Part shown: positions 1 through 64,000 of the stretch, in pieces
Layout of the letters: the number at the start of each line of letters is the position of its first letter
How positions within the stretch are numbered: position 1 is the stretch's first letter
Source of the DNA: Candidatus Melainabacteria bacterium
GTDB taxonomy: Bacteria; Cyanobacteriota; Vampirovibrionia; Obscuribacterales; Obscuribacteraceae
NCBI GenBank assembly: GCA_003242885.1
Contig: QKMZ01000015.1
Span: 124,001 to 188,000, forward strand
Length of the DNA: 64,000 nt
Direction: 5' to 3'
The notes under the pieces: model-generated
Seen by the model: only the letters and a program-made list of their open reading frames with translations
Database searches by the model: none
What the model was told of the DNA's origin: nothing
Made by a program: the position numbers and the translations under genes

Positions 1-623
1 CCACCTTGGGGTGCGCCGTATTGAGCTTGTCCATATTGCGGCGGGTAACCTTGCGGAGGCATGTTGTACGACTGCTGAGTCGGCGCGCCGCCTTGCGTGG
101 CGTAATAGTCCGAAGGTGCAGGAGCTGTTTGTGAATAGGATTGTTGTCTGACGGGCGGTGCTGCGGCGACTGCCGGAGCGCTGTTACTGTATTCGCCGGT
201 CAATTGAGCTACATAGCTGTCGACGCTGGCTTGGTCAACCAGGGTATTGCGGAGAGCATCAGCCCATTTCTTGGCGAGAAGTGCTGGAGTCGTGCCATAA
301 GCTTTTGCGTTGGCAGCATCGACTTCAACAATCTTATAGCCGCCCAAGGTGATGACCGGGCTGCCTTTTACATAAGTGATGTTAACGGACGAGGGTCCAC
401 GATCTTTCGATGCGACAAGAGCATTGTCGAGATTCTTTTGAATTATTTCGGCGCGGGCGTCTGGGCTCAAACCGCCGACTGACACCTTGCTTGTTATAAC
501 GGGGACACCAGCGATCTGAACGTTGGCATTCGCTAGCACCGCAAGTGGTGCCAGAAAGAATGTTTGGCTCAGGACCAGAGCACCGGCGATAAGTCTGCTT
601 TTAGAAGAGTTGAACGAGGTCAT
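1..623 (-). CDS. secreted protein with Gln/Pro/Tyr-rich tail, 3' end beyond the window
   Basis: This gene is absent from the ORF track because its stop lies outside the window. Reading the minus strand from ATG at 623 gives an open frame to base 1. The start MTSFNSSKSRLIAGALVL leads into a hydrophobic segment and a likely signal-peptidase site after ANA (residue about 33), so the product is exported. Residues about 35-150 look globular (VSVGGLSPDARAEIIQ, VITLGGYKIVEVDAANA). From about residue 160 the chain becomes rich in Ala, Pro, Gln, Tyr and Gly (QGYPPQYGQAQYG), like other secreted proteins in this window. An AAGGTG lies about 10 bases before the start. I do not recognise the globular part. 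Its middle could be a periplasmic binding or assembly domain, but nothing in the sequence decides that. Confidence 0.8.
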   Translation of the reverse strand, partial: MTSFNSSKSRLIAGALVLSQTFFLAPLAVLANANVQIAGVPVITSKVSVGGLSPDARAEIIQKNLDNALVASKDRGPSSVNITYVKGSPVITLGGYKIVEVDAANAKAYGTTPALLAKKWADALRNTLVDQASVDSYVAQLTGEYSNSAPAVAAAPPVRQQSYSQTAPAPSDYYATQGGAPTQQSYNMPPQGYPPQYGQAQYGAPQG

Positions 624-812
624 CTTATTTTTTCACCTTGCCAGAGTTAGTTCGAGTCCAGTTGCAGGTCGTCTTCAGAGAAACTGTCATACCTGACCTA
701 TGTTGAGTGCTTTAGGTGCTATGCAGCTTTCCCTTGCGCTCCAATGGGCTCTATGACACCAAAAAGTTTACCAATGTTCCCGAGGTACTTTCTGAGTCCG
801 GACTAACACCTG

Positions 813-842
813 TTGAGAACTTTCGAAAAGCCCGACTATAGA
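813..842 (+). promoter_or_regulatory. candidate sigma-70-type promoter
   Basis: TTGAGA at 813-818 and TATAGA at 837-842 are separated by 18 bases, close to the usual sigma-70 consensus. Transcription would begin near 849 and run into two hairpins followed by TTTTT. Promoter-like pairs arise by chance, so support is moderate. Confidence 0.4.
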
Positions 843-847
843 CGTTT

Positions 848-895
848 CCAGCCTCTTAGCTGGGTGCGCCGTTCTAGCCCGTTTCACGGGTTTTT
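848..895 (+). terminator. tandem hairpins with T-run, possible leader terminator
   Basis: CCAGC/GCTGG (848-852 with 859-863) forms one short stem. CCCGT-TTC-ACGGG (878-890) forms a second, followed at once by TTTTT (891-895). This is the shape of a small intrinsic terminator, but the stems are only five base pairs. It lies about 150 bases before the SDR gene and 30 bases after the promoter at 813-842. Confidence 0.35.
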
Positions 896-1040
896 ATGGG
901 GGATTATCTGCCGCCCTTTAACTCGCTCTAAGAGTTGATGCAATGCACGATTACCCCATCTGCGCGTAGACTGGCATGGGCAGAAAACCGCCGGTCCGGC
1001 CTGTGCATTTGCGGGCGCTCACTATAGATGTATATAGAAG

Positions 1041-1847
1041 ATGGATCCGATAGTAAAAAGAGAGAGAAGTACAGTTCGCAAAACCGCCTTCATTACGGGC
1101 GCTAGCCGGGGAATTGGTCGAGCCGTAGCCGAAAGACTCGCGCAAGACGGTTTCGATCTGGCGCTGTTTGCTCGCAGTGAAGACCTGTTATTGCAGCAGG
1201 CGAAGGATTTGAGCCGTTACAGCATTGCTGCTCAAGCGTTTGTCGTGGATGTTTCAGACCAAGCTGAATTCTCTCAAGCTTTGCAATTGGCCAGTGAAAA
1301 ACTCGGACAGCCGCAGGTTTTGGTCAATAACGCCGGCGTGTATTACACTCAGGCGGTCGACGGACATTCCGTCGAATTATTCAGAGAGGTTCTGGAAACC
1401 AACCTCACTAGCGCTCTCAACGCCTGTCAATTCGTCGTTTCAGGCATGAAAAAGCTTGGCTGGGGGCGTATCGTAAATATCTCCTCGATATCTGGCAAGG
1501 TTGCTGAAGCTTACGGAGCTGCCTATTCTGCCTCAAAATTCGGCATCATTGGGCTAACTCAATCACTGGCGTTGGAAGTTGCCGAGCACGGCATCACCGT
1601 CAATGCCGTATGCCCTGGTTGGGTGGCCACTGAAATGGCGCGCGCTCAGCTTAACGATGAGAAGTGGTGCAAGCTCAATCAGTTGGAAGTAGAACAGTCG
1701 GAAGAAATTGCCAGACTTTCTGTGCCCCAAAAACGGCTGATTCAGCCAGAAGAGGTTGCGCACCTAGTATCATTTCTATGTAGCGAAAATGCACGCGGCA
1801 TTACAGGTCAATCCATAAATATCTGCGGAGGACTTTCCCTCAATTGA
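1041..1847 (+). CDS. SDR-family oxidoreductase, FabG-like
   Basis: This is a 268-residue classical short-chain dehydrogenase/reductase. The cofactor motif TGASRGIG is at 19-26, the structural NNAG at 96-99, and the catalytic set appears as Ser149, Tyr162 and Lys166 (YSASK). The C-terminal CPGWVATEM and the SxNICGGLSLN ending are typical of the FabG / acetoacetyl-CoA reductase branch. Such enzymes reduce 3-oxoacyl groups on ACP or CoA with NADPH in the cytoplasm. About 12 residues precede the first beta strand, so the ATG at 1041 may be slightly early, and its Shine-Dalgarno is weak. It overlaps the next gene by 4 bases (TTG/TGA), implying co-translation. Family membership is sure. The substrate is not, because SDR enzymes with these motifs use many alcohols and ketones. 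Confidence 0.9.
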   Translation: MDPIVKRERSTVRKTAFITGASRGIGRAVAERLAQDGFDLALFARSEDLLLQQAKDLSRYSIAAQAFVVDVSDQAEFSQALQLASEKLGQPQVLVNNAGVYYTQAVDGHSVELFREVLETNLTSALNACQFVVSGMKKLGWGRIVNISSISGKVAEAYGAAYSASKFGIIGLTQSLALEVAEHGITVNAVCPGWVATEMARAQLNDEKWCKLNQLEVEQSEEIARLSVPQKRLIQPEEVAHLVSFLCSENARGITGQSINICGGLSLN

Positions 1848-2668
1848 GATCCGAGACGGCTAAGCTGGTCGAAAAAGCCTACGAAAAGTCATCCTGGCCG
1901 ACTGTGGAGGTTGACGGAATGACGCTCCTGCAGGCGCCTAGCCTGATGGGAAAACGCTTGAAGCACGCGTTTACGACGCGCAAAGGCGGGCAGACTCCTT
2001 CGCCATTTGATTCATTCAATCTCGGGCGCCATGACGCAGCTGCCGATCATTGGAATGACGCCATGGAGAACCGTAAAAAACTCTGTGCCGCTCTGGAAGT
2101 GCCGTTTGCTGACTTAAGGGTGCCCGGACAGGTGCACTCGAAGCGGGTTGTTTTTGCCGAAGATTCCACTCAACTGAAAGAAGTCGATGCGGTTGCGACA
2201 GTTTCTAGCAACGTCCCGGTCCTTCTTCATTACGCGGACTGTGTACCAATTATCATCTTCGACCCGCGCCGCAGCGCTCTTGCAGTAGTGCATGCCGGCT
2301 GGAGAGGCACTGCAGCTATGATCGCCAGCGAGGCCGTAACCGCCCTGGTTACGCGTGCCGGCAGCGAAGCTTGGGATCTTATTGCCGCTGTCGGACCAGC
2401 CATTGGCAGCTGCTGCTACCCGACCAGCGCTGAGGCGGCAAAGAGCCTGGCATCTACCGTTACTGATGGTGAAGTCTTTATTACATTGCGGAATGGACAG
2501 CCCTGTCCGGATTTGCGCGCAATCAACGCCATGCAGCTGCTGGAGCGAGGCATCAGCACAGTCGACGTCTCAGACCTCTGCACTGCCTGTAATCCCGATA
2601 TTTTCTACTCTCACAGGCAATCTGGCGGATTGACCGGCAGGCAAGGCGCAATCGCTTGTCTGGTATAG
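1844..2668 (+). CDS. pgeF: peptidoglycan editing factor PgeF / YfiH-type laccase-domain protein
   Basis: The 274-residue product has the Zn/Cu-binding triad of the YfiH/LACC1 family: His98 in PGQVHS, Cys133 in HYADCVP and His150 in VVHAGWRGT. GPAIGSCCY and FYSHRQSGGLTGRQG follow near the C terminus. The family is often called a polyphenol oxidase laccase. Known roles are editing of mis-incorporated L-Ser in peptidoglycan precursors (E. coli PgeF) and purine nucleoside phosphorylase/deaminase activity (LACC1-like). The TTG start at 1844 overlaps the SDR stop, giving tight coupling. The ATG at 1919 is an alternative that would remove 25 residues lying ahead of the conserved core. The family call is secure; which of the two activities applies is not visible. 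Confidence 0.9.
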   Translation: MRSETAKLVEKAYEKSSWPTVEVDGMTLLQAPSLMGKRLKHAFTTRKGGQTPSPFDSFNLGRHDAAADHWNDAMENRKKLCAALEVPFADLRVPGQVHSKRVVFAEDSTQLKEVDAVATVSSNVPVLLHYADCVPIIIFDPRRSALAVVHAGWRGTAAMIASEAVTALVTRAGSEAWDLIAAVGPAIGSCCYPTSAEAAKSLASTVTDGEVFITLRNGQPCPDLRAINAMQLLERGISTVDVSDLCTACNPDIFYSHRQSGGLTGRQGAIACLV

Positions 2669-2818
2669 GCGCTTTACAATCCCTATATATTTTGTGTTTG
2701 CAAATGGTTTATGCTCAAAATATGAGTGGGCTGTAGGCACGCTTGCCTCATATAGCTCCTAATTCTAGGTTGCCGGAAGTAATCAAAAACGCAGCAGCTG
2801 AGTAATAGAGACTCTGAA

Positions 2819-5095
2819 TTGCGACGAAAGAGAAGAGCTGAAGTTGCATCAACAACTGAAAAGTTGTGCGCTTGCTTCGCCTTTGAACAAGAACTTCGTC
2901 AGGTTGCAGCGAGTCTTTGCAGCACGTTGTTGCTTGCTAACAGCTTTGTACCGGCATGTTTTGCTCAGTCGAATAATGTCTCCAAACAATCCTCGGTATT
3001 GGCACCAAATACAGTGGCGCCGATATCGCCACCACCTGTAGCGCCGCCAATTTCTACTCGGATTCCCGCAAAAATTTCTGTTCCACCGGTGAATACTTCG
3101 ACTTTGAACGGCGCAGCAGCACCAGGCAGTCTTTTGGACAAAGGGCCTTTTAATCCTTCGAACCTCCCAGTCATAACTCCGTGGAAACCTCAGATAGAAG
3201 CTCCCGCGAAACCTTCGATAGACGCGACATCAAAATCTCCTGGGACCGCTCCATCTAAATCACTGGTGGACACTGGGTCAAAACCCCCTGTGGGATCTGT
3301 TTCAAAACCTCCGGTTTCCGCCCATCCTGCAGCAGGTGCGTCGAGCTTCACCCCTTTTAATTCCAGTCCTTCGGCAACAAAATCAACTGGCGGTTCTGCG
3401 AGTGCTCCTGTCAAATCCGCACCTCTGCCTGCACATGCGCCTGGCGCCGCATCTCCAGCCTCGGGAGCGTCCTCCGCGACTCCTTTATTAAAGCCGCAAG
3501 TGCCGAAAATCGCAGAGCCTGCACCGGCACCGGATATCAATAAAGCTCCCGCCGGAAGTCCAGGTTCGGCTCCGGGAGCGGGAGCGACTACGAACGCTAA
3601 TACTGAGGAAAAATACCCAGCGATTGCCCACCTCGAAATTCTGACCTTTGGAGAAACGCATCCAGCGATGGCCATTAGCGATCGTCTTGCTAATCTGGAA
3701 AGTACTGTTTTCAAAGAAACACATCCGACCGATTCTTTGTTTTCGCGCACAGAGCGTTTACAGAAGGTTCTTGTTGGAAGCGAAGGACCTACACCATACG
3801 AAAGTCCGCAATATCGTCCTCCCGATCTGCCTTCCTATGCGCGTGTTCCGCCCGCGACTCCCGCTCAAGATCAACCCAATACAGGTTGGACCGAACCCCC
3901 GCGCAGTCCTGTGCCGACTGGTAATCCAGGCGAAAGTCAATATTCTTATTTTGATGAAATCGCGGTTCTTCCTGAGAATCGTGTGGTCGTAAACAGTCAG
4001 CAACTGCAGGATTACTTCCTGGAGATGGTTAATAACGAGCGCCGAAAGGTCGGATCGCCACCGCTGGAAATCGATCAAATTGCTGAAAAGCTTGCCACCG
4101 AGCACGTAACGCAATTGGCTGAGCGAGCGCAAATTTCGCATTCCAATACAAGAGGTGAGAATCCGGATCGGCGCTATACACTGCTGGGTGGAACTGACGC
4201 GGTAACCGAAAGTTTGGTATCGCTTAAAAACAGCGAACTTGGTAGCCGCCGTCTTTATCGCGGTGCCGCTGCAAAACTGCTGCGCGTGCTCATGTCCCAC
4301 CAGGACGATCGCGACGCGCTAACCTCGCGCGATACCACTCATGTTGGTTTTGCCGCGGAGTGGACTGCCGATCACTCTCGCTTGATCGCATGCGCTGAGC
4401 TGGTTTCCAAACACGCAATTATCCACCCTGTTCCAGACAAGGCACACATTGATGAAAAAATCGACGTGAAAGGCGTGATGACTCCGCCGTATCAATTCGT
4501 TCGCGTGACACTGGCGTGGGAAGGCGGCAACAGCAATCTCGCCAGTGTTGCTGATGAATCGGACGAAGCCCTTCCTTATTTCCCGCCTCTCGATTACATT
4601 GCGTATCAAAAGCGCGCTGAAAGCGGCGGGCACGACAAAGCCATCATGATTTTGAAAGGCGTAGGTATTGCGGCGGCAATCGCGGGTGGCGTTTTCATGC
4701 CGCCAGTCGCGCTTGCCGCGCCTCTGATTGCGGTTTCGGGCAGTGGAAGTGGTGAACACAAGCCGGCATCGGAAATTCCGGTTAAAGGCGGAGTCAAACT
4801 GGAAGGATCCGTCTTCGAGACGAAAGTGCCGCTCAGCAATGAAGGCAAGGACGGGCTATACTACCTTACGGTGTGGGGCTCAGAAGGTCCGGGTGGCAAA
4901 CCTGTCCCTATTTCCAGAAGAGTCATTTATGTTTCCGGTGGAAAGGAAGACGCCACCAAAACAACCAATTCAGATACCGGCGAAATAACCAGCGATCAAA
5001 CGTCTAAGAGTGAGCAAACCTCTAAGAAAGACGAGAAAAGTACAAAAAATGCAAAGAAAGCTAAGAAAAACAAGAACGCAACGCCATCCAGCTGA
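2819..5095 (+). CDS. secreted CAP-domain (SCP/PR-1-like) protein with Pro/Ser-rich linker
   Basis: The 758-residue protein starts at TTG. It has a basic N terminus and a hydrophobic stretch ending PACFAQS near residue 50, consistent with export. Residues about 55-260 form a Pro/Ala/Ser/Lys linker with repeated KPP, KSP and SKP. Next comes a module (HLEILTFGETHP, DRLANLES, about 268-320) that also occurs in the metalloprotease gene at 26854. The CAP domain follows at about 395-530, with YFLEMVNNERRKVG, LATEHVTQLAER and ISHSNTRGEN. A hydrophobic Ala/Val/Gly segment lies near 610-640 and the C terminus is Lys/Ser-rich. CAP proteins act outside the cell in varied roles, so no activity is assigned. 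The VWA gene starts within its last codons. Confidence 0.85.
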   Translation: MRRKRRAEVASTTEKLCACFAFEQELRQVAASLCSTLLLANSFVPACFAQSNNVSKQSSVLAPNTVAPISPPPVAPPISTRIPAKISVPPVNTSTLNGAAAPGSLLDKGPFNPSNLPVITPWKPQIEAPAKPSIDATSKSPGTAPSKSLVDTGSKPPVGSVSKPPVSAHPAAGASSFTPFNSSPSATKSTGGSASAPVKSAPLPAHAPGAASPASGASSATPLLKPQVPKIAEPAPAPDINKAPAGSPGSAPGAGATTNANTEEKYPAIAHLEILTFGETHPAMAISDRLANLESTVFKETHPTDSLFSRTERLQKVLVGSEGPTPYESPQYRPPDLPSYARVPPATPAQDQPNTGWTEPPRSPVPTGNPGESQYSYFDEIAVLPENRVVVNSQQLQDYFLEMVNNERRKVGSPPLEIDQIAEKLATEHVTQLAERAQISHSNTRGENPDRRYTLLGGTDAVTESLVSLKNSELGSRRLYRGAAAKLLRVLMSHQDDRDALTSRDTTHVGFAAEWTADHSRLIACAELVSKHAIIHPVPDKAHIDEKIDVKGVMTPPYQFVRVTLAWEGGNSNLASVADESDEALPYFPPLDYIAYQKRAESGGHDKAIMILKGVGIAAAIAGGVFMPPVALAAPLIAVSGSGSGEHKPASEIPVKGGVKLEGSVFETKVPLSNEGKDGLYYLTVWGSEGPGGKPVPISRRVIYVSGGKEDATKTTNSDTGEITSDQTSKSEQTSKKDEKSTKNAKKAKKNKNATPSS

Positions 5096-6242
5096 GCTGC
5101 TTGTTTTTGCTCTTGCCATTGGCACCGCCAGTGGTGTAGCTATTTCTCTGGTAAACGGAACAGTTGCATACGCTGGCGACAACAAAGCGCCGCTTCCGCC
5201 TGTTTCACCAATGCCTGAGCCCGCCGGATGGCCGATGCCAGCGCCGACTTACCAGCCACCGCCGCGCCGCAATCCATTACCGGGTGCGTATCAAGGCGCT
5301 CCTGCGTTGCAGTCCGGAACTCAGAATACAACGCTGCAAACCGGAACGCAGAACACAATGCTACAAACCGGAACGCAGAACACGATGTTGCAGACCGGAA
5401 CGCAAAACACCATGTTGCAAACCGGAACGGTCGGTACGATGATCCAGAGCGGAGCCAACTCTAGCCTCATTCGAGGCGGTGTTGATAGAGATGCCGGACC
5501 AGTCAACATTTTGATTTTGCTCGATGCTTCCTACAGCATGAAAGAGAACCTTGAGCATGGAATGCAAAAGATGGATGCTGCAAAAATGGTCTTGCAGCAG
5601 GCGCTTTCGCGTGTGCCTTCTGATGTGAATTTAGGCCTGCGAGTTTTTGGTCAAGGATACACTGGCGATCCTTTCATGGACTGCAAACAGAGCGCACTGC
5701 TCGTGCCGCTGGGGCAGGGCAATCGGCGCTCGATTATTGAGCGAGTGAGGCAAGTTCATCCGTATGGGCTGACGCCTTTGGAGTTTGCGCTGCGACAAGC
5801 GGCTGAAAACGATTTGCAAGGCCTGAACGGCCCAAAAACTCTGATTTTGATTTCGGATGGCGCCGATACTTGTGGCGGCAATCCATGCGAGTTCATCAAG
5901 CAACTGCCGCGCATGGGCATCAAACTAAAAGTCGATATAGTTGGACTGAGTTTGAAGAATCGACCAGACGATATCATGGCGCGCCATCAGTTGAATTGCA
6001 TAACTGAACAGTCAGGCGGCAAGTATTACGACGCCAACACTGCGGCTCAGTTGATTGAGAGCATTTCGGCTAGCGTCAACAAAGCAATTTCCGGGCGCGT
6101 CATAATCAAGCCTGGCACCCCAGCTAAGAATGTCGATACACCCGTTGAGTTGCAGGAATTGAAACTACAAGAGCAGCCGCTCAAGGCTCCTGAAGCGCAG
6201 CCATTGAAAGCTCCCGATGCGCAGCCATTGCCTCAGAAGTAA
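5049..6242 (+). CDS. exported VWA-domain protein with nonapeptide repeats
   Basis: The ORF opens at GTG 5010, but ATG 5049 gives a conventional signal peptide: basic MQRKLRKTRTQ, hydrophobic LLVFALAIGTASG, cleavage near AYAGD. I prefer 5049, which gives 397 residues. After a Pro-rich stretch come six nine-residue repeats (LQTGTQNTM and variants). A von Willebrand A domain follows, with the MIDAS motif DASYSM, the downstream Thr in GLTPLEF and the Asp in LISDGADTC. The C terminus repeats PLKAPEAQ/PLKAPDAQ. VWA domains bind partners through a divalent metal. The gene overlaps the CAP gene by 47 bases in another frame, so the two are probably co-expressed surface proteins. The cysteines in DTCGGNPC may form a disulfide. 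Confidence 0.85.
   Translation: MQRKLRKTRTQRHPAELLVFALAIGTASGVAISLVNGTVAYAGDNKAPLPPVSPMPEPAGWPMPAPTYQPPPRRNPLPGAYQGAPALQSGTQNTTLQTGTQNTMLQTGTQNTMLQTGTQNTMLQTGTVGTMIQSGANSSLIRGGVDRDAGPVNILILLDASYSMKENLEHGMQKMDAAKMVLQQALSRVPSDVNLGLRVFGQGYTGDPFMDCKQSALLVPLGQGNRRSIIERVRQVHPYGLTPLEFALRQAAENDLQGLNGPKTLILISDGADTCGGNPCEFIKQLPRMGIKLKVDIVGLSLKNRPDDIMARHQLNCITEQSGGKYYDANTAAQLIESISASVNKAISGRVIIKPGTPAKNVDTPVELQELKLQEQPLKAPEAQPLKAPDAQPLPQK
5307..5468 (+). repeat. 27-base coding tandem repeat, six units
   Basis: Six in-frame units encode LQSGTQNTT, three copies of LQTGTQNTM, LQTGTVGTM and IQSGANSSL. The middle units are nearly identical in DNA, and the outer ones have diverged. Slippage or unequal recombination could change the copy number. 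It lies inside the VWA protein, between the signal peptide and the VWA domain. Confidence 0.9.
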
Positions 6243-6268
6243 GGGTGGCGGCATTAATTGCGCTCGAA

Positions 6269-6297
6269 GCCGGCGAGCCGCCGGCGCTCCCAGGCTT
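6269..6297. repeat. GC-rich palindromic intergenic repeat, family A copy 1
   Basis: A 29-base element just after the VWA gene contains GGCGAGCCGCCGGC and ends CTCCCAGGCTT. A second copy at 14234-14262 matches at 27 of 29 positions. Both are intergenic and downstream of genes, as expected of REP-like elements. Confidence 0.7.
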
Positions 6298-6342
6298 CGC
6301 TGTCAGGGCGCTCTTGCGTTCCGCTGTCGGAGCGCGTGTCAA

Positions 6343-6984
6343 TTACTCTAGTACCTGTCCTTTGCGGATGGCGGAGTAATAGTAATATCTGTCGAAACCT
6401 TCTGTGTCGGAAACGACATGAAGAGTCAGTGTCTGGATGTCGCCGGTGGTTTTCTTGACGCGATAAAAACGCATCGTAGAAAGCTCTGAATCCGCTTGAT
6501 CGCAGAGGTCGCGCGGATACATTGCTACATTCAGAGTTGCCTTATTTAAATAAACATCGGGCAATAGGCGCAAAACGGTGTTGGTCAGAGCCTTCACTTG
6601 TTGGCTCGAATTGCTGCTTCTTTTAATGCGGATGACGCCTTGAGTGTCTTCGCCGAGTTTTAATTTCTCATGGCGTCTCAGTCCGCGTGGTTTTCCGTCG
6701 TGGTACCACAGTGTTTCATAAATGCGAGTTTTCTCCCAATTGCCTTCCCCATTCCGAATCTTGTAGGAAACCTCAACATTGACGAGCGGAGAAACGGGCG
6801 ATTTCGGAAATTTGAGATACTCGTTCATCGGTTTGGAAGACAAGCTCAAAACCCAATCAGCACCTTCTTCATAATTCTCCGGCAGCGGTCCGATCTCCTC
6901 CACCGCCTGCGCTGCATTTGCGCATAGATATAGAAAGAGTGGAATAATTAGGCGAGAACCGCGATTGAAAATTGATACGGACAT
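6343..6984 (-). CDS. exported protein of unknown function
   Basis: The ORF track begins this frame at 7215, but an ATG whose complement is at 6982-6984 gives a clear signal peptide (MSVSIFNRGSRLIIPLFLYL, then ANAAQAVEE), so I place the start there. This gives 213 residues. The mature part is polar with regular beta-rich spacing (NVEVSYKIRNGEGNW, ETLWYHDGKPRGLRR, GVIRIKRSSNSS, TLNVAMYPRDLCD, TLTLHVVSDTEGFDRYYYY). I do not recognise the fold, though a jelly-roll or lipocalin-like outer domain is possible. It is divergent from the TadG-like gene, and the two start codons share the same CATG. No good Shine-Dalgarno is visible. Confidence 0.7.
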   Translation of the reverse strand: MSVSIFNRGSRLIIPLFLYLCANAAQAVEEIGPLPENYEEGADWVLSLSSKPMNEYLKFPKSPVSPLVNVEVSYKIRNGEGNWEKTRIYETLWYHDGKPRGLRRHEKLKLGEDTQGVIRIKRSSNSSQQVKALTNTVLRLLPDVYLNKATLNVAMYPRDLCDQADSELSTMRFYRVKKTTGDIQTLTLHVVSDTEGFDRYYYYSAIRKGQVLE

Positions 6985-8128
6985 GGCGACTAGTCTACCA
7001 AGTAATCGGAAGGATGCATTTGCTTCGCGTTCGCGCGGCAATATGCTTGTGATGATTGCGCTGGTTGGAGGCATAATCATCGCCGTCGTCGTGATTGGAA
7101 TTGGCGTGATGCTGATTCTCTTTTCGCAACAAAAGGGCAGGCAATCAGCCGACGAATTGGCATTAACATTGGCGCAGGTGCTCAATCGCGACGATCGGCA
7201 GGGGCAGATGAACAATCTGGTTGAGCGTTCGCGAGAATTGGTCTTCTCCTCTCGAAAAGCTTATGACGATTGCGTCTCTGAGGAGTTTCACAACATGGAG
7301 CCATTAATGCGAGACTTGTTAGAAGAGTCGCGTGCCGGTGCTCAAACCGTTGAAAAGACTAGAGAAAGCTTGTCAGAACTCACTGTTGCCGAGTTACGCT
7401 CGACACAGAAAGACTTCAACGATCGGCTTCTGCAAGCGCATTCCGTAAATCTAAGTTGGATGAACACGTCACGACCGGTTGTGAAACAGCTTGAGGTTGG
7501 CTCGATTGATAAAGTGAATTCGAACGTGCTTGCGCCACCTGGATTTGCAGAGTTGAAAGCAATGGACGAAAAGAGCGGTATCTGTGACTCTCAGACCGGC
7601 ATTTACCTTGGCAATATCAATGCCAAATTACCAGGTGCCGACGGCGATTTAGATTTTAAATTGTCTTCTTTAGCTGCGCCTGTGGGTACCACGGTCTCTT
7701 CTGCGCGCCTGACAGATGCTAATGTTTTCAAACAATTCAAAATCCTTCCTCTGGCGGAGAATACTGCCAGTTCTGGAAACGGTGCAGGTTCGGCAAATAA
7801 TGGTGGCTCTGAAACCGGCGCTGCGAGTGGCAGTTCAAACTTGCGGGAAACTGAAGAAGAAAAACGCAAAGCGCAAAAGGTCGATCAAATTCCGTCAGCT
7901 GTCAGAGTAAAACTTTCGGTTGCTGTTTCGGCTGGTGCGCCGCAGACTGTAAGTGCGAAGAATAAATCAGAACCTGCGAATTCAACAAATTCATCGAACA
8001 CGACAAGCTCGACAAGCTCGACAAGTTCGACAAATCCCACAAATCCCACAAATCCCTTGCAGGATTCATTAGCTGTAACGACTGCCGCCACTACAGGCGG
8101 TGCCCAGCCGGCGCCGGATTTGCCATAG
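6983..8128 (+). CDS. TadG/TadE-like membrane protein
   Basis: The ORF begins at TTG 6965, but ATG 6983 (MATSLPSNRKDAFASRSRGN) is a likelier start, giving 381 residues. SRGNMLVMIALVGG leads into one transmembrane helix (IIIAVVVIGIGVMLILF), then a segment with SADELALTLAQVLNRDD. This resembles the N terminus of Flp/Tad pilus-assembly TadG-like proteins, where a processed RG motif precedes a helix and an Asp/Ala-rich stretch. The outer region (about 60-270) is mainly helical. The C-terminal 110 residues are Ser/Asn/Thr/Ala-rich, with SSTSSTNPTNPTNP coded by 9-base DNA repeats. No other tad gene is in the window, so a role in pili is only suggested by resemblance. Confidence 0.65.
   Translation: MATSLPSNRKDAFASRSRGNMLVMIALVGGIIIAVVVIGIGVMLILFSQQKGRQSADELALTLAQVLNRDDRQGQMNNLVERSRELVFSSRKAYDDCVSEEFHNMEPLMRDLLEESRAGAQTVEKTRESLSELTVAELRSTQKDFNDRLLQAHSVNLSWMNTSRPVVKQLEVGSIDKVNSNVLAPPGFAELKAMDEKSGICDSQTGIYLGNINAKLPGADGDLDFKLSSLAAPVGTTVSSARLTDANVFKQFKILPLAENTASSGNGAGSANNGGSETGAASGSSNLRETEEEKRKAQKVDQIPSAVRVKLSVAVSAGAPQTVSAKNKSEPANSTNSSNTTSSTSSTSSTNPTNPTNPLQDSLAVTTAATTGGAQPAPDLP
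8001..8055 (+). repeat. 9-base coding tandem repeats
   Basis: Three units of CGACAAGCT type are followed by three of CACAAATCC type, encoding TSS.TSS.TSS and NPT.NPT in the tail of the TadG-like protein. Both arrays keep the frame. Confidence 0.8.
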
Positions 8129-8312
8129 ACTGCATTAGAGTCGGCCTAAAACTATTTCTGATTTGACTTGTGGCATCTACTGCGAAAAATAAACGACTTT
8201 CGGAGTGCTTCTCTCTCGAAACTGATGTCTAACAAGGGTTTCCGCCGTTTTGGACTTCGAGGTGCGAAAAACGCTGAAAGACATTGCTGCACTTGGCTTT
8301 TGAGGCTTTGGC

Positions 8313-8339
8313 ACTCCGAAAAAAATGCTTTTTCGGAGT
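8313..8339. repeat. 11-base inverted repeat between convergent genes
   Basis: ACTCCGAAAAA and TTTTTCGGAGT pair perfectly around AATGC. The element lies just past the stop of the threonine-aldolase-like gene (minus strand) and about 185 bases past the TadG-like gene. The A/T-rich inner stem is unlike a standard terminator, where the T-run follows the stem, but it could still stop transcription. The half CTCCGAAAA..ATGCT recurs upstream of the aldolase gene at 9433-9446. Confidence 0.6.
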
Positions 8340-8393
8340 ACATGGATAGGGCGATTTTGCTCCCCCCTGTGTGCGCTAGATTCTCGCGCAATT

Positions 8394-9413
8394 TCAAACT
8401 GCAGCTTTCGCACCGACAGCTTTGCCGATGATATCTACGGCTTTCTTGATGTCCGCTTTATCGATGCCGTAATGCGTGACCATACGAATGCGATGTTTCA
8501 TATTACCGACAAGCAGACCTTCTTTCTTCAACGTTTCTTTCAAAGCGTCTGCGCTGCCGTCTTTTAGACTGATGAAAACCATATTGCTTTCAACGGGTTC
8601 TACATTCAGCCGAGAAATGTTTATCAACCCATCAGCCAAAAGCCTGGCGTTATCGTGATCTTCTTGAAGTCTGTCCACCATCGTGTCGAGCGCGACATTA
8701 CATGCTGCAGCCAGGACGCCTGCTTGACGCATTGCACCACCTACAAGTTTTCTGGCGCGATGCGCCTTCTTGATGAAGTCTTTGGTGCCGGCAACAATCG
8801 AGCCGACTGGTGCCGAAAGTCCTTTTGAAAAGCACATTTGCACCGAATCAACAGGGTCGACAAGAGATTTGACCGGCAGTTTTAGCGCAATGGCTGCATT
8901 GTAAATACGGGCACCATCGAGGTGCAGGAGAAGGTTTTTCTCTCGACAAAACCTGCCTACCGACTCTGTATATTCCTTGGATAGAACTCGTCCATCCTGG
9001 GTGTTTTCCAAGCAAACAAGCTTCGACACAGGGCAATGCGGATCGTCATATCGAATAGACGCTTCGATTTCTTCCAAAGGCAGAGTGCCGTCTTTGCGAT
9101 TATCTATCGTGCAAGTGTGAATGCCGCCAAGTTGAGCGGCGCCACCCTGTTCCCACTGAAAGATGTGATTGTTTTTCCCGACAATGATCTCGTCGCCTCG
9201 TTGGCAATGTGCCAAAAGAGAGACTAAATTGCCTTGCGAGCCGCTAGATACAAAAAGCGCTGCTTCTTTGCCGAAGATGTCCGCGCATTTTTCCTGCAAG
9301 CGGTTGATGGTCGGGTCTTCGCCATAGACGTCGTCGCCTACCTCCGCTTTTGCCATCGCCTCCAGCATTGCAGGCGTAGGTTTTGTGACGGTGTCACTGC
9401 GCAGATCGATCAT
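8394..9413 (-). CDS. ltaE: low-specificity L-threonine aldolase / GLY1-type PLP enzyme
   Basis: The 339-residue product belongs to the beta-eliminating lyase family. It begins MIDLRSDTVTKPTPAM, and GDDVYGEDPTINRLQ is the usual second block. Asp166 (LHLDGARIYNA) should contact the PLP ring nitrogen and Lys197 (MCFSKGLSAPVGS) should form the Schiff base. These enzymes cleave L-threonine or allo-threonine to glycine and acetaldehyde in the cytosol. Length is normal (about 335-350). The ATG at 9413 has GGAG seven bases upstream, and that GGAG sits in one of several TCGGAGC repeats in the leader. Exact stereochemistry cannot be read from sequence. Confidence 0.9.
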   Translation of the reverse strand: MIDLRSDTVTKPTPAMLEAMAKAEVGDDVYGEDPTINRLQEKCADIFGKEAALFVSSGSQGNLVSLLAHCQRGDEIIVGKNNHIFQWEQGGAAQLGGIHTCTIDNRKDGTLPLEEIEASIRYDDPHCPVSKLVCLENTQDGRVLSKEYTESVGRFCREKNLLLHLDGARIYNAAIALKLPVKSLVDPVDSVQMCFSKGLSAPVGSIVAGTKDFIKKAHRARKLVGGAMRQAGVLAAACNVALDTMVDRLQEDHDNARLLADGLINISRLNVEPVESNMVFISLKDGSADALKETLKKEGLLVGNMKHRIRMVTHYGIDKADIKKAVDIIGKAVGAKAAV

Positions 9414-9432
9414 ATTTAAGCTCCGAGTAGTG

Positions 9433-9475
9433 CTCCGAAAATGCTCAGAGTGGTGCTCTGAGTTGCTCCGATTTC
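9433..9475 (-). promoter_or_regulatory. repeat-rich leader of the threonine-aldolase-like gene
   Basis: Read on the minus strand, TCGGAGC occurs three times within about 50 bases before the start codon, and the last copy provides the Shine-Dalgarno. Between them CTCAGAG/CTCTGAG (9444-9450 with 9456-9462) can form a hairpin. The arrangement could offer alternative ribosome-binding or pairing states; that role is inferred. Confidence 0.4.
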
Positions 9476-9503
9476 CCGATGCTCTTCGGCAACAAATTTT
9501 GAT

Positions 9504-11069
9504 CTAGAGCTGAGTTTCCGGCTTTTGCGAGATGGACATTTTCGAGACGACGCCGCGCGTTACAGCATCAGCAACATTGCCATATTGATTGATAAGCAGC
9601 ATTGGATAGATGCCCAGAATCAAGATTGAAAGGCAAAGTGCCCAGCCAACGACTTTCTCAGTGCTTCTTGCATCTGACAAGTGACCTTGCCATTTTGCGA
9701 GCAGTTCACCGAAGAAGAGACGCTTGAAAAGCCAGAGCATATAGCCTGCTGTCAAGATGACGCCGGTGCAGGCAATGACGATTGCTGTTTGAACCATCGC
9801 GTGGTGCGGCGCTGTTGTGAGCGCCATGGGCGAAGTGTAGGCGCCGTAGAAGACGGCTGCTTCAGCAACGAATCCTGCCAGCCCCGGCAAGCCGAGGTTT
9901 GCCATGACTGCGAACATCCACATATAAAATACGTAAGGCATTTCTTTCGCCAGACCGCCGCCGATTTCGTGAATGTCACGAGTATGCGTGCGTTCGTAGA
10001 CACAGCCTACGAGGAAGAACAGCGCGGCTGAAATTACGCCGTGGCTGATCATCTGGAAGATGGCGCCATTGACGGCTGCTGCCGACAGGGAGCCAATTCC
10101 CAAGAGCACGAAGCCCATGTGGCTGACGCTGGAGAAAGCGATGATGCGCTTCATATCTGTTTGAACCAAGCAAGCCATTGCTGCCCAAACAATATTGAAT
10201 GCGCCCAGTGCCATGATCCAGTGACCGTAATCGATGAATACGGTTGGAAAGAAGTCCATGCAGATTCTGACCAAACCGTAAGAGCCCATCTTGAGGAGCA
10301 ATCCGGCAAGGATCATTGAAATTGGTGTAGGTGCTTCAACGTGAGCATCCGGCAACCATGTGTGGAATGGGAAAGACGGAAGCTTGATGATGAAAGCGAG
10401 GAAGAATCCGAGGAAGGCAATCAGTTGGGCTGACTTGGGCAGCAGCGGCGCTACTTGCGCAAGCTTGACCATGTCGAATGTGACCATTGCCGGATTGTCG
10501 ACTGTCAATGCGAAGTACAGATAGAGCAGACCGCCCAGCATCAGCACGCCGCCAAAGAACGTGTACAGCAAAAATTTCATTGCTGCGTAATCGCGTCTGG
10601 GACCACCCCAGATTGCGATCAAGAAGTACATCGGGACAAGCTCCAATTCGTACATGATGAAGAATTGCAGCAGGTCAAGAGAAACGAACACTCCGAGAAT
10701 CGAGAGTGTTAGAAGCATTACGAAGCTGTAAAAAAGTTTTGGTCGATTATCGCCAATTGATTCAGATGCCAGCACCGCCATCAAAGTGACGAAGGCTGTC
10801 AGGACCACAAGGCAGAGGCTGAAGCCGTCGACGCCAACGTGGTACTGCACCGGAAACGGTGACGTGATCCAGGTCACGATTTGCTCGAATTGATAACCGG
10901 CAGTACCGGGTTTGAATGACTGTGTGGCGAATGCTGAGAGCGCGAGCATTGCGGCGCTGAATGCAATTGCCAGCTTTCGTGCCCACTCTGGAGGCATCAG
11001 CGCGATTGCGACTGACCCGATGAGAGGTGTCAAGAGAATAGCTGTGAGAATCGACTGAGGTTGGTCCAC
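9504..11069 (-). CDS. nuoM: NADH-quinone oxidoreductase subunit M
   Basis: The 521-residue polytopic membrane protein carries the NuoM/NuoL/NuoN antiporter-like core. It has about 14 hydrophobic segments, the conserved ELELVPMYFLIAIWGG with its proton-channel Glu, KLPSFPFHTWLPDAHVEAPTP, a Lys-containing FFLAFIIK segment, and SSVSHMGFVLLG. It is one of the three proton-pumping subunits of respiratory complex I in the cytoplasmic membrane. The start is GTG with GGAG six bases upstream. It diverges from nuoL across a 355-base gap. In most genomes nuoL-M-N are consecutive, so the inversion here and the absence of nuoN are unusual. Confidence 0.95.
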   Translation of the reverse strand: MDQPQSILTAILLTPLIGSVAIALMPPEWARKLAIAFSAAMLALSAFATQSFKPGTAGYQFEQIVTWITSPFPVQYHVGVDGFSLCLVVLTAFVTLMAVLASESIGDNRPKLFYSFVMLLTLSILGVFVSLDLLQFFIMYELELVPMYFLIAIWGGPRRDYAAMKFLLYTFFGGVLMLGGLLYLYFALTVDNPAMVTFDMVKLAQVAPLLPKSAQLIAFLGFFLAFIIKLPSFPFHTWLPDAHVEAPTPISMILAGLLLKMGSYGLVRICMDFFPTVFIDYGHWIMALGAFNIVWAAMACLVQTDMKRIIAFSSVSHMGFVLLGIGSLSAAAVNGAIFQMISHGVISAALFFLVGCVYERTHTRDIHEIGGGLAKEMPYVFYMWMFAVMANLGLPGLAGFVAEAAVFYGAYTSPMALTTAPHHAMVQTAIVIACTGVILTAGYMLWLFKRLFFGELLAKWQGHLSDARSTEKVVGWALCLSILILGIYPMLLINQYGNVADAVTRGVVSKMSISQKPETQL

Positions 11070-11424
11070 TTCAAACTCCGATTGGTTTACTTTGTCTGCG
11101 TTTTTGCAGAGTCTGGCTAACGAGGCCAGAAGGTTTCTAAATTGTGCGAGACAAGTATATCGAGGTGTCGCGCGGCATACTAGGAAGAACCTCTAAAAAC
11201 GCGCTTACAGATGAACTGTTGAAATGAAAAATCTTCTCACTCAAAGAAACACTATAAATATCAACCGCACTTAATCCGCATCACACACGATGGCTCTAAT
11301 ATTAATGTGCAATCGTTGGACTAAGTGTGAAAAACCTCTTGGTAACAGCGAGTAGGCAATCAAGAAGTTCTTGAAATCGGCGACAAAATAGGCGAAACAA
11401 AAGCCAAAGCAAAAGGATAGTCTC
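11070..11424. other. 355-base divergent promoter region between nuoM and nuoL
   Basis: The region is A/T-rich in its centre. It contains a TATAAA (11253-11258) and several AT-rich stretches, but no pair with a convincing -35 box on either strand. Both nuoM and nuoL must be transcribed from here. No hairpin, riboswitch or coding frame stands out. Confidence 0.5.
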
Positions 11425-13452
11425 GTGGATCAATCAATTGATTACTGGCGTCAGGTAATCGAACTGTCACCGTGGATCGTGGCAACGCCTTTCCTGGTCG
11501 GATTCGGCATCATTCTGCTCAATACGCTGGTTGGGTCGAGTACCAAACTAGTCAAGACTCTATCCATGGTGGCATCCGTAGGCGGTGTGCTCTACGGGTT
11601 CATCCACTCGCTGCTTTTGTTCCAAGCGCTCGTCAAGCACCCCGAACTGGTGCCGTGGGTCAAGAACATTCCTTATTTCACTTCCGCGAGTTTCACTTTC
11701 ACGGTCGGTGTTCTTATAGATAACCTGGCAGTCTTCATGATGCTGGTTGTCACTTCCGTTAGCTTGTTGGTGCAAATATATACACACGGCTATATGCGGG
11801 AAGATCCTGGATATTCGCGTTTTTATTGCTACCTTTCTTTATTTACTGGCTCGATGCTCGGGCTTGTGGTGGCAACCAACCTTTTCCAATCTTTTATCTT
11901 CTGGGAACTCGTCGGCGTCTGCAGTTACTTCCTCATCGGATTCTGGTGGAATAAGGAGAGCGCTGCGCAAGCCTGTATGAAAGCTTTCGTCATCAACAGA
12001 GTTGGTGACTTCGGATTCCTTGTAGGTATCCTCTGGTTCTTCGCTGTCACCTACAGCGTATGGTCCGGACATCCTGTGCTGCAGTTCTTCGACAAAGACG
12101 GTTATGACGTAGCCGGTGTCATTCAAAAGGCATACCTTGCGAAGAATCTTGATGTGCAAACACTTTGGTTCATCTCCATGGTCATGTTCATGGGACCGAT
12201 GGCAAAGTCTGCACAGTTCATGCTTCACACCTGGCTGCCGGACGCGATGGAAGGTCCGACACCAATCTCCGCACTCATCCACGCTGCTACCATGGTTGCA
12301 GCAGGTATCTACCTCGTAGCTCGCGCATATCCGATCTGGCAGTCTGCTGACGGAACACCGGGCGGCATGGGCTTGACCTTCGTTGCCATCATCGGTGCAG
12401 CAACTGCATTTATGGCTGCGACAATCGCAATGAGTCAGTACGACATCAAACGCGTATTGGCTTGGTCGACAGTTTCACAGCTCGGATATATGTTTGTCGG
12501 CTTGGGGGCAGGCGCCTACACAGGCGGCTTGTTCCACCTTTTCAATCACGCATTCTTTAAGGCTATGCTCTTCCTCTGCTCCGGCGCCGTCATTCACGGA
12601 TTAGCCGGCGAGCAAGACATAAGAAAGATGGGCGGCTTGAAAAAGAGCATGCCCATCACAGCGATTTGCTTCTTGATCGGGACTATCTCAATTTCGGGAT
12701 GCCCAGGCTTCAGCGGATTCTTCTCTAAAGATGAAATCATCGGCGCAGCCACGGCTATGGATCCGATGCTTGGCGGCGTGATGATTTTGACCGCCGGTCT
12801 GACTGCCTTTTATATGTTCCGTGTTTACTTCATGACATTCGAAGGCGCATATAGAGGTAACGCACACCCTCATGAATCCCCACTGGTAATGACTGCGCCG
12901 CTCATGGTTTTGGCTGTGCCGTCCATCCTGTCCGGTTATCTGGGCTTCAACTTTGCTTCACTGGGCGCCATTTCATTCACGGGCGAGCACGGTAAAGCAT
13001 TCTCCAACTGGTTCGGTTCTTTCATTTACTTCAAGCAGCCCGTCTTTGAAGGCATTAACGGAACCGTTATGCTTTCTTCTATCGGCTTTGCTGCTGCCGG
13101 TTTCCTCGTCGCATATCTGATGTATGTGGCAGGCTCGCTGAAGTGGAACCAAGCGATTGCAGAGAGCAAATCTCCGCTTGTACAAGGCATCTATCAGTTC
13201 TCCTTCAACAAGTGGTATTTCGACAACCTTTACATGGGCTTGATTCAAAAGGTCATCCTGCCTGGATTCCAAGCATTTTGGAAGCTGATCGATATCCTCA
13301 TCGTCGATAACATCGTCAACGGTGCAGGCATCGTGGCTCGAGGCATGGGCGAAGGTTTGCGTTATGCGCAAAACGGCAGAGGTCAATACTACGCACTCGT
13401 AATATTCGGATGGGTAGCTGGTCTTACCGTTCTTGTATTCTTCCTTCGCTGA
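11425..13452 (+). CDS. nuoL: NADH-quinone oxidoreductase subunit L
   Basis: The 675-residue product has the typical NuoL length and layout. About 16 membrane helices include SFIFWELVGVCSYFLIGFWW, KSAQFMLHTWLPDAMEGPTPISALIHAATMVAAGIYL and LAWSTVSQLGYMFVGLG. A lateral-helix region and a final membrane anchor complete the C terminus. The conserved Glu in FWELVG and the Lys and His of the central helices form the proton channel. The GTG start at 11425 has AAAGGA eight bases upstream. A His-rich membrane gene follows after 90 bases and may share the transcript. Confidence 0.96.
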   Translation: MDQSIDYWRQVIELSPWIVATPFLVGFGIILLNTLVGSSTKLVKTLSMVASVGGVLYGFIHSLLLFQALVKHPELVPWVKNIPYFTSASFTFTVGVLIDNLAVFMMLVVTSVSLLVQIYTHGYMREDPGYSRFYCYLSLFTGSMLGLVVATNLFQSFIFWELVGVCSYFLIGFWWNKESAAQACMKAFVINRVGDFGFLVGILWFFAVTYSVWSGHPVLQFFDKDGYDVAGVIQKAYLAKNLDVQTLWFISMVMFMGPMAKSAQFMLHTWLPDAMEGPTPISALIHAATMVAAGIYLVARAYPIWQSADGTPGGMGLTFVAIIGAATAFMAATIAMSQYDIKRVLAWSTVSQLGYMFVGLGAGAYTGGLFHLFNHAFFKAMLFLCSGAVIHGLAGEQDIRKMGGLKKSMPITAICFLIGTISISGCPGFSGFFSKDEIIGAATAMDPMLGGVMILTAGLTAFYMFRVYFMTFEGAYRGNAHPHESPLVMTAPLMVLAVPSILSGYLGFNFASLGAISFTGEHGKAFSNWFGSFIYFKQPVFEGINGTVMLSSIGFAAAGFLVAYLMYVAGSLKWNQAIAESKSPLVQGIYQFSFNKWYFDNLYMGLIQKVILPGFQAFWKLIDILIVDNIVNGAGIVARGMGEGLRYAQNGRGQYYALVIFGWVAGLTVLVFFLR

Positions 13453-13542
13453 TAAGGCGGCGGCGGAAACTCTGAAAATAGGAATTTGAAAGTCAGGCGC
13501 ATAGCGCTATTCGGTAATTGTTGAGAGGAGAGGCACAGGCAA

Positions 13543-14196
13543 ATGGGTTCAGATCACGGACATGACCACGGTTCTTGCAACCACGACCACGGACATGATC
13601 ACGGTCATGATCACGAGCACGAGCATGGTGCCGGATGCTCTCACGAGCACGCGCATGACCACGGACACGGACACGGAGATGACCACGGTCATCACGGCGG
13701 CGAAGAGTTCGTACCTACAAGCAGCGTGCATGACAAATTCTTGCTGCTCTGCGCCACAATATGCGGGTTGGGCTTCATCTATCTCGGTTATTTTTGGATG
13801 ACAGCTCTGCCGCTTGCAGCTGTGACAGAACATCACGAAGGTTCCGCACACCAGGAAATGCTTGATGAAGCGGGTTTGGGTAAGGGCTCGGAACACGGCG
13901 CAGAGCACGCATCAGAGCACGCATCAGAGCATGCAACGGAAGCTCCGAAGACTGAAACTGCTGCTCCCGGAGGAGAAACGGCTCCAGCGGGTGAAACTTC
14001 AACTGGCGGAGAGACTGCTGCACCTCACGGCGAGACCGCACCAGCCACTGAAGGTGGCGAGCACTCGAGTACTGCTCCTGGTGCTGAACCCGCAAAGTCC
14101 GATGCAGGCTCTGAAGGTCAGCCAGGTTCCACAACAGGCGCGGAAACCACCACCACTGCAGGTCCCGGGACTTCGACCGGCGAAGCTGCTCACTAG
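13543..14196 (+). CDS. His-rich single-pass membrane protein
   Basis: In the 217 residues, positions about 3-55 are almost entirely His, Asp, Gly and Glu (HGHDHG.., HGHGHGDDHGHH) with one Cys in each of GSCNHD and GAGCSHE. One membrane helix follows (KFLLLCATICGLGFIYLGYFW). The outer part is a Glu/Ala/Thr/Gly/Pro-rich tail with repeated SEHASEHATE. Such His tracts bind Ni, Zn, Cu or Co in other proteins (HypB, SlyD, metal-transporter loops). Here no catalytic domain is attached, so a metal buffer or sensor is only an inference. A GAGAGGAGAGG stretch about ten bases upstream supports the start. The position just after nuoL suggests a link to the respiratory membrane, unproved. I do not recognise a named family. 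Confidence 0.8.
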   Translation: MGSDHGHDHGSCNHDHGHDHGHDHEHEHGAGCSHEHAHDHGHGHGDDHGHHGGEEFVPTSSVHDKFLLLCATICGLGFIYLGYFWMTALPLAAVTEHHEGSAHQEMLDEAGLGKGSEHGAEHASEHASEHATEAPKTETAAPGGETAPAGETSTGGETAAPHGETAPATEGGEHSSTAPGAEPAKSDAGSEGQPGSTTGAETTTTAGPGTSTGEAAH

Positions 14197-14209
14197 ATGA
14201 ACTAATGAA

Positions 14210-14231
14210 GGGGCGGCATACATGCTGCCCG
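14210..14231. repeat. palindromic intergenic repeat, family B copy 1
   Basis: The 22-base near-perfect palindrome has arms GGGCGGCA and TGCTGCCC. It matches the reverse complement of 46437-46458 at 21 of 22 positions. It sits 14 bases past the His-rich gene and is followed by a family A element. Confidence 0.7.
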
Positions 14232-14233
14232 GA

Positions 14234-14262
14234 GCTGGCGAGCCGCCGGCACTCCCAGGCTT
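14234..14262. repeat. GC-rich palindromic intergenic repeat, family A copy 2
   Basis: This is a 27 of 29 match to 6269-6297. A third, partial form follows at about 14271-14300 (AGCCGCCAGGATGGCGGCGCTCCC), with the stem GCCGCCA/TGGCGGC. Lying directly after family B, it makes a compact repeat cluster between the His-rich gene and korA. Confidence 0.7.
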
Positions 14263-14488
14263 AGCAAACTGAGAGCCGCCAGGATGGCGGCGCTCCCAGC
14301 GTTTCAAACCTTAGAAATCTGACCTTTACATTAAGGCGACGCTTGCCATCTGAAGGCGGGCTTATGATACCCTTTAAGTTGGCCAGGAAAGGCCCTCTGA
14401 GGCGGCGTTTAGCGAAGCCGTCCGGTGTTGTCTATCTTGTGGGCCCGTTGCGTTGCGGGTTCGGGGTTCGATGGTAGAGGGAGTAAGG

Positions 14489-16495
14489 ATGCAAGAAGTC
14501 ACAATTGGAATCGCAGGAGCTGCCGGTGACGGTCTCGATAAATCGGGCGACACCTTGGCGAAAACCTGTGGAAGGCTGGGTCTGCATGTGTATGCATACA
14601 ACAGCTATCAGTCAATCATCCGCGGCGGCCACATCTGGCTTCGCGTGCGTATTGGCGATAAGAAAGTTTTGAGTCACGGCGATAATTTGAATGCCGTGAT
14701 TTGCCTTAACCAAGATTCGTTGGAAAGACACGCGCCTGAAGTAAATGAAGGCGGTGTAATCATCTTCAATTCGGACAAGCTCAAACTTGATCCGACATTG
14801 GTGCCGAAAGGTGTACAAAGCCTCGGTTTGCCGATGAAAGAAATCTGCAAAGAAGTTGAAGCCGAACACGGCGCTCTTCAACCGATCATGCAAAACACCG
14901 TTGCTGTAGGCGCAGTCCTCGCACTCGCCAACTTGGGCTTGGAAGAAGCCGGCAGCGTTATGCACGATACCTTCGCTCACAAAGGCGACAAGGTCATCAA
15001 TCTCAACGTTTCGCTCTTGAAAGTCGGCTACGACTACGCCAAGGCAAACGCAAAAGTGTTCACTAAAGAATGGACATTCTCCAAGAAGAGAAGACCGTTC
15101 GTCACCGGCAACGAAGCAATCGCATTTGGTGCAGTTGCTGCCGGTTGCAAATTCTATTCCGCTTATCCGATGACACCGGCATCGACCATCCTTCACTGGA
15201 TGGCTGCTCACGCGCAGAAAGTCGATGTTTGCGTCAAACAGTGCGAAGACGAACTATCTGTAATTAACATGGCAATCGGAGCCGGCATCGCTGGCGTTCG
15301 TTCTATGTGCGGTACTGCAGGTGGTGGCTTCGCGTTGATGACCGAAGCCATCGGTATGGCAGGCATCATGGAAGTGCCGGTAGTTTGCGTTGAGGTTCAG
15401 CGCGGCGGACCGTCCACCGGTTTGCCTACCAAAACCGAGCAAGGCGATTTGTTCCAAGTCTATGGCGCATCGCAAGGCGAGTTCCCGAAAATCATCGTTG
15501 CACCTCGCGACGTAGCTGATTGCTATGACACGACAGTCAACGTATTCAACCTGGCAGACAAATATCAGCTGCCGGTAATGCTCATCTCGGACTTGCTGCT
15601 TTCGGAACACCCGGAAACAGTTGATCCAGAGAAGTTCTACAGCGATGTCAAAATCGATCGTGGACAAGTTGTCACCGAGTGGGACATCGAAGCAAAAGGC
15701 AAGTTCAAGCGCTTCGAACTCACTGATTCCGGCATCTCACCGAGAGCTTTGCCAGGCACGCTCAACTGCAACTTCGTGTCTGCAACCGACGAACATGACG
15801 AAGAAAGCATCCTGATTTCGGATATGTTCACCGCACCTCCGGTTCGCCGCAAAATGAACGAGAAGCGTTTCCGCAAAATGGACAACCTTCTCAAAGAAAT
15901 TCCGGCACCGAAGCTCGAAGGACCTGCCGATGCTGATGTCACCCTGGTTTGCTGGGGCTCAACAGCCGGCGTAGTCGAAGAAGCTGCAGAAATATTGACT
16001 GCTGCTGGCGTGAAGACCAACTTCCTCGTACTGAAGTGGATCGTTCCTTTCCACGCTAAGGAAGTTCAAGAGATTCTCTCCAAGTCGAAGAAGAAGATTT
16101 CTGTCGAAGTCAACTTCACCAGCCAAATGGCACGTTACATCAAGATGGAAACCGGAGTTTCGATGGACGGACACGTCAATCGCTATGACGGCGAACCGCT
16201 TGAACCTCAAGAAGTAGTTGGCCGCGTTCAAGACATTCTCAAGGGCAAAACGCTCGATTTGAATGTTTCCGAAAACGATGCCAAAGAAATTGCATATCAC
16301 AACCTGCGTACTCACTATGCAGAAAAACTGCGCCCCATCAAAGCAGTGCAAGAGTCGGCCAACGGACACGGCGAGCCAGTTTGGAACGTCGAGCTCGTCG
16401 AAAGAGCTTCTGGCAAAGCTGGTGGCAAGATGAAAATCGGCGTGCATACGGGTTCGACCTATTCCTTTGAAAAGGAACCGGTTGAAAGCAAGTAA
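14489..16495 (+). CDS. korA: 2-oxoacid:ferredoxin oxidoreductase, fused gamma-alpha subunit
   Basis: The ORF opens at 14453, but ATG 14489 follows GAGGGAGTAAGG and begins directly with the conserved domain (MQEVTIGIAGAAGDGLDKSG), giving 668 residues. Residues about 1-190 form the gamma domain (IGIAGAAGDG, YNSYQSIIRGGHIW). The alpha, pyrimidine-binding domain follows from GNEAIAFGAVAAGCKFYSAYPMTP, with the phosphate and CoA-facing blocks further on. With KorB it oxidatively decarboxylates a 2-oxoacid, usually 2-oxoglutarate, to an acyl-CoA and reduces ferredoxin. The gene pair, separated by 34 bases, is an operon. The 2-oxoglutarate assignment comes from the gamma-alpha fusion plus short beta subunit; pyruvate or branched-chain oxoacids cannot be excluded. 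Confidence 0.9.
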   Translation: MQEVTIGIAGAAGDGLDKSGDTLAKTCGRLGLHVYAYNSYQSIIRGGHIWLRVRIGDKKVLSHGDNLNAVICLNQDSLERHAPEVNEGGVIIFNSDKLKLDPTLVPKGVQSLGLPMKEICKEVEAEHGALQPIMQNTVAVGAVLALANLGLEEAGSVMHDTFAHKGDKVINLNVSLLKVGYDYAKANAKVFTKEWTFSKKRRPFVTGNEAIAFGAVAAGCKFYSAYPMTPASTILHWMAAHAQKVDVCVKQCEDELSVINMAIGAGIAGVRSMCGTAGGGFALMTEAIGMAGIMEVPVVCVEVQRGGPSTGLPTKTEQGDLFQVYGASQGEFPKIIVAPRDVADCYDTTVNVFNLADKYQLPVMLISDLLLSEHPETVDPEKFYSDVKIDRGQVVTEWDIEAKGKFKRFELTDSGISPRALPGTLNCNFVSATDEHDEESILISDMFTAPPVRRKMNEKRFRKMDNLLKEIPAPKLEGPADADVTLVCWGSTAGVVEEAAEILTAAGVKTNFLVLKWIVPFHAKEVQEILSKSKKKISVEVNFTSQMARYIKMETGVSMDGHVNRYDGEPLEPQEVVGRVQDILKGKTLDLNVSENDAKEIAYHNLRTHYAEKLRPIKAVQESANGHGEPVWNVELVERASGKAGGKMKIGVHTGSTYSFEKEPVESK

Positions 16496-16529
16496 GTACT
16501 CGGGCAAGCAAATTATTTAAGAGGTAGAA

Positions 16530-17408
16530 ATGGCTACTGTTATTGAACTTCCAGTCGAAACATACAAAGGACCAGTCGATCCAGACTGGTGCCCAGGTTG
16601 TGGTGACTTCGGCGTACTGCGCTCAGTGCAAACTGCAGCCGGTAAGTGCGGCATTCACCCTAAAGACCTGCTCGTCGTATCCGGTATCGGATGCTCTTCC
16701 AACTTGCCGGGATTCATTCATGCTTATGGAATCCACAGCTTGCACGGACGCAGCGTTCCGGTAGCAACCGGCGCCCACCTCGCCAATACCGACTTGAAAG
16801 TCGTTATCACCGGCGGAGACGGCGATGGCTACGGTATCGGAGTTGGTCACTTGATTCACGCAATGCGTAGAAATCTCGATGTTACCTACGTCGTCATGGA
16901 CAACCAAATCTATGGTCTGACTACAGGTCAGGCTTCGCCGACATCTGCAAAAGGTGTTAAGACGAAATCCACACCGGCAGGCAACTTCGAATCTCCGCTC
17001 AATCCTCTGGTAATGGCAATTACCTCGGGTGCAACTTATGTTGCTCGTGGATTCTCCGGTGAGCAAAAACAACTCGGCGAACTCATCGCCGGTGGTATCG
17101 CTCACAAAGGCTTCGCATTGATTGATGTGTTCAGCCCGTGCGTAACCTACAACAAGATCAACACCTATCCTTACTTCAAAGAGCGTGTATACAAGCTCGA
17201 AGACGAAGGATACGATCCAACCAACTTCTACAAAGCAATTGAAAAAGCCTACGAATGGGGCGACAGAATACCTTTGGGAGTTGTCTATAAAACCGAGCAA
17301 GAGACCTATGAAGACAATGAACCTGTCCTCAAGAAAGGTCCACTCGTGAAGCAAAAAACTGGACTTTCGAAAGAAGTCCACAAAGAATTGATCGAAGAAA
17401 TGATCTAG
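16530..17408 (+). CDS. korB: 2-oxoacid:ferredoxin oxidoreductase beta subunit
   Basis: The 292-residue thiamine-diphosphate-binding subunit has DWCPGCGDFG at about 19-28 and SGIGCSSNLPGF near 50, with cysteines that fit the iron-sulfur cluster of this family. The ThDP/Mg motif is GGDGDGYGIG, followed by DNQIYGLTTGQASPTS. A Shine-Dalgarno AAGAGG precedes the ATG. It completes the enzyme with korA and ends before a good terminator at 17452. The beta subunit has no fused ferredoxin domain, so electrons go to a separate ferredoxin. A 272-residue antisense ORF over this gene is a shadow. Confidence 0.93.
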   Translation: MATVIELPVETYKGPVDPDWCPGCGDFGVLRSVQTAAGKCGIHPKDLLVVSGIGCSSNLPGFIHAYGIHSLHGRSVPVATGAHLANTDLKVVITGGDGDGYGIGVGHLIHAMRRNLDVTYVVMDNQIYGLTTGQASPTSAKGVKTKSTPAGNFESPLNPLVMAITSGATYVARGFSGEQKQLGELIAGGIAHKGFALIDVFSPCVTYNKINTYPYFKERVYKLEDEGYDPTNFYKAIEKAYEWGDRIPLGVVYKTEQETYEDNEPVLKKGPLVKQKTGLSKEVHKELIEEMI

Positions 17409-17451
17409 GTTATTTCGAACCAGTCTCATTTCAACGATCAAAGACCAAGGG

Positions 17452-17481
17452 ACGCCGGTGCTTCAGTGCCGGCGTTTTCTT
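17452..17481 (+). terminator. intrinsic terminator after korAB
   Basis: ACGCCGG (17452-17458) and CCGGCGT (17469-17475) form a seven-pair stem around a ten-base loop, followed by TTTCTT. It lies 44 bases past the korB stop and overlaps the end of the convergent minus-strand gene. Confidence 0.8.
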
Positions 17482-18859
17482 ACTGTGGGCTGGCAATTGA
17501 GGCGGCGGGACCCAGGTATTTGCAAATTACCGAGCCGCCGTTACAAGATGCATTTCTGGAGAGATTGCAGCCCAGAAACCAAGTTGGGTTGCAACTGCCA
17601 TATGGGTACGGCGGATTTTGCCAACTGGTGGCAGGTGAAGCCGGAGATCCTCCCGGAGGGCAGACCTCTGCACCAGAATTATTTGTGCAGTTGGTGCAGC
17701 CATAGGGAAAGACTCCTGCAATTTTGAAGTTTTGTCCGAACAGAGCTTTGTTTTCAAACTGTTTGACATAAGCAATTTTGGGCGGGGTTGGACGAGTATC
17801 GACTACAGTATTGAACTGCTGCTGTCCTCCCGTTATCGTCCATCTGAATTTTGAATTTAAGCCGTTAACAAGGCTGATGTCCAACGTCTCTTGTGCGTTG
17901 ACACCCTGGCAAGTATTGTTCAGCGTGCATTCGGCAACGTTTATGCCTTGCGGATACAAATTGGTTCCGCACAATTGATTGAACGAACCTTGTGAAAAGT
18001 TTGCCGAGATTGGTGATGTATTGCTGCTTGTCACTGAATACCCTGGGGTGCCCCTGGCTGGCAGAGTCATGTATCCAAGCGTAGTATTGCCGGACGAAAC
18101 ATAAGTCATGGCAGGAAAGACTGCCTGGACATCCTGGACTGCAGAACAACCACCGATGGGTTGAAGCTGCATGTAAAGAACCACGGGCTGAGAATACCAA
18201 TTCTCCACAGTCAGGGTGGTTGTGGAAGCTGTACAGCTAGTCGCTGTCGCTGCTAGAGGACCACTTGGTGCGGCATCCTGAGCAGAGTAGAACACGGTGT
18301 CCAGTATCTTCTTTACTGGGTTGCCATTCACCTGAATGTCATCAATAAGAAATTTGCCTTTTTGGCTATGGGAAGAGGGAGAAAAGACGACCTTACTTAC
18401 AGTATTTCGCTCGGGAATTCCCAGTCTCGTTTTGTCCAGAAGAACCTTTTGAAATTCTCCTTTCACTGCCTTGCTTGGTTGAATCGATGCAAAAGCCTTC
18501 TGGTGAGAACGCTCTGGCGAGTAGTATTCAATCATCGCTTCGACGGCTGTGTCGCCTTTATAGGAGAAGCTGATAGTATCGAGCCCTAAGAGTGAAGAAT
18601 TGGCGTCGTCAGAAGTGAGGATCACGCCAGGATATGTTCCTGCCGGCGGATTTGACGAGTTGGTTTTGACCAGGAAAGGATTCCTCTTGCCAGTGCTTAC
18701 GACGCTGGACAAGAAATGTTTGCTGTTGGGCTTTTCAGCGGTGATAAATGGACTGGCGACCAGGTTGACCGGCGCGCCTGCGCCCGCCAAAGACATCATA
18801 CCGACGGTACATGCGCACGCAAAGGACAGCAAAACGCAAAGTTTTGGAAATTTTTTCAT
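17480..18859 (-). CDS. secreted Cys-rich protein of unknown function
   Basis: The 459-residue product has a signal peptide (MKKFPKLCVLLSFACACTVGMMSLAGAGAP). Residues about 45-200 look like a beta-sandwich, carbohydrate-binding-like domain (FLIDDIQVNGNPVKKILDTVFY). A second region from about 215 contains many cysteines (TSCTAST, GGCSA, CTLNNTC, GCTNCTNNSGAEVCPPGG, GCNLSRNASC) and is rich in Asn, Ser, Thr and Pro. The cysteine count is even enough for several disulfides outside the cytoplasm. GGGGAAAG lies before the ATG. It is the last gene of a four-gene minus-strand run. I do not recognise a family. The second half faintly resembles thaumatin-like disulfide-rich folds, but I would not assign that. 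Confidence 0.75.
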   Translation of the reverse strand: MKKFPKLCVLLSFACACTVGMMSLAGAGAPVNLVASPFITAEKPNSKHFLSSVVSTGKRNPFLVKTNSSNPPAGTYPGVILTSDDANSSLLGLDTISFSYKGDTAVEAMIEYYSPERSHQKAFASIQPSKAVKGEFQKVLLDKTRLGIPERNTVSKVVFSPSSHSQKGKFLIDDIQVNGNPVKKILDTVFYSAQDAAPSGPLAATATSCTASTTTLTVENWYSQPVVLYMQLQPIGGCSAVQDVQAVFPAMTYVSSGNTTLGYMTLPARGTPGYSVTSSNTSPISANFSQGSFNQLCGTNLYPQGINVAECTLNNTCQGVNAQETLDISLVNGLNSKFRWTITGGQQQFNTVVDTRPTPPKIAYVKQFENKALFGQNFKIAGVFPYGCTNCTNNSGAEVCPPGGSPASPATSWQNPPYPYGSCNPTWFLGCNLSRNASCNGGSVICKYLGPAASIASPQ

Positions 18860-18938
18860 GATCTTTCCCCCCTCTCGATTCTACAGACAGAATGGTCGAG
18901 CGGTAATCACCTTTTATCGCTAACCAATTTGGGGGAGA

Positions 18939-20000
18939 TCAAGCTGGTCCTTCAAAAATCCACAGACCGAATTGGTTGAATCGAGCTTCACCAGGCGTTT
19001 CGAAGCGACCGCAATGATAGAGGTTGAGTAAGTATGTTTGATTGGAGATTTTCGAACTGAACTGCATCGAATCTCCAATGTTCCATGTCAGTGCAAGACA
19101 CTGGAATTCGTGAAACTCATATAGAACGTCGTGGGCGACTTCTACTGGCAATAGCTCATAAGGTATCTGCGCGTCTGCATATCCCAGAGCGTGCATGCCG
19201 ACTGAGAACAAGCATGCATTTTCTTCGTCATTATAGATTTTGCAAAACGCCGCACAAACGTTTGCCGGAGTTTCCTCTGCCGCGCAATTGAAAATCTCCT
19301 CGCAGGCATTCACTTGATTGGAGTTTCTAAACAACGCAATTGGCGCATTGACTGCTCGCATCAAAGGATCAAGCGTGTGGAGCAACTGTGATGCAACCTC
19401 GTATTGATTTCTCGTTTGTTGCACAAACTCTTTGTTGGGTGCTTGCAGGTGAAAAAACTGGGTGTGGTTGCGAACGAAGTCTGCGTGGAAATTTGCACGT
19501 GTTCCACGCGTGAGTTCTATTATCGAGTCTGCCCAAACCGGGTTGCGATCAAGGATTTCCATGTCATAAATGACAGTGCCGTGTTTGCGCAAAAGGGTTT
19601 TCCCATCAGATTGCAATTCTCTGCGTTTGTTTACTCTTATAAAAATGTCAGCCGGATCCGAAAGCTGAATCGGCAGAAGCACAGAGATAGTTTGTTTGAT
19701 TGGGGGACCTGGATCTGGGTTTTTCGCCAGGTTATAGCGGTTTCTGGCATCATCGATTCTTTCCCACAAGATAGAAGATGATTTCGGATCTGCATCGTAA
19801 AGCCCTTCGGCTTTATCGACGTCGGATAGAGCCTCATCAACATTTCCAGTTGAGAAAACCGCCTCTGCACGAATCAGAAGAGCGTCAATGCTCGGCTCTA
19901 GCTCTATTGCTGCACTCAGTTCTACAATTGCTTGTTGAGTGTCACCGCGCGCTAAGGCAGCGCGTGCTTCTTCGAGTCGCTCCTTTGCGGCTTCCGACAA
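18939..20000 (-). CDS. TPR N-terminus fused to an uncharacterised DUF4261-like domain
   Basis: The 353-residue protein begins with TPR-type helices (ERLEEARAALARGDTQQAIVELSAAIELEP, about 6-100). After a Pro hinge (NPDPGPPIKQ) comes a 240-residue domain (ISVLLPIQL, SVGMHALGYADAQIPYELLP, EVAHDVLYEFHEFQCLAL). The block around GMHALGYADAQI with downstream ICNIGDS-like residues recalls DUF4261, and I hold this weakly. There is no signal peptide, so it is cytoplasmic, unlike its neighbours. The start is TTG with AGGAG five bases upstream. It begins 21 bases after the stop of the Gly-rich gene and 79 bases before the next, so it belongs to the same run. Confidence 0.75.
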   Translation of the reverse strand: MSEAAKERLEEARAALARGDTQQAIVELSAAIELEPSIDALLIRAEAVFSTGNVDEALSDVDKAEGLYDADPKSSSILWERIDDARNRYNLAKNPDPGPPIKQTISVLLPIQLSDPADIFIRVNKRRELQSDGKTLLRKHGTVIYDMEILDRNPVWADSIIELTRGTRANFHADFVRNHTQFFHLQAPNKEFVQQTRNQYEVASQLLHTLDPLMRAVNAPIALFRNSNQVNACEEIFNCAAEETPANVCAAFCKIYNDEENACLFSVGMHALGYADAQIPYELLPVEVAHDVLYEFHEFQCLALTWNIGDSMQFSSKISNQTYLLNLYHCGRFETPGEARFNQFGLWIFEGPA

Positions 20001-20021
20001 TTGGGCTCCTTCTCAACCAGT

Positions 20022-21410
20022 CTAACCAGATGTGCTTTGAGCGCCTGTCTTTGGCTGCTCGAGGCGAACCAGCATCATCGGCTGTGTATTTGTTGCGCTG
20101 TAATGCACAAGAACAGGCGCGTCCGCTTTGGTCAGGTCTGTCAGGCTGGTATCAAATACGGTGCCGTTGTTCTGTCCGATACTGAAAGAGATTCGTTGAG
20201 TTGCCTTGTCGAGAGAACCGTAAATAGTTGATGTTTCTTGGGTCAATTGATTGAAGTAATTGCCTCTGATGGTGCCATCTTTATTGATGGCAAGCTGGAA
20301 AAGCATTGATGATTCTGTTTGCCCAGCTTGTGCAAGTGAAAAAACACCAAGTGAGCGCCAGTTGTCCGGATCGGTGGTGGCGCCTTCAGAATTCTCGGTC
20401 GAAAAATCCTGGTAGCCCCGAGAAGCCAGACCAACAGACTGATTGTAATAGTCGGTGGTCGAGCCTTGCGGCGTACCATTTATATAAACGTTGTCGCCTT
20501 CGTACGTGACGTTTGATACCGATGAGGGGCTGTTGTTATTACTGCCGCCTCCGCCACCGCCACCACCGGACATGCCAGCCATTGCTGCGATGCCCAAAAA
20601 GGAAGTGAGTGAAGTTAGTCCCATGCAGGTCCATGCGGTAGCTGCAGACCAGCCCGGGCAATACCAGCCGCCCGGATAACCCCACCAGGCGCCGTGCGCG
20701 CCGTAGCCGTAACCATATCCGCCATAACCGCCCCAGTGGTTGAAGTTGTTGACGTTGTAGGTGTTGAAATTATTGCGGATTGAGTTGTTGTTGAAGGTGT
20801 TGTTTGTTTGGTTCCAGTTGTGGAAATTGTTATTGTTGAAATTGCCGTTTTTCCACTTTGACATATTGCCAAAACCGCCATCGGTTGGGAAATGCGAAGC
20901 GCCGCCTCCCCAATTCGGATGGTTGCCACCATTGGGATAATTCGGATGGTTGCCGCCAAAGCCTGGTTTGTTGTCGATGCCACCGCCACCAATATTGGGC
21001 CTGTTCGTGAAGTTGCCTTTATCGAAGCCACCACTACCGAAAGCCTGGCCTCCGTGATTTTGCGCTATCGAGCCGAATCCGCCACCGAAGGCACTGTCTC
21101 CGCTGCGACCGCCGAAGCCGCCGCCTTCGAATCCGCGATCAAAACTACCGCCGCCGAATCCGCGATCAAAACTGCCGCCGCCGAAGCCGCGGTCGAAACT
21201 GCCACCGCCTCCGCCGAAGCTGTGCTCAAAACCGCCACCGCCTCCGAAAGCTCTGCCACCGCCAAATTCACCACCGCCGCCGAAGGAGCGGCCGCCGCCG
21301 AATCCACCACCGCCACCAAAGTGACCGGCACCGCCGAAGCCGCGTGCATAGGCTGGCACCATCATTGATAGGTACAAACAAATAGATGTAAGAGCAAGGA
21401 GTCTGCGCAT
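20022..21410 (-). CDS. secreted Gly-rich protein, mu-protocadherin-like family of planctomycetes
   Basis: The 462-residue product has a signal peptide (MRRLLALTSICLYLSMMVPAYA). Residues about 23-130 are Gly/Phe/Ser repeats (GGGSFDRGF), then Asn/Trp/Tyr-rich stretches. One hydrophobic segment near 255-285 ends in a Gly8 tract. The C-terminal 160 residues are ordered: SNVTYEGDNVYINGTPQG, DNWRSLGVFSLAQ, LFQLAINKDGTIRGNY, RISFSIGQNNG, LVRLEQP. I recall this block from planctomycete proteins labelled mu-protocadherin cell-surface protein. The label is by descent only, with no cadherin fold visible. The mature protein is likely on the cell surface. It lies 58 bases after the SnoaL-like gene, in one probable operon. 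Confidence 0.8.
   Translation of the reverse strand: MRRLLALTSICLYLSMMVPAYARGFGGAGHFGGGGGFGGGRSFGGGGEFGGGRAFGGGGGFEHSFGGGGGSFDRGFGGGSFDRGFGGGSFDRGFEGGGFGGRSGDSAFGGGFGSIAQNHGGQAFGSGGFDKGNFTNRPNIGGGGIDNKPGFGGNHPNYPNGGNHPNWGGGASHFPTDGGFGNMSKWKNGNFNNNNFHNWNQTNNTFNNNSIRNNFNTYNVNNFNHWGGYGGYGYGYGAHGAWWGYPGGWYCPGWSAATAWTCMGLTSLTSFLGIAAMAGMSGGGGGGGGSNNNSPSSVSNVTYEGDNVYINGTPQGSTTDYYNQSVGLASRGYQDFSTENSEGATTDPDNWRSLGVFSLAQAGQTESSMLFQLAINKDGTIRGNYFNQLTQETSTIYGSLDKATQRISFSIGQNNGTVFDTSLTDLTKADAPVLVHYSATNTQPMMLVRLEQPKTGAQSTSG
21087..21340 (-). repeat. Gly/Phe/Ser coding repeats
   Basis: The DNA encodes repeated FGGGSFDRG and FGGGRSFGGGG units in the N-terminal part of the Gly-rich protein. The best-kept units are 27 bases long and occur three times in a row near 21120-21200. 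The repeats explain several long antisense ORFs here. Confidence 0.8.
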
Positions 21411-21468
21411 TTTTGTAGTTCCTGTATCTCGTGTTCTGAGCGAGTAGATTGACGCCGATTAACTCTGA

Positions 21469-22431
21469 CTATTGGCTTACGCGCTTGACTGTCAGCGGCT
21501 CGGTATCGGGATACATGACACCATCAGCATTGCGCTTAATCGACTGCCATTGAAATGAATCGTTGTTATTCAGTGTAATTACGTTGGTTGCAGCAGACTG
21601 CCATCCTGATTGCTCAATGCCTTCCGCTCTAATCAACCATTTGTTGTTGTCCTTGCTCCAGTTGCCATAACCGAATCCGCCGCTGGAATCAAAATGCCAT
21701 GACACGATTTGATTTCTAGTCGGATCCCATCCGATTACTTGAATGTCTATGCGAGGCTTGTTGCCCGGGCGCGACAATACGTAAGTCAGTCGCAGGAAAT
21801 GTCCGTCGCCGACTTTCTCTGCGGTCATTTTTACTTTTGCGTCGCCTTGCTCAGCGCTCCATTCCCCGACCAACCAATTGAGATCGGCAAGGCGATCAGC
21901 GGCAGAAGCTTGACGCACGGACGTTTCCGATGCGGATTGAATGAGCCAGTTGCCGCCTTTGTTTTGCAAAAGCATGGTGAATCGAGCATCAATATGTTTG
22001 CCGGCCGAGGTTTGACGCGTTGTGCTGCCTTCAATCCAGGCACTGTCATTGCCGATTATTCGTATGTTGGATGGTTCGAGTTTTAACGAAGACTTCGTAT
22101 CCGGTCTGACGTGACTGGTGAAGTGTTCTTTAAGCGATTGGCGCCCTTCGTGGCGAACGCCGTCTTCATCTATGTAGGCACCGTCCAGAGTAAAGAATGA
22201 CGCCATTTTTTCGGCGTCGCCTTTGGCGGCTGCGTCAGCGAGGGAGGAGAGTTGGTTTCTTATCACTGTTTCTGAATCGCCTTGAGGCACAGACTTGGCT
22301 GGAGTGGAAACTTTCGCTGTTGCTTTCGTTGTTTTTGCAGATTTTGCGAAGCAAGCCTGCGGCGCCAAATTAGCTGTCAGTGCCGATGTGACGGCTGCCA
22401 GTATGAAGATATTTCGCCTTGAATTTCTCAT
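21469..22431 (-). CDS. exported SnoaL/NTF2-like (DUF4440-type) protein
   Basis: The 320-residue product has a signal peptide (MRNSRRNIFILAAVTSALTANLAPQACFA). Residues about 50-170 form an NTF2/SnoaL-type cone (VIRNQLSSLADAAAKGDAEKMASFF, GAYIDEDGVRHEGRQSLKEHF, FTMLLQNKGGNWLIQSASE), the fold seen in SgcJ/EcaC-type proteins. The second half (about 185-320, LNWLVGEWSAEQGDAKVKM, RIDIQVIGWDPTRNQIVSWHFDS) is a lipocalin-like beta barrel often paired with this fold in planctomycetes and relatives. The reaction, if any, is unknown. GAGGAAA precedes the ATG. It heads the four-gene minus-strand run. Confidence 0.8.
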   Translation of the reverse strand: MRNSRRNIFILAAVTSALTANLAPQACFAKSAKTTKATAKVSTPAKSVPQGDSETVIRNQLSSLADAAAKGDAEKMASFFTLDGAYIDEDGVRHEGRQSLKEHFTSHVRPDTKSSLKLEPSNIRIIGNDSAWIEGSTTRQTSAGKHIDARFTMLLQNKGGNWLIQSASETSVRQASAADRLADLNWLVGEWSAEQGDAKVKMTAEKVGDGHFLRLTYVLSRPGNKPRIDIQVIGWDPTRNQIVSWHFDSSGGFGYGNWSKDNNKWLIRAEGIEQSGWQSAATNVITLNNNDSFQWQSIKRNADGVMYPDTEPLTVKRVSQ

Positions 22432-22721
22432 CGTTTCCTCGAAGAAAATTGAAGTTACCCGGCGGCGACTGAAAAAATTGCACTATCCGCAAAATGCCGA
22501 TACGACTCGATCAGCCCCAAAGAGCAATACCAATATTAACCGCTTGCAAATTCTCCCGGACAGCTGGAGAAGGTCTGGCTGTGTGCCGAACTTAACATTA
22601 TGGTAATTTCACCATTGCCATTTAATCTTAGAAATGCGATTCTTACACCATCAAATAAGCGTTGCGTCTCATATTTCTACTTTTCCGGTGATGTAAAGAG
22701 TCGCCAGAAGGAGTTTTACTC

Positions 22722-23036
22722 ATGCCTCAGTCTATGGATCGTTCACTGATTGCCACCACAACCACGCGCGCTCGCCGAGTAACCAGAGAGGAAGTGGTCA
22801 AACTGAAAGTGACCACCGAAAAGAAAGGTTTCTTGAGTGGCATCGGAAATTTCTTCAAATCAATTGCACTCATGCTGTCAGTAAAGCCTGCTGCAAAACC
22901 AAAGACCGACTGCAAAGTTGCTGGTCACGTAATGCCGGCATCCGGTTGGCCTGCAGGCAAGTTTCCATTGTGTGTGGATTGCGGTCAGCAGATCAACAGC
23001 GCCACCCAATTGAGAAACTCGGTCTGGAAAGCCTAG
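22722..23036 (+). CDS. small basic protein with Cys/His cluster
   Basis: The 104-residue protein has Arg/Thr-rich residues 1-40, then GFLSGIGNFFKSIALMLSV (a short amphipathic or hydrophobic stretch), then DCKVAGHVMP..FPLCVDCGQQI. The C, H, C, C spacing could bind one zinc ion. AAGGAG lies nine bases before the ATG and an excellent terminator follows at 23124, so this is a monocistronic, probably well-expressed gene. I do not recognise the family. A peripheral membrane location is possible because of the middle segment. Confidence 0.75.
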   Translation: MPQSMDRSLIATTTTRARRVTREEVVKLKVTTEKKGFLSGIGNFFKSIALMLSVKPAAKPKTDCKVAGHVMPASGWPAGKFPLCVDCGQQINSATQLRNSVWKA

Positions 23037-23123
23037 TCCGCATCAGACTCTGAGTCGAGCTAATCGCATGTACTCTTGCGCGTAGCATGCACCTTATCGA
23101 CGAATGAAATTGCTAGTCTTCTA

Positions 23124-23152
23124 ACCCACCTTTGCCGGTGGGTTTTTGTTTT
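23124..23152 (+). terminator. intrinsic terminator of the small Cys/His gene
   Basis: ACCCACC (23124-23130) pairs with GGTGGGT (23137-23143) around TTTGCC, followed by TTTTGTTTT. This is a textbook rho-independent terminator 88 bases after the stop codon. Confidence 0.9.
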
Positions 23153-23185
23153 ACTGCCGTAAGAGGTTTTTGTTAACCGTAATAC

Positions 23186-24634
23186 TTAGATGTGAGCTTT
23201 TGTTTTGTCAGTTGCTGGCGTGGTGCCCGCAGCTTCCGTCTCTGTCTTGTCAGACAGGCTTAGCTTCGTGCAGGGCGCCAGGATAAGAGTCATATCAATG
23301 GACGAATGCGGCTCGACCATGACATTGACGGGCCAAGTTGTGAGTTGTGGAAGCTTCTCTTTCAATCTTTCAGTAAGGGCATTGTCGGCGCGATAACTCA
23401 TCTGCACAATTTGTTCGTGCTGGCAGTCGGCCATATCACCGCGCATGATGTAGCGAACCTTGTATCCAAGCCCGTTGAGAGCTGTTTCCAAAGAGCGCGC
23501 TTCTTGTTCTTGTCCTTTTGGATACTTGATCGTGAGCTTAACCGGGCGATCAGTTTCGTCACTGTATGTGGTGGCAGCGGTGGCGGCGTCACTTCCATAC
23601 TCTTGACGTTTTTCTTCCTGCTCAGCAACTGAGATTTTCTCATTGAGCATACGGCTGAAAACCACAGAGCAAGCCTCTGGATCTGGTATCCAGTAGCTGC
23701 CGCCATGAATGTATTCTGCGTGTCCAGGCAAGGTGGCGGTTTGAACTTGTTGTGGTTGGATGTCTTTGCCGAAGTTGGCGACTTTGGCCATATCTTCTGC
23801 GGTCATGTCGGTGACAACATATTCATTTGCAAACTTGAATAGATCGGGCAATTTGAGTAGGACTGCGGGTTCTTTGAGTTTTTTAGAAACCTGACGCATA
23901 AACCATTGTTGGCGTTCGATGCGGCCTATATCGCCTTTTGGATCATGTCGAAAACGCACATACTCTTCTACTTGTTTTGGACTGAGAGTTTGCAAACCCG
24001 GCTCCAAATCAACATGCAAGCCGGCTGCACGATCTCTATAGCGCATGCGCTTTTCGACCATGATTTCCATTGGTCCGAGCGCTTCAAAAAGTTTTTTCAG
24101 ACCCTCAGTATCAACGACAACATAGTGATCGATCGGCACTGCAAAAGCTTCCTTGACGGCTTCAACAGCCAATTCTGGTCCGCCCAGAGCATGCGCTGAA
24201 TTGATTTTGTCGATGCCGTGAGCGCCAGGCAGTTTTACCCGGCTGTCACGCGGGATGGAGACGAGCCCAACGCGTTTCAACTCCGGATCTATATGAACCA
24301 GCATCATCGTGTCGGAGCGAGTGTTGAGAAAACGCTGAGCATGCCTGCCATTGGAATCGACACCCATGCAGAGAATATTCATGCTGTGATCGAGTGTCGG
24401 CAGCAGATTGATTTTCGGCATGTTGGAAAACAGCGTCTGTTTGGCTGGCGCGTCCTCAACAATAATTACTGGTGCAGGATGCGCACCGGGGACGCCCGGG
24501 AAAATCGGACGCTTTGTGAAGTGAATAATAGAGAGCCCGACCAGTACTCCCAAGAGTGTTGCCCCCAGAATTTGCAGGGCGGTTGGCGATTCGGGGTATC
24601 TGCTGCTCACGAGAATTTCCCGCCTTGTGGACAA
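23186..24634 (-). CDS. LytR-CpsA-Psr (LCP) family protein with LytR_C domain
   Basis: The 482-residue protein has one N-terminal membrane anchor (ALQILGATLLGVLVGLSIIHF). The LCP domain follows at about 80-320: MNILCMGVDSNG, RSDTMMLVHID, VGLVSIPRDSRV, KINSAHALGGPELAVEAV, EYVRFRHDPKGDIGRIERQQ. The conserved Asp and Arg residues that bind the polyprenyl-pyrophosphate head are present. A LytR_C-type domain lies at about 375-460 (VKLTIKYPKGQEQEARSLETALNGLGY). LCP enzymes transfer lipid-linked glycopolymers to peptidoglycan outside the membrane. The TTG at 24634 has no good Shine-Dalgarno, and GTG 24610 behind AAGGCGGG is a good alternative. It is divergent from the transaldolase gene. Confidence 0.92.
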   Translation of the reverse strand: MSTRREILVSSRYPESPTALQILGATLLGVLVGLSIIHFTKRPIFPGVPGAHPAPVIIVEDAPAKQTLFSNMPKINLLPTLDHSMNILCMGVDSNGRHAQRFLNTRSDTMMLVHIDPELKRVGLVSIPRDSRVKLPGAHGIDKINSAHALGGPELAVEAVKEAFAVPIDHYVVVDTEGLKKLFEALGPMEIMVEKRMRYRDRAAGLHVDLEPGLQTLSPKQVEEYVRFRHDPKGDIGRIERQQWFMRQVSKKLKEPAVLLKLPDLFKFANEYVVTDMTAEDMAKVANFGKDIQPQQVQTATLPGHAEYIHGGSYWIPDPEACSVVFSRMLNEKISVAEQEEKRQEYGSDAATAATTYSDETDRPVKLTIKYPKGQEQEARSLETALNGLGYKVRYIMRGDMADCQHEQIVQMSYRADNALTERLKEKLPQLTTWPVNVMVEPHSSIDMTLILAPCTKLSLSDKTETEAAGTTPATDKTKAHI

Positions 24635-24753
24635 TCCCAGGCTGATGTTTACAACCGGCTTCTAAAAATCTTATCCCCAAGAACTGTTAGCTATACTGAA
24701 CTCACTAGAATATTTCAGATAGATTTTACGAGGTCTTATCAGAGGAGCGCGCC

Positions 24754-25416
24754 GTGCAGTTATTTCTCGACACCGCTAATGTGGAAGAAATCAAGGAAAT
24801 CAACGCCTGGGGCGTGCTTTCCGGTATTACAACTAACCCCAGTTTGATTGTGAAGGAAGGCCGGGACTTCAAAACGGTCGTTAAGGAAATTTGCAACATA
24901 GTTGACGGACCAGTCAGCGCCGAGGTCACGGCGGAAGACGTCGATGGCATGGTCAAGCAAGGACTGGACATCGCCACCTGGGCAGAAAACGTCGTAGTAA
25001 AGTGCCCACTGACCGCAAATGGCTTGGCTGCTACCTCTCAGCTCTCACGCAAGGGCATCAAGGTCAACGTCACCCTCTGCTTTTCCGCCAACCAGGCGCT
25101 TCTTGCCGCTCGCGCCGGTGCTTACTTCATCAGCCCCTTCGTCGGCCGCCTGGATGACATCAATCAGGACGGGTCCGCTCTGGTAGCTGAAATTGTCGAG
25201 ATGTATCACATGCAGGGGCTGGACACCAAAGTCTTGGCTGCTTCCATTCGCACCCCCGTACATGTAACCCAGGCTGCGCTGGCAGGCGCGGACGTGGCGA
25301 CGATGCCGTATAAAGTCTTCAAAATGCTGGTCAAGCACCCGCTGACTGATACTGGATTGGCTCTCTTCGCGGCCGACTGGGCGAAAGCAAACGAAGCGGT
25401 AGCGGCCAAGAAGTAA
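24754..25416 (+). CDS. fsa: transaldolase / fructose-6-phosphate aldolase (FSA/TalC type)
   Basis: The 220-residue product is a short class I aldolase of the TalC/MipB group: [28 protein letters not shown], Lys83 in VVVKCPLT as Schiff-base former, [29 protein letters not shown]. Members either transfer dihydroxyacetone (transaldolase) or cleave fructose-6-phosphate. The length fits, but the two activities cannot be told apart safely here. The GTG start has GAGGAG eight bases upstream. A possible TATACT -10 box lies at 24692-24697. A hairpin follows the stop. Confidence 0.92.
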
Positions 25417-25456
25417 CCAGTTTGCAAGGGAATTTAGCTGCTATTTAGCCGTAGTG

Positions 25457-25478
25457 CCCCGAATTGGAAAATTCGGGG
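25457..25478 (+). terminator. strong hairpin with GGAA loop after the transaldolase gene
   Basis: CCCCGAATT and AATTCGGGG pair perfectly around the tetraloop GGAA. The T-run is delayed (TAAAAACGCTTTT), so this may be a weak terminator or an mRNA 3' stabiliser. It lies 41 bases after the stop. Confidence 0.5.
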
Positions 25479-25577
25479 TAAAAACGCTTTTGCACTGGCG
25501 AAATCAATGACAGAATGGGAAAATCGGCTGATAATGCCATAAGATTCGGGATCTGGGTCATATTGAACCAGGGGTAA

Positions 25578-26837
25578 ATGTCCACAAAAGTCTCCACGAT
25601 GTCTGAACAATCTCAAGGACCCAGCGGATTTATCGAGCTGGGCGGCGAGATGTTCCTCGTCGACTATGGACGGATTTGTGCTGCCGACGGCAGCCAGTGC
25701 GGTTATCTGTACGAAGACGGGTATTTGAAAGGAAACTTTGGACCGCTCACCGAAAAGCACGGGCTGGTGGCAATTGACGACATCGAAGGCTGCGTCTTTC
25801 GCGGCATCGATTCATCTGGCATGGAGCTGGATCTGCCTGGAGTACGGGTCGGTCCGGACGGCACGCTCAAATACAACGGTGTGGTCCTAACTGTAATTAA
25901 CGGGCGCATCGCTACTCAAGATCACCGTCTCGTTGGCGAGTTCGACGATGAAGGTGAGATTTATGTTCGCGACCGTGAGATAAAAGAACCCCGCCGAAGG
26001 CTCGATGAAAACACTCAGCTCAATTCGTATTTCGAAGGAAACAGGTCAGATGGATCTGCCTGGACTCACGAATTCGGACGCCCGCTCTACCGGAAGAATC
26101 TTTCTTACTCTGACAATGAAATCATTCGCTACTTTGATGATTTCGATAAATTGAATCAGCCCCAAAAGCAATATGTCATGGAAAGTATGCGTCTATGGGC
26201 TTCTTGTGGGCTTCTGCAAATCGTCAGAAAGAGCGAAGGCGTTGCGCAATTCGGCAATGTTCGTCATGGTGCCGCCGGCGTCACAGGCGTTAGGCATGGC
26301 AACGTCACGCTCGACAAAGAAGAGTTCGAAAAAGAAATTATGCTCTACAAGCGGTTTGGTCCGCTTGCCGTGATCGCCATTCGCTTGCAGCCTTATGTCG
26401 AAGTGCGCGTCAATCTGGTTGTTTCGCACGAGTTTGGTCACCAACTTGAATTCGTTCTTTCACAAGCTTCGCAAACACTCATCACAGAGTTGTATGAAAA
26501 GCACAAAGCAAAGAGCGGTCGTTATTATCCGCTGCCAAATGGCTATGAGGGTTATGCTGAAGTTCTAACGCCTCAGCAAGTTCATCAACGCGTGTTTATT
26601 TCCGGCTACGCGCGCACCAGCATGCACGAGTATTGGGCTGAATGTGTTGCCGCATTCTCAGTCAGAGAGAGCCGCAAGATGCTGAAGGAACTTGATCCTG
26701 GCGCTTATGCGATTCTTCGTGATGTCGTCACCAATCCATCTAAAATGATAAGACCTGTTTTCAGAGAACAGATTATGGACCTTCAAACCAGCCTGAGAAT
26801 CGGCGGAGAGTACACTGAAAGCTTGATTGCCGATTGA
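25578..26837 (+). CDS. putative cytoplasmic zinc metalloprotease (HEFGH) with novel N-terminal region
   Basis: The 419-residue protein has no signal peptide. Residues about 15-130 form short beta hairpin-like repeats (GGEMFLVDYGRICAADGSQCGYL, GVRVGPDGTLKYNGVVL, NGRIATQDHRLVGEFDDEGEIY). The C-terminal half carries HEFGH at 284-288 inside LVVSHEFGHQLEFVL, and a likely third ligand Glu355 in SMHEYWAECVAAF. This HExxH plus downstream E..A..F pattern is that of gluzincin-type zinc peptidases, with some resemblance to the anthrax lethal-factor-like (ATLF) domain. No named family is claimed. It is followed after 16 bases by another, secreted HExxH protein. Confidence 0.75.
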   Translation: MSTKVSTMSEQSQGPSGFIELGGEMFLVDYGRICAADGSQCGYLYEDGYLKGNFGPLTEKHGLVAIDDIEGCVFRGIDSSGMELDLPGVRVGPDGTLKYNGVVLTVINGRIATQDHRLVGEFDDEGEIYVRDREIKEPRRRLDENTQLNSYFEGNRSDGSAWTHEFGRPLYRKNLSYSDNEIIRYFDDFDKLNQPQKQYVMESMRLWASCGLLQIVRKSEGVAQFGNVRHGAAGVTGVRHGNVTLDKEEFEKEIMLYKRFGPLAVIAIRLQPYVEVRVNLVVSHEFGHQLEFVLSQASQTLITELYEKHKAKSGRYYPLPNGYEGYAEVLTPQQVHQRVFISGYARTSMHEYWAECVAAFSVRESRKMLKELDPGAYAILRDVVTNPSKMIRPVFREQIMDLQTSLRIGGEYTESLIAD

Positions 26838-26853
26838 TCACAAAGACAATTCC

Positions 26854-29211
26854 ATGGAAAAATTCGGAAAATTCAGCAAAGACCGCAGTGTAGCTTTGTT
26901 CTGCGCGCTGAGTATTTTTGTGGGTTGGTGCGCACCAAATGCTGTTGCTGCGCCAAAGCAATTGGAGCCTGTCCTCAAGGCCATCGATCCCTCTCAAGCG
27001 AAGATGGACACGCCAACTCCTGCGCCGCAGACCCAAAATCCTAATCCTCTCGGGCGCATCAACGGGCAACCTGTCAGCCGAGGCAATCAGCTCAATCGAG
27101 GCGATGTAAATCCGCAAGGTTCTGAACAACAGGACGGCTCTGGCTATAAGTACACCCCTTATGAATCGCCTGATTATTCCAACTCACCGCCTCAGTTTCC
27201 ATCTGATTCGCAAATTCCGGAATTCGGAAAGCCGCTTCCCGACTCGACGCGTGGTGGTGCTGGTAGTGCCACTGGCGACGCCTGGACGACAAATCGGACC
27301 GTACCTGCCGGTGCTGCGTCCCCTTCATCCAACTCTCAGGAAGAAACGCGCATTACTAAGTTGGAGCAGCAAGCATTTGGATCTACTTACCCTGAGCACG
27401 AAGTAGAAGACCGGCTGGATCACCTGGAAAAGGAAATCTTCGGTGCTCCAACACAGGCTCCACCGCCTGATAGATTGGCGCGACTAGAGCAGAAGCTCAA
27501 CATGAAGAGCGCTTTTGGTCAAACACCATCAGCTACTTCTCTAGGGCAGGGAGCGATTCCCATGAAGACGGCAAGTAATATGTATCCCCCGAAGAGCTCA
27601 TCGCCAGCCGGTGCAGCACCGGGGCAAGCATTCCCGCAACTTACCGCCGAGACTCCAAAGTTGGCCCCTGTTCCACCTGCACCGCAGAATTTTGGTGTGC
27701 AGAATCAGCAAGGCGGCGGGCAAAATTTTGCCGGACCTTCAGGAAATCAGCAATTAGCATACTTACCTTCGCCGCAATCTGGTCCTCCGCAAGCTGGCTT
27801 TGGAGCGCCTTCAGGCGGCTTCCAGCAGCAGGGTCCTGCTGGTTCGTTCAATCAGGCGCCACCACAACAGCCGTGGCGTGCAGGTGGAACTCCCGCATCT
27901 GGACAGCCTCCGCAACCTCAGGCTTCTCCTAATTGGCAAATGCCTCAGCAGTCCTATCAGCAACCGCCGCAGCAGTTTCAGCAACCGCCGCAGCAGTTTC
28001 AGCAACCGCCGCAGCAATTTCAACAACCACCGCAGCAGTTTCAACCACCGCAACAGTTTCAGCAACCACCGCAGCAGTTTCAACCACCGCAACAGTTTCA
28101 GCAACCACCGCAATACCAACAGCCCTATCCTCAGCCACAGTTTCCGGCGCCTCAATTTCAACAGCAGCAATATCCGCCTCAGCAGCAATATCAACAGTCA
28201 TATCAGCAGCCGCCGCAGCAGTTTCAGCCACCATCGCAGCAGTTTCAGCCGCAGCCGCAGTACCAGCAGCAGTATCAACAACCATATCCACAGCAGCAAT
28301 ATCAACAACCGCCGCAATTCCAACAACCGCAGCCGCAGTTTTCGCAGAATGGCTACCCTGCACCACAGTATGTTCAACCGCCTCAGTATCAGCAACCGCA
28401 GTATCAGCCGATGCAGCAAGGGCAGTATCCGCCACCCACCCAGCAGTATCCTTCTTACGGGCAGCCGATTTACACATCCACTCTTCCTCCTGGAAATGCA
28501 CCTGCTGCACCACATGCGGTGAAACCTGCGCCTTCCGCACCGAAGACCCCGCAATCAATGGCGCCTGTCGGTAACAATCCCAATATCGCTCAATCTGACT
28601 ATTTCGTTGTGGTCAAAGGCATGCCTTACGACGAAAAGGCTGGCGATTACCTCTCCGCCATTTGGAGACCGCCAGGTATTTCAAGTGCGAGATTTAGCCG
28701 TTTCCCTCTCAGGATTCGCTTGCCTCAGTCGTCGCCCGAATCGTGGCGCAAGTACTTGGATGAGACGATCAAGAAGTGGGGCAGCTACATTCCGCTAAAA
28801 GTGGCTTCGCAAAACGAGCCAGCTGATATCGAAATTACTTGGGAAAACCATTTCGCCGACAATAAGCTGCTCGGAATAACGCGGTTGCAGATATTGCAGG
28901 GGCACATGCAGGTACGTATCTATCTTTTGCGTCCCACTTTCTATCCGCCTGATGTGCCCGAGCGTATTTTGAAAAACGTTGCCATGCACGAAATTGGGCA
29001 TTCCGTTGGACTTTTCGGTCACAGCGACAATTCTCAGGACGTAATGTTTGCCAACGAACTGTTCTCCGGCAAAGGCAAGGCAGCGTCTGCGAAGCCGGGC
29101 AACATAACGCAGCGAGACCTCAATACTCTGAAGAAAATCTACGAGTGCCCGCCAATGGGCGCCAATGTCAGTACGGGAAAACCGATGGAGTGGACCTCGC
29201 GGCTGCCGTAG
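26854..29211 (+). CDS. secreted matrixin-like zinc metalloprotease with Pro/Gln-rich linker
   Basis: The ORF opens at TTG 26827, but ATG 26854 gives a clean signal peptide (MEKFGKFSKDRSVALFCAL, cleavage near AVAAPKQ) and 785 residues. After a low-complexity stretch comes the module KLEQQAFGSTYP, DRLDHLEKEIFG (about 168-220), also found in the CAP protein. A long Pro/Gln/Tyr linker follows, with QPPQQFQ repeated. The C-terminal domain (about 595-785) carries MHEIGHSVGLFGH with the metzincin pattern HExxHxxGxxxH (His712 onward) and DVMFANEL as the Met-turn. Metzincins cleave proteins outside the cell. The long linker would let the catalytic domain reach away from the surface. Confidence 0.88.
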   Translation: MEKFGKFSKDRSVALFCALSIFVGWCAPNAVAAPKQLEPVLKAIDPSQAKMDTPTPAPQTQNPNPLGRINGQPVSRGNQLNRGDVNPQGSEQQDGSGYKYTPYESPDYSNSPPQFPSDSQIPEFGKPLPDSTRGGAGSATGDAWTTNRTVPAGAASPSSNSQEETRITKLEQQAFGSTYPEHEVEDRLDHLEKEIFGAPTQAPPPDRLARLEQKLNMKSAFGQTPSATSLGQGAIPMKTASNMYPPKSSSPAGAAPGQAFPQLTAETPKLAPVPPAPQNFGVQNQQGGGQNFAGPSGNQQLAYLPSPQSGPPQAGFGAPSGGFQQQGPAGSFNQAPPQQPWRAGGTPASGQPPQPQASPNWQMPQQSYQQPPQQFQQPPQQFQQPPQQFQQPPQQFQPPQQFQQPPQQFQPPQQFQQPPQYQQPYPQPQFPAPQFQQQQYPPQQQYQQSYQQPPQQFQPPSQQFQPQPQYQQQYQQPYPQQQYQQPPQFQQPQPQFSQNGYPAPQYVQPPQYQQPQYQPMQQGQYPPPTQQYPSYGQPIYTSTLPPGNAPAAPHAVKPAPSAPKTPQSMAPVGNNPNIAQSDYFVVVKGMPYDEKAGDYLSAIWRPPGISSARFSRFPLRIRLPQSSPESWRKYLDETIKKWGSYIPLKVASQNEPADIEITWENHFADNKLLGITRLQILQGHMQVRIYLLRPTFYPPDVPERILKNVAMHEIGHSVGLFGHSDNSQDVMFANELFSGKGKAASAKPGNITQRDLNTLKKIYECPPMGANVSTGKPMEWTSRLP
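27961..28110 (+). repeat. 21-base coding repeats (QPPQQFQ)
   Basis: Six or seven units of QPPQQFQ, with a shorter PPQQFQ variant interleaved, are encoded by nearly identical DNA. The array lies in the linker of the metalloprotease. Long ORFs in other frames and on the minus strand over this stretch are products of the repeat. Confidence 0.85.
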
Positions 29212-29221
29212 CTGAAGCAAT

Positions 29222-29356
29222 ATGAATCTAAAAAAAGGTCAGTGGGTGGGCGCTGCGGTGGGATTCGCGCCATTTATGATCTGCGCCTCAGGATCGCAAA
29301 GCCCGACAGGTGGACAATTTGAGGTGCTTATAAAGGAGCTCCGCCATGTCTTTTGA
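29222..29356 (+). CDS. possible 44-residue small ORF ahead of mqnD
   Basis: ATG 29222 opens a frame MNLKKGQWVGAAVGFAPFMICASGS ending at TGA 29354-29356, overlapping the first codons of mqnD in another frame. It is too short for the ORF track. The N terminus resembles a signal sequence, but there is no Shine-Dalgarno. It may be chance coding space between the protease gene and mqnD. Confidence 0.2.
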   Translation: MNLKKGQWVGAAVGFAPFMICASGSQSPTGGQFEVLIKELRHVF

Positions 29357-30209
29357 CAACAAAGAGATAACGATTGCGCACAGCCCGGATTCGGACGATG
29401 CGTTCATGTTTTACGCCCTTGCCAAGGACAAAATTGACACCAAAGGGTTGAAAGTAAATCAGGTCTTGAAAGACATCCAGTCGCTCAATCAGGACGCCAT
29501 CAACGGCAAGTACGAAGTATCGGCGATTTCGTTCGCCGCATATCCTCTCGTCTGCGACAAGTATGCCCTGATGCCTTGCGGAGCCAGTATGGGCTTCAAG
29601 TATGGTCCTATGGTGATTGCGAAGCCTGGCATCAAGAAAGAAGACCTCAAGAATTTAACTGTAGCAATTCCTGGAAAGCTTACTACCGCTTTCTTGACGA
29701 TGAATATGTGGATGCCTGGTCTGAAGACGGTTGAAGTGCACTTCGATCAAATTCCAGAAGCAGTAAAAGATGGAAAGGTCGATGCCGGCTTGATTATTCA
29801 TGAAGGTCAATTGACCTACCAAACCCTTGGTCTCGAAAAAATTGTTGATCTTGGTGAATGGTGGTTTGAAGAAACCGGCTTGCCACTGCCCCTCGGCGGC
29901 AATGTGGTTCGCAAAGACTTGGGTGCAGAACTGATCGATCACGCAACCAAGCTGTTGAAAGGGTCTATCGAATTCTCCCTGGCAAACAGAAAGGACGCTC
30001 TTGCGTATGCTCTCGAGTTTGCCCGCGACATGCCGCCAGAATTGGCTGACAAGTTCGTCGGCATGTATGTCAACGAAATGACTGTTGATTACGGCGACGA
30101 AGGTCGCGCCGCGATTTCGAGACTCTTCGCCGAAGCTCACAAGCGCGGCGTGATCAAAGAGCAAGTCAAAGTTGAGTTCGTCGGAGAACTCAGCGGCGCT
30201 GCTATCTAA
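29346..30209 (+). CDS. mqnD: 1,4-dihydroxy-6-naphthoate synthase MqnD
   Basis: The 287-residue product matches the MqnD family. The opening block ITIAHSPDSDDAFMFYAL is diagnostic, followed by EVSAISFAAYPLVCDKY, ALMPCGASMGFKYGPM, GLIIHEGQLTYQ and LPLPLGGN. The fold is that of periplasmic-binding-type proteins, used here as an enzyme. It converts cyclic dehypoxanthinyl futalosine to 1,4-dihydroxy-6-naphthoate in the futalosine route to menaquinone. AAGGAG with spacing of about eight bases precedes the ATG. It is the only menaquinone gene in this window. It ends at a strong bidirectional terminator. Confidence 0.93.
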   Translation: MSFDNKEITIAHSPDSDDAFMFYALAKDKIDTKGLKVNQVLKDIQSLNQDAINGKYEVSAISFAAYPLVCDKYALMPCGASMGFKYGPMVIAKPGIKKEDLKNLTVAIPGKLTTAFLTMNMWMPGLKTVEVHFDQIPEAVKDGKVDAGLIIHEGQLTYQTLGLEKIVDLGEWWFEETGLPLPLGGNVVRKDLGAELIDHATKLLKGSIEFSLANRKDALAYALEFARDMPPELADKFVGMYVNEMTVDYGDEGRAAISRLFAEAHKRGVIKEQVKVEFVGELSGAAI

Positions 30210-30233
30210 TCGCATTCGGTCCAAAAAACATTC

Positions 30234-30277
30234 AAGAGTTGCATTACTGTTCGACAGGGTGCAACTCTTTTGTTTTG
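30234..30277. terminator. strong bidirectional intrinsic terminator
   Basis: AAGAGTTGCA (30234-30243) pairs perfectly over ten bases with TGCAACTCTT (30260-30269). The loop holds an inner CTGT/ACAG stem. TTGTTTTG follows on the plus strand, and AAAAAA precedes the stem, giving a T-run for minus-strand transcripts. It separates the convergent mqnD and spermidine-synthase-like genes. Confidence 0.9.
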
Positions 30278-30327
30278 TTCCTCTTCGGGATTGGGGAGCT
30301 TCTTTGTGCAGCTCTTTTGTTTTAACT

Positions 30328-32724
30328 CTATGTTTGCGCCGCTGCTGCTGCCGGTTCTCCTGCTGCTGGTTTCACGACAAGTGCAACACAAAGTATTGCC
30401 AGCAGATAGCACGCTGTTCCCAAAAGCATCGTGATGCAAATGCCGAACTCAATTGAAAGAACGGCAGCCAGAACGGAACCGCAAACTGTCGCACCTCCGT
30501 TGACCGCCCAGAACCATGAGCGCGCCTCGAATTGGTTTTCTCCAAAGAAGCCGAGCCCAAGCGGGAATGCCCAACCCATGAAGAAGCCAGGCAAAGCGAC
30601 CATCACCGCCGACAGTGCGGCTCGCGGGAACAGTTCGAGCAAGGCTAATTCCATTCCTGTCAGATAGAGAATGATCGCAAGCACAGCGCCCAGTAGTGCG
30701 GAAATCAGCAATGAAATGCGCATGAGTTGGATGCGCGGAACTCCTTTGTTTAGGTAATGTTGTGCTGCATAGCTGCCGCTTCCGGAGGCAAGGAGCAATA
30801 CGAAGAGTACAAGAGAAAGGCTCATAGTCGGGTTGCCGAGGATCATCGAAAGGCGCTCAATTAGTCCCACTTCAATGAGGATGAAACCAAAGCCTATGGA
30901 GAGAAAATATCCAGCGGACTGGAAGAAACCGCCATCCGGTTTTGCAGATTTTCCGAATTTGATCCACGCTGGTGCCACGATAGTGAAGGCGACAAGAATA
31001 ATTGTGAGAAGGAGCGTAAACAGTACCAGAGCCAATCCGCCGGCACCGCCTTCTGCTTTTTTGCTCTGTGCTGTCAGCTCTGTTGCGGGGCTGAAGAAGA
31101 ATGGTCTGTCTTCGCTGGGTAGATCTGACGGTTTGTCATTTTGGTCTGTGAGGGCTTTGTAGAAAGGTTCTAGCTTCACCAAATCTGGCAAAAGAAGTGC
31201 CTTGTAGCCGAGGTCTTTGCACAATGTTTGAATCAAATCGATGTCGGCTTTCGAAAATTCCTCTTTGGAAACCAGCATGTTTCCCACACTTATGTCGCCC
31301 AGCCGGTATGGTGCGCAGATGAGCATCACGTGTTTGTCGATGTTGCCGATTCTGAGCTTTGCAAACGCATCTTTGGTCAAGTAGAGCAGACGCGTGAGCT
31401 GCTGCGGTTCTTGCTCGTTGCCCCAGCGAAGAAGCGAGAGCACTCCTTTTGGCTCTAAGTGCTTCAAGTAATGGAGCACGGCTTCTTTTGTATATAGCGA
31501 ATTCTCGGTGAGTACAAATGCACCGGAAGTTGAAGCCGCGTACGTGTCTACTAGTGAGCACTGAATGATGCCATATTGATTTCCTGAGCGGGAGAGCCAG
31601 TTGCGCGCTTCGTCGTTGACTATATTGACGCCTGGTTGCTCCGCCAAATGACCGTTGAATTCAGCGTATTGTTTTTTCAGTAGTCCGACAAGCACCGGGT
31701 TTACTTCCAAACCGTCGATTTTCTTCTGTTCGAAAAGTCTTCCTGTGAGTATGTCGCGTCCGCCGCCAACGCCTATGACGAAAAGGCTGTTGCCTGGTCT
31801 GAGCCGATTAGCGACAGCTGTGATGTCTTGCTTGATCGGCAGCAATTCTTCTGGTGTTGCTTTGCCTGTCATCACAGTAAAAGCGCCGGAGTCGATGTAT
31901 AGGCCCTTTTGGGGAATTGGCTTAGTCGCTTCCTTTGATTCAGGCACCGTCGCCCAAGTCAAAGCCGGTCCAACGAATTTTGCAACAATAATTCGGCTGA
32001 TGGGGCTCCATTTGACGGCTTCGATAGTACTTGCATCGATGCCTGGAATTTGCTTCGAGCTTATTTCCTGAGTAGGAGAAAAGATCCAGCCAACGCAAAC
32101 AGCGATTCCAATCATCGCTTGTATGATCCCTTTGTTTCTGTTTTCGCCGCTCATTGTTAGTGCAAACATAAGGCAGGCGATTGCGGCGATGATGCCTGAA
32201 GCGATAAGAGTGTTAGGACCGGAGACTACCGATAGTAAGTAGACGAGCAAAGGGCATGCGATTGCAGCTCCCAACAAATCAGCGCTGTAGAGCTTTCCTA
32301 CCTGCTCATACGACGTAAGGCATTTGCAAATCACAATGCCGGCGAAGAAAAACGGAATTGCGGAAAGTAGAAAGTTGACGAAAATCCAAGCAAATGCACC
32401 CATGCTGACTAGCGGCTTGAATGCGAGAACTTGAAGTCCGGCTGCTGTAGGGATTGCTGCTGCGAATAGACATGCTGACAGGGATAAGAGCGGCTCTGTC
32501 TTGTCGTCATTCTTACTCGCGAATGCCATTGTGTAGAGTGCGCCCAAGGTCAAGCCGAACATCGCTATCGACACAATCATGAATGCGAAATGGTAACCCG
32601 TGCTTGCACTGTACAAGCGCGTCATCACCAGCTCTAAAAGCATCATTGACATACTGCAAAGTGCCAGCCCTGCAGCCAATGCTGGTGTGGGTTTTCGAAG
32701 AGCTGTTGATTCTTGATTCGACAA
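30328..32724 (-). CDS. membrane-embedded spermidine-synthase-like protein
   Basis: The 798-residue protein has about seven or eight membrane helices at 15-230 and five or six at 580-790. Between them is a soluble SAM-type fold at about 300-500: LFVIGVGGGRDILTGRLFE (glycine-rich loop), IDGLEVNPVLVGLLKKQY (acidic residue for the ribose), VNIVNDEARNWLSRSG, and IIQCSLVDTYAASTSGAFVLTEN. This is the spermidine-synthase-like domain seen in bacterial membrane proteins of unknown substrate. The TTG start has GGAG six bases upstream. No polyamine partner gene is adjacent, so aminopropyl transfer is not established. Confidence 0.85.
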   Translation of the reverse strand: MSNQESTALRKPTPALAAGLALCSMSMMLLELVMTRLYSASTGYHFAFMIVSIAMFGLTLGALYTMAFASKNDDKTEPLLSLSACLFAAAIPTAAGLQVLAFKPLVSMGAFAWIFVNFLLSAIPFFFAGIVICKCLTSYEQVGKLYSADLLGAAIACPLLVYLLSVVSGPNTLIASGIIAAIACLMFALTMSGENRNKGIIQAMIGIAVCVGWIFSPTQEISSKQIPGIDASTIEAVKWSPISRIIVAKFVGPALTWATVPESKEATKPIPQKGLYIDSGAFTVMTGKATPEELLPIKQDITAVANRLRPGNSLFVIGVGGGRDILTGRLFEQKKIDGLEVNPVLVGLLKKQYAEFNGHLAEQPGVNIVNDEARNWLSRSGNQYGIIQCSLVDTYAASTSGAFVLTENSLYTKEAVLHYLKHLEPKGVLSLLRWGNEQEPQQLTRLLYLTKDAFAKLRIGNIDKHVMLICAPYRLGDISVGNMLVSKEEFSKADIDLIQTLCKDLGYKALLLPDLVKLEPFYKALTDQNDKPSDLPSEDRPFFFSPATELTAQSKKAEGGAGGLALVLFTLLLTIILVAFTIVAPAWIKFGKSAKPDGGFFQSAGYFLSIGFGFILIEVGLIERLSMILGNPTMSLSLVLFVLLLASGSGSYAAQHYLNKGVPRIQLMRISLLISALLGAVLAIILYLTGMELALLELFPRAALSAVMVALPGFFMGWAFPLGLGFFGENQFEARSWFWAVNGGATVCGSVLAAVLSIEFGICITMLLGTACYLLAILCVALVVKPAAGEPAAAAAQT

Positions 32725-32913
32725 AGTGAACTCCAGACGCCGAGCTTACCACTGGGACTTTTTCTTAAGACTAACGGCTAACTTAGTAATGAGGACATAA
32801 AAATATAGGCTTGAATAGCTTTCCACGATCTATCTGAGTTCAAGCGATCAATATCAGACACCGGGCTAAAACCGCCAGCTGCACCGAAATTTCTTGATGG
32901 CGTTTTCTTTCGA

Positions 32914-33882
32914 TTAGCTCGCTTTATCGCGACGAGCCTGCTCGTAAGCGATGATCAGATAAACAAAGCTGGAGAAGTTCGAGACCTCAACCAACCTCCA
33001 ATGCTCGTCTTGTTTTTCCATACGCAACTCCAAGAGCATGTTGGTGTCGTAGCGCTTGTTGTAGAGCGTGACGCCAATCGTTGCGTCATTTTTGCGAACA
33101 CGAATGAAGGCGATTTTCTTAAATGACTGTTTGCCAAATCCAAGCTTGCTGCTGACATTTTTCATTGAGAGATCACCCAAGCCAAAACCGCCTATTCTGG
33201 ACTGATGTTCTTTTGGGTTACGCTCAGGTTTGTTGTATTCTTCCGTCGTGTCGGCTGTATCTGCTGCGTCAATTGAATTTGCTGTTTCGAGCCCGGGCTT
33301 GACCGGCTGAGCGGTGTTCGCATCAGCTGTGCTGTTGGCAGGAATATTCGTAGCAGCAGTGCTCGTCACTGTATTGTTCGTCACTGTCGTGTTGCCTGCA
33401 GGCACTGTGCCGGTCGGCAGCGAGCTGGCAGGCACTTCTCTAACTACCAGCTTCCCTTCTGGGGTTTTCGTCACTTTCAAAACGCGTCCAATTGCGGGCG
33501 CCGTTGCGTTTTCCGAACGTTTTCTCGGGCGTGTTATGCGCTTGGCGGCTTGGTTTAAGGACAGCTGGTTGCTCTCAACAAAGTGCGACACTTCGTTTTT
33601 AATGATGTCCATGAGTGTCGGTTTGACCAGACTAATCAGACTGGAGCCTAGCAAATCTCCGAGCACGCCTTTGCTTAGTCTCGAACGCACCTGAGGTGTG
33701 AGAAATCCGTCGATCATATGCGAGGAAACTCGTTCTACATCGACGTATTGCTCGAAGGTTTTTAAGTCATGGTGGACGATGGATTCTTTGATTTCGAGTA
33801 TGGAATAAAACGGCGTGGTCGTCCAATACCAATAACCGAAATTAATGGCCACCAACAGAAAAACGATGGCAATTTTCCACAT
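32914..33882 (-). CDS. DUF2939-family membrane-anchored protein
   Basis: In the 322 residues, one N-terminal helix (MWKIAIVFLLVAINFGYWYW) is followed by the DUF2939 block TTPFYSILEIKESIVHHDLKTFEQYVDVERV at about 22-55 and helices to about 120. A Thr/Asn/Ala/Val-rich linker occupies about 150-215. A small C-terminal domain has KIAFIRVRKNDATIGVTLYNKR and WRLVEVSNFSSF. The protein faces outward from the membrane. No function is known for DUF2939. The GspE-N-like gene ends 48 bases upstream, so the two are probably co-transcribed. The ATG has no clear Shine-Dalgarno. Confidence 0.8.
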   Translation of the reverse strand: MWKIAIVFLLVAINFGYWYWTTTPFYSILEIKESIVHHDLKTFEQYVDVERVSSHMIDGFLTPQVRSRLSKGVLGDLLGSSLISLVKPTLMDIIKNEVSHFVESNQLSLNQAAKRITRPRKRSENATAPAIGRVLKVTKTPEGKLVVREVPASSLPTGTVPAGNTTVTNNTVTSTAATNIPANSTADANTAQPVKPGLETANSIDAADTADTTEEYNKPERNPKEHQSRIGGFGLGDLSMKNVSSKLGFGKQSFKKIAFIRVRKNDATIGVTLYNKRYDTNMLLELRMEKQDEHWRLVEVSNFSSFVYLIIAYEQARRDKAS

Positions 33883-33930
33883 TGTTCGAAACAGTCGTCA
33901 GACGCGGTCGCCGGCGGTCCGGCTACCATA

Positions 33931-35148
33931 TCATACCCACGACCATTGCATGCGCGTCGGAGCGCTCAATCCCAGACCAGTGATCGCTTGGTCGAGCGTT
34001 TGCTCTTTCTGTTTGCACGAGCTGAGAATTTTCACTGCCTGATCTTTTGAAATGACACCGTACTTGACGAGCGACTGGCAGCGCAAAGCTCGATGCAGCA
34101 TGCTTTTGGTGATCAGCCCCGCATCGAGGAGAATTTTGCCGATTTTGACGTTGTTGGTGACGGCTTGAGACACCGTGCCTTCAACGGAATCACGCGTCAA
34201 AACACATGCTTCGATGAGCAGTTCGCCAAGCCGCATATCTTCATTCGCGCGGGCTCTCTGCATAACTTTGTTGATGGCGTTTTCAGTGAGCATATTTTCT
34301 TTTGCAATCAGCCGCATTGCCTCGGCTGCCTGATACGCTTTAATCTCTCCGCCTGCGACTGAGCCCTGAAGCATCATGGCTGCTTCGAGCAGTTCGTCGG
34401 TGGCGAGCCCTTGTTCGCGCAGAACCTGACCAAATGTTTTGCTCTTAAACAGCTCGATCTCCATGCACTCAGCAAGTTCGCTTTCCGATATCAAACCGGA
34501 CATGCGCATGAGCTCTGAGAGTTTCAGCGAACCAACTGCTGGTGTTTTGAAACTTCCCATTTCAAACAATGCTTGCTCAAGGCAAATGCCTTTTTGATGC
34601 GAAAGCTTGATGGCATCGACTGCTTCGCTTTTTGTTATTGCCTTCTCTCGCAGTAGAAGAACACCCTGCAATGCCGAGTTGAACAGTGAGCTAGAGATAT
34701 CACCGGTAATAACCAGTACGCGACCAATCAAAATCTTGGTTTGCAAAGACTTCTGCATTGCGCGTCCGAGCTGATCTTGTGTGATAACACCTGCCTGAAT
34801 GAGAATTTCAGTCAGGTCGTTATTCATCGATGGCGTCACCATCGTCTTTTGGTGAACAGCCACCAGCTTTTTTAGTGCTGCATGGAAATCAATGTCGTCG
34901 TGCGCAGCCAGGCGGATCGCATTAATCGCTGTGTCCAAGCGAATCGTGTTGTTCTCCACCATTTGTTTGGCAGCAAGCAACGGACGCATGCTCTCCTCGC
35001 TGAAACTGCCCGACTGCATGAGCGCTCTTTCTAACGGCAGATTCAATCTTTGGGAGATCGCAATTGCGTTCTCCAGGGTTTGAGCATCTACTACGTTGGC
35101 GCTGCGTACTAATTCCAGCAAAATTTCTGGTTTCGATGCACCAAACAT
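33931..35148 (-). CDS. multi-repeat GspE N-terminal-like protein without ATPase
   Basis: The track starts this frame at TTG 35184, but ATG 35148 has a perfect GGAGG eight bases upstream, so the true length is 405 residues. It is made of at least four related helical units of about 80-90 residues (LLELVRSANVVDAQTLENAI..; LTEILIQAGVITQDQLGRAM..; LSELMRMSGLISESELAECM..; LGELLIEACVLTRDSVEGTV..). Each resembles the N-terminal domain of GspE/PilB-type ATPases (LG..L...G.I...QL..A). There is no Walker motif. The domain normally docks partner proteins, and some bind c-di-GMP. A scaffold or regulator is an inference. Confidence 0.75.
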   Translation of the reverse strand: MFGASKPEILLELVRSANVVDAQTLENAIAISQRLNLPLERALMQSGSFSEESMRPLLAAKQMVENNTIRLDTAINAIRLAAHDDIDFHAALKKLVAVHQKTMVTPSMNNDLTEILIQAGVITQDQLGRAMQKSLQTKILIGRVLVITGDISSSLFNSALQGVLLLREKAITKSEAVDAIKLSHQKGICLEQALFEMGSFKTPAVGSLKLSELMRMSGLISESELAECMEIELFKSKTFGQVLREQGLATDELLEAAMMLQGSVAGGEIKAYQAAEAMRLIAKENMLTENAINKVMQRARANEDMRLGELLIEACVLTRDSVEGTVSQAVTNNVKIGKILLDAGLITKSMLHRALRCQSLVKYGVISKDQAVKILSSCKQKEQTLDQAITGLGLSAPTRMQWSWV

Positions 35149-35583
35149 TCTTAAGGCCTCCGATAAATCCCTAATTTCTCGCAATTATTGTCTGAAGGCT
35201 CGAATGGGAGGACGTCGCTAATCCCATCCTTTCAAACCAATTTGCTCTACCGCAAGGTAAAGGCGGAAAAATCACTGCAAAGTACTACTACCTCCATCAA
35301 AAAATTGACGCTCTGAAAATAGATCTGCCTATTTTTAGCACCCTGATATCAGGAAAACTTCCCTCTCAAGGGTGTGTGCAAATAGATGCAAACACGCGAA
35401 GCGGTTAGCAACCTCGGAAAGGGTTGGAGGGGGGACATTAACTATTTCTAGTGTACCACGGGATGTGTTGGAACAAAAGCTCTAAGAGGCTCAACTGCAC
35501 GTGAAATTTCATAGTCGGAGTGGCAATTTTAGTTGAACTATTTATTCGAAATCGACCGGCCACTTTTAATGGGAATCTGGAAA
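35149..35583. other. 435-base gap between two minus-strand genes
   Basis: It contains a perfect 12-base palindrome CCTGATATCAGG (35342-35353), a small CAACC/GGTTG hairpin near 35410, and purine-rich GGAGGGGGGAC near 35430. It should hold the promoter of the GspE-N-like gene, but I see no confident -35/-10 pair and no coding frame. Confidence 0.45.
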
Positions 35584-36315
35584 TTAGATGAGCTGATTTT
35601 TCGAACCCTTCTGTTCGTTAAGCGCACCCTTGCACCATGTGAAAAACACATGATCGAATGTGCGCTGGTTGTCGATTTCCGGTTTGATGCTGTCAACGGC
35701 AGTTTTATAACTGGCAAGGATGCATTCTTTCCCGTTCCAGTAATACAAGGATGAGATGTCGCTTTGGACCAAAGAAGCTCGGTAACCGGACTTGTTGTAA
35801 AAGTCCACCTGCACAGAGTGCATTCGATAACCGTCTGCGCATTTCTTCACCACGAAGTGGAGGCTCATGGGTGCTTTCTTGAGACCCACTCTATTCCATG
35901 CAAAAATTGTGTCGACACTGACGCCCGCTGTGTCTTTTCCCAGAACATTCACTCGAGTGAGGCGATATCCTTCCCATCTTGTAGGACGTGTGGCGGTATC
36001 CTTTGTCCAAAAAGTCTGATTGAGCTGACATGTCAAAGCATCACAGCTGTTCCACTTTGAGGCCTTCTCGTGATTTGCCTGCATTGTTTTGGGTGCATAG
36101 TCGAAAGCCATACCTGCCCAATACGTGACAAATTCTCCAGCGATTTTGGCGTCGATTGGAGTGGTAGGGTCATAGCCGCATTCGACTTTTGTTGCGTGTA
36201 CAGCCGAGCAGTGAGAGTCAATCGGCGTCGGCATCGCGCAAAGCAAAAGCAAAATGCCTAACCAAGCTACGCAATGACGGGCGAAACTTGTCGGTGTAAC
36301 TATAAGTTCTGGCAC
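35584..36315 (-). CDS. exported protein of unknown function
   Basis: The track begins at TTG 36321. GTG 36315 has GGAGG seven bases upstream and is the better start, giving 243 residues. A hydrophobic segment (CVAWLGILLLLCAMPTPIDSHCSAVHA) serves as signal peptide. The mature part has six or so cysteines (VECGYD, NSCDALTCQ, KKCADGYR, KECILAS, TWCKGAL) and a beta-rich pattern (VSVDTIFAWNRVG, MSLHFVVKKC, SLYYWNGKE). I do not recognise a family. The Cys content suits an oxidising extracytoplasmic setting. Confidence 0.7.
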   Translation of the reverse strand: MPELIVTPTSFARHCVAWLGILLLLCAMPTPIDSHCSAVHATKVECGYDPTTPIDAKIAGEFVTYWAGMAFDYAPKTMQANHEKASKWNSCDALTCQLNQTFWTKDTATRPTRWEGYRLTRVNVLGKDTAGVSVDTIFAWNRVGLKKAPMSLHFVVKKCADGYRMHSVQVDFYNKSGYRASLVQSDISSLYYWNGKECILASYKTAVDSIKPEIDNQRTFDHVFFTWCKGALNEQKGSKNQLI

Positions 36316-36479
36316 AGTCAAGCCTCCAGCAAAAAACCGCGTATTCAGGCTTTGTCTTATGTAACCTTATTCCCTTTTTGCGGCTAAATTCAACTGGAGT
36401 TGAGAATGTAGAAAGAGGCGGAAAGCCTGCGTGTCTTCAGCATGGCACCATATTTAGTGCCGCAATAAAGAGAGACCAA

Positions 36480-37520
36480 TTACGACTGCTCGTCCAGCGA
36501 TTTCATGAAACTGCCGAGTGCCGCGGTATATTCCTTCAGGTCCAGGTTTAGAACATCGTTATGTCCTGAATTTTTCAACCTAACCAATTGCTTGGGACAT
36601 GAAGCTGCCGCAAACATTTGGTCGGCGTACTTAATCGGAAGAACGTAGTCTTTTTCCCCGTGAATGAGCAGCAGTGGCGCCTTGCTATGTGCGAGGAAGT
36701 CGCAGTTGTTTAATTGAGGCTGCGGAAAAGTGAAGTCAGGGAAAAGATGCAACCAGATGAAGCGGTCTCGAGCCGCAATGGGCAGTGACGAAAAGCCAGA
36801 TTGTAGAACGATTCCCGCTACTTCTCGCTGTTTTGCAATCTGGCACGTAACAGCGCAGCCAAGCGATTCGCCGTATGCCAATATCTGTTTTGGGCTCCAC
36901 CCTTTCACCTTGTGCAGAAAATCATAGGCGGCGACGCCGTCTTCAACGATGCCCTTAACAGACGGGTCTCCCTCGCTTTTGCCATAACCCTGATAGTCAT
37001 AGACGAGCACTGATGCCCCGAGGTTGAGCATATGCACGATATTCGGCAATCGGTGAGCATTGTTGCCGGCGTTGCCATGGCTGAGGAGAAATACCTGCTT
37101 GGCGCCTTGCCGCGCGAAATAGAGTCCATTCAACAGCTTGCCGTTCGCGGTTTTGAATTTGACCTCTTCCACTTTTGTTTTGAGCTTTTCCTCAATGAAC
37201 TGAAGTGGCTGCGCTATGTCATACGCAGTTTGGTCTGGGAAGAAGAGCAGTATGCGAGTGAGTTGAAACAGGCAGATGGGCGAAAGCAGAAAGAAAAGAA
37301 TGGTCAATTTCACTGCTTCTATAGTGGCGCGCCTCTTAAATGATGGCTTCTCACTTTCTTTGAGCTTCCAGTGATCGAGGTTAACGTGCAGCTTGGGTGC
37401 GTTTTCACTCTTAAACTGACCGCCCTCATCCTCTAAGGGTTTCTTTTTTGTTTCAGTTGAGCTGGCTGTTGCTTGCGTCGTAGTTTCGGTTTCTGGGGTT
37501 TGGCTCGTGTTTAAATTCAC
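36480..37520 (-). CDS. membrane-anchored alpha/beta hydrolase (ABHD13/17-like)
   Basis: In the 346 residues, a polar Thr/Glu N terminus is followed by a membrane helix at about 70-94 (VKLTILFFLLSPICLFQL). The alpha/beta-hydrolase core has the oxyanion motif HGNAGNN at 148-154, nucleophile Ser219 in GESLG, acid Asp291 in HGEKDYVLP and His320 in NSGHND. This arrangement resembles the ABHD13/ABHD17 serine hydrolases, which act on acyl or peptide bonds near membranes. The substrate is unknown. The GTG start has GGAG eight bases upstream. Confidence 0.88.
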   Translation of the reverse strand: MNLNTSQTPETETTTQATASSTETKKKPLEDEGGQFKSENAPKLHVNLDHWKLKESEKPSFKRRATIEAVKLTILFFLLSPICLFQLTRILLFFPDQTAYDIAQPLQFIEEKLKTKVEEVKFKTANGKLLNGLYFARQGAKQVFLLSHGNAGNNAHRLPNIVHMLNLGASVLVYDYQGYGKSEGDPSVKGIVEDGVAAYDFLHKVKGWSPKQILAYGESLGCAVTCQIAKQREVAGIVLQSGFSSLPIAARDRFIWLHLFPDFTFPQPQLNNCDFLAHSKAPLLLIHGEKDYVLPIKYADQMFAAASCPKQLVRLKNSGHNDVLNLDLKEYTAALGSFMKSLDEQS

Positions 37521-37734
37521 GGTCTAATCTCCGGACGGCACGGGGTAGCGCATCTGCATATCAAACAGCCTACAAGCGGCGAAGAGCGACAGTCGGAAAG
37601 GACGCTCAGTTAATATACTGTTGCCTGCTTATGAGATTTTTGTGGAAAAACGGCAGATATCGGCGAAATTGTTGATTTTCTGGCTGAGTATGGGAATTGA
37701 TAGGGTGAGGCGTGAACGCTTCTGACCGTTTAGG

Positions 37735-39087
37735 ATGGAAACTCAGGATTCAGGTCGGGATTCACTTATGGATCAGGTTGAAGAAAGCGTAGAAAGCTCA
37801 AACTTAGGTTGGGAAACCTTTTGGGAAGCAGGCAGCAGGGCCTTCCAGCTTGGGCGCTATGCCGACGCGGAGAAGCTGTTTCAGAAGTCACTTGCCGATG
37901 TGAAGTCGCCTGATGCGGTTGATTCCAGGCGCAGTCCAGCCGAGGAAGATACGCTGTCTAATGCCACCACCGCAGAGCGCGTGGTCGCACAGGCGAAGAT
38001 TTTGAGCAGCTTGGGCGAGCTCTATTTGGTCCAGGGCTGGCACGTTGAGGCTGAGAAGGCATACAAGAAAGCGATGTCTTTGAAAGAAAAGATTTCCGGA
38101 CCTGACAGTCTTTCTGTTGCGGAGATTTTGAACAAACTAGGTGTCATCTACCGCGCGCAGGGGAAATTTCAGGAAGTTGAGCCTGTCTTGCGGCGGGCTT
38201 TGACTCTTTATGAAAAAGATGCGTCTGCCAACAAGCTGGATTTAGCGACGGCGCTCGAGACGCTTGCTGATTTTTATCGCGCGCATGGCAAGTACGACAT
38301 GGCAGAGCCACTCTTTCAAAAGGGGCTTGCTATGCGGGAATCTGTGCTCGGGGCAGACCACCAGTCGATTGGACCAGCACTGCAAAATCTTGCCTTGCTC
38401 AATCATGCGTCCGGTAAGTACGATTTGGCAATGCCGCTATATGAGCGCGCCTTGAAGATATCGGAAGCAACTTGGGGGGCTGAACATCCATCTTGTGCGA
38501 CGATTTTAAATCAGCAAGGTGAGCTGTATCGAATGAAGGGTGATTTCCCCAGCGCGGAAAAAACTTTCTGGCGCGCGCTACGCATCAGGCAGACAGCGCT
38601 TGGTGTGGAACATCCAAGCACGGCGCAGACCCTCGCCAGTCTCGCGCTGCTTTTCCATTTGCAATGCAAATACGATCAAGCAGAGCCTTTATATAAAACG
38701 CTGGTTGATTTGCGCACCAAAGATTGGGGACCTAAGCATCCTCACGTTGCTGAGATGCTCAACAGTCTTGCCGAGGTGTACCAGGATCAAGGTAAATACA
38801 GTGAGGCGGAGCCTTTGTATTGGCGTGCTTTGTCGATTACCCAAGAAGCTCAAGGACCGGAGCATCCTAGCGTTGCGAAGGCACTGCGAAATCTGGCGGA
38901 GCTCTATGAAGAGCAGGAGAATTACGACGAAGCTGATCGCTTGTTTCGCTGGGGGCTTGGCGTCGGAGAGAAAGCGCTGGGAAGCGAACATCCGGAAGTA
39001 ACGGAGCTTATGGCTCGGTACGCATCACTGCAGAAACGCATGTCGGAGAATGACGAAGACATGCCGTCGACGAACTGGCAAGATTAA
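37735..39087 (+). CDS. kinesin-light-chain-like TPR protein (paralogue 1)
   Basis: The 450-residue protein is composed of about eight TPR units with the 42-residue period of kinesin-light-chain-type repeats. Each unit repeats AEPL..RAL.I.E...G.EHP.VA..L..LA.LY...GKY. There is no signal peptide or enzyme domain. TPR superhelices bind partner proteins, so an adaptor role is expected. The close relative at 53933-55063 has the same repeats without the long N-terminal region (about 60 residues). The ATG at 37735 has a weak Shine-Dalgarno, and ATG 37768 is possible. It is convergent with the FAD gene across a repeat-rich gap. Confidence 0.88.
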   Translation: METQDSGRDSLMDQVEESVESSNLGWETFWEAGSRAFQLGRYADAEKLFQKSLADVKSPDAVDSRRSPAEEDTLSNATTAERVVAQAKILSSLGELYLVQGWHVEAEKAYKKAMSLKEKISGPDSLSVAEILNKLGVIYRAQGKFQEVEPVLRRALTLYEKDASANKLDLATALETLADFYRAHGKYDMAEPLFQKGLAMRESVLGADHQSIGPALQNLALLNHASGKYDLAMPLYERALKISEATWGAEHPSCATILNQQGELYRMKGDFPSAEKTFWRALRIRQTALGVEHPSTAQTLASLALLFHLQCKYDQAEPLYKTLVDLRTKDWGPKHPHVAEMLNSLAEVYQDQGKYSEAEPLYWRALSITQEAQGPEHPSVAKALRNLAELYEEQENYDEADRLFRWGLGVGEKALGSEHPEVTELMARYASLQKRMSENDEDMPSTNWQD

Positions 39088-39112
39088 TGCCCTTTTTTAG
39101 CCTAGAGAGGGC

Positions 39113-39190
39113 GACGCCATGCGTCGACCGGCCCGCGCCGTTGCGCATTGCATTCGCTCTTCGCGCGGGCGGCAAGAATGCAGCCCCGAC
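39113..39190. repeat. composite palindromic repeat cluster
   Basis: In this convergent gap GACGCCATGCGTCGACCGG (39113-39131) matches 47756-47774 exactly over 19 bases. A GCCCGCG/CGCGGGC inverted pair spans 39130-39170. GGGCGGCAAGAATGCAGCCC (39167-39186) is a diverged family B palindrome. The cluster could act as a bidirectional structured terminator. Confidence 0.65.
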
Positions 39191-39237
39191 TGCGCAGGAG
39201 CACCAAGGATAATGCCTCTTCTGACCTTACTTAGAAC

Positions 39238-40665
39238 CTAAGCAACAGGCACAGTGGTCTTCTCTTTTACGAGCTTCTTCTTCACGCCTTCGCCAGCAAG
39301 AAGCCCTGACGATGCTGCTTGCCCTACGCCACGAGTCCAGCTCGACGAGTCACCGATGATAAATAGGTTCGGAATATTTGTTTCCATGTTTTTGGAAACA
39401 GTGATGGAATCCGGATAGCTCTTGCACTCAGGTGCGAAAAGCAGGGTTGAATCGTCGGCTACACCAGGACAAATTTTGTTGAGAGCATCGAGATATTCGA
39501 CAATGCCTTCCAAAATTCTGTGAGGATAAGCCAGCGACACGTCACCGCATTCGGCTTCCAGAGTAGGTTTTACAAGATTATTTGTAAGCGACTTGGTGCG
39601 TCTTCCGGCGCGAAGATCGCCCAGTCGTTGCACGAGTGGTCCGCCGCCCGCGAGCATGTTCACTACTTTGGCAATGGTCTGCGAGTAAAGCTGCGGGTCT
39701 TTGAATGGGCGCGTGAATGTTTTCGACACAAGAACGGCAAAGTTGTTGTTCTCGCTTTTCTCGTACATCTTCGAGTGCCCATTAACAAGCACGTAATCGC
39801 GGTGGTTTTCCGGCGTGACGAATCCCTTCGGATTGGAGCAGAAATTGCGAACCACGTCATTGGAATGTCTGCTTCTGTAATACAGTTTAGGTTCGTAGAA
39901 GCGCCTGTCCACTTCTTCTGTGAAGAAACAACTGGTCTCCACACGAATGCCGACATCGACTTGACCCGGATAAATATCCAGTGATTTGTAGAACTCTTGC
40001 TGCGTCAGCCAGTGCGCGCCGCCTCGTCCGACAGACAGTACTGCCATATCGAAGAGCATTTCCTGCTCATTGCCTTGCTTTCTGTAACCGTCGTATTGGA
40101 GTAGGAATTGCTCTCCGCGACGCGAAACAGATTGAACCTTTATATCCCAGTGGAAGGTGATGTTTGAACCTTTAGCTTTGATTTCTTCCAGAATGCTGGT
40201 GTTGATCGCAGGTGCGTTATCCGAGCCGCAGTGCAGCAATTCCTGGTAGTGATAGGTCATTCCAGCAAGTGTCGCTTTCTTTTTGATCCACTCGAGATCT
40301 TCTTCATTCGGCTTTACGACTGGTATCTCGCAAGGAGCATGCGTCAAAATCGTCTCGCGAACTACGTTCAATTTTTTCTGCAATTCGTCGCCGCCAACCA
40401 GGTCATAGAGCCTGCCTCCAATGACTGGAGAGGCGGAAAGAATTACTTTGAAATCGTTCCAGCTTCCGGCCGACTGTCCCGGAGCGCAATAACTGCAGGC
40501 TTTCGGTGGGCAAACGGTGAGTACGCCCTGGTCGATTGGGCAGGCATATCGCTTGTCATAAACAGGACCTACGTCAAAAACATGTACTTCTACATCTGCG
40601 CCGGCTAGCTCTTTGAGAGCGAACAAACCGGAGGCACCTAATCCCACTAGTGCAAGCTTTTGCAT
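39238..40665 (-). CDS. FAD-dependent dehydrogenase (COG2509-type)
   Basis: The 475-residue protein begins with a Rossmann FAD motif (LALVGLGASGLFALKELAGADVEVHVFDVG). A conserved block with cysteines follows (YACPIDQGVLTVCPPKACSYCAPGQSAG). Later parts include MAVLSVGRGGAHWL, VDVGIRVET and LFIIGDSSSWTRGVGQAASSGLLAGEGV, the last being the C-terminal FAD-binding block that ends these proteins. The family is known only as uncharacterised FAD-dependent dehydrogenases. The Cys cluster (KACSYCAPG) is worth noting. No Shine-Dalgarno is obvious before the ATG. Confidence 0.85.
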   Translation of the reverse strand: MQKLALVGLGASGLFALKELAGADVEVHVFDVGPVYDKRYACPIDQGVLTVCPPKACSYCAPGQSAGSWNDFKVILSASPVIGGRLYDLVGGDELQKKLNVVRETILTHAPCEIPVVKPNEEDLEWIKKKATLAGMTYHYQELLHCGSDNAPAINTSILEEIKAKGSNITFHWDIKVQSVSRRGEQFLLQYDGYRKQGNEQEMLFDMAVLSVGRGGAHWLTQQEFYKSLDIYPGQVDVGIRVETSCFFTEEVDRRFYEPKLYYRSRHSNDVVRNFCSNPKGFVTPENHRDYVLVNGHSKMYEKSENNNFAVLVSKTFTRPFKDPQLYSQTIAKVVNMLAGGGPLVQRLGDLRAGRRTKSLTNNLVKPTLEAECGDVSLAYPHRILEGIVEYLDALNKICPGVADDSTLLFAPECKSYPDSITVSKNMETNIPNLFIIGDSSSWTRGVGQAASSGLLAGEGVKKKLVKEKTTVPVA

Positions 40666-40835
40666 TTTTGTTGTGCTGTAACCCCTGAAATCCCCAAAGC
40701 GCCAGCGGTTTCACCCGTAATCGGGTAGTTATGCCGCCTGCCTGGCCAACATTTGATTCTACCACCGGAATTACCGGCTGGTATGGAATTCTTGACTACC
40801 TTAACACTAAATCAACTAAGTGGCTTTTGCTGTCT

Positions 40836-42077
40836 TTACTCGACGAACTTCTTCATCCGCTCGTGTTCCATTGTTTCGAGCATTCCATTCATTTGAGTGG
40901 ACAATTCATCAGTGATCTTTTGCAAAGCCACTTTCTTGTTTGACTTGTACTCGTGCTGATAGCTGCGCAAATCAATTGGGTTGCCGACATCAATCATGAT
41001 GCAGCGCGGACCCTTGATAGATGTTTCTCCCAGCACTTCATGCTCGATGCGCTCCAACACATCGGCAAAGCGCTCTTGAGTCATGTGCGATTTGATATAG
41101 CCGTCATATATGGAAACGAAGTTGACGACTCGATCCAGGTCTTTGTAGAAGCCTTTGATTTCTGCAGCTTTCTCTGCATGCAGCTCTTTCTCGTACTCAG
41201 AAAGCCCGTCTTCTGATTCATATACGAAGTCGTCGATTCTGTTGCGCAATAAGCGAACTGCATCGAGAGTGCGATCGCTCCTCGGCAACTCGATGTTTAA
41301 ATAGCTGGACATGTGCGTGAGGATTGCCATTCTCAATGCCGTAATTCGATCGTTGAGAGTGGCGTCTTTGGACGGTTCTTGGTTGTATTCCGCCTCTAAA
41401 GCCTTGATCAGCCTTTCTGCCACCGCCATCAGGCGTGGATAAAGCTTGGTCCCTGACGGTCTGGGCACGCCCATTTTCCCTTCCAGTTTTGCCAACGTAT
41501 TGGCCAGGGCTGGCTTGATATCGCCAGTGTACGTGTATTTCAGAGCGATTGGGACGATGTAGATATGCTCAGCTACACCTTGCTTGTCGAGTTCGTCCAT
41601 TGCCCAGAATGACAGCTGCGCCGCGCCTGTTTCCAGCGGCAAGAGCGTGTCATTTTGTCTGGAGATTTCGCCTTCAGGGAAAAGCACAAGTTTTTGCTTT
41701 CCTTCCGAGAGAATCTTCTTGGTCATTTTGAATGACTCACGGTCGGGCGCGCCGCGCACTACCGAGTAAGCACCAATGTGCTGCAACCACCAGCCATTGA
41801 AGCCGTGGTCCCAGTCGAAGACTTCCCTGGCCGCGACGTAATTGAACGATTCTTTTGCCGCCTGTCCGAAAAAGAACATCGCTTGCGGATCGTGTCTGTT
41901 GGAATGGTTAGGGCATACCAGGGCACGCTTGCCTTTTAACTGGGCAAAACGCTGGAGAGCGCCGTCCTTTACTTTGATCTGCGTGTCGCTCATGCCGTAC
42001 TTCTTATAGAGCGGCGCGCACAACTTAATGAAGCCGATCAGGAGAGGCGATTCTTTTGGGGGGCGAAAGTCAAGCAC
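40836..42077 (-). CDS. PlsC-like 1-acylglycerol-3-phosphate acyltransferase
   Basis: The 413-residue product has the acyltransferase motif NHSNRHDP (HxxxxD), FPEGEISRQND as the phosphate-binding second motif and IVPIALKY as the last block, all within about 55-200. The C-terminal 200 residues are helical and specific to this group (LNDRITALRMAILTHMSS, EDGLSEYEKELHAEKAAEIKG). PlsC enzymes make phosphatidic acid at the membrane. The long extra C-terminal region leaves the acceptor open. The start is GTG with no good Shine-Dalgarno. Confidence 0.85.
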   Translation of the reverse strand: MLDFRPPKESPLLIGFIKLCAPLYKKYGMSDTQIKVKDGALQRFAQLKGKRALVCPNHSNRHDPQAMFFFGQAAKESFNYVAAREVFDWDHGFNGWWLQHIGAYSVVRGAPDRESFKMTKKILSEGKQKLVLFPEGEISRQNDTLLPLETGAAQLSFWAMDELDKQGVAEHIYIVPIALKYTYTGDIKPALANTLAKLEGKMGVPRPSGTKLYPRLMAVAERLIKALEAEYNQEPSKDATLNDRITALRMAILTHMSSYLNIELPRSDRTLDAVRLLRNRIDDFVYESEDGLSEYEKELHAEKAAEIKGFYKDLDRVVNFVSIYDGYIKSHMTQERFADVLERIEHEVLGETSIKGPRCIMIDVGNPIDLRSYQHEYKSNKKVALQKITDELSTQMNGMLETMEHERMKKFVE

Positions 42078-42191
42078 TGGTCTGTAAAACCGCGAGTTAT
42101 TAGCGACTGAAACTCTCTTGCAAGTCCCAGTATAACAATGAATTTCAGGCCGGCCTTCTTTGCTTCAGGGAAGCTCGTAAACGCTAACAGG

Positions 42192-42956
42192 TTAGGCTAT
42201 TGCGCTAAACCGGAAGTTCCGCTTCTTGAGCTTGTGGATAAGCGTTCGGGCGGCCGCTATCGTTTGGTTGCCCGTTGGTTCTAGCTCGTGCAAAATCATT
42301 ATTCCACCGGGAGCCGCATATTTAGACAGTCTGCTTACAACCGACCGCTCGCCTATTTTGCGCCAGTCTTCTGAAAACGCGCTCCAATAAACGGTTTTCA
42401 TCCCCTGCTCTTTTAGCAATGCATGTGCTTTTGTGTCGACGATGCCAAAGGGTGGGCGAAACAATTTTGGCGATTCGCCTGTGATGTCCTTGATTCTCTG
42501 GTTTGTTGAAAGTATCTCTTTCTCGAGTTTTGTTGTAGAGAGCAAGGGCAAAAACTGGTGGCTGTATGTGTGATTGCCGATGGAGTGCCCATGTTTGCTC
42601 ACTTGCAACAGTAAATCTTCGTGCTTCTCGACCTGTTCGCCAATCACAAAGAAAGTCGCTTTTACTTCTTCTTCTTCGAATAGTTCTAGCAGGCGTGGCG
42701 TAGTAGCCGGATTTGGCCCATCGTCAAAGGTCAGGTGTATTTCTGCATTGCCACCAGATACGATGGCGGCTTGCCCTTCGTTGGTTTCCGCCGGCTGCTG
42801 TCCTTTCCAGAGTCCTTCCGGCAAAAGCAGCTTGGCTAGCCCGGTGAGACCTTCCATGTGCAGGCGCGCAAAATTGTCCGATACCATGTCAGTTAGCGTA
42901 AGCTTCGATTTTATACGAAGCTCGCTGGGGTTTTGCTGGGATGGTGAATTAGACAT
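42192..42956 (-). CDS. polysaccharide deacetylase (NodB domain)
   Basis: The track starts at 43070 inside the upstream gene. ATG 42956 overlaps the PATAN gene stop by eight bases (ATGTCTAA) and is the likely start, giving 254 residues. The NodB domain has TFDDGPNP at 76-83 (catalytic Asp78 and metal Asp79), HTYSH at 129-133 with the two metal-binding His, and RPPFG as motif 3. It removes acetyl groups from N-acetylated sugars of cell-wall or capsule polymers. There is no signal peptide, so secretion is uncertain. A helical N-terminal region of about 70 residues precedes the catalytic domain. Confidence 0.88.
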   Translation of the reverse strand: MSNSPSQQNPSELRIKSKLTLTDMVSDNFARLHMEGLTGLAKLLLPEGLWKGQQPAETNEGQAAIVSGGNAEIHLTFDDGPNPATTPRLLELFEEEEVKATFFVIGEQVEKHEDLLLQVSKHGHSIGNHTYSHQFLPLLSTTKLEKEILSTNQRIKDITGESPKLFRPPFGIVDTKAHALLKEQGMKTVYWSAFSEDWRKIGERSVVSRLSKYAAPGGIMILHELEPTGNQTIAAARTLIHKLKKRNFRFSAIA

Positions 42957-43770
42957 TGGCAGGTTCGCCCGACTTGGCCGTGTTTTGAATAAGCAGATGG
43001 ATAGCGCGTCTTGCTTTGTCACCCACTTCTTGTGAGCGCCTTTGCGCGATTGATTCGATGGCGCTGGCAAATGCGTAGAAGCGCTCGATTGGCAAATGCG
43101 TGGCTTTTGGATGTGGTAGAAGGCTGCGCAGATATCCTCGCAGATTATTGCTTTCTTTGTCGCTAAGCGGCTGAATGAGCGATAAAAGCGGGCCCAAGGA
43201 GCGCAACGAAATTAGCGGTGTCGAATAGGTAATCACATTCTTTGAGAGAGCCCGATGGATGAGAACGCATTGCGGCAGTGGTGCTTGTTTGTCACTCGCC
43301 CCCTCCGGGATCTTAACCATTTGATCTGCCCATAGTCCGAAGTCATGCAACAGATCGAAAAGTGAACCAGCTTTCTTGCTCTCCTGACCAACCACGGGGA
43401 GCAAGCCATAAATAAGTGGTCGGGCGTCGCACTTGTCAACGTCTTTTGATACGTTCAGCATCGCGCCTGATAAGGACGAAGCCTTGACCAGCAGTGCAGA
43501 TTCGTTGATCTCTCCAATTCTGCCGGGGGCGAACTCAACTTCCTTAATCGAGTATTCCTGGCAGAGCAAAACGTCTAGCACCGCGTCTCCTACAATGGCG
43601 CCGAATTCGGCAGAGGTGACGTTGCCGGTGACAAAGTAAATCATCACTTTCGGGATGTTTCTGCCAAGCGAGACGTGCAAAATCCCGGTCACCTTTTCCA
43701 GGCTCAAAAACTGCATCACATTGAAGATGGTGCCTTCGCGAACGGATGTGATGTGAAAGTTGATGCCCAC
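42949..43770 (-). CDS. DUF4388 / PATAN-domain protein
   Basis: In the 273 residues, about 10-100 form a DUF4388 (PATAN) domain, with LSLEKVTGILHVSLGRN, VMIYFVTGNVTSAEFG, GDAVLDVLLCQEYSIKEVEFAPG. This domain is common in PatA-like response regulators and motility proteins of cyanobacteria and deltaproteobacteria, where it mediates protein interaction. The rest is helical with no receiver domain. The start is GTG. It overlaps the polysaccharide deacetylase start by eight bases, so the two are translationally coupled. Confidence 0.82.
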   Translation of the reverse strand: MGINFHITSVREGTIFNVMQFLSLEKVTGILHVSLGRNIPKVMIYFVTGNVTSAEFGAIVGDAVLDVLLCQEYSIKEVEFAPGRIGEINESALLVKASSLSGAMLNVSKDVDKCDARPLIYGLLPVVGQESKKAGSLFDLLHDFGLWADQMVKIPEGASDKQAPLPQCVLIHRALSKNVITYSTPLISLRSLGPLLSLIQPLSDKESNNLRGYLRSLLPHPKATHLPIERFYAFASAIESIAQRRSQEVGDKARRAIHLLIQNTAKSGEPANV

Positions 43771-43936
43771 GGATTTGAAATAACCTGGAGGTAGTACCCG
43801 ATTCGAACTTTGAACCGGAACGAAGTCGGAAGCGCTAGGACGTGCTTCTTAAATTATATGCTTCCCGAAATCTAAATGGCAGCAACGCCTTAAACCGTCG
43901 CTCGCTTGAATTTTGAGCACCCAACTAAGGGATGCT

Positions 43937-45604
43937 CTAGCTTGCCGGTTCGAGATTGAGTTTTGCCATCAGCGCTTTGCGAACCACCTCACGGTCATCG
44001 AAGTGGATGGTCTTGTCCGCGAGGATCTGATAAGTCTCGTGCCCTTTGCCGGCAATCAAGATGACGTCTTTCTCGCTTGCGGCCTCAATTGCCATATGAA
44101 TGGCTTGGGAGCGATCCGGCTCGACCTGCACGTCTTTCATTCGTTTGATTCCGGCAAGAATGTCGGCGATTATCTGTTGCGGATCTTCGGTTCGCGGGTT
44201 GTCCGAGGTTACGACGACCTGGTCGGCGAGATTCTCTGCGATTTCACCCATCTGTGGGCGTTTTGAATTATCTCTGTCTCCGCCGCAACCGAAGACTACA
44301 TATAACTTTCCGCCAGAAGGAACGAGCTTTCTGGCTGCTTTGAGAACATTGTCAAGCCCATCCGGAGTATGGGCATAGTCCACGAGACAAAGCGGCTGGG
44401 CAAGGCTTTCGTTCTTAGGTCCAGAGACTCTGACCAGCTCAAAACGTCCAGCCACACCTTCGAATGTTTCGATAGCAGCTTTGAGTTCAGAGCGATCTAT
44501 GCCTTCGTTTAAGCAGATAGCCAGGGCGGCCATTGCATTGTAGACATTGAAAACACCGTTCAAACGCAGATTGATTTCCATAGAACCGGCAGGTGTAGCC
44601 AATTCCAGTCGCGTGCCATTGAAGTCGAAGTCGGCTTTGACGGCGCGAACGTCGGCGTTTTCGTTCCATCCGTAGGTAAGAACGCGGACGGATTTGTCGA
44701 GAGACTTGATGAAGTCCGGAGCCAGAGCGTCATCAAGGTTGATGACTGCAGCTTTGGTATTCTGCACGCTCTCCGACAATTGGCTGAAGAGCAGCCTTTT
44801 CGACTTCCAATAATGGTCCATTGTCTTGTGGAAATCGAGGTGGTCTTGCGTGATATTGGTCAAACAGGCGGACGCGAACTGGCAGCCGTCGACTCTTTTG
44901 AGCGCCAGCGCGTGGCTGGAGACTTCCATTGCCACATGGCTCAAACCGCGCGAAACCATCGATGCCAGCAGTTCTTGCAGGTCGGAGGCTTGCGGCGTGG
45001 TGAACTTCAAATCTTCGTATTGCTTGTCGCCGTCGGCTCTGGTCCAGCGGGCGCCAAGTGTGCCGATCAGTCCTACACGCTTACCAGCCTTCTCGAGCAG
45101 GTGCTCAACCATGTGTGTGGTCGTGGTTTTGCCGTTTGTGCCAGTCACTCCGATGAGACGGAGTTTTGTGGATGGGCGATCGAAGAAATAATCGGAAGCC
45201 TTAGCTAGTGCCAGTCTTACATCCGGCACAACAGCAAAAGGCGCCGCAAGAGACTTCTCGTCCGATGGGCGCTTCTCGGTAATTATTAGAGCCGCGCCTT
45301 TCTTCAGCGCGTCTTGAATGAAGGTGTTACCGTCTTGTTTTTGACCTTCGATGCAGAAGAATGCATCGCCAGGAGCTACATGACGAGAGTCATAACGGAC
45401 ACCTTTAATCTGATCTGCTCTCTGTGCTTCCGGTCCTGCGTTCAAGACCGAAACTTCGCCCGCGAGGGACGTCTTCAACTGTGAAAGAAAATCATCCAGC
45501 GGCTTTGCTGCTGGCTCAGTCTGTTGCGTCAACAAGTTATCGCCCGAATTTTGAAACTGTAGAGGCGGCCTGCGCTGCCATAATGCGGGAGCAGTCGGCT
45601 CCAC
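43937..45604 (-). CDS. murE: UDP-MurNAc-tripeptide synthetase MurE (DAP-adding type)
   Basis: The 555-residue product has the Mur ligase order. The N-terminal UDP-binding domain has GVRYDSRHVAPGDAFFC. The ATP site is VTGTNGKTTTTHMVEHLL. FTTPQASDLQELL and AMEVSSHALALKRVDG follow, and DNPRTEDPQQII is the DNPR motif of meso-diaminopimelate-adding enzymes. It adds the third residue to UDP-MurNAc-L-Ala-D-Glu in the cytoplasm. The chain is about 55 residues longer than usual at the N terminus, so the GTG at 45604 may be early. It starts only 11 bases after rpmA. Confidence 0.93.
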   Translation of the reverse strand: MEPTAPALWQRRPPLQFQNSGDNLLTQQTEPAAKPLDDFLSQLKTSLAGEVSVLNAGPEAQRADQIKGVRYDSRHVAPGDAFFCIEGQKQDGNTFIQDALKKGAALIITEKRPSDEKSLAAPFAVVPDVRLALAKASDYFFDRPSTKLRLIGVTGTNGKTTTTHMVEHLLEKAGKRVGLIGTLGARWTRADGDKQYEDLKFTTPQASDLQELLASMVSRGLSHVAMEVSSHALALKRVDGCQFASACLTNITQDHLDFHKTMDHYWKSKRLLFSQLSESVQNTKAAVINLDDALAPDFIKSLDKSVRVLTYGWNENADVRAVKADFDFNGTRLELATPAGSMEINLRLNGVFNVYNAMAALAICLNEGIDRSELKAAIETFEGVAGRFELVRVSGPKNESLAQPLCLVDYAHTPDGLDNVLKAARKLVPSGGKLYVVFGCGGDRDNSKRPQMGEIAENLADQVVVTSDNPRTEDPQQIIADILAGIKRMKDVQVEPDRSQAIHMAIEAASEKDVILIAGKGHETYQILADKTIHFDDREVVRKALMAKLNLEPAS

Positions 45605-45615
45605 TACATCAATAT

Positions 45616-45867
45616 CTATACAGGGTAAACGGAGATTAGTTGACGTCCGCGTTGTGCTTCGAATTTGACCACGCCGTCAGCTACTGCGTACAGCGAATCG
45701 TCTCCTGCTACTCTGACGTTGGCGCCTGGATGAAAGCGGGTTCCGCGTTGTCTGACGAGAATGTTGCCGGCAGTTACCAATTCGCCGCCGTATCTCTTAA
45801 CACCAAGGCGCTTGGGCTGACTATCGCGCCCGTTTCTTGTCGAACCTGCCCCTTTTTTATGTGCCAT
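45616..45867 (-). CDS. rpmA: 50S ribosomal protein L27
   Basis: The 83-residue product, [17 protein letters not shown] then [19 protein letters not shown], is a standard L27. The N terminus lacks the extra segment that some Firmicutes cleave off. L27 sits near the peptidyl-transferase centre of the 50S subunit. It lies 47 bases after rplU, which is the usual order. Downstream is murE rather than the common obg gene. Confidence 0.97.
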
Positions 45868-45914
45868 GACAAATCACCTTTGTTATGTGTCCTAATCAAC
45901 TTCGCTCGAAGTGA

Positions 45915-46370
45915 TTACTCTGCTTTCTTCTTAGCTGCTGGTTTCTCTGCTGCTTTTGCCTTTGCTTCTTTCTTCGGCTCGGCTTTGGCTTTTGCCTCTT
46001 TCTTAGGCTCTGCTTTGGCTTTCTTCGATTGTTCGTCAGCTTTGGCAAGTTCCTTATCGTTCAATTTAATCGACTCAATAAGGATTCGTGTGTAGTGTTG
46101 GCGGTGACCCTGTTTCTTACGGGTGCCTTTCTTTGGCTTCATGTGATAGACGATGATCTTCTTGTTCTTATCGTGACCAAGAATTTTGCCTTCCACTTTG
46201 GCGCCTTCGATGAAAGGCTTGCCTACCGTGGACTTGTCGCCATCTACGAGCATCAAAACGTGCTCAAATACAAATTTGTCGCCAGCCTTGCCGTCAGTCA
46301 AATCGACGTCTACAAAGCGGCCCGCTTCCAATTGAAATTGCCTTCCCGAGGCTTCTACGATGGCAAACAT
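45915..46370 (-). CDS. rplU: 50S ribosomal protein L21 with Lys/Ala/Glu tail
   Basis: The track begins at TTG 46382. ATG 46370, with GGAG six bases upstream, fits the normal L21 start (MFAIVEASGRQFQLEAG), giving 151 residues. The L21 core ends near residue 110 (GHRQHYTRILIESI). About 40 further residues repeat KAEPKKEAKAKA and are absent from standard L21 (about 103 residues). The tail is basic and likely disordered. L21 binds 23S rRNA. Confidence 0.95.
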   Translation of the reverse strand: MFAIVEASGRQFQLEAGRFVDVDLTDGKAGDKFVFEHVLMLVDGDKSTVGKPFIEGAKVEGKILGHDKNKKIIVYHMKPKKGTRKKQGHRQHYTRILIESIKLNDKELAKADEQSKKAKAEPKKEAKAKAEPKKEAKAKAAEKPAAKKKAE

Positions 46371-46382
46371 TGTCGTCTCCAA

Positions 46383-46783
46383 ATCTTGTACTCGGCTATA
46401 TTTCCGAGCAATTCGTTTAGTTCACTGTCTTTTTAGCGGGCAGCATTTATGCCGCCCCTACAGGTAAAAGATCGCCCCAACATTTAAGTGGGCGTAACGC
46501 CGTGTGCCCCATTCGGGGACTCGGGCGACGTGCAATAGTACCAAATATAAATTGTGTCGTCCAAACTTACGTAAATTGTCTTAAGCTTTATGTGATGGAC
46601 TGTTGCGTGAGGAGCGGAGATTCTTTTGCTGCGGCAGGGAGGAAAACCTGTCTGAGTCTGGCTTTTGGTATGTTTGAGAAAAACGCGGAAAGGTCGCATA
46701 ATGAAAGGCTTTTCACCAGCCCATCTTAATAAACAGACTCCGCCCGGCGATAGACTTTAGGTAGATAAGAGGACGGGACACCA
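46383..46783. other. 401-base divergent region upstream of rplU
   Basis: It should hold the rplU-rpmA-murE promoter. It contains a family B palindrome (46437-46458). A 71-residue minus ORF (46484-46699) has no Shine-Dalgarno or family features and is not accepted. No r-protein leader structure was recognised by eye. Confidence 0.45.
46437..46458. repeat. palindromic intergenic repeat, family B copy 2
   Basis: The arms GGGCAGCA and TGCCGCCC flank TTTA. The element is the reverse complement of 14210-14231 with one mismatch in 22. It lies about 70 bases before the rplU start. Confidence 0.7.
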
Positions 46784-46993
46784 ATGAGCGAAGGCAACGA
46801 AGCCGAACTGGGCAGAAGCAAGTACGGTTCAACACCGCAAGAGCATTTGCGGCACCTTTTAACGATTGGATGGAGTACAAAAAGTCCTCTAATACTTAAG
46901 TACGTTGCCGAGAATCGGCTGCAGCGAGAGCTTTCTGAATGGCAGGAGCTCGAGACTGCCGCTTCCGCAGCCAAAACGTCTTCCAAGAAATAA
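46784..46993 (+). CDS. small soluble protein of unknown function
   Basis: A 69-residue ORF, MSEGNEAELGRSKYGSTPQ then LRHLLTIGWSTKSPLILKYVAENRLQREL. It is amphipathic and helical with an Ala/Ser/Lys tail. A GAGGACGGGAC stretch ends six bases before the ATG. It sits about 110 bases ahead of the peroxiredoxin gene on the same strand. No family is recognised. The composition and Shine-Dalgarno make it more likely real than not. Confidence 0.5.
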   Translation: MSEGNEAELGRSKYGSTPQEHLRHLLTIGWSTKSPLILKYVAENRLQRELSEWQELETAASAAKTSSKK

Positions 46994-46998
46994 AGAGT

Positions 46999-47026
46999 GA
47001 AATTGCATCAATAATTGTGCAATTTC
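46999..47026. promoter_or_regulatory. perfect inverted repeat upstream of the peroxiredoxin gene
   Basis: GAAATTGCA (46999-47007) and TGCAATTTC (47018-47026) are perfect inverted repeats with a ten-base spacer, about 82 bases before the peroxiredoxin ATG. The size and spacing suit a dimeric regulator operator. It follows the small ORF and has no T-run, so a terminator is less likely. Confidence 0.4.
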
Positions 47027-47107
47027 CATTAAACATTTTAAGGATCTCGGCAGATGCTAATAAAATTGCCGGACTGATTCCCAAGCTTTTTTGGAGTGAT
47101 TGCGTCT

Positions 47108-47647
47108 ATGTTGCAAGTTGGAAAAAGAGCTCCCGACTTTGATATGCCCTCGACCAAGGACATGAAAGGTCTCAAAGAGAACGTACGTTTGGCCGATTAC
47201 AAAGGCAAATGGCTCGTCGTTTTCTTCTACCCCCTGGATTTCACGTTCGTTTGCCCGACTGAAATCACCGCATTTGATAAGAGATACGACGAGTTCAAGA
47301 AAGCCGGCGCTGAAATCCTGGCTATCTCGACCGATAGCGTATACAGCCACCGCGCTTGGATCCAAACCCCTGAAGACAAAGGTGGACTGGGCCCAATCAA
47401 ATTCGTCTTGGCTTCCGACATCACCAAAGATGTTAGCCGCGACTTCGGCGTATTGATGGAAGACAAAGGCATCGCATTGCGCGGTCTCTTCATCATCGAT
47501 CCAGATGGCAACCTCCAATATCAAGTTGTCCACAGCCTCAACATCGGACGTTCGGTTGACGAAACTTTGAGAGTTCTCGAAGCACTCAAGACCGGCGGAC
47601 TTTGCGGCGCTGACTGGAAGCCAGGCCAAAAGCCACTCACCGTTTAA
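47108..47647 (+). CDS. 2-Cys peroxiredoxin (AhpC/TSA family)
   Basis: ATG 47108 gives 179 residues; the track GTG 47096 overlaps the Shine-Dalgarno. The peroxidatic Cys is in DFTFVCPTE (about residue 49) and the resolving Cys in GGLCGADW (about 166), the typical 2-Cys pattern. Other family blocks are FYPLDFTF, SVYSHRAWIQTP and RGLFIIDPDG. It reduces H2O2 and alkyl hydroperoxides in the cytosol with thioredoxin or AhpF-type reductants. A strong terminator follows, so it is a single transcript. Confidence 0.95.
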   Translation: MLQVGKRAPDFDMPSTKDMKGLKENVRLADYKGKWLVVFFYPLDFTFVCPTEITAFDKRYDEFKKAGAEILAISTDSVYSHRAWIQTPEDKGGLGPIKFVLASDITKDVSRDFGVLMEDKGIALRGLFIIDPDGNLQYQVVHSLNIGRSVDETLRVLEALKTGGLCGADWKPGQKPLTV

Positions 47648-47668
47648 TCACGGCGAATCGAAAAATTT

Positions 47669-47704
47669 ACGGACCGCTCCCTTTGGGGCGGTCTGTTTTT
47701 TTTC
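47669..47704 (+). terminator. strong intrinsic terminator after the peroxiredoxin gene
   Basis: ACGGACCGCTCC pairs with GGGGCGGTCTGT (12 pairs with wobbles) around CTTT, followed by TTTTTTTT. It starts 22 bases past the stop. Confidence 0.95.
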
Positions 47705-47755
47705 GAGCCTTCTAGCCTTCTAGTGAATGGTAACTTCGTTTCTTCTTAAGGGGGA

Positions 47756-47774
47756 GACGCCATGCGTCGACCGG
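47756..47774. repeat. 19-base palindromic repeat, family C copy 2
   Basis: The stem GACGC-CAT-GCGTC is followed by GACCGG and is identical to 39113-39131 over 19 bases. Both copies are intergenic, next to other palindromes. Confidence 0.7.
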
Positions 47775-48012
47775 TCTTGAGTTTGTAGGGTGATGACATG
47801 CATCGCCCGTGCGGCTGCCGAGAACGGCATAACCCGTTTGAACTGGCGGAGAATGGCTTCGCAACAGTTAAATTACCTGCGACTTCTGCACTTAGAGCGA
47901 TACAATAATCATTCGTAATCTGATGTAGTGGGTGCGAACTTCCCATTTGCATCGAGGGTCTGTCACTTGCCGTGCAAACCCGAGTCCGAGCTAAGAGCTA
48001 AAGGAGGTTCTG

Positions 48013-48492
48013 ATGCCACTTCGTATGGACGCTGCCCTGCCTTCGATTGAAGGCGGTACCGAGTGGTTTAATAGCCCACCGATCAAGAACGATGAGTTGA
48101 AAGGTGTACCTGTCCTTATCCATTTCTGGGCAATCAGCTGCGGCATTTGCAAAGAATCTCTGCCGGAAATTTCCGGTTGGCTCGACAAATATGGCAGTAA
48201 AGGTTTGAAGATAGTATCCGTGCATATGCCAAGGCAAGAATCGGATACCAACATTGATGCGGTTAAAGAAGCCATCAATGAGTACGAAGTGAAACAACCT
48301 TGCGTTGTAGACAACTGGCATGAAATCACTGACGGATTTGAAAACAAGTACGTCCCCGCGTTCTACCTCTTTGATGAAGAAGGAAAGATGCGTCAATTCA
48401 ATGCTGGTGAGAAAGCAGCTAAGCTCGTCGAATCGGCAATCGAAAGAGTAATCAACGCATACACAGAGAAAAAAGAAGGCGCTAAAGCATAG
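48013..48492 (+). CDS. thioredoxin-like (TlpA/AhpC-fold) protein
   Basis: The 159-residue product has a redox motif Cys43-Gly-Ile-Cys46 within LIHFWAISCGICKESLPEISGW, the later cis-Pro block YVPAFYLFDEEGKM, and a helical C terminus. The fold is that of TlpA/ResA-type proteins, but there is no signal peptide or anchor, so it should act in the cytoplasm. AAAGGAGG with six-base spacing gives a strong start. hemL follows after 32 bases, which suggests an operon. The partner protein is unknown. Confidence 0.88.
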   Translation: MPLRMDAALPSIEGGTEWFNSPPIKNDELKGVPVLIHFWAISCGICKESLPEISGWLDKYGSKGLKIVSVHMPRQESDTNIDAVKEAINEYEVKQPCVVDNWHEITDGFENKYVPAFYLFDEEGKMRQFNAGEKAAKLVESAIERVINAYTEKKEGAKA

Positions 48493-48524
48493 CGCTTTCC
48501 AACCCAAATCACCGAGGGACAAAA

Positions 48525-49808
48525 ATGTCTACAGCAACAGTAATGAGCCGTTCTAAGCAGTTAGCGAAAAGAGCGGAAGTAGTAATCCCCGGTGGAGTGA
48601 ATTCGCCTGCGCGTGCGCTGAAGGCGGTCGGTGCCGATCCTATTTACTTCGACCATGCCGATGGACCCTATCTATTTGATGTCGATGGAAATCGCTTTAT
48701 CGACTATGTTTGCTCTTGGGGTCCGATGATTCTTGGACATTGCCATCCTAGAGTTCTCGAAGCTATCGAGTCTACGCTTGCCCACGGAACCAGTTTTGGT
48801 GCCCCTTGCCGACAGGAAGTAGAGATGGCCGAATTGGTCTGTCAGCTCATTCCTTCGATCGAAATGGTGCGCATGGTCAATTCAGGAACTGAAGCGACCA
48901 TGTCGGCAATCCGCGTGGCAAGAGCTTTCACAAAGCGCGACATGATTGTCAAATTTGAAGGCTGCTATCACGGACATGGTGATTCGTTCCTCGCAAAAGC
49001 AGGCTCCGGATTAGCGACTCTCGGCATCAGTAGCTGCCCGGGTGTTCCCGAGGAAGCAACCAAGCTGACCATCACTGTTCCTTTTAACGACCTCGACGCC
49101 GTCAAAAAGGTGTTCAAAGAACACAGCAAAGAAATTGCTGCAGTAATTTTGGAACCAGTCGTCGGCAATGCAGGATTGATTCTTCCTCAAGATGGATTCC
49201 TCAAGGGCTTGAGAGATATCACCGAGAAAGAAGGCGCTCTATTGATCTTCGACGAAGTCATGACCGGCTTCAGAGTTGCTCTTGGTGGCGCTCAAGCGAG
49301 ATATGAAATCAAGCCTGACCTGACGACGCTGGGCAAGATCATCGGTGGCGGACTGCCGGTAGGTGCATATGGCGGGCGCAAAGACATCATGAAAATGATT
49401 GCTCCAAGCGGTTCTGTTTATCAAGCCGGCACGTTGTCCGGCAATCCGCTCGCGATGGCGGCTGGGCTTGCTCAACTGAAGATGCTGCAACAGCCGGAGA
49501 CTTACGTAAAGCTCAACAACAAAACAGAGCTTCTCGCAAAAGGTCTAACCGCAATCGCTGAGAAAAAAGGCGGTATGAGAGTTCAATACATCACAGGTAT
49601 GATCACGGTCTTCTTCACTGACAAAGAAGTCGTTGATTTTGAAACGGCGAAGAAGAGCGACACCGAAAAGTTCGCCAAAGTCTGGCGCAAGCTGGCTGAG
49701 AAGGGCATTTACTGGCCGCCATCGCAGTTTGAAGCTGCTTTTGTTTCAACTGTACATTCGACCAAGGACATTGAAGAAACCCTCAAAGCCTTTGAAGAAT
49801 CAGTATAG
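48525..49808 (+). CDS. hemL: glutamate-1-semialdehyde 2,1-aminomutase
   Basis: The 427-residue product carries the HemL signature: VNSPARALKAVG, NRFIDYVCSWGPMILGHCHP, FEGCYHGHGDSFLAKAGSG, LIFDEVMTGFRVALGGAQARY, and the PLP Lys in TTLGKIIGGGLPVGAYGG. It makes 5-aminolevulinate from glutamate-1-semialdehyde in the C5 pathway of tetrapyrrole synthesis. The length is standard. GAGGGAC precedes the ATG. hemA is not in the window. Confidence 0.96.
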   Translation: MSTATVMSRSKQLAKRAEVVIPGGVNSPARALKAVGADPIYFDHADGPYLFDVDGNRFIDYVCSWGPMILGHCHPRVLEAIESTLAHGTSFGAPCRQEVEMAELVCQLIPSIEMVRMVNSGTEATMSAIRVARAFTKRDMIVKFEGCYHGHGDSFLAKAGSGLATLGISSCPGVPEEATKLTITVPFNDLDAVKKVFKEHSKEIAAVILEPVVGNAGLILPQDGFLKGLRDITEKEGALLIFDEVMTGFRVALGGAQARYEIKPDLTTLGKIIGGGLPVGAYGGRKDIMKMIAPSGSVYQAGTLSGNPLAMAAGLAQLKMLQQPETYVKLNNKTELLAKGLTAIAEKKGGMRVQYITGMITVFFTDKEVVDFETAKKSDTEKFAKVWRKLAEKGIYWPPSQFEAAFVSTVHSTKDIEETLKAFEESV

Positions 49809-49844
49809 TTCCAGCGACTTTATTAAGTTTCAATTCCTTTGAGT

Positions 49845-50576
49845 TTATCCCCTTTGCCTGCTCGCCATTGCGTAGGCGAGGGTAACTGCGTTGACGCTTA
49901 GCGCGCCGTTGTTCAGCAGTTCGCCGGCGCAAGCGGATAGCGTAGCTCCTGATGTGAGCAAGTCGTCCACAAGGATGATGTGCTGTCCTTCGCAATATTT
50001 GCGGTTGGCTTGAAACGCTCCTTGAACGTTTGTTTTCCTCTCCTTCTTTTTCAGCTGATGTTGTGTGGCTGTTGCTTTTGTTCGTGTCAGCAAGCGCGTA
50101 TCAATGCGAATATCGTGCTTGTATGCAAGTGGGTTTGCTAATAATTCTGCCTGATTGAAACCGCGCTTTACCATGCGCTTCCAGTGCAAAGGAACAGGCA
50201 CGAGAATGCAGTTTTTCACTCTCACCATTTTGCTCAAGTCGTCTAGCGCTTGGTCTAGGAAGATCGAAAGGTCTTCCGTAACAAGCCGGTCGTCATCATA
50301 TTTCAGGTGATAAAGCATCTTCTTGAGTGGACCGTGATAAGGTAAACGGCTTGCCACCAAAAGTGGTGCCATATCCTCTATGTTTACGATCTTCAGCGAT
50401 GATGGTTCAAGTTCTAGTTTGAAAAAACAGCTGTCGCACAAGGTCGTTCGGTTTAATTCCTTCCAGCGTTTGGGACCACTGAGAAAGCCGACCAAATCAA
50501 CCTTCAGCTCTTCACTGCAAACCCGGCATTTTTCTTGGCAGAGCGCGAATGAGAAGGCATTGAATAACACCTGCAC
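49845..50576 (-). CDS. ComF-family phosphoribosyltransferase-like protein
   Basis: In the 243 residues, N-terminal cysteines CRVC and TLCDSC could bind zinc. The middle has LLVASRLPYHGPLKKMLYHLKYDDD and LVPVPLHWKRMVKRGFNQAELLA. The PRPP-type site is HIILVDDLLTSGATL. This matches ComF/GntX proteins. ComF is required for DNA uptake in naturally competent bacteria, but many members have no tested role. The GTG start has GGAGGTGA four bases away. It is convergent with hemL and divergent from the next gene. Confidence 0.9.
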   Translation of the reverse strand: MQVLFNAFSFALCQEKCRVCSEELKVDLVGFLSGPKRWKELNRTTLCDSCFFKLELEPSSLKIVNIEDMAPLLVASRLPYHGPLKKMLYHLKYDDDRLVTEDLSIFLDQALDDLSKMVRVKNCILVPVPLHWKRMVKRGFNQAELLANPLAYKHDIRIDTRLLTRTKATATQHQLKKKERKTNVQGAFQANRKYCEGQHIILVDDLLTSGATLSACAGELLNNGALSVNAVTLAYAMASRQRG

Positions 50577-50805
50577 AAAATCACCTCCCTTTGAAGGATG
50601 GTTTTTCTAGTTCAAAGTTGTCTCCAAATAGGACAAATTTTGGGGACAAGTAATTAGACGATTCGTTCAAACAAAAAGTTCAATCGATCTCAAATAGTTT
50701 CAATCACTTTCGCGATTTACATTGTTTACTTCAAAAATGGGCTAAAACCCAAACAGGGGCTAAGATAAGGCGTTCGCAACCCCGTCTCGGCAATCGGTGA
50801 CCACC

Positions 50806-52122
50806 ATGCAGACCAGCACAGTCGACCAGGCAACTAAAGACTTGATTCGCCAGGCGGAAAAGTCATTGGCGGATCAATTCGAGTTTGTCGACGAGACAGC
50901 CTTACAAAATCAGAGAAAAGTTCTCGATGCGTTTCGCAATCACAAACTGACCGAAGAGCACTTTGCTGAGAAGACGGGTTACGGAATCGATGATGCCGGC
51001 AGGGAGGCGCTCGATTCCATATTTGCTGAAGTATTCAACGCCCCCGCCGCGGCGGTGCGAATGCAGGTGGTTTCGGGCACGCACGCACTTGCGCTGTGTC
51101 TGTATGGCTGCCTAAAACCCGGTGACAGGCTGGTCAGCATCACCGGCGCCCCATATGACACTTTACAGCAGGTGATTGGCATAGCCGGGGATGGACGAGG
51201 TTCGCTAAGAGAGCTTGGGGTTGCCTATGCCGAAATTGATATTGACCCAGCACTTTTGAATGTCTCCGGCTACCAAGCAGCCGGCATCGATGCGCAAGTC
51301 GCAGCTGCAAGGGTTTTGGAGCTTCAGAAGTTGCTCGAGGCACCTACCAAACTGGTAACCATACAGAAATCGTGCGGTTATTCGTTTGATCGACGTACGC
51401 TTTCCAATGAAGAAATCGGCAAAATGATAGCGCTGGTGAAGGCTACCAACCCCGACGTGTTGGTAATGGTCGACAATTGCTATGGAGAATTCGTTGAATC
51501 TACCGAGCCGACAAGCCATGGAGCGGACATCATTGCCGGCTCTCTTATCAAAAACCCCGGAGGCGGATTGGCGATATCGGGAGGCTATATTGCTGGTCGC
51601 GAGGACTTGATCGAGTCGGCCCTGTACCGGCTGACCGCGCCCGGCATCGGTGGTCACCAGGGTGTTAGTTTTAACCAAAACCGGCTCTTATTCCAGGGTT
51701 TGTTCCTGGCTCCCTCCGTAGTCGCCTCGGCGGTCAAGGGCGCAATGTTGTCTGCACTGGTCTTTAGCGACCTGGGCATGGATGTGAAGCCTGCCGCAAC
51801 AAAGAGAAGATTCGACATCATTCAGGCCATCAAGTTCGGAAGCCGCCAGAAATTGGTTAATTTCTGCCGCGCGATACAGTATTTCTCGCCCGTTAACGCA
51901 CACGTTTCGCCCGAGCCAGCCGAAATGCCTGGATATGAAGATCAGGTGGTAATGGCAGGGGGCACTTTTGTCGAAGGCTCCACCATCGAACTGTCAGCCG
52001 ATGGTCCACTTCGGGAGCCTTATGCTGCCTTTTTGCAGGGTGGCCTTACATATCTCCATATTAAGTGCATGCTAGAAGGGGCTATAACCCGCAGCAGGAG
52101 CGGCGAACTGCCATTTGTATAG
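50806..52122 (+). CDS. methionine gamma-lyase-like / aluminium-resistance family PLP protein
   Basis: ATG 50806 gives 438 residues; GTG 50797 is also possible. It is a COG4100-type PLP protein with RMQVVSGTHALALCLYGCLKPGD, MVDNCYGEFVESTEP, IIAGSLIKNPGGGLAISGGYIAG (PLP Lys) and GIGGHQGVSFNQNRLLFQGLFLAP. The family was named from aluminium resistance and is related to cystathionine lyases. The natural substrate is not known. The 230 bases upstream to comF have no clear promoter. Confidence 0.9.
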   Translation: MQTSTVDQATKDLIRQAEKSLADQFEFVDETALQNQRKVLDAFRNHKLTEEHFAEKTGYGIDDAGREALDSIFAEVFNAPAAAVRMQVVSGTHALALCLYGCLKPGDRLVSITGAPYDTLQQVIGIAGDGRGSLRELGVAYAEIDIDPALLNVSGYQAAGIDAQVAAARVLELQKLLEAPTKLVTIQKSCGYSFDRRTLSNEEIGKMIALVKATNPDVLVMVDNCYGEFVESTEPTSHGADIIAGSLIKNPGGGLAISGGYIAGREDLIESALYRLTAPGIGGHQGVSFNQNRLLFQGLFLAPSVVASAVKGAMLSALVFSDLGMDVKPAATKRRFDIIQAIKFGSRQKLVNFCRAIQYFSPVNAHVSPEPAEMPGYEDQVVMAGGTFVEGSTIELSADGPLREPYAAFLQGGLTYLHIKCMLEGAITRSRSGELPFV

Positions 52123-52213
52123 TGGGTAAATGTTTGCTTATCGCCTTTTCTAATCCCCTTTTCTTCTTTAGAATTAGAGTCTGAACTTCGCAAGTCGGTT
52201 GGAGGAGTCACTC

Positions 52214-53221
52214 TTGGTTGCTCAAATACGAAATAGAGCCAGTCTTTCGGTAGGCGTAAGCAGAGCGCAGGAGACAAGCGGACATTTTGACCTGAAGATT
52301 CTGTCCGGCACTGCCAACCCTGAACTCGCAAGAGAAGTCGCTGAGTATCTAGAACTAAGCGTCTCCCCGGTCAAAATCCAACCATTCTCTGATGGTGAGA
52401 TATACGTGCAGCTCCAGGAGAGCGTGCGTGGCGTCGATTGCTTCGTTGTGCAATCGACTTGTTCACCGGTCAATGAAAATCTGATGGAACTGCTCATTAT
52501 GCTCGATGCGCTGAAGAGAGCATCGGCAGGCAGAATTACCGTCGTTATGCCTTATTTCGGATACGCTCGCCAAGACAGAAAGGCGGCTGGTCGCGAAGCC
52601 ATTACAGCCAAGCTGGTGGCAGACCTCCTCACTACGGCAGGTGCAGACCGCGTTGTTGCTCTGGACTTACATGCTCCGCAAATCATGGGCTTCTTCAATA
52701 TCCTGGTTGATCACCTTTACGGCAGTCCGGTTTTGATTGATTACATGAATTCGCTCGATCTCAAAGACATTGTTCTCGTCAGCCCCGACGTCGGTGGTGT
52801 GGCAAGAGCACGTGCATTCGCGAAGAAGTTGAACGACTCACCTCTCGCCATCATTGATAAACGCCGCACGAAGCACAACGAAGCAGAGTCACTTAGTCTT
52901 GTTGGTGACGTCAAAGGCAAAACAGCGATCATGGTAGACGATATGGTCGACACTGCCGGTACTCTCGTCAAAGGCGCTGAGTTGCTCAGAAGAGAAGGTG
53001 CCAAGTCGATTATCGCTTGCTCTACACATGCTGTACTCTCTGGTCCTGCCAACAAGCGTCTCGAAGAATCATGCATCGAGAAGCTCATTGTGACCAACTC
53101 TATCCCCCACGATCCGACCAAGATCTCCAAGAAGATTATTCAGGTCAGCGTTGCCAAACTACTCGGCGAAGCGATTGCACGGATTCACGACGATTCTTCC
53201 GTCAGTGAATTGTTCGAGTAG
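52214..53221 (+). CDS. prs: ribose-phosphate pyrophosphokinase
   Basis: The track begins at TTG 52199. TTG 52214 has GGAGGAGT seven bases upstream and is preferred, giving 335 residues. The family motifs are FDLKILSGTANPELAREVAEYL, QPFSDGEIYVQLQESVRG, MPYFGYARQDRKAAGREAITAKLVADLL, and the PRPP loop AIMVDDMVDTAGTL. The enzyme makes PRPP from ribose-5-phosphate and ATP. The length is slightly over the usual 315. The MBL gene follows after 18 bases. Confidence 0.96.
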   Translation: MVAQIRNRASLSVGVSRAQETSGHFDLKILSGTANPELAREVAEYLELSVSPVKIQPFSDGEIYVQLQESVRGVDCFVVQSTCSPVNENLMELLIMLDALKRASAGRITVVMPYFGYARQDRKAAGREAITAKLVADLLTTAGADRVVALDLHAPQIMGFFNILVDHLYGSPVLIDYMNSLDLKDIVLVSPDVGGVARARAFAKKLNDSPLAIIDKRRTKHNEAESLSLVGDVKGKTAIMVDDMVDTAGTLVKGAELLRREGAKSIIACSTHAVLSGPANKRLEESCIEKLIVTNSIPHDPTKISKKIIQVSVAKLLGEAIARIHDDSSVSELFE

Positions 53222-53239
53222 TTCTGGGTTAACGACACG

Positions 53240-53869
53240 ATGATTCTTGAAACATTTCCCGCCGGTCCTTTGCAGTGCAACTGTTCGATCATCGCTTGCC
53301 CTGAGACGAAAGAAGCAATCGTTGTCGATCCGGGCGGCGATGTTCAAAAGATCATCGATCGACTCAACAAGCAAGGACTGACCGTCAAATACTTGCTGCA
53401 TACTCATGCGCACTTCGATCACATCATGGGTTCAAGAGAGCTCAAAGAGAAGACCGGGGCGAAGATTTGCCTGCACGAAGGTGATCAATGGCTGTACGAC
53501 AATTTGCAGAAGCAATGCGGATTGTTCGGCTTCAAGGCCACGGACACTCTTCCAGTCGACCACTACTTGCAAGATGAAGAAGAGGTCAAAGTTGGAAACT
53601 TAAAAACGACTGTAATCCACACTCCTGGTCACACGCCCGGTAGTTTATGTTTTTCAGTCAAAGAAAAAGAGAGCACCCTGTTTTCGGGCGACACTCTTTT
53701 TCAGCGTTCAATCGGCAGAACTGACCTCTGGGGAGGTTCGTTCGACGAAATCATCAAGTCGATTTCGCAGCGCCTTTTCGTTCTCGATGACTCGACAAAT
53801 GTAATTCCGGGACACGGGCCAAACACCGATATCTGGTCGGAGAAGCGCGAGAATCCGTTCGTTCACTAG
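53240..53869 (+). CDS. metallo-beta-lactamase-fold hydrolase (glyoxalase II-like)
   Basis: In the 209 residues, HTHAHFDH at 54-61 supplies the two-metal site, with HTPGHTPGSLCF, LFSGDTLF and PGHGPNT completing the ligand set. This short form is the YcbL/GloB-like group that hydrolyses thioesters or related compounds. The substrate is not determined. The 18-base gap to prs suggests co-transcription. Confidence 0.93.
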   Translation: MILETFPAGPLQCNCSIIACPETKEAIVVDPGGDVQKIIDRLNKQGLTVKYLLHTHAHFDHIMGSRELKEKTGAKICLHEGDQWLYDNLQKQCGLFGFKATDTLPVDHYLQDEEEVKVGNLKTTVIHTPGHTPGSLCFSVKEKESTLFSGDTLFQRSIGRTDLWGGSFDEIIKSISQRLFVLDDSTNVIPGHGPNTDIWSEKRENPFVH

Positions 53870-53932
53870 AGTGATAAAGACTAGTCTGACTACGACTAGC
53901 TTGATCTCGACTGGTTTTTCAGAGGCAGTAAC

Positions 53933-55063
53933 TTAGTGTCTGGCTGCGCCGAGAATTTGATCTGCACGCTTTTGCAGGTCTTCTGCTTCACTCATACGAC
54001 CTTGCGTTTTGCAGATATTTGCCAGATTTCTGAGACTCATGCCCACATTGACGTGGTCGCTGCCGAAATTCTTTTCGTAAATGCCTAGAGCTTGGCGGGA
54101 AAGCGACTCCGCCTTTTCCATGCGTCCTTTCGACTCATAGAAAAGTGACATCGAAACCAGCGTCGTTGCTACTTCCGGGTGGTCTGTGCCCAGCACCGAG
54201 GAGAACAGTTGGAGCGCTCGAATGAAGAGTGGCTCTGCTTGCGAGAACTTGTTGGTGCGGTGATATAGCACTGCTAAATTGTGCAAACCAGTGGCAACTT
54301 CAGGGTGATCTGAGCCGAGGTTCTTTTCGAAAATCTCGAGAGAACGTCTGTGCAATGGCTCGGCGCGCTCATAGTCGCCCATATAAGAATAGTTGTTTGC
54401 CAGACTGCGAAGTCCTTCGGCAACGTCCAGGTGGTCGCTGCCCAGAACCTTCTCTTTAATTTGAAGGGCTCGTTCGTAATACTGTGTCGCTTCTTCGTAC
54501 TCGCCTAGCTTTCTCAAAACGCGAGCAAATGTCTTCAAGCTGTCCGCAACTTCGAGGTTGTCAGGCGCGAGCGGGCTCTCTTTGAGAGTGAGCGACTGGC
54601 GAAGAATCGGTTCGGCTTCTTGGAAGCGACCGACCAAAGAGTAATAATTGCCGAGCGCGCGGCGACTTTCGCCGGCCTTGGGATGATCTTGCCCTAGCGC
54701 CTTCTGGCGAATTTCCAGAGTGCGCTTGAGAAGGTCTTCGGCGTGTTCGATTTTCCCCTGGGCCAGGTGGGTGCGTGCCAGCAGGGAAAGGCATTCCGCT
54801 ACGTGAAGGTGTTCTTTGCCCTGTTGCGCTTCGCGGATGTTGAGAGCTCTATTGAGAAGTGACTCAGCTTCTTCGTGTCTATTGGTATGAATGTAGAGCT
54901 GCGCGAGATCGACGCAACTGGTGGCGATTCTCAGGTTTTCGGGACCAGACTTCATCGCCTCTTCCAGGGCTGAAGTCCAGCATTTCAAGCACTCTTCATA
55001 ATCCTGTGCCTTGAAAGCCTTCTGGCCTTGCCGTTTTAGATTCTCCCAATTCTCGTTGACCAT
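53933..55063 (-). CDS. kinesin-light-chain-like TPR protein (paralogue 2)
   Basis: In the 376 residues, about seven 42-residue TPR units repeat AE.L..R.L.I.E...G.DHP.VA..L..LA..Y...G. Sequence and repeat phase match the gene at 37735, so the two are paralogues. It begins ENWENLKRQGQKAFKAQDYEECLKCW and lacks the longer N terminus of paralogue 1. It is cytoplasmic with no enzyme domain. A convergent gap of 63 bases to the MBL gene contains a weak CTAGTC/GACTAG hairpin. Confidence 0.88.
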   Translation of the reverse strand: MVNENWENLKRQGQKAFKAQDYEECLKCWTSALEEAMKSGPENLRIATSCVDLAQLYIHTNRHEEAESLLNRALNIREAQQGKEHLHVAECLSLLARTHLAQGKIEHAEDLLKRTLEIRQKALGQDHPKAGESRRALGNYYSLVGRFQEAEPILRQSLTLKESPLAPDNLEVADSLKTFARVLRKLGEYEEATQYYERALQIKEKVLGSDHLDVAEGLRSLANNYSYMGDYERAEPLHRRSLEIFEKNLGSDHPEVATGLHNLAVLYHRTNKFSQAEPLFIRALQLFSSVLGTDHPEVATTLVSMSLFYESKGRMEKAESLSRQALGIYEKNFGSDHVNVGMSLRNLANICKTQGRMSEAEDLQKRADQILGAARH

Positions 55064-55285
55064 TAGTCGTCCAAATTTCCAAGAGCTACGTGGATACCTG
55101 ACTCAGATCTTACAACCAATTCTCACTTGAGATTGGCGAAAAACTTGCCCTGTCACTAATCTTTGTCTGCCTTTGTGTACTAGTTTGATACCAAATGCGG
55201 TAGCAGTACAGGCAGGCGCAAAGAACAGTCTTTGCGCGTTATGGCGCGAGACGTTACAACGAAACGACTCGATTATTGCAAACTG

Positions 55286-56737
55286 CTATTGTGGGGCGGC
55301 TGCGCTTGTCGAGTTGATAAGCTTCGAGTCTTTGAGGTCGGAGCGTATTGCTTTGGAAAGTTCGATTTTCGCGGTCTTTCTTCGAGCATTGAGCCAGCGT
55401 TCAAGAGCGGCTTTGGCATTGGGTTCTTGCAGCTTTTGCTTGATAAAATCCTTCACCTCTGCAAACACGAAAGGTCCAGCCGGTTGGCGGTCAGTCACTT
55501 TCATAATCACATAGCCAACTTCAATAGGCATTACTTTAGGTGCAGTCTCACCGGCTTTCAAGTTTTCGAGCAATTGTTTCACGGCTGGTTGGAGCATACT
55601 CAACTCTACCCATCCGGCGTCACCACCGGTTTTTCCGGCGCGAGCTTGAACATCATCGGTGTTTTCGTTTGCTAGCAGTTTGAAGTCTTCGCCCTTCTGC
55701 GCGCGTTTGAGAATATCGTCTGCTTTCTTGGCGAGTTCAGCTTTTTTCGCTTTGATGGCTTCATCTAATTCGGAAGGGCTGATATCCGGCTTGACACGCA
55801 CGATCTGGCTTTTGATTCCTTCCAGATTGCCAATGTTTTCTTCCGGTGCGGCAATGATGATTTGGCTCAAGCGAATGCGCTCGCCGTGTTTGAACTTATC
55901 TTTGTTTGTTTCGAAGAACTTCTTCGCGACGTCGTCAGTCACCGGCGATTCGTTGACGATTTTGTCTTGAATCATGATCACCATGAAATTGTTGACGATG
56001 TCATCGCGGTAGACTTCCGGTGTCAGACCTGACTGTTTAAGCGCTCGTGGATAAACTTCCGAGTCTTTCAATTCCATGTAATTGTTGAAAGCCTTTTGCG
56101 TAAAACCTCTGGCGCGCGCTTCTGCCAAGAATAGTTCATGGTCGACAAGCGAGTCCAGCAGCCCTTCTTCTTGGAGCGTGCGGAACATTTTATTGGCGAG
56201 TGCTTCGTCCATAATCAGCTTTTCAAACTGTGCTTCGGACAAATTGCCCGACTTGAGAAACTCTTTGAACTTCTCGGGAGTGTTGCCGCGAGCCATTTTT
56301 GCTGCATCCAAGAGTTTTGCCTTCTCGTCAGCGGTGAGAGTCATACCGCGGCGTTTGGCTTCTTCTAAATACGGCTTTGTGACGCCCGGATCCATTGCCA
56401 TAGTGTCTTGAAACTTCTGCATGTTCGTTTTCAACTGACGCCTGTAGGTAGCCATCGTAATCGGCTGACCTTCTACGTAGCAGATGATTACTTCATCGCC
56501 TAACTGTTTTGCCTTAATCACCTTCATCGCATCAGCGACTTGCGGCAGGTCCATTACAGCTTTTTTCTCTTCTGCTGGTTTGCCGTCTTTTGTGCCGCCT
56601 GTACTGGTAGCATCCGGTGTCTTGCCGTCCACTTTTGTGGCGTCGCTGGTGGTGTCAGCAGGTTTGTCTGGATTTTGGCAAGCCTGCAAGCAAACGATTG
56701 ATAGAAGTGCCACTGACAGTGCTGTTAATCTCTTCAT
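55286..56737 (-). CDS. PpiC/SurA-type peptidyl-prolyl isomerase lipoprotein
   Basis: The ORF track starts at 56794, but ATG 56737 gives MKRLTALSVALLSIVCLQACQN with a lipobox LQAC (Cys20), giving 483 residues. A Thr/Asp/Lys-rich spacer follows (about 22-65). A SurA-N-like helical region occupies about 90-270 (FMVIMIQDKIVNESPVTDDVAKKFFETNKDKFK). The parvulin domain has RIRLSQIIIA, GEDFKLLANENTDD, GGDAGWVELSMLQPAV and GYVIMKVTDRQ. Such lipoproteins are chaperones or foldases for exported proteins. It lies close to mfd (gap 81 bases). Confidence 0.9.
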   Translation of the reverse strand: MKRLTALSVALLSIVCLQACQNPDKPADTTSDATKVDGKTPDATSTGGTKDGKPAEEKKAVMDLPQVADAMKVIKAKQLGDEVIICYVEGQPITMATYRRQLKTNMQKFQDTMAMDPGVTKPYLEEAKRRGMTLTADEKAKLLDAAKMARGNTPEKFKEFLKSGNLSEAQFEKLIMDEALANKMFRTLQEEGLLDSLVDHELFLAEARARGFTQKAFNNYMELKDSEVYPRALKQSGLTPEVYRDDIVNNFMVIMIQDKIVNESPVTDDVAKKFFETNKDKFKHGERIRLSQIIIAAPEENIGNLEGIKSQIVRVKPDISPSELDEAIKAKKAELAKKADDILKRAQKGEDFKLLANENTDDVQARAGKTGGDAGWVELSMLQPAVKQLLENLKAGETAPKVMPIEVGYVIMKVTDRQPAGPFVFAEVKDFIKQKLQEPNAKAALERWLNARRKTAKIELSKAIRSDLKDSKLINSTSAAAPQ

Positions 56738-56818
56738 TCTGCTGTCTATAAGCCTCTCGTTTGTCTGGTTCTGATTTCGATTTGCATCTTTCAAGATGCA
56801 AGTTGTTTTTCCATCTTG

Positions 56819-59800
56819 CTATCTTGCCGCCACGGAAGTTAGCACCATAGCACTAAGCAATTCTTCAAGCAAATCAAGTTGCTCAACAGGCGAAAGTCCT
56901 TGCGAGCGCACCAGGATGCAGGGCGCAGGACCGATACCACCTGCCTGTCCAGGCTTATAAGTTGTACGGCTGGCAAGATGTTTTGGCAGTCGGCTTTGTA
57001 CCGGCATCCATTCATTCAAGCGGAATGCTACAGACAGTTTCAAGCTCATGCCATCTGGCTTGATAGCTGACACCTGAGCCCTGGCGCAGAGCAGACGCAA
57101 TCGAACAACCTTGGCCAGATTGTCGACTTCTTCGGGCGCTTTGCCGAAGCGATCCTTCCATTCTTCTTTGAGAACACTGAGGTCTTTGTCCGACTTAACA
57201 TCCGCGAGTCGCTTGTATTCAATCAAGCGCTGATCGGGATCGGGCATGTATGTTTCGGGAATGAATGCGGATACGTTGATATCGATTTGAGCGTCGGCGT
57301 CTGAAGAAACGCTCTGACCTTTGAGTTCTGCAACTGATTCTTCCAGCAGTTTGCAATAAAGTTCAAAACCAACCGAAATCATGTGTCCATGCTGTTCGGC
57401 GCCAAGGATGTTGCCTACTCCTCTAATCTCCATGTCGCGCAATGCGATCTGATAACCGGAGCCCAGCGATGTGAATTCTCGAATGGCTTTGAGTCTGCTT
57501 TGGGCTGTTTCGGTCAGCACCTTCTGTGGGCGGCAGAGGCAGTAGGCATATGCCTGCAAGTCAGAACGACCAACCCGTCCTCGCAGCTGATAGAGCTGAG
57601 CAAGACCGAACTTGTCGGCCTCGTTAACGATAATCGTGTTGCAGTTGGGAATGTCCAAGCCTGATTCGATGATGGTCGTGCAAACAAGTACGTCGTATTG
57701 ATGCGCCGCAAAGTCCAGCATCACGTTTTCCAGTTCGCGCTCGGACATCTGTCCGTGCCCAATGATGAGCCTTGCTTCCGGTACGAGCTGTTTTACCTCG
57801 AAGGCAATTTGCTCAATCGACTCGATGCGGTTGTGTACGAAATAGACCTGACCGCCTCTTTCCATTTCGTGCAGAATTGCGGTGCGGACCAGAGGCAATT
57901 TGTATTCGCCGACGAAGGTCTTAATGGGCAGTCTGTTAACGGGCGGCGTGTGTATCAGGGACATGTCGCGGGCGCCGGACAGTGCCATGTGCAATGTTCT
58001 TGGGATCGGCGTCGCGGACATAGTGAGCACGTCTACCATGACTCTTAGCTGTTTCAATTTCTCTTTGTGCCCAACGCCGAATCTCTGTTCTTCGTCGATA
58101 ATCAGAAGTCCGAGATCTTTGAAAGCTATGTCTTTCTGCAACATTCTGTGTGTTCCGACCACGACGTCGCATTCGCCGACGCCGAGTTTTTGAACCACCT
58201 CTCTCTGCTCCTTCGCTGTTCTAAAACGGCTGAGCAACCCGACTCGGATTGGGTAGGCGCTGAAACGTTCGCAGAGATTGTTGTAGTGTTGCTGCGCAAG
58301 AATTGTTGTGGGAACAAGAACAGCTACTTGCTTGCCCGACATTACGGTTTTGAAAATTCCACGAATTGCCACTTCGGTTTTTCCGAAGCCGACGTCTCCG
58401 CAAATTAGCCTGTCCATCGGCTTATTCGCTTCTAAATCATGCTTAACGTCTTGAATAGCTTGCCATTGATCGGGCGTTTCTTCATAAGGAAACGCCTCTT
58501 CCATCTCGTATTGCCATGGAGTATCCGGTATGCATTGGAAACCCTCTTGCTTGGCTCGAATAGCGTAAAGATTGACGAGATCTTCTGCGACCTGCTTGAC
58601 CGATTTTTTGACACGCTTTTTAGTGGACTCCCACTCGGCGCCGCCGAGGCGAGAGAGTCTAGGCGCACTATCACCGGCTCCACGATAGCGGCTGAGGAGG
58701 TTGATTTGATCGACTGGAACATACAAGCGGTCGTCGCCAGTATATTGAACGGTCAGATACTCTCGTTGTTGATTGTCGACGGCAATACGCTGAACGCCCA
58801 CAAATTGACCGATTCCGTGCTTCATATGCACGACGTAGTCGCCAACTTTTAGATCGGAAACAGAAGTGAAACGCTCATAGGTCTTTTCGGCAACCTGGCG
58901 ACGATAGACTGTTGGTCTGCGTTTTAGTCCAAACATCTCCGCATCGGTGATGGAGACAAGCATGATATCGTCGAGTCGGAAACCCTGTACAAAACCATGT
59001 CGGGTTACCCAGACTTCGCTGCCCGAGCCCGGAGTCTTGCCTCTGGCTACAAGTTCTGCAAAAGAGAGGGCTTGTGTCTCGGAAGCGTTTAAATTGCCAG
59101 CACTTGCAGCCGCTTCGGGCGAACCTGGCTCGTGGTGCCGAATATCGCTTTCAGCGCCCAGATATCTGGCCGGCGTATCCCATTCGCGCAGAAGTCCGAG
59201 CAGTCGTTGAGGCTGCTCGGTGGAGATGACGACTTGATATTCGTTGCGTCTGAGTGACCGTACCTTTTCAATTACTGCCTGCATTTGATTGCCGAATCGC
59301 TCAATAGGATGGCAATCGAATTGCACAACTGCATGCTCGGCCTCATCCGGGAATGCAGGTAAGCTTGACAGATAGACCTTTTGGAAGCTGGAGATGCGGG
59401 TCTTCAGCTCTTCAAAATTGGAGTGAAGGGCACGCGGCAGAGCGAGCAAACGTCCGGTCGTAATGCCTTCTTTATATGCTTCATTGAGCTTTTCTTCATA
59501 GCCGATAAGTGACGACGTGAGCAGATCCCACTCATCGAAAAATACCAGTCCCTTCTCGGGAAGGTAGTCGGCAAGCGTCGCGAAGCGATCGCTGACAAAC
59601 GGATAATAGTATTCACAAGATTCCGGATATTGCCCCGAGGCAAATCCGGTCAGGTCGTTTTCTATGATGGAGAGCAGGGTTTCCTTGGCTCCGTCTTCCA
59701 GCTTTTCGGCGGATGCTTCAGCATGCTCGCGCAGTCTGGCAATCAAATCATCTTTGAATTCTTTACTGTCATCGAGGACTATCCAGTATCTTGGCGGAAT

Positions 59801-60577
59801 AAGAACTTGATTCAATTCATCGACAGACCGCTGGTTGTCGATGTTGAATTGACGAATAGATTCGACTTCATCATCAAACAACTCGATACGCATCGGAAAG
59901 CCGCTTGAAGGGTAGATGTCGATAATGTCTCCCCTGATACTGAATTCGCCGCGTAGAGTTACAAGACTCTCTCTGGAATAGCCGAGTCCTGCCAACCTTC
60001 TAGCCAGGTCTTCGCGATCGACAGTTGCACCTTTTTTGAGGGCGAAACTTTTTTCTTTCAACGTTTCTGCATCGAGAACTCTTTGGATAAGTGCTCTAAT
60101 CGGTACGATTACCAAGTATGGTTCGTCGTTGCCGTACATAATGCGATTCAAAACTTCCAGCTGCGGAGCTATGTTGTCCGGGCTGCTGAGAACCTGTTCG
60201 TACGGCGAGACTTCCGAGGACGGGTAAAAGTAAACGGGATAGCGACTGAGATTGGAGAGTTCGTGCTTGAGTCTCGAAGCGACCTGGTTGTCCTGGACAA
60301 TTATGAAAAACGGTCTTTTGACCTCATGGTTGAGAACCGAAAGCACCAACGATTTGGCAGAATCCGAAAGACCTGAGAGGTTCAATTCCGTCTGAGAATG
60401 ACGCGCTGTACGGGCTAATAGCTTTGCATATTGAGGCGAGCCCAGGAAGCGCTGATGCAGGGCGCTAGCGAGTATATTTTCGCGTGTTTGTCGAGAAGAA
60501 TCGCCTGTATTTTGAGACTGAGTTGCCATATTTCCTGATGGTGCCGCCTGGTTCACTCCAAACTCCGTTTCGAACAT
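56819..60577 (-). CDS. mfd: transcription-repair coupling factor
   Basis: The 1252-residue product has the Mfd order: an N-terminal UvrB-homology region (about 80-350), then the RNA-polymerase-interacting domain (VGDYVVHMKHGIGQFVGVQRI), then the translocase with Walker A RLICGDVGFGKTEVAIR, DEEQRFGVGHKEKLK and TATPIPRTLHMALSGARDMSLI, and the TRCF C-terminal domain. Mfd removes stalled RNA polymerase and recruits UvrA to template-strand lesions. The length is slightly above average (about 1150) because of a 60-residue N-terminal extension. ATG 60529 is an alternative start. Confidence 0.96.
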   Translation of the reverse strand: MFETEFGVNQAAPSGNMATQSQNTGDSSRQTRENILASALHQRFLGSPQYAKLLARTARHSQTELNLSGLSDSAKSLVLSVLNHEVKRPFFIIVQDNQVASRLKHELSNLSRYPVYFYPSSEVSPYEQVLSSPDNIAPQLEVLNRIMYGNDEPYLVIVPIRALIQRVLDAETLKEKSFALKKGATVDREDLARRLAGLGYSRESLVTLRGEFSIRGDIIDIYPSSGFPMRIELFDDEVESIRQFNIDNQRSVDELNQVLIPPRYWIVLDDSKEFKDDLIARLREHAEASAEKLEDGAKETLLSIIENDLTGFASGQYPESCEYYYPFVSDRFATLADYLPEKGLVFFDEWDLLTSSLIGYEEKLNEAYKEGITTGRLLALPRALHSNFEELKTRISSFQKVYLSSLPAFPDEAEHAVVQFDCHPIERFGNQMQAVIEKVRSLRRNEYQVVISTEQPQRLLGLLREWDTPARYLGAESDIRHHEPGSPEAAASAGNLNASETQALSFAELVARGKTPGSGSEVWVTRHGFVQGFRLDDIMLVSITDAEMFGLKRRPTVYRRQVAEKTYERFTSVSDLKVGDYVVHMKHGIGQFVGVQRIAVDNQQREYLTVQYTGDDRLYVPVDQINLLSRYRGAGDSAPRLSRLGGAEWESTKKRVKKSVKQVAEDLVNLYAIRAKQEGFQCIPDTPWQYEMEEAFPYEETPDQWQAIQDVKHDLEANKPMDRLICGDVGFGKTEVAIRGIFKTVMSGKQVAVLVPTTILAQQHYNNLCERFSAYPIRVGLLSRFRTAKEQREVVQKLGVGECDVVVGTHRMLQKDIAFKDLGLLIIDEEQRFGVGHKEKLKQLRVMVDVLTMSATPIPRTLHMALSGARDMSLIHTPPVNRLPIKTFVGEYKLPLVRTAILHEMERGGQVYFVHNRIESIEQIAFEVKQLVPEARLIIGHGQMSERELENVMLDFAAHQYDVLVCTTIIESGLDIPNCNTIIVNEADKFGLAQLYQLRGRVGRSDLQAYAYCLCRPQKVLTETAQSRLKAIREFTSLGSGYQIALRDMEIRGVGNILGAEQHGHMISVGFELYCKLLEESVAELKGQSVSSDADAQIDINVSAFIPETYMPDPDQRLIEYKRLADVKSDKDLSVLKEEWKDRFGKAPEEVDNLAKVVRLRLLCARAQVSAIKPDGMSLKLSVAFRLNEWMPVQSRLPKHLASRTTYKPGQAGGIGPAPCILVRSQGLSPVEQLDLLEELLSAMVLTSVAAR

Positions 60578-60890
60578 TCAAATTTCGCTCAAATTTGAGA
60601 GTAGTCAAATTCTTTCTATTCGATGCGTGTTTTCGTCGAGCTTCAGCAATTCAGAAGCGCAATCGAACCAAATTTGGCGAATTTTTTATCGTAGCATGCG
60701 AACACCATAGAACGCCCGTCCAACGCACCATTTGTGTCATGTGGCGTAATTATCGTCTACACCCCGACAGGCGCCATTCTCAGGCAGTTGTTACTTTGCT
60801 TTCAGGGTGGAAAATTCATCGTTTCAACTTTACAGAAAGCTCATGAGTGTTCAGGTATTATGTCCTTGGTAATGTTTAAGGGAAGTTCGG
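60578..60890. other. 313-base divergent region between mfd and a TPR gene
   Basis: A TATTAT (about 60857-60862) precedes the plus-strand TPR gene but lacks a good -35 partner. The Shine-Dalgarno is GGGAAG. No structured RNA or coding frame was found. Confidence 0.5.
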
Positions 60891-62333
60891 ATGAGGCCAG
60901 TCGTGCTTAGAAACCTGAAGATTTTTGTCTCAGTTTTCGCGGCTGCGTCTGTTTTCGCCAGCCCACCTAGTTTGGCGCAAAAGCATCATTATGCGCCGGA
61001 CGTCGGACAGCGCATCGATATTGCCGGGCAGTTGAGTAAGGAGGGCAAGTTCGATGATGCCCGCCGCGTCCTTTCCGAAGCACTGCAGCTAGACGCCAAC
61101 TGCTGTGATTGCTTGAACAGTCTGGGGATAACCTATTTCAAAGAAGGGCGACTGAAGGAGGCTGAAGCCAATTTCCGCGGCGCTCTCAAGATCGATCCCC
61201 TTTATTTGGAAGCGCTCTGCAACTTGGGTTTGTGCCTTTACCAGCAGGGCGAATCCCACTATGCAGAAGCGATAGTTTATTTCAGCCAGGCGCTGGAATT
61301 GACGCAAAACAAAGACTTCCAACTGCACAAGAATCTTGCCGATGTTCTGCGTGATAAGGGCGACTTCAAAGAAGCTGCCATGCATTACGGTGAAGCTGTG
61401 CGTTTGCAACCTGACTATGCACCTGCATACAATGGGCTATCCATGCTGTATTACAGGCTGAAGCAATTCGACAAGGCATATGAAGAAGCGCTGAAGGCGG
61501 TTAAGTTCAGACCGGATTATGCTCTTGGTTATTTTTACTTGGGGATGATCGAAACCTCCCGAAAGCATGTTCCTCAGGCGATCCAGTATTACGAGACATC
61601 GCTCAAGTACGAGCCAAATCCTCGCTATGCTGCTGACACGCGCCAGAAAATCGCCGATTTGAAGGCTGGATTTATGCCACCTTCTGATAACTCCGGCTCA
61701 TCTATGGCCGAACCTGGCGCTGTCGCACCTTCTGCCTCGATTTCTGCATTGGTTCGCTCTCAGGAATGGGAAAAGGCTGAAAACGAACTATCTCGCTTAC
61801 TTTCCACTCCAAATGGAAAAACCCCCAACAATTACAACAACTACGGTTATGTCCTTGCTCGCCGCAATAAGCTAAAGGGCGCAGTTGCCGCTTACCAACA
61901 GGCTATCGACCTCAAGAAGAGCAAATTTCCAAAAGGTGACAAAAGGGGTGCCTTTCCCGAAGCTCACTACAATCTTGGTCAGATTTTGCGTTTGAACAAT
62001 CAACCGAAGGACGCGGAGAATGAAATCTTTGCGGCAGTTCAAGAAGCGAAACAAATGAACAAGCGGTTTCCTGCTGCATTGAACGCCTATGCCCTGATGC
62101 GAAAGTCGCACGGTGACTTGAAAGGTGCAAAGGCATACTATGTCAGTGCCCTCACACAGGCTGCAGATACAATGCCGGTGATTCATTACAATTATGCAAT
62201 TTTGCTCGAAAAGACTGAAAATAGTAAGGAAGCGGTCGCACAGTACAGGCGCTATCTAACCCTTGCTCCGGCGGGGAAAAACGCCAAAGCTGCGCAGGAA
62301 CGACTGAGACGGCTGACCGGTGTGTCCAGGTAG
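60891..62333 (+). CDS. exported TPR protein
   Basis: In the 480 residues, the N terminus MRPVVLRNLKIFVSVFAAASVFASPPSLAQ is a signal peptide. At least seven 34-residue TPR units follow (about 40-260): AEANFRGALKIDPLYLEALCNLG, AAMHYGEAVRLQPDYAPAYNGLS, AYEEALKAVKFRPDYALGYFYLG. A Ser/Pro/Ala linker (about 262-285) separates a second TPR set ending in VAQYRRYLTLAPAGKNAKAAQERLRRL. The protein is periplasmic or surface-bound and probably a scaffold. It lies 111 bases before mnmA. Confidence 0.85.
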   Translation: MRPVVLRNLKIFVSVFAAASVFASPPSLAQKHHYAPDVGQRIDIAGQLSKEGKFDDARRVLSEALQLDANCCDCLNSLGITYFKEGRLKEAEANFRGALKIDPLYLEALCNLGLCLYQQGESHYAEAIVYFSQALELTQNKDFQLHKNLADVLRDKGDFKEAAMHYGEAVRLQPDYAPAYNGLSMLYYRLKQFDKAYEEALKAVKFRPDYALGYFYLGMIETSRKHVPQAIQYYETSLKYEPNPRYAADTRQKIADLKAGFMPPSDNSGSSMAEPGAVAPSASISALVRSQEWEKAENELSRLLSTPNGKTPNNYNNYGYVLARRNKLKGAVAAYQQAIDLKKSKFPKGDKRGAFPEAHYNLGQILRLNNQPKDAENEIFAAVQEAKQMNKRFPAALNAYALMRKSHGDLKGAKAYYVSALTQAADTMPVIHYNYAILLEKTENSKEAVAQYRRYLTLAPAGKNAKAAQERLRRLTGVSR

Positions 62334-62444
62334 GCTGTCAAGACAAGCTGAAGCGTCTGTTGTACAATCAATTTCCGTGGCTCTGGCTACGGCAATATTT
62401 GCCGTTATTTTTTAGCATTTTGAAACGGAGTTTTGACCAGCACA

Positions 62445-63620
62445 ATGAGCGTTACAGAGAAGGACGTCAATAGCGCCGCGCCGGCAGCGAATCCTCAACA
62501 TACAGAGGCGATGCTGGAGGCTGTTTGCGCTGTTGCGCGTGCTCGGGAAGCCACTCCTGTTCCGGCTGGAAAGACACGCGTTGCCGTTCTTATGAGCGGA
62601 GGCGTCGACAGTTCTGCCACTGCCTATCTTCTTAAAGAGCAAGGATATGATGTCGTCGGGGTGACTGGCTGGCTGATCAAATCAGGCAGCCGTTGCTGCG
62701 ACACGGGCATGATCGACGCTGCCAGAGTCTGCGAGCAACTTGAGGTAGACCACCATGCGGTCGACTTGAGAGAGCTTTTTAAAACGCAAATCATTGACGA
62801 TTTCCATCAATCGTATGCACGTGCGCGCACTCCTTTGCCGTGCAGTTTGTGCAACACCGTAATTAAGTGGGGCGCATTAATGAATTACGGGCGTAAGATT
62901 CTTGGCGCCGAGTACATTGCCACTGGTCACTATGGACGTATCGCTGAGATCGATGGGCAAATCCGATTGGCTCGTGCAAAAGATCCTAAGAAAGATCAAT
63001 CGTATGTTCTCTGGGGTTTGACGCTCGACCAGCTCAAGCACACCTTGCTTCCTCTCGGCGATTACAACAAAGACGAGATTCGAGCAATCGCTGCTAAAGC
63101 TGATTTGACGACTGCAAATCGACCTGATAGCCAGGATCTCTGCTTCATTCCAATGGGTAAGACCCCGCAAGAGTATCTGTCCGGCTTCCTTCCTGAGCTG
63201 CCTGGACCGATTCTGCACGCCCTTACAGGTGACCTTATGGGCGAGCATAAAGGCACGCACAATTTTACGATTGGTCAACGTCGCGGTATCAATATCTCGT
63301 ACAAAGAGCCGCTTTATGTCACTTCCATCGATCCCGATATGCGCATTGTCTATGTGGGACCAAAAGAGGCCCTGCTTCGTCGCGAGCTGACGGCGTCCTT
63401 TATGAACTGGATGCTTGAGGCACCACCGGCGGAACCATTTAGAGCGCAAGTGAAAATCAGATACAACAGTCCTACGGCACCAGCCCTGGTTACACCATTA
63501 CCTGACAATAAGACATCGGTGCTCTTCGACGACGCGCAGCCTGCAATCACTCCCGGTCAAGTGCTCGGTATTTACGACCTGTCTGACGCATATATCATGG
63601 GTGGCGGCTGGATCGACTGA
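62445..63620 (+). CDS. mnmA: tRNA-specific 2-thiouridylase MnmA
   Basis: ATG 62445 gives 391 residues; TTG 62433 is also open. The PP-loop motif is RVAVLMSGGVDSSATAYLL. One catalytic Cys lies in LPCSLCNTVIKWG and the other in DSQDLCFIPMG. ATGHYGRI and GTHNFTIGQRRGI are the other family blocks. It puts sulfur on U34 of Lys, Glu and Gln tRNAs. The N terminus carries about 40 residues ahead of the core. It is complete, with no terminator seen in the 217-base gap downstream. Confidence 0.95.
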   Translation: MSVTEKDVNSAAPAANPQHTEAMLEAVCAVARAREATPVPAGKTRVAVLMSGGVDSSATAYLLKEQGYDVVGVTGWLIKSGSRCCDTGMIDAARVCEQLEVDHHAVDLRELFKTQIIDDFHQSYARARTPLPCSLCNTVIKWGALMNYGRKILGAEYIATGHYGRIAEIDGQIRLARAKDPKKDQSYVLWGLTLDQLKHTLLPLGDYNKDEIRAIAAKADLTTANRPDSQDLCFIPMGKTPQEYLSGFLPELPGPILHALTGDLMGEHKGTHNFTIGQRRGINISYKEPLYVTSIDPDMRIVYVGPKEALLRRELTASFMNWMLEAPPAEPFRAQVKIRYNSPTAPALVTPLPDNKTSVLFDDAQPAITPGQVLGIYDLSDAYIMGGGWID

Positions 63621-63778
63621 TCGGCAAAGATCAAATGTCCAAGCCTTTTGAAAGCTATTGGAAACGCAATTTAATCACGCGGGGTAAAATCCCTCGAATT
63701 CGTGTTGTCATGCTGTTTCTCGTTTGCTGAAGTCGGGAACCAATGCGGTATCGGTTAGTCGAATGTTCAGTATTTGTG

Positions 63779-63807
63779 TTGCTAACGTAAAAAACAAAAC
63801 CTATAAT
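63779..63807 (+). promoter_or_regulatory. sigma-70-type promoter for the right-edge gene
   Basis: TTGCTA (63779-63784) and a perfect TATAAT (63802-63807) are 17 bases apart. This is the best promoter match seen in the window, placing the start of transcription near 63814, about 24 bases before the ATG. Confidence 0.65.
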
Positions 63808-63837
63808 ACGACTTGGTAGCCATGGATCTTGTTTTAA

Positions 63838-64000
63838 ATGCTTCTGAAAAACCGCGTCTTCACTAGGTTTAAGCCACTAACATTAGTGCTTGCAGTACTA
63901 ATGATGGCATGTTCGATATGCGTTTCGGATATCAGCGCAGATGCGCGCACTAGATCTAAGAGTCATGCTTCTGCGTCAACGCGAAGCAGTGGTTCTTCAC
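63838..64000 (+). CDS. secreted protein, 3' part beyond the window
   Basis: From ATG 63838 an open frame runs to the window edge. MLLKNRVFTRFKPLTLVLAVLMM is followed by a hydrophobic stretch and CVSDISADARTRS, which fits a signal peptide cleaved near SADA. What is visible beyond (SKSHASASTRSSGSS) is Ser/Ala-rich. The ORF track omits it because no stop is present. A strong promoter lies directly upstream. The product cannot be named from 54 residues. Confidence 0.7.
   Translation, partial: MLLKNRVFTRFKPLTLVLAVLMMACSICVSDISADARTRSKSHASASTRSSGSS

Follow-up and report, generated by a model that had tools for sequence, protein, structure and literature searches.

An unnamed module of predicted three-helix fold, found on putatively exported proteins and apparently specific to the class Vampirovibrionia

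Do two putatively exported proteins encoded in the window (the whole 64,000-nucleotide stretch of DNA that was analysed) share a genuine domain, and if so, what might that domain do for the proteins that carry it? The first-pass annotation had noticed a similar block of about 50 residues in a CAP-domain protein and in a matrixin-like protein. Each block lies within an open frame on the plus strand and is referred to below as a module. The features concerned are the following.

2819..5095, + strand: putatively exported CAP-domain protein, 758 aa, one module; N-terminal hydrophobic stretch and Pro/Ser/Ala-rich linker; start codon uncertain
3602..3772, + strand: module copy 1 (YPAIAHLEILTFGETHPAMAISDRLANLESTVFKETHPTDSLFSRTERLQKVL) in the CAP protein; held-out profile 38.6 bits, E 3.2e-11
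4019..4378, + strand: CAP domain PF00188, E 1.4e-7
26827..29211, + strand: putatively exported matrixin-type metalloprotease, 794 aa, one module; zinc motif HEIGHSVGLFGH
27328..27501, + strand: module copy 2 (NSQEETRITKLEQQAFGSTYPEHEVEDRLDHLEKEIFGAPTQAPPPDRLARLEQKLN) in the matrixin; held-out profile 53.0 bits, E 1e-15
27334..27378, + strand: predicted helix 1 of copy 2, with the invariant Glu (AlphaFold2, fragment residues 4-18; E9 in 412/412)
27403..27441, + strand: predicted helix 2 of copy 2, R-L-x-x-L-E-x3-F (AlphaFold2, residues 27-39; R25 in 412/412, E30 in 400/412)
27463..27510, + strand: predicted helix 3 of copy 2, R-L-x-x-L (AlphaFold2, residues 47-62; R46 in 400/412)
28969..29142, + strand: matrixin catalytic region PF00413, E 1.1e-7

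In a pairwise search against the genome, one of the two copies found the other at E = 0.07 only, so the two copies by themselves are insufficient proof of a shared domain. A held-out profile of 63 modules, none taken from either window protein or from an orthologue of one, ranked the matrixin first and the CAP protein second among 1254 six-frame translations of the window. These were its sole significant matches; the next-best translation scored 8.3 bits (E 0.09) and the best shuffled open reading frame 6.7 bits (n = 3080). The blocks are true copies because the held-out profile finds both whereas it does not find shuffled frames. The annotation had located them correctly, with profile limits a few residues wider than it gave. 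Its description of the block as lying between a linker and the catalytic or CAP domain fits the CAP protein better than the matrixin, in which about 490 Q/P-rich residues separate the module from the catalytic domain.

Two neighbouring genes were also recorded. One, at 5010-6242 on the + strand, overlaps the 3' end of the CAP gene; its product contains a VWA domain and, close to the N-terminus, the short tandem repeat LQTGTQNTM. The other, a 419-aa open reading frame (25578-26837, + strand), lies immediately upstream of the matrixin, overlaps the start of that gene, and carries a zinc-peptidase-like HEFGHQLEFV motif, with no Pfam match at E 0.001; it is possibly a second metallopeptidase cotranscribed with the matrixin.

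The module extends well beyond the window. The genome from which the window derives has 15 modules in 10 proteins, and a search of relatives matched 31 of 31 genomes, with up to 27 copies each. These organisms belong to the Vampirovibrionia (also Melainabacteria), nonphotosynthetic relatives of cyanobacteria that are mostly uncultured and often gut dwelling or predatory. Across the class, 236 of 240 genomes matched at E <= 1e-3; when the remaining four were searched with a better profile, one gave a clear match, one a marginal match, and two none. Of 386 genomes drawn from across the phylum, 183 matched, all of them listed in the Vampirovibrionia, and the module was found in none of the 203 cyanobacterial genomes of other classes in the same draw, the listed nonmatching genomes all being of other classes. 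Eighteen other-class genomes searched again with the better profile yielded four marginal partial matches (E 0.005-0.04), which are read as noise. With its presence in nearly every genome of the class and its absence from the roughly 200 sister genomes searched, photosynthetic or other, the family marks the class with unusual clarity.

A DNA pattern derived from the module was scanned over one genome per species for about 85,000 species. It matched at least 119 stretches, and the profile confirmed a module in 119 of the 119 matches listed. The titles of 91 of these name Melainabacteria, Obscuribacterales, Gastranaerophilales (including 'Galligastranaerophilus'), Vampirovibrio or, less specifically, cyanobacteria; most others are titled just 'bacterium', and several of those have the coordinates of genomes previously assigned to the class. 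These titles are the basis for identifying the class as Vampirovibrionia. Among the 119 matches listed, none was demonstrated to lie outside the Vampirovibrionia. A record titled 'Proteobacteria bacterium' (L203, Centralia_MAG_505) was rejected as an outsider; its match coordinates are the same as those of a genome (G014) of the window's own family, and the title appears to be a misnomer. The same kind of scan over 2.9 million viral contigs found no true module, the one pattern match being an unrelated frame. Absence of the module from other phyla is strongly suggested. The expectation that the block would be lineage specific was thus borne out, although the lineage is the whole class and not the Obscuribacterales alone. 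The profile search that the annotation had proposed returned many putatively exported proteins with varied partners and not just two proteins at chance scores. We are highly confident that the module is a real, unnamed, class-specific exported domain.

A module is about 55 residues long and is built on a repeat unit of about 21 residues, [R]-L-x-x-L-E-x3-F-G-x-T-Y-P-x5-D, in which a helix (R-L-x-x-L-E-x3-F-G) is followed by a T-Y-P loop. The unit occurs twice, and the module then closes with a third helix, R-x-x-R-L. The pattern of about 50 residues described earlier is real, and one correction to it is that the block is internally repetitive, with two complete units and a further helix. Structure prediction, which had also been named as a check, gave a compact three-helix domain: AlphaFold2 modelled the matrixin module, with 69 aligned modules, at pLDDT 87.8 and pTM 0.72. 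A whole three-module protein was modelled as three helices three times over, with low-confidence linkers between (pTM 0.27). The module is thus predicted to be one compact three-helix domain within a single chain. In Foldseek searches of the PDB the three-module model had no match and the single-module model no fold match (best E 0.62, TM <= 0.48). Searched singly, the module matched nothing in Pfam or NCBIfam above the acceptance cut-offs, and no description of it was found in the open-access literature. The statement that no known domain has this pattern therefore holds, for sequence families and for solved folds alike.

Conservation points to how the helices might be held together. Among 412 distinct modules, E9 and R25 are invariant, and E30 and R46 are each present in 400. 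The conserved Glu is found on helices 1 and 2 but not on helix 3, and the conserved Arg on helices 2 and 3 but not on helix 1. The motif R-h-x-x-h-E, whose bridges stabilise parallel trimers (PMC5940361), is thus present in the module helices (R25 with E30), and this distribution of Glu and Arg is the pattern expected if such bridges joined helix 1 to 2 to 3 in cis. The coupling of E9 with R25 and of E30 with R46 was strong and was set aside as uninformative, since these residues hardly vary. Among variable columns, the covarying pairs F13-K32, L8-L29, F34-A53, V33-L54, and L5-L47 bring together the same helix ends. The same-end excess was 0.28, just above all 40 column-shuffle nulls (maximum 0.23), and was positive in 96.7% of cluster bootstraps. 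This covariation no more than suggests that the three helices pack in parallel.

It could instead be that the helices pair between chains, as in the C-terminus of GpsB or the coiled coil of coronin, so that the module serves as a homo-oligomerisation segment that forms trimers and makes enzymes multivalent. The R-h-x-x-h-E helices are consistent with this, as are the best PDB sequence matches of the profile, which were the C-terminus of GpsB (E 0.0026) and the coiled coils of CNGA3, coronin-1A, and GCN4. The chain counts of those entries (9, 3, 3, and 6, respectively) are multiples of three and fit trimers. However, AlphaFold2 folds one chain (at the pTM given above), each module already has three helices with Glu and Arg distributed as for bridging in cis, and three copies per protein would be needless. 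Trimerisation between chains is therefore quite improbable as the function of the module.

The proteins that carry modules have features of export. Close to the N-terminus, 188 of 191 carriers had a 12-mer scored as strongly hydrophobic, against 204 of 448 other long open reading frames from those loci; the cut-off was 1.7, in a crude test of hydrophobicity that is not a signal-peptide predictor. Of the three exceptions, two are at the edges of fetched sequences and the other scores 1.69. Judged by sequence, essentially all complete carriers appear to have an export-type N-terminus. Within the class, CAP is also a partner in further families (from sequence in L054 and L055, and by Pfam in L055), and the matrixin partner recurs in a Vampirovibrio chlorellavorus metagenome-assembled genome (L144, below the Pfam cut-off) and others. 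Further partners are TPR with PDZ, TPR alone, and TPR with a TonB C-terminal domain.

Two further groups of carriers have distinctive ends. Small, putatively exported Tyr/Asn-rich proteins of gut members (L053, L078, L087, and relatives) have one module each and, at the C-terminal end, a conserved motif, 'DxRTxxGxxxxNTxRGxTTGVTIxD'; Pfam gave no match for L053. Four putatively exported two-module proteins (L005, L043, L046, and L048) have in common a conserved C-terminal tail, 'PPYxDPNSI'.

By far the commonest carrier, with 116 proteins in a sample whose proportions mirror the loci fetched and are not a census, is a three-module protein. Its linkers are long and variable (median gap between modules, 36 residues); a C-terminal hydrophobic segment is present in 71 of the 116 proteins and a Gly-rich C-terminus in 31. 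In five regions inspected, the three-module genes had no conserved gene neighbourhood or partner. In a tree of the 96 modules of 32 diverse three-module proteins, built from a short alignment that leaves most forks unresolved, modules grouped by position in the protein, with five changes of position label against a minimum of two and a shuffled mean of 45.5. Since modules group by position, the triplication is older than the radiation of the class, and the three-module protein, mostly tail-anchored, was already triplicated in the class ancestor. In one such protein (L061, residues 251-287) and its orthologues, module 3 is followed by a tail, AxAQxTAKxYxxNKxQKxxSTGxQIGxxILMILAxIL, that is predicted as a single helix continuing from module 3 and has 59% mean identity, a higher conservation than that of any module.

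These observations bear on the possibility that the module binds no specific ligand and acts only as a stable spacer, holding the linkers extended. Long, variable linkers and conservation that is mainly structural would be expected of a spacer. However, the order and number of spacers should be able to change freely, whereas modules 1, 2, and 3 have stayed distinct since the class ancestor, and retention is near universal in genomes of about 2 Mb. We regard a spacer function as the least probable of the readings considered.

A role consistent with the features of the carriers is docking or retention of exported proteins in the envelope. We propose that the 21-residue helix-loop units fold in one chain into a three-helix bundle, with helices that are probably parallel and bridges from E of one helix to R of the next as in the coiled-coil trimerisation motif R-h-x-x-h-E, and that the resulting module acts as a self-contained bead on the exported proteins that carry it. 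In its ancestral form the carrier would have an export signal, three beads, and usually a hydrophobic tail, and would display the beads in the envelope; CAP, matrixin, TPR, and PDZ proteins, each with a single bead, would most likely be docked or retained there by protein-protein contact. This role is inferred because carriers appear to be exported, partners are varied, and beads are on flexible linkers; because the tail-anchored three-bead carrier is kept in small genomes; and because the mean net charge of the module is near zero (-0.1) and its conservation reads as structural. However, the lack of a conserved gene neighbourhood in the few regions inspected counts against docking, and three beads on long flexible linkers would also fit avidity binding to glycan or wall, or a plain spacer. 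We give the proposal as a whole, a class-specific three-helix domain for envelope docking or retention by protein-protein contact, about an even chance of being correct.

Anchoring to the cell wall or to a surface glycan, in the manner of SLH or LysM triplets, would also account for several of these features. Three weak beads on flexible linkers would give avidity and single copies would tether enzymes, and the export-type N-termini and the wall-type partner domains, for example, CAP, are in keeping with this. However, a net charge of about zero argues mildly against a glycan-binding pocket, as does the conservation: the conserved columns all appear explicable as structural, and no conserved aromatic or charged patch seems to be left over. 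Nor did the carriers scanned have a Pfam match to SLH or LysM. Wall anchoring is unlikely, although it is the alternative to which we give the most weight. A more specific version of docking by protein-protein contact is a class-wide homotypic system in the Vampirovibrionia envelope, with the near-universal three-module, tail-anchored protein as receptor scaffold, on which clients with one module each (CAP, protease, TPR, and PDZ proteins) would assemble. The analogy is with scaffoldin and dockerin, here built from an intramolecular three-helix coil, and we consider it slightly less likely than wall anchoring.

The module looks like a signature part of the Vampirovibrionia cell envelope and offers a handle on how that envelope is organised. 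A Pfam-type model would annotate several currently nameless proteins per genome, and the module may serve as a genomic marker of the class.

Known families resemble the module in parts. By architecture only, SLH, LysM, and dockerin domains are alike in having about 50 to 60 residues, in being repeated or single, and in occurring on exported proteins alongside a variety of partners; dockerins, too, consist of a duplicated unit of about 22 residues. In contrast, the module has no sequence match to any of these and no Ca-binding loop. The C-terminal domain of lipoate ligase (Lip_prot_lig_C, PF10437) has a local likeness, an 'LE..L.G..Y' helix-turn-helix, and partial matches on one three-module protein sum to 24.8 bits (cut-off 24). 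Homology was rejected, as single modules score 16.7 bits or less and the carriers scanned have no catalytic domain. The coiled coils of coronin-1A (2akf), GCN4 (2o7h), and CNGA3 (3swy), weak matches of the profile, place Arg at g' and Glu at e around a hydrophobic a/d core. They are continuous coils between chains, whereas the module has helices of 12 to 16 residues and crossover loops of 7 to 8 residues in one chain.

The closest likeness is to GpsB, whose C-terminal domain homotrimerises (PMC11062636). The trimerising helix (PDB 5an5) can be compared directly (ILKRLSNLEKHVFG versus iedRLdrLEkkvFG); the module has a helix of the GpsB C-terminal type, R-L-x-x-L-E-x-x-V-F-G, and GpsB (NF010725) is the best NCBIfam match of a carrier (27.1 bits, E 4.2e-6), below its cut-off of 91 bits. 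Pfam scans of carriers gave no match to DivIVA, which the N-terminal coiled coil of GpsB resembles. Membership in the GpsB family was rejected because of the score under the cut-off and the export-type N-termini, the likeness being to one helix only, and it is best read as convergent. GpsB is cytoplasmic and contributes one helix per chain to trimers formed between chains, whereas the module has three helices per chain, lacks the N-terminal domain of GpsB, and appears to be exported. The module would be a single-chain counterpart of the trimer formed by the GpsB C-terminus, and it may serve as a natural example of a single-chain, parallel, three-helix coil.

Follow-up and report, generated by a model that had tools for sequence, protein, structure and literature searches.

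Directly behind nuoL, the genomes of one family of Obscuribacterales carry a gene for an undescribed family of one-helix, His-tailed proteins, which most likely represent an extra subunit of complex I and whose resemblance to NDUFB3, a His-tailed protein of complex I in animal mitochondria, has apparently arisen by convergence. We give a probability of roughly 55% to the reading that the product is an accessory (supernumerary) subunit, specific to this lineage and with a single helix, of the complex I of this family, with a metal-binding His tail in the cytoplasm. The synteny, selection, and topology were computed here, whereas the association with complex I and the binding of metal are what we infer. 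In such an arrangement, the small protein would be made together with NuoL and its helix would sit on the NuoL of a complex I that lacks NuoF. The disordered N-tail, on the cytoplasmic side at the proton entry to NuoL, would bind a divalent metal (Zn, Ni, Cu, or Co) and could in this way protect the pump from inhibition by free metal, or tune it.

The small gene and its locus

The window analyzed here is a stretch of 64,000 nucleotides from a Candidatus Melainabacteria bacterium, and the region around the small gene contains the following features:

9504 to 11069, minus strand: nuoM, divergent from nuoL and within the conserved block
11425 to 13452, plus strand: nuoL (NdhF-like), distal antiporter-like subunit of complex I, on the same strand as the small gene and 90 nt upstream of it
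13543 to 14196, plus strand: single-pass, His-tailed small membrane protein of 217 aa
13543 to 13698, plus strand: N-terminal His/Asp/Gly tail, residues 1 to 52, with CxHxH, predicted to be disordered and cytoplasmic, under purifying selection
13699 to 13830, plus strand: conserved core, consisting of GGEEFVPTSSVHDK, the transmembrane helix, and PLAAVT (profile A1, 43 positions)
13831 to 14193, plus strand: C-terminal tail, predicted to be periplasmic, with His/Glu repeats and then a fast-evolving Thr/Ala/Pro/Gly-rich part
14453 to 16495, plus strand: korA, alpha subunit of 2-oxoacid:ferredoxin oxidoreductase, conserved downstream neighbor, likely start near 14489
16530 to 17408, plus strand: korB, beta subunit

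The 217-aa ORF starts with ATG, about 9 nt downstream of the SD-like AGGAGAGG, and is separated by exactly 90 nt from the nuoL stop at 13452, as the preliminary description had it. The His/Asp/Gly tract claimed there was also recovered, with 20 His in the 50-residue stretch where they are densest; the other 38 proteins of the window average 2.0% His and contain at most 6 per 50 residues, and the binomial probability of at least 19 His in 50 residues is about 6e-20. One transmembrane helix, as had been claimed, was modeled by AF2 for the protein alone at about residues 62 to 88, with a pLDDT of 94 to 97. The supposed lack of an enzyme domain agrees with our search of Pfam and NCBIfam, which found no domain in the small protein. 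The same description had proposed a second His/Glu-rich outer tail, which is correct for the first ~45 residues of the C-tail, where its His are chiefly found; the remainder is Thr/Ala/Pro/Gly-rich, variable in length, and under weaker selection, the C-tail as a whole being Glu/Thr/Ala/Pro-rich. Scanning positions 13380 to 14560 for terminators and promoters revealed none, nor were inverted repeats found between the small gene and korA, and a literature search for Obscuribacterales together with histidine-rich retrieved no paper.

Profiles of the family gave no match among PDB chains, and specifically none to the cyanobacterial subunits NdhP and NdhQ when A1 and A3 were run against all chains (E ≤ 10), with A3 grazing NdhF (E = 0.91). 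This weak match raised a duplicated NuoL helix as a possible origin, which was rejected after hhalign of the core against NuoL gave a probability of 0.1 of 100. We also modeled nuoL and the small gene with AF2 as an in-frame read-through (stops as Ser, DNA otherwise unchanged; 36 rows, 18 paired). NuoL folded, its best PDB match being cyanobacterial NdhF, and the small protein formed its helix with the His tail disordered, but the helix had a pLDDT of 72 to 92 with NuoL attached versus 94 to 97 alone, so that attachment gives no gain in confidence for the helix.

A DNA search of the 6.7-Mb host genome located HDHxHDH in just two genes, the small gene and one coding for an unrelated protein of 371 aa that also combines a His/Asp-rich N-tract with a single helix, followed by a Gln/Pro-rich tail (G000:C13, ~382,800 to 383,900; L147:1336-2451). 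The latter lies outside the complex I loci seen here and shows that His/Asp tails are not exclusive to the nuoL-adjacent gene. Elsewhere in the window, positions 5010 to 6242 code for a von Willebrand-like secreted protein with the N-terminal repeat LQTGTQNTM; there is an overlap with the end of the SCP/CAP-like gene that precedes it (2819 to 5095).

Distribution of the family

Named relatives whose NuoL is 85 to 95% identical to that of the host are "Candidatus Melainabacteria/Obscuribacterales" MAGs, and the locus is also found, at 64% identity, in Ca. Obscuribacter phosphatis, which places the host in Obscuribacterales. We refer to the host's taxonomic family within Obscuribacterales (non-photosynthetic Cyanobacteriota) as f1 and to its sister family as f2. 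The end of nuoL is assembled in 43 f1 genomes, and in 42 of them the small gene comes next; of these 42, 30 were read directly downstream of nuoL and 12 (G060 to G066 and G069 to G073) were held out of the profile. The core profile gives one strong match per f1 genome, and in all 12 held-out genomes this match is directly behind nuoL. The small gene lies at a contig end in G003 and G030, and only a truncated nuoL is available in G067. The sole exception is G024, with nuoL and no small gene, while the four f1 genomes without nuoL (G008, G010, G025, and G068) have no copy of it either, so the gene co-occurs with the core genes of complex I.

Members from the 30 genomes read downstream of nuoL range from 58 to 217 aa (one read, L004, shows 262 aa since it runs into an assembly gap). 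They share the core consensus xxxxIPExSxQDxxLxLxAxxxxxGLxxxGxxWxxxPL and an N-terminal His/Asp tail that is present in all of them and highly variable in length. A chance or low-complexity ORF is ruled out by the dN/dS values given below and by conservation over some twenty genera.

Beyond f1, the gene is absent after nuoL in the class relatives. Genomes of f2 keep nuoL (and korAB where the contig reaches) in the same order, with a stop-ridden gap in place of the small gene, and scanning the class and a 386-genome sample of the phylum with the core profile found nothing else convincing outside f1. Judging from these scans, the gene is restricted to f1, having either arisen there or been lost elsewhere. 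As G024 and f2 have nuoL without it, complex I can do without the small protein.

A probable partner of NuoL rather than KorAB

The preliminary description had connected the protein with complex I from its position only. The synteny in 42 of 43 genomes, together with the co-absence and the co-divergence with NuoL, agrees with that connection. However, the block of divergent nuoM and nuoL, the small gene, korA, and korB is conserved as a unit, so synteny alone is not specific to nuoL. As korA and korB are downstream in nearly all loci, the small protein could instead be a partner of KorAB that tethers the 2-oxoacid:ferredoxin oxidoreductase to the membrane. Three observations make this highly improbable and favor nuoL: the small gene follows nuoL after 3 to 132 nt (median, 33) and is separated from korA by a wider gap (median, 234 nt); f2 and G024 keep korAB after nuoL without the small gene; and the core diverges with NuoL. 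Using raw distances over 43 core columns, the partial correlation of core and NuoL given KorA was 0.59 (jackknife, 0.54 to 0.62), a value reached in 0 of 500 permutations, against -0.04 for core and KorA given NuoL.

Tails, selection, and topology

Within the genus, the His tail shows a dN/dS of 0.02 to 0.10 and the core one of 0.01 to 0.16, so the tail is purified as strongly as the helix, while the C-tail (0.16 to 0.45) evolves faster under weaker selection; several of these comparisons are saturated at silent sites. Among 30 members, the N-tails contain 2 to 21 His each and are 23% His and 21% Asp/Glu overall, compared with 8% and 15% in the C-tails. Several members have just 2 to 4 His in the N-tail, and most contain HxH, a few having spaced His alone. 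Long CxHxH tails occur at four separate places on the NuoL tree, so the length of the N-tail is evolutionarily labile and what all members have in common is a short His tail, the long His tract of the host genus probably being an expanded form of it. With a His-rich tract under selection, the small protein is a candidate for metal binding, which is chemically likely for the N-tail given its HxH and CxHxH repeats, its composition, and the purifying selection. As Lys/Arg residues number 24 in the N-side flanks of the helix versus 11 in the C-side flanks (30 members), an N-in topology is predicted, with the N-tail in the cytoplasm and the C-tail in the periplasm.

Complex I of the host

The genes of complex I are split in the host, with nuoA, B, C, D, H, I, J, and K on another contig (L139; assigned from reading translations) and nuoM and nuoL beside korAB in the window (9504 to 17408). 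Neither the host nor its genus has the C-terminal domain of NuoF, in agreement with the partial complex I without NuoEFG described in Melainabacteria (PMC6349859). Ferredoxin has been suggested as the donor for a similar complex I in Saganbacteria (PMC6349859), and the neighboring KorAB would make reduced ferredoxin. The split genes, with nuoM and nuoL beside korAB, and the missing NuoF domain suggest a ferredoxin-driven complex I in the host genus.

Two other subunits are unusually long: NuoK has 202 aa, about twice the usual length, owing to an N-terminal extension (L139:6717-7325), and NuoI has 263 aa with a long Ala/Lys/Pro low-complexity C-tail (L139:7986-8777). The host lineage may have a general tendency to add tails to its complex I subunits. 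A separate membrane complex of the group-4 hydrogenase/formate-hydrogenlyase type is found at L140:2654-9941, with genes assigned by eye as HyfB-, NuoH-, HyfE-, HyfF-, NuoCD-, and NuoB-like.

Alternative explanations

The preliminary description had considered a metal buffer or a metal-sensing part. The latter found no support, the small protein having no signaling domain. A buffer or store for metal that is anchored in the membrane and co-transcribed with nuoL, but lies outside complex I and has the helix as a mere anchor, would explain the His/Asp composition of the tract and its CxHxH motifs, and it has a parallel in the other His/Asp-tract, single-helix protein encoded elsewhere in the genome. 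We nevertheless consider it unlikely, as the most widely conserved part of the family is the helix core with IPExSxQD, several N-tails carry only 2 to 4 His, the core tracks NuoL, and the small gene is missing wherever nuoL is. A His-tailed accessory subunit is the better description because the conserved core consists of the helix and IPExSxQD, the long His tract being a lineage-variable elaboration of a short, universal His-bearing N-tail.

Among readings in which the protein does serve complex I, its His/Asp/Glu tails could form a surface that collects protons or buffers pH at the proton entrance and exit of NuoL, not a metal ligand. Titratable groups abound in both tails, which are predicted on both faces of the membrane beside a proton pump, but the HxH spacing and recurring CxHxH point to metal ligands. 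The antenna groups of known proton pumps are on structured surfaces, unlike the N-tail, which is predicted to be disordered, and we regard this role as quite improbable. Equally little credence is given to a factor for the assembly or insertion of NuoL/NuoM that is not kept in the mature enzyme. Its location next to nuoL, the small single-pass form, and its dispensability in G024 and f2 would suit such a factor; it has no specific support, however, and co-divergence with NuoL suits a permanent contact equally or better.

Comparison with known systems

In bacteria, complex I is generally regarded as the minimal core enzyme, and few accessory subunits are known in it. A 2021 study of the complex I proteins of Melainabacteria covered core subunits, with accessory subunits unmentioned (PMC8235220).

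The tract itself resembles those of His-rich proteins for metal storage or chaperoning (Hpn, HypB, and SlyD type) and the His-rich loops of the zinc transporters CDF and ZIP, as it is HxH-rich, disordered, and likely to bind Ni, Zn, or Cu. In contrast to HypB, SlyD, CDF, and ZIP, the small protein has no chaperone, GTPase, or transporter domain (Pfam), and its tract is carried on a conserved helix beside nuoL. The anatomy is like that of NdhP and NdhQ of cyanobacterial NDH-1L, very small single-helix proteins in a complex I that also lacks an NADH module. They contact NdhD and NdhF (PMC6992706) at the distal membrane arm and stabilize the NdhD-NdhF pair (PMC6992706, PMC4131877), and NDH-1L requires NdhP (PMC4131877), but their size, less than 5 kDa, leaves no space for a long His tail.

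The closest functional parallel is NDUFB3 (B12), an accessory subunit of mitochondrial complex I, which, like the small protein, is small and has a single TMH and N-terminal HxH repeats, found here in most members. Its helix is bound to TMH12/13/15 of ND5, the NuoL homolog, with the N terminus in the matrix (PMC8762328), an arrangement that has predicted or proposed counterparts in the small protein. NDUFB3 carries HGHGHEH near its N terminus, the number of HxH differing between species; the activity of METTL9, on which the methylation depends, supports respiration through complex I, and an HxH peptide has a lower affinity for zinc once methylated (PMC7873184). In the host, a METTL9-like (DREV) histidine methyltransferase gave only partial matches (~100 of 265 positions) of a generic methyltransferase kind that also appear in control genomes, and these were not counted. 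Ten full-length family members had no Pfam match to NDUF_B12 at E ≤ 10, and in the small protein the helix starts right after the core motif, without the helical matrix-type domain. Having found the same anatomy and no sequence homology, we treat the resemblance to both NDUFB3 and NdhP/NdhQ as an analogy, in the case of NDUFB3 most likely a convergent one.

We can only tentatively entertain, and rather doubt, the fuller parallel of an independent bacterial NDUFB3-like subunit whose helix sits on NuoL and whose HxH tail, lying where protons enter, binds metal and regulates the pump in response; if true, it would indicate that metal control of complex I has a general site. If the f1 protein is a family-specific subunit whose His tail parallels that of NDUFB3, single-helix additions at the tip of NuoL would have arisen more than once, and the small protein would offer a simple system for the role of the N-terminal histidines of NDUFB3.
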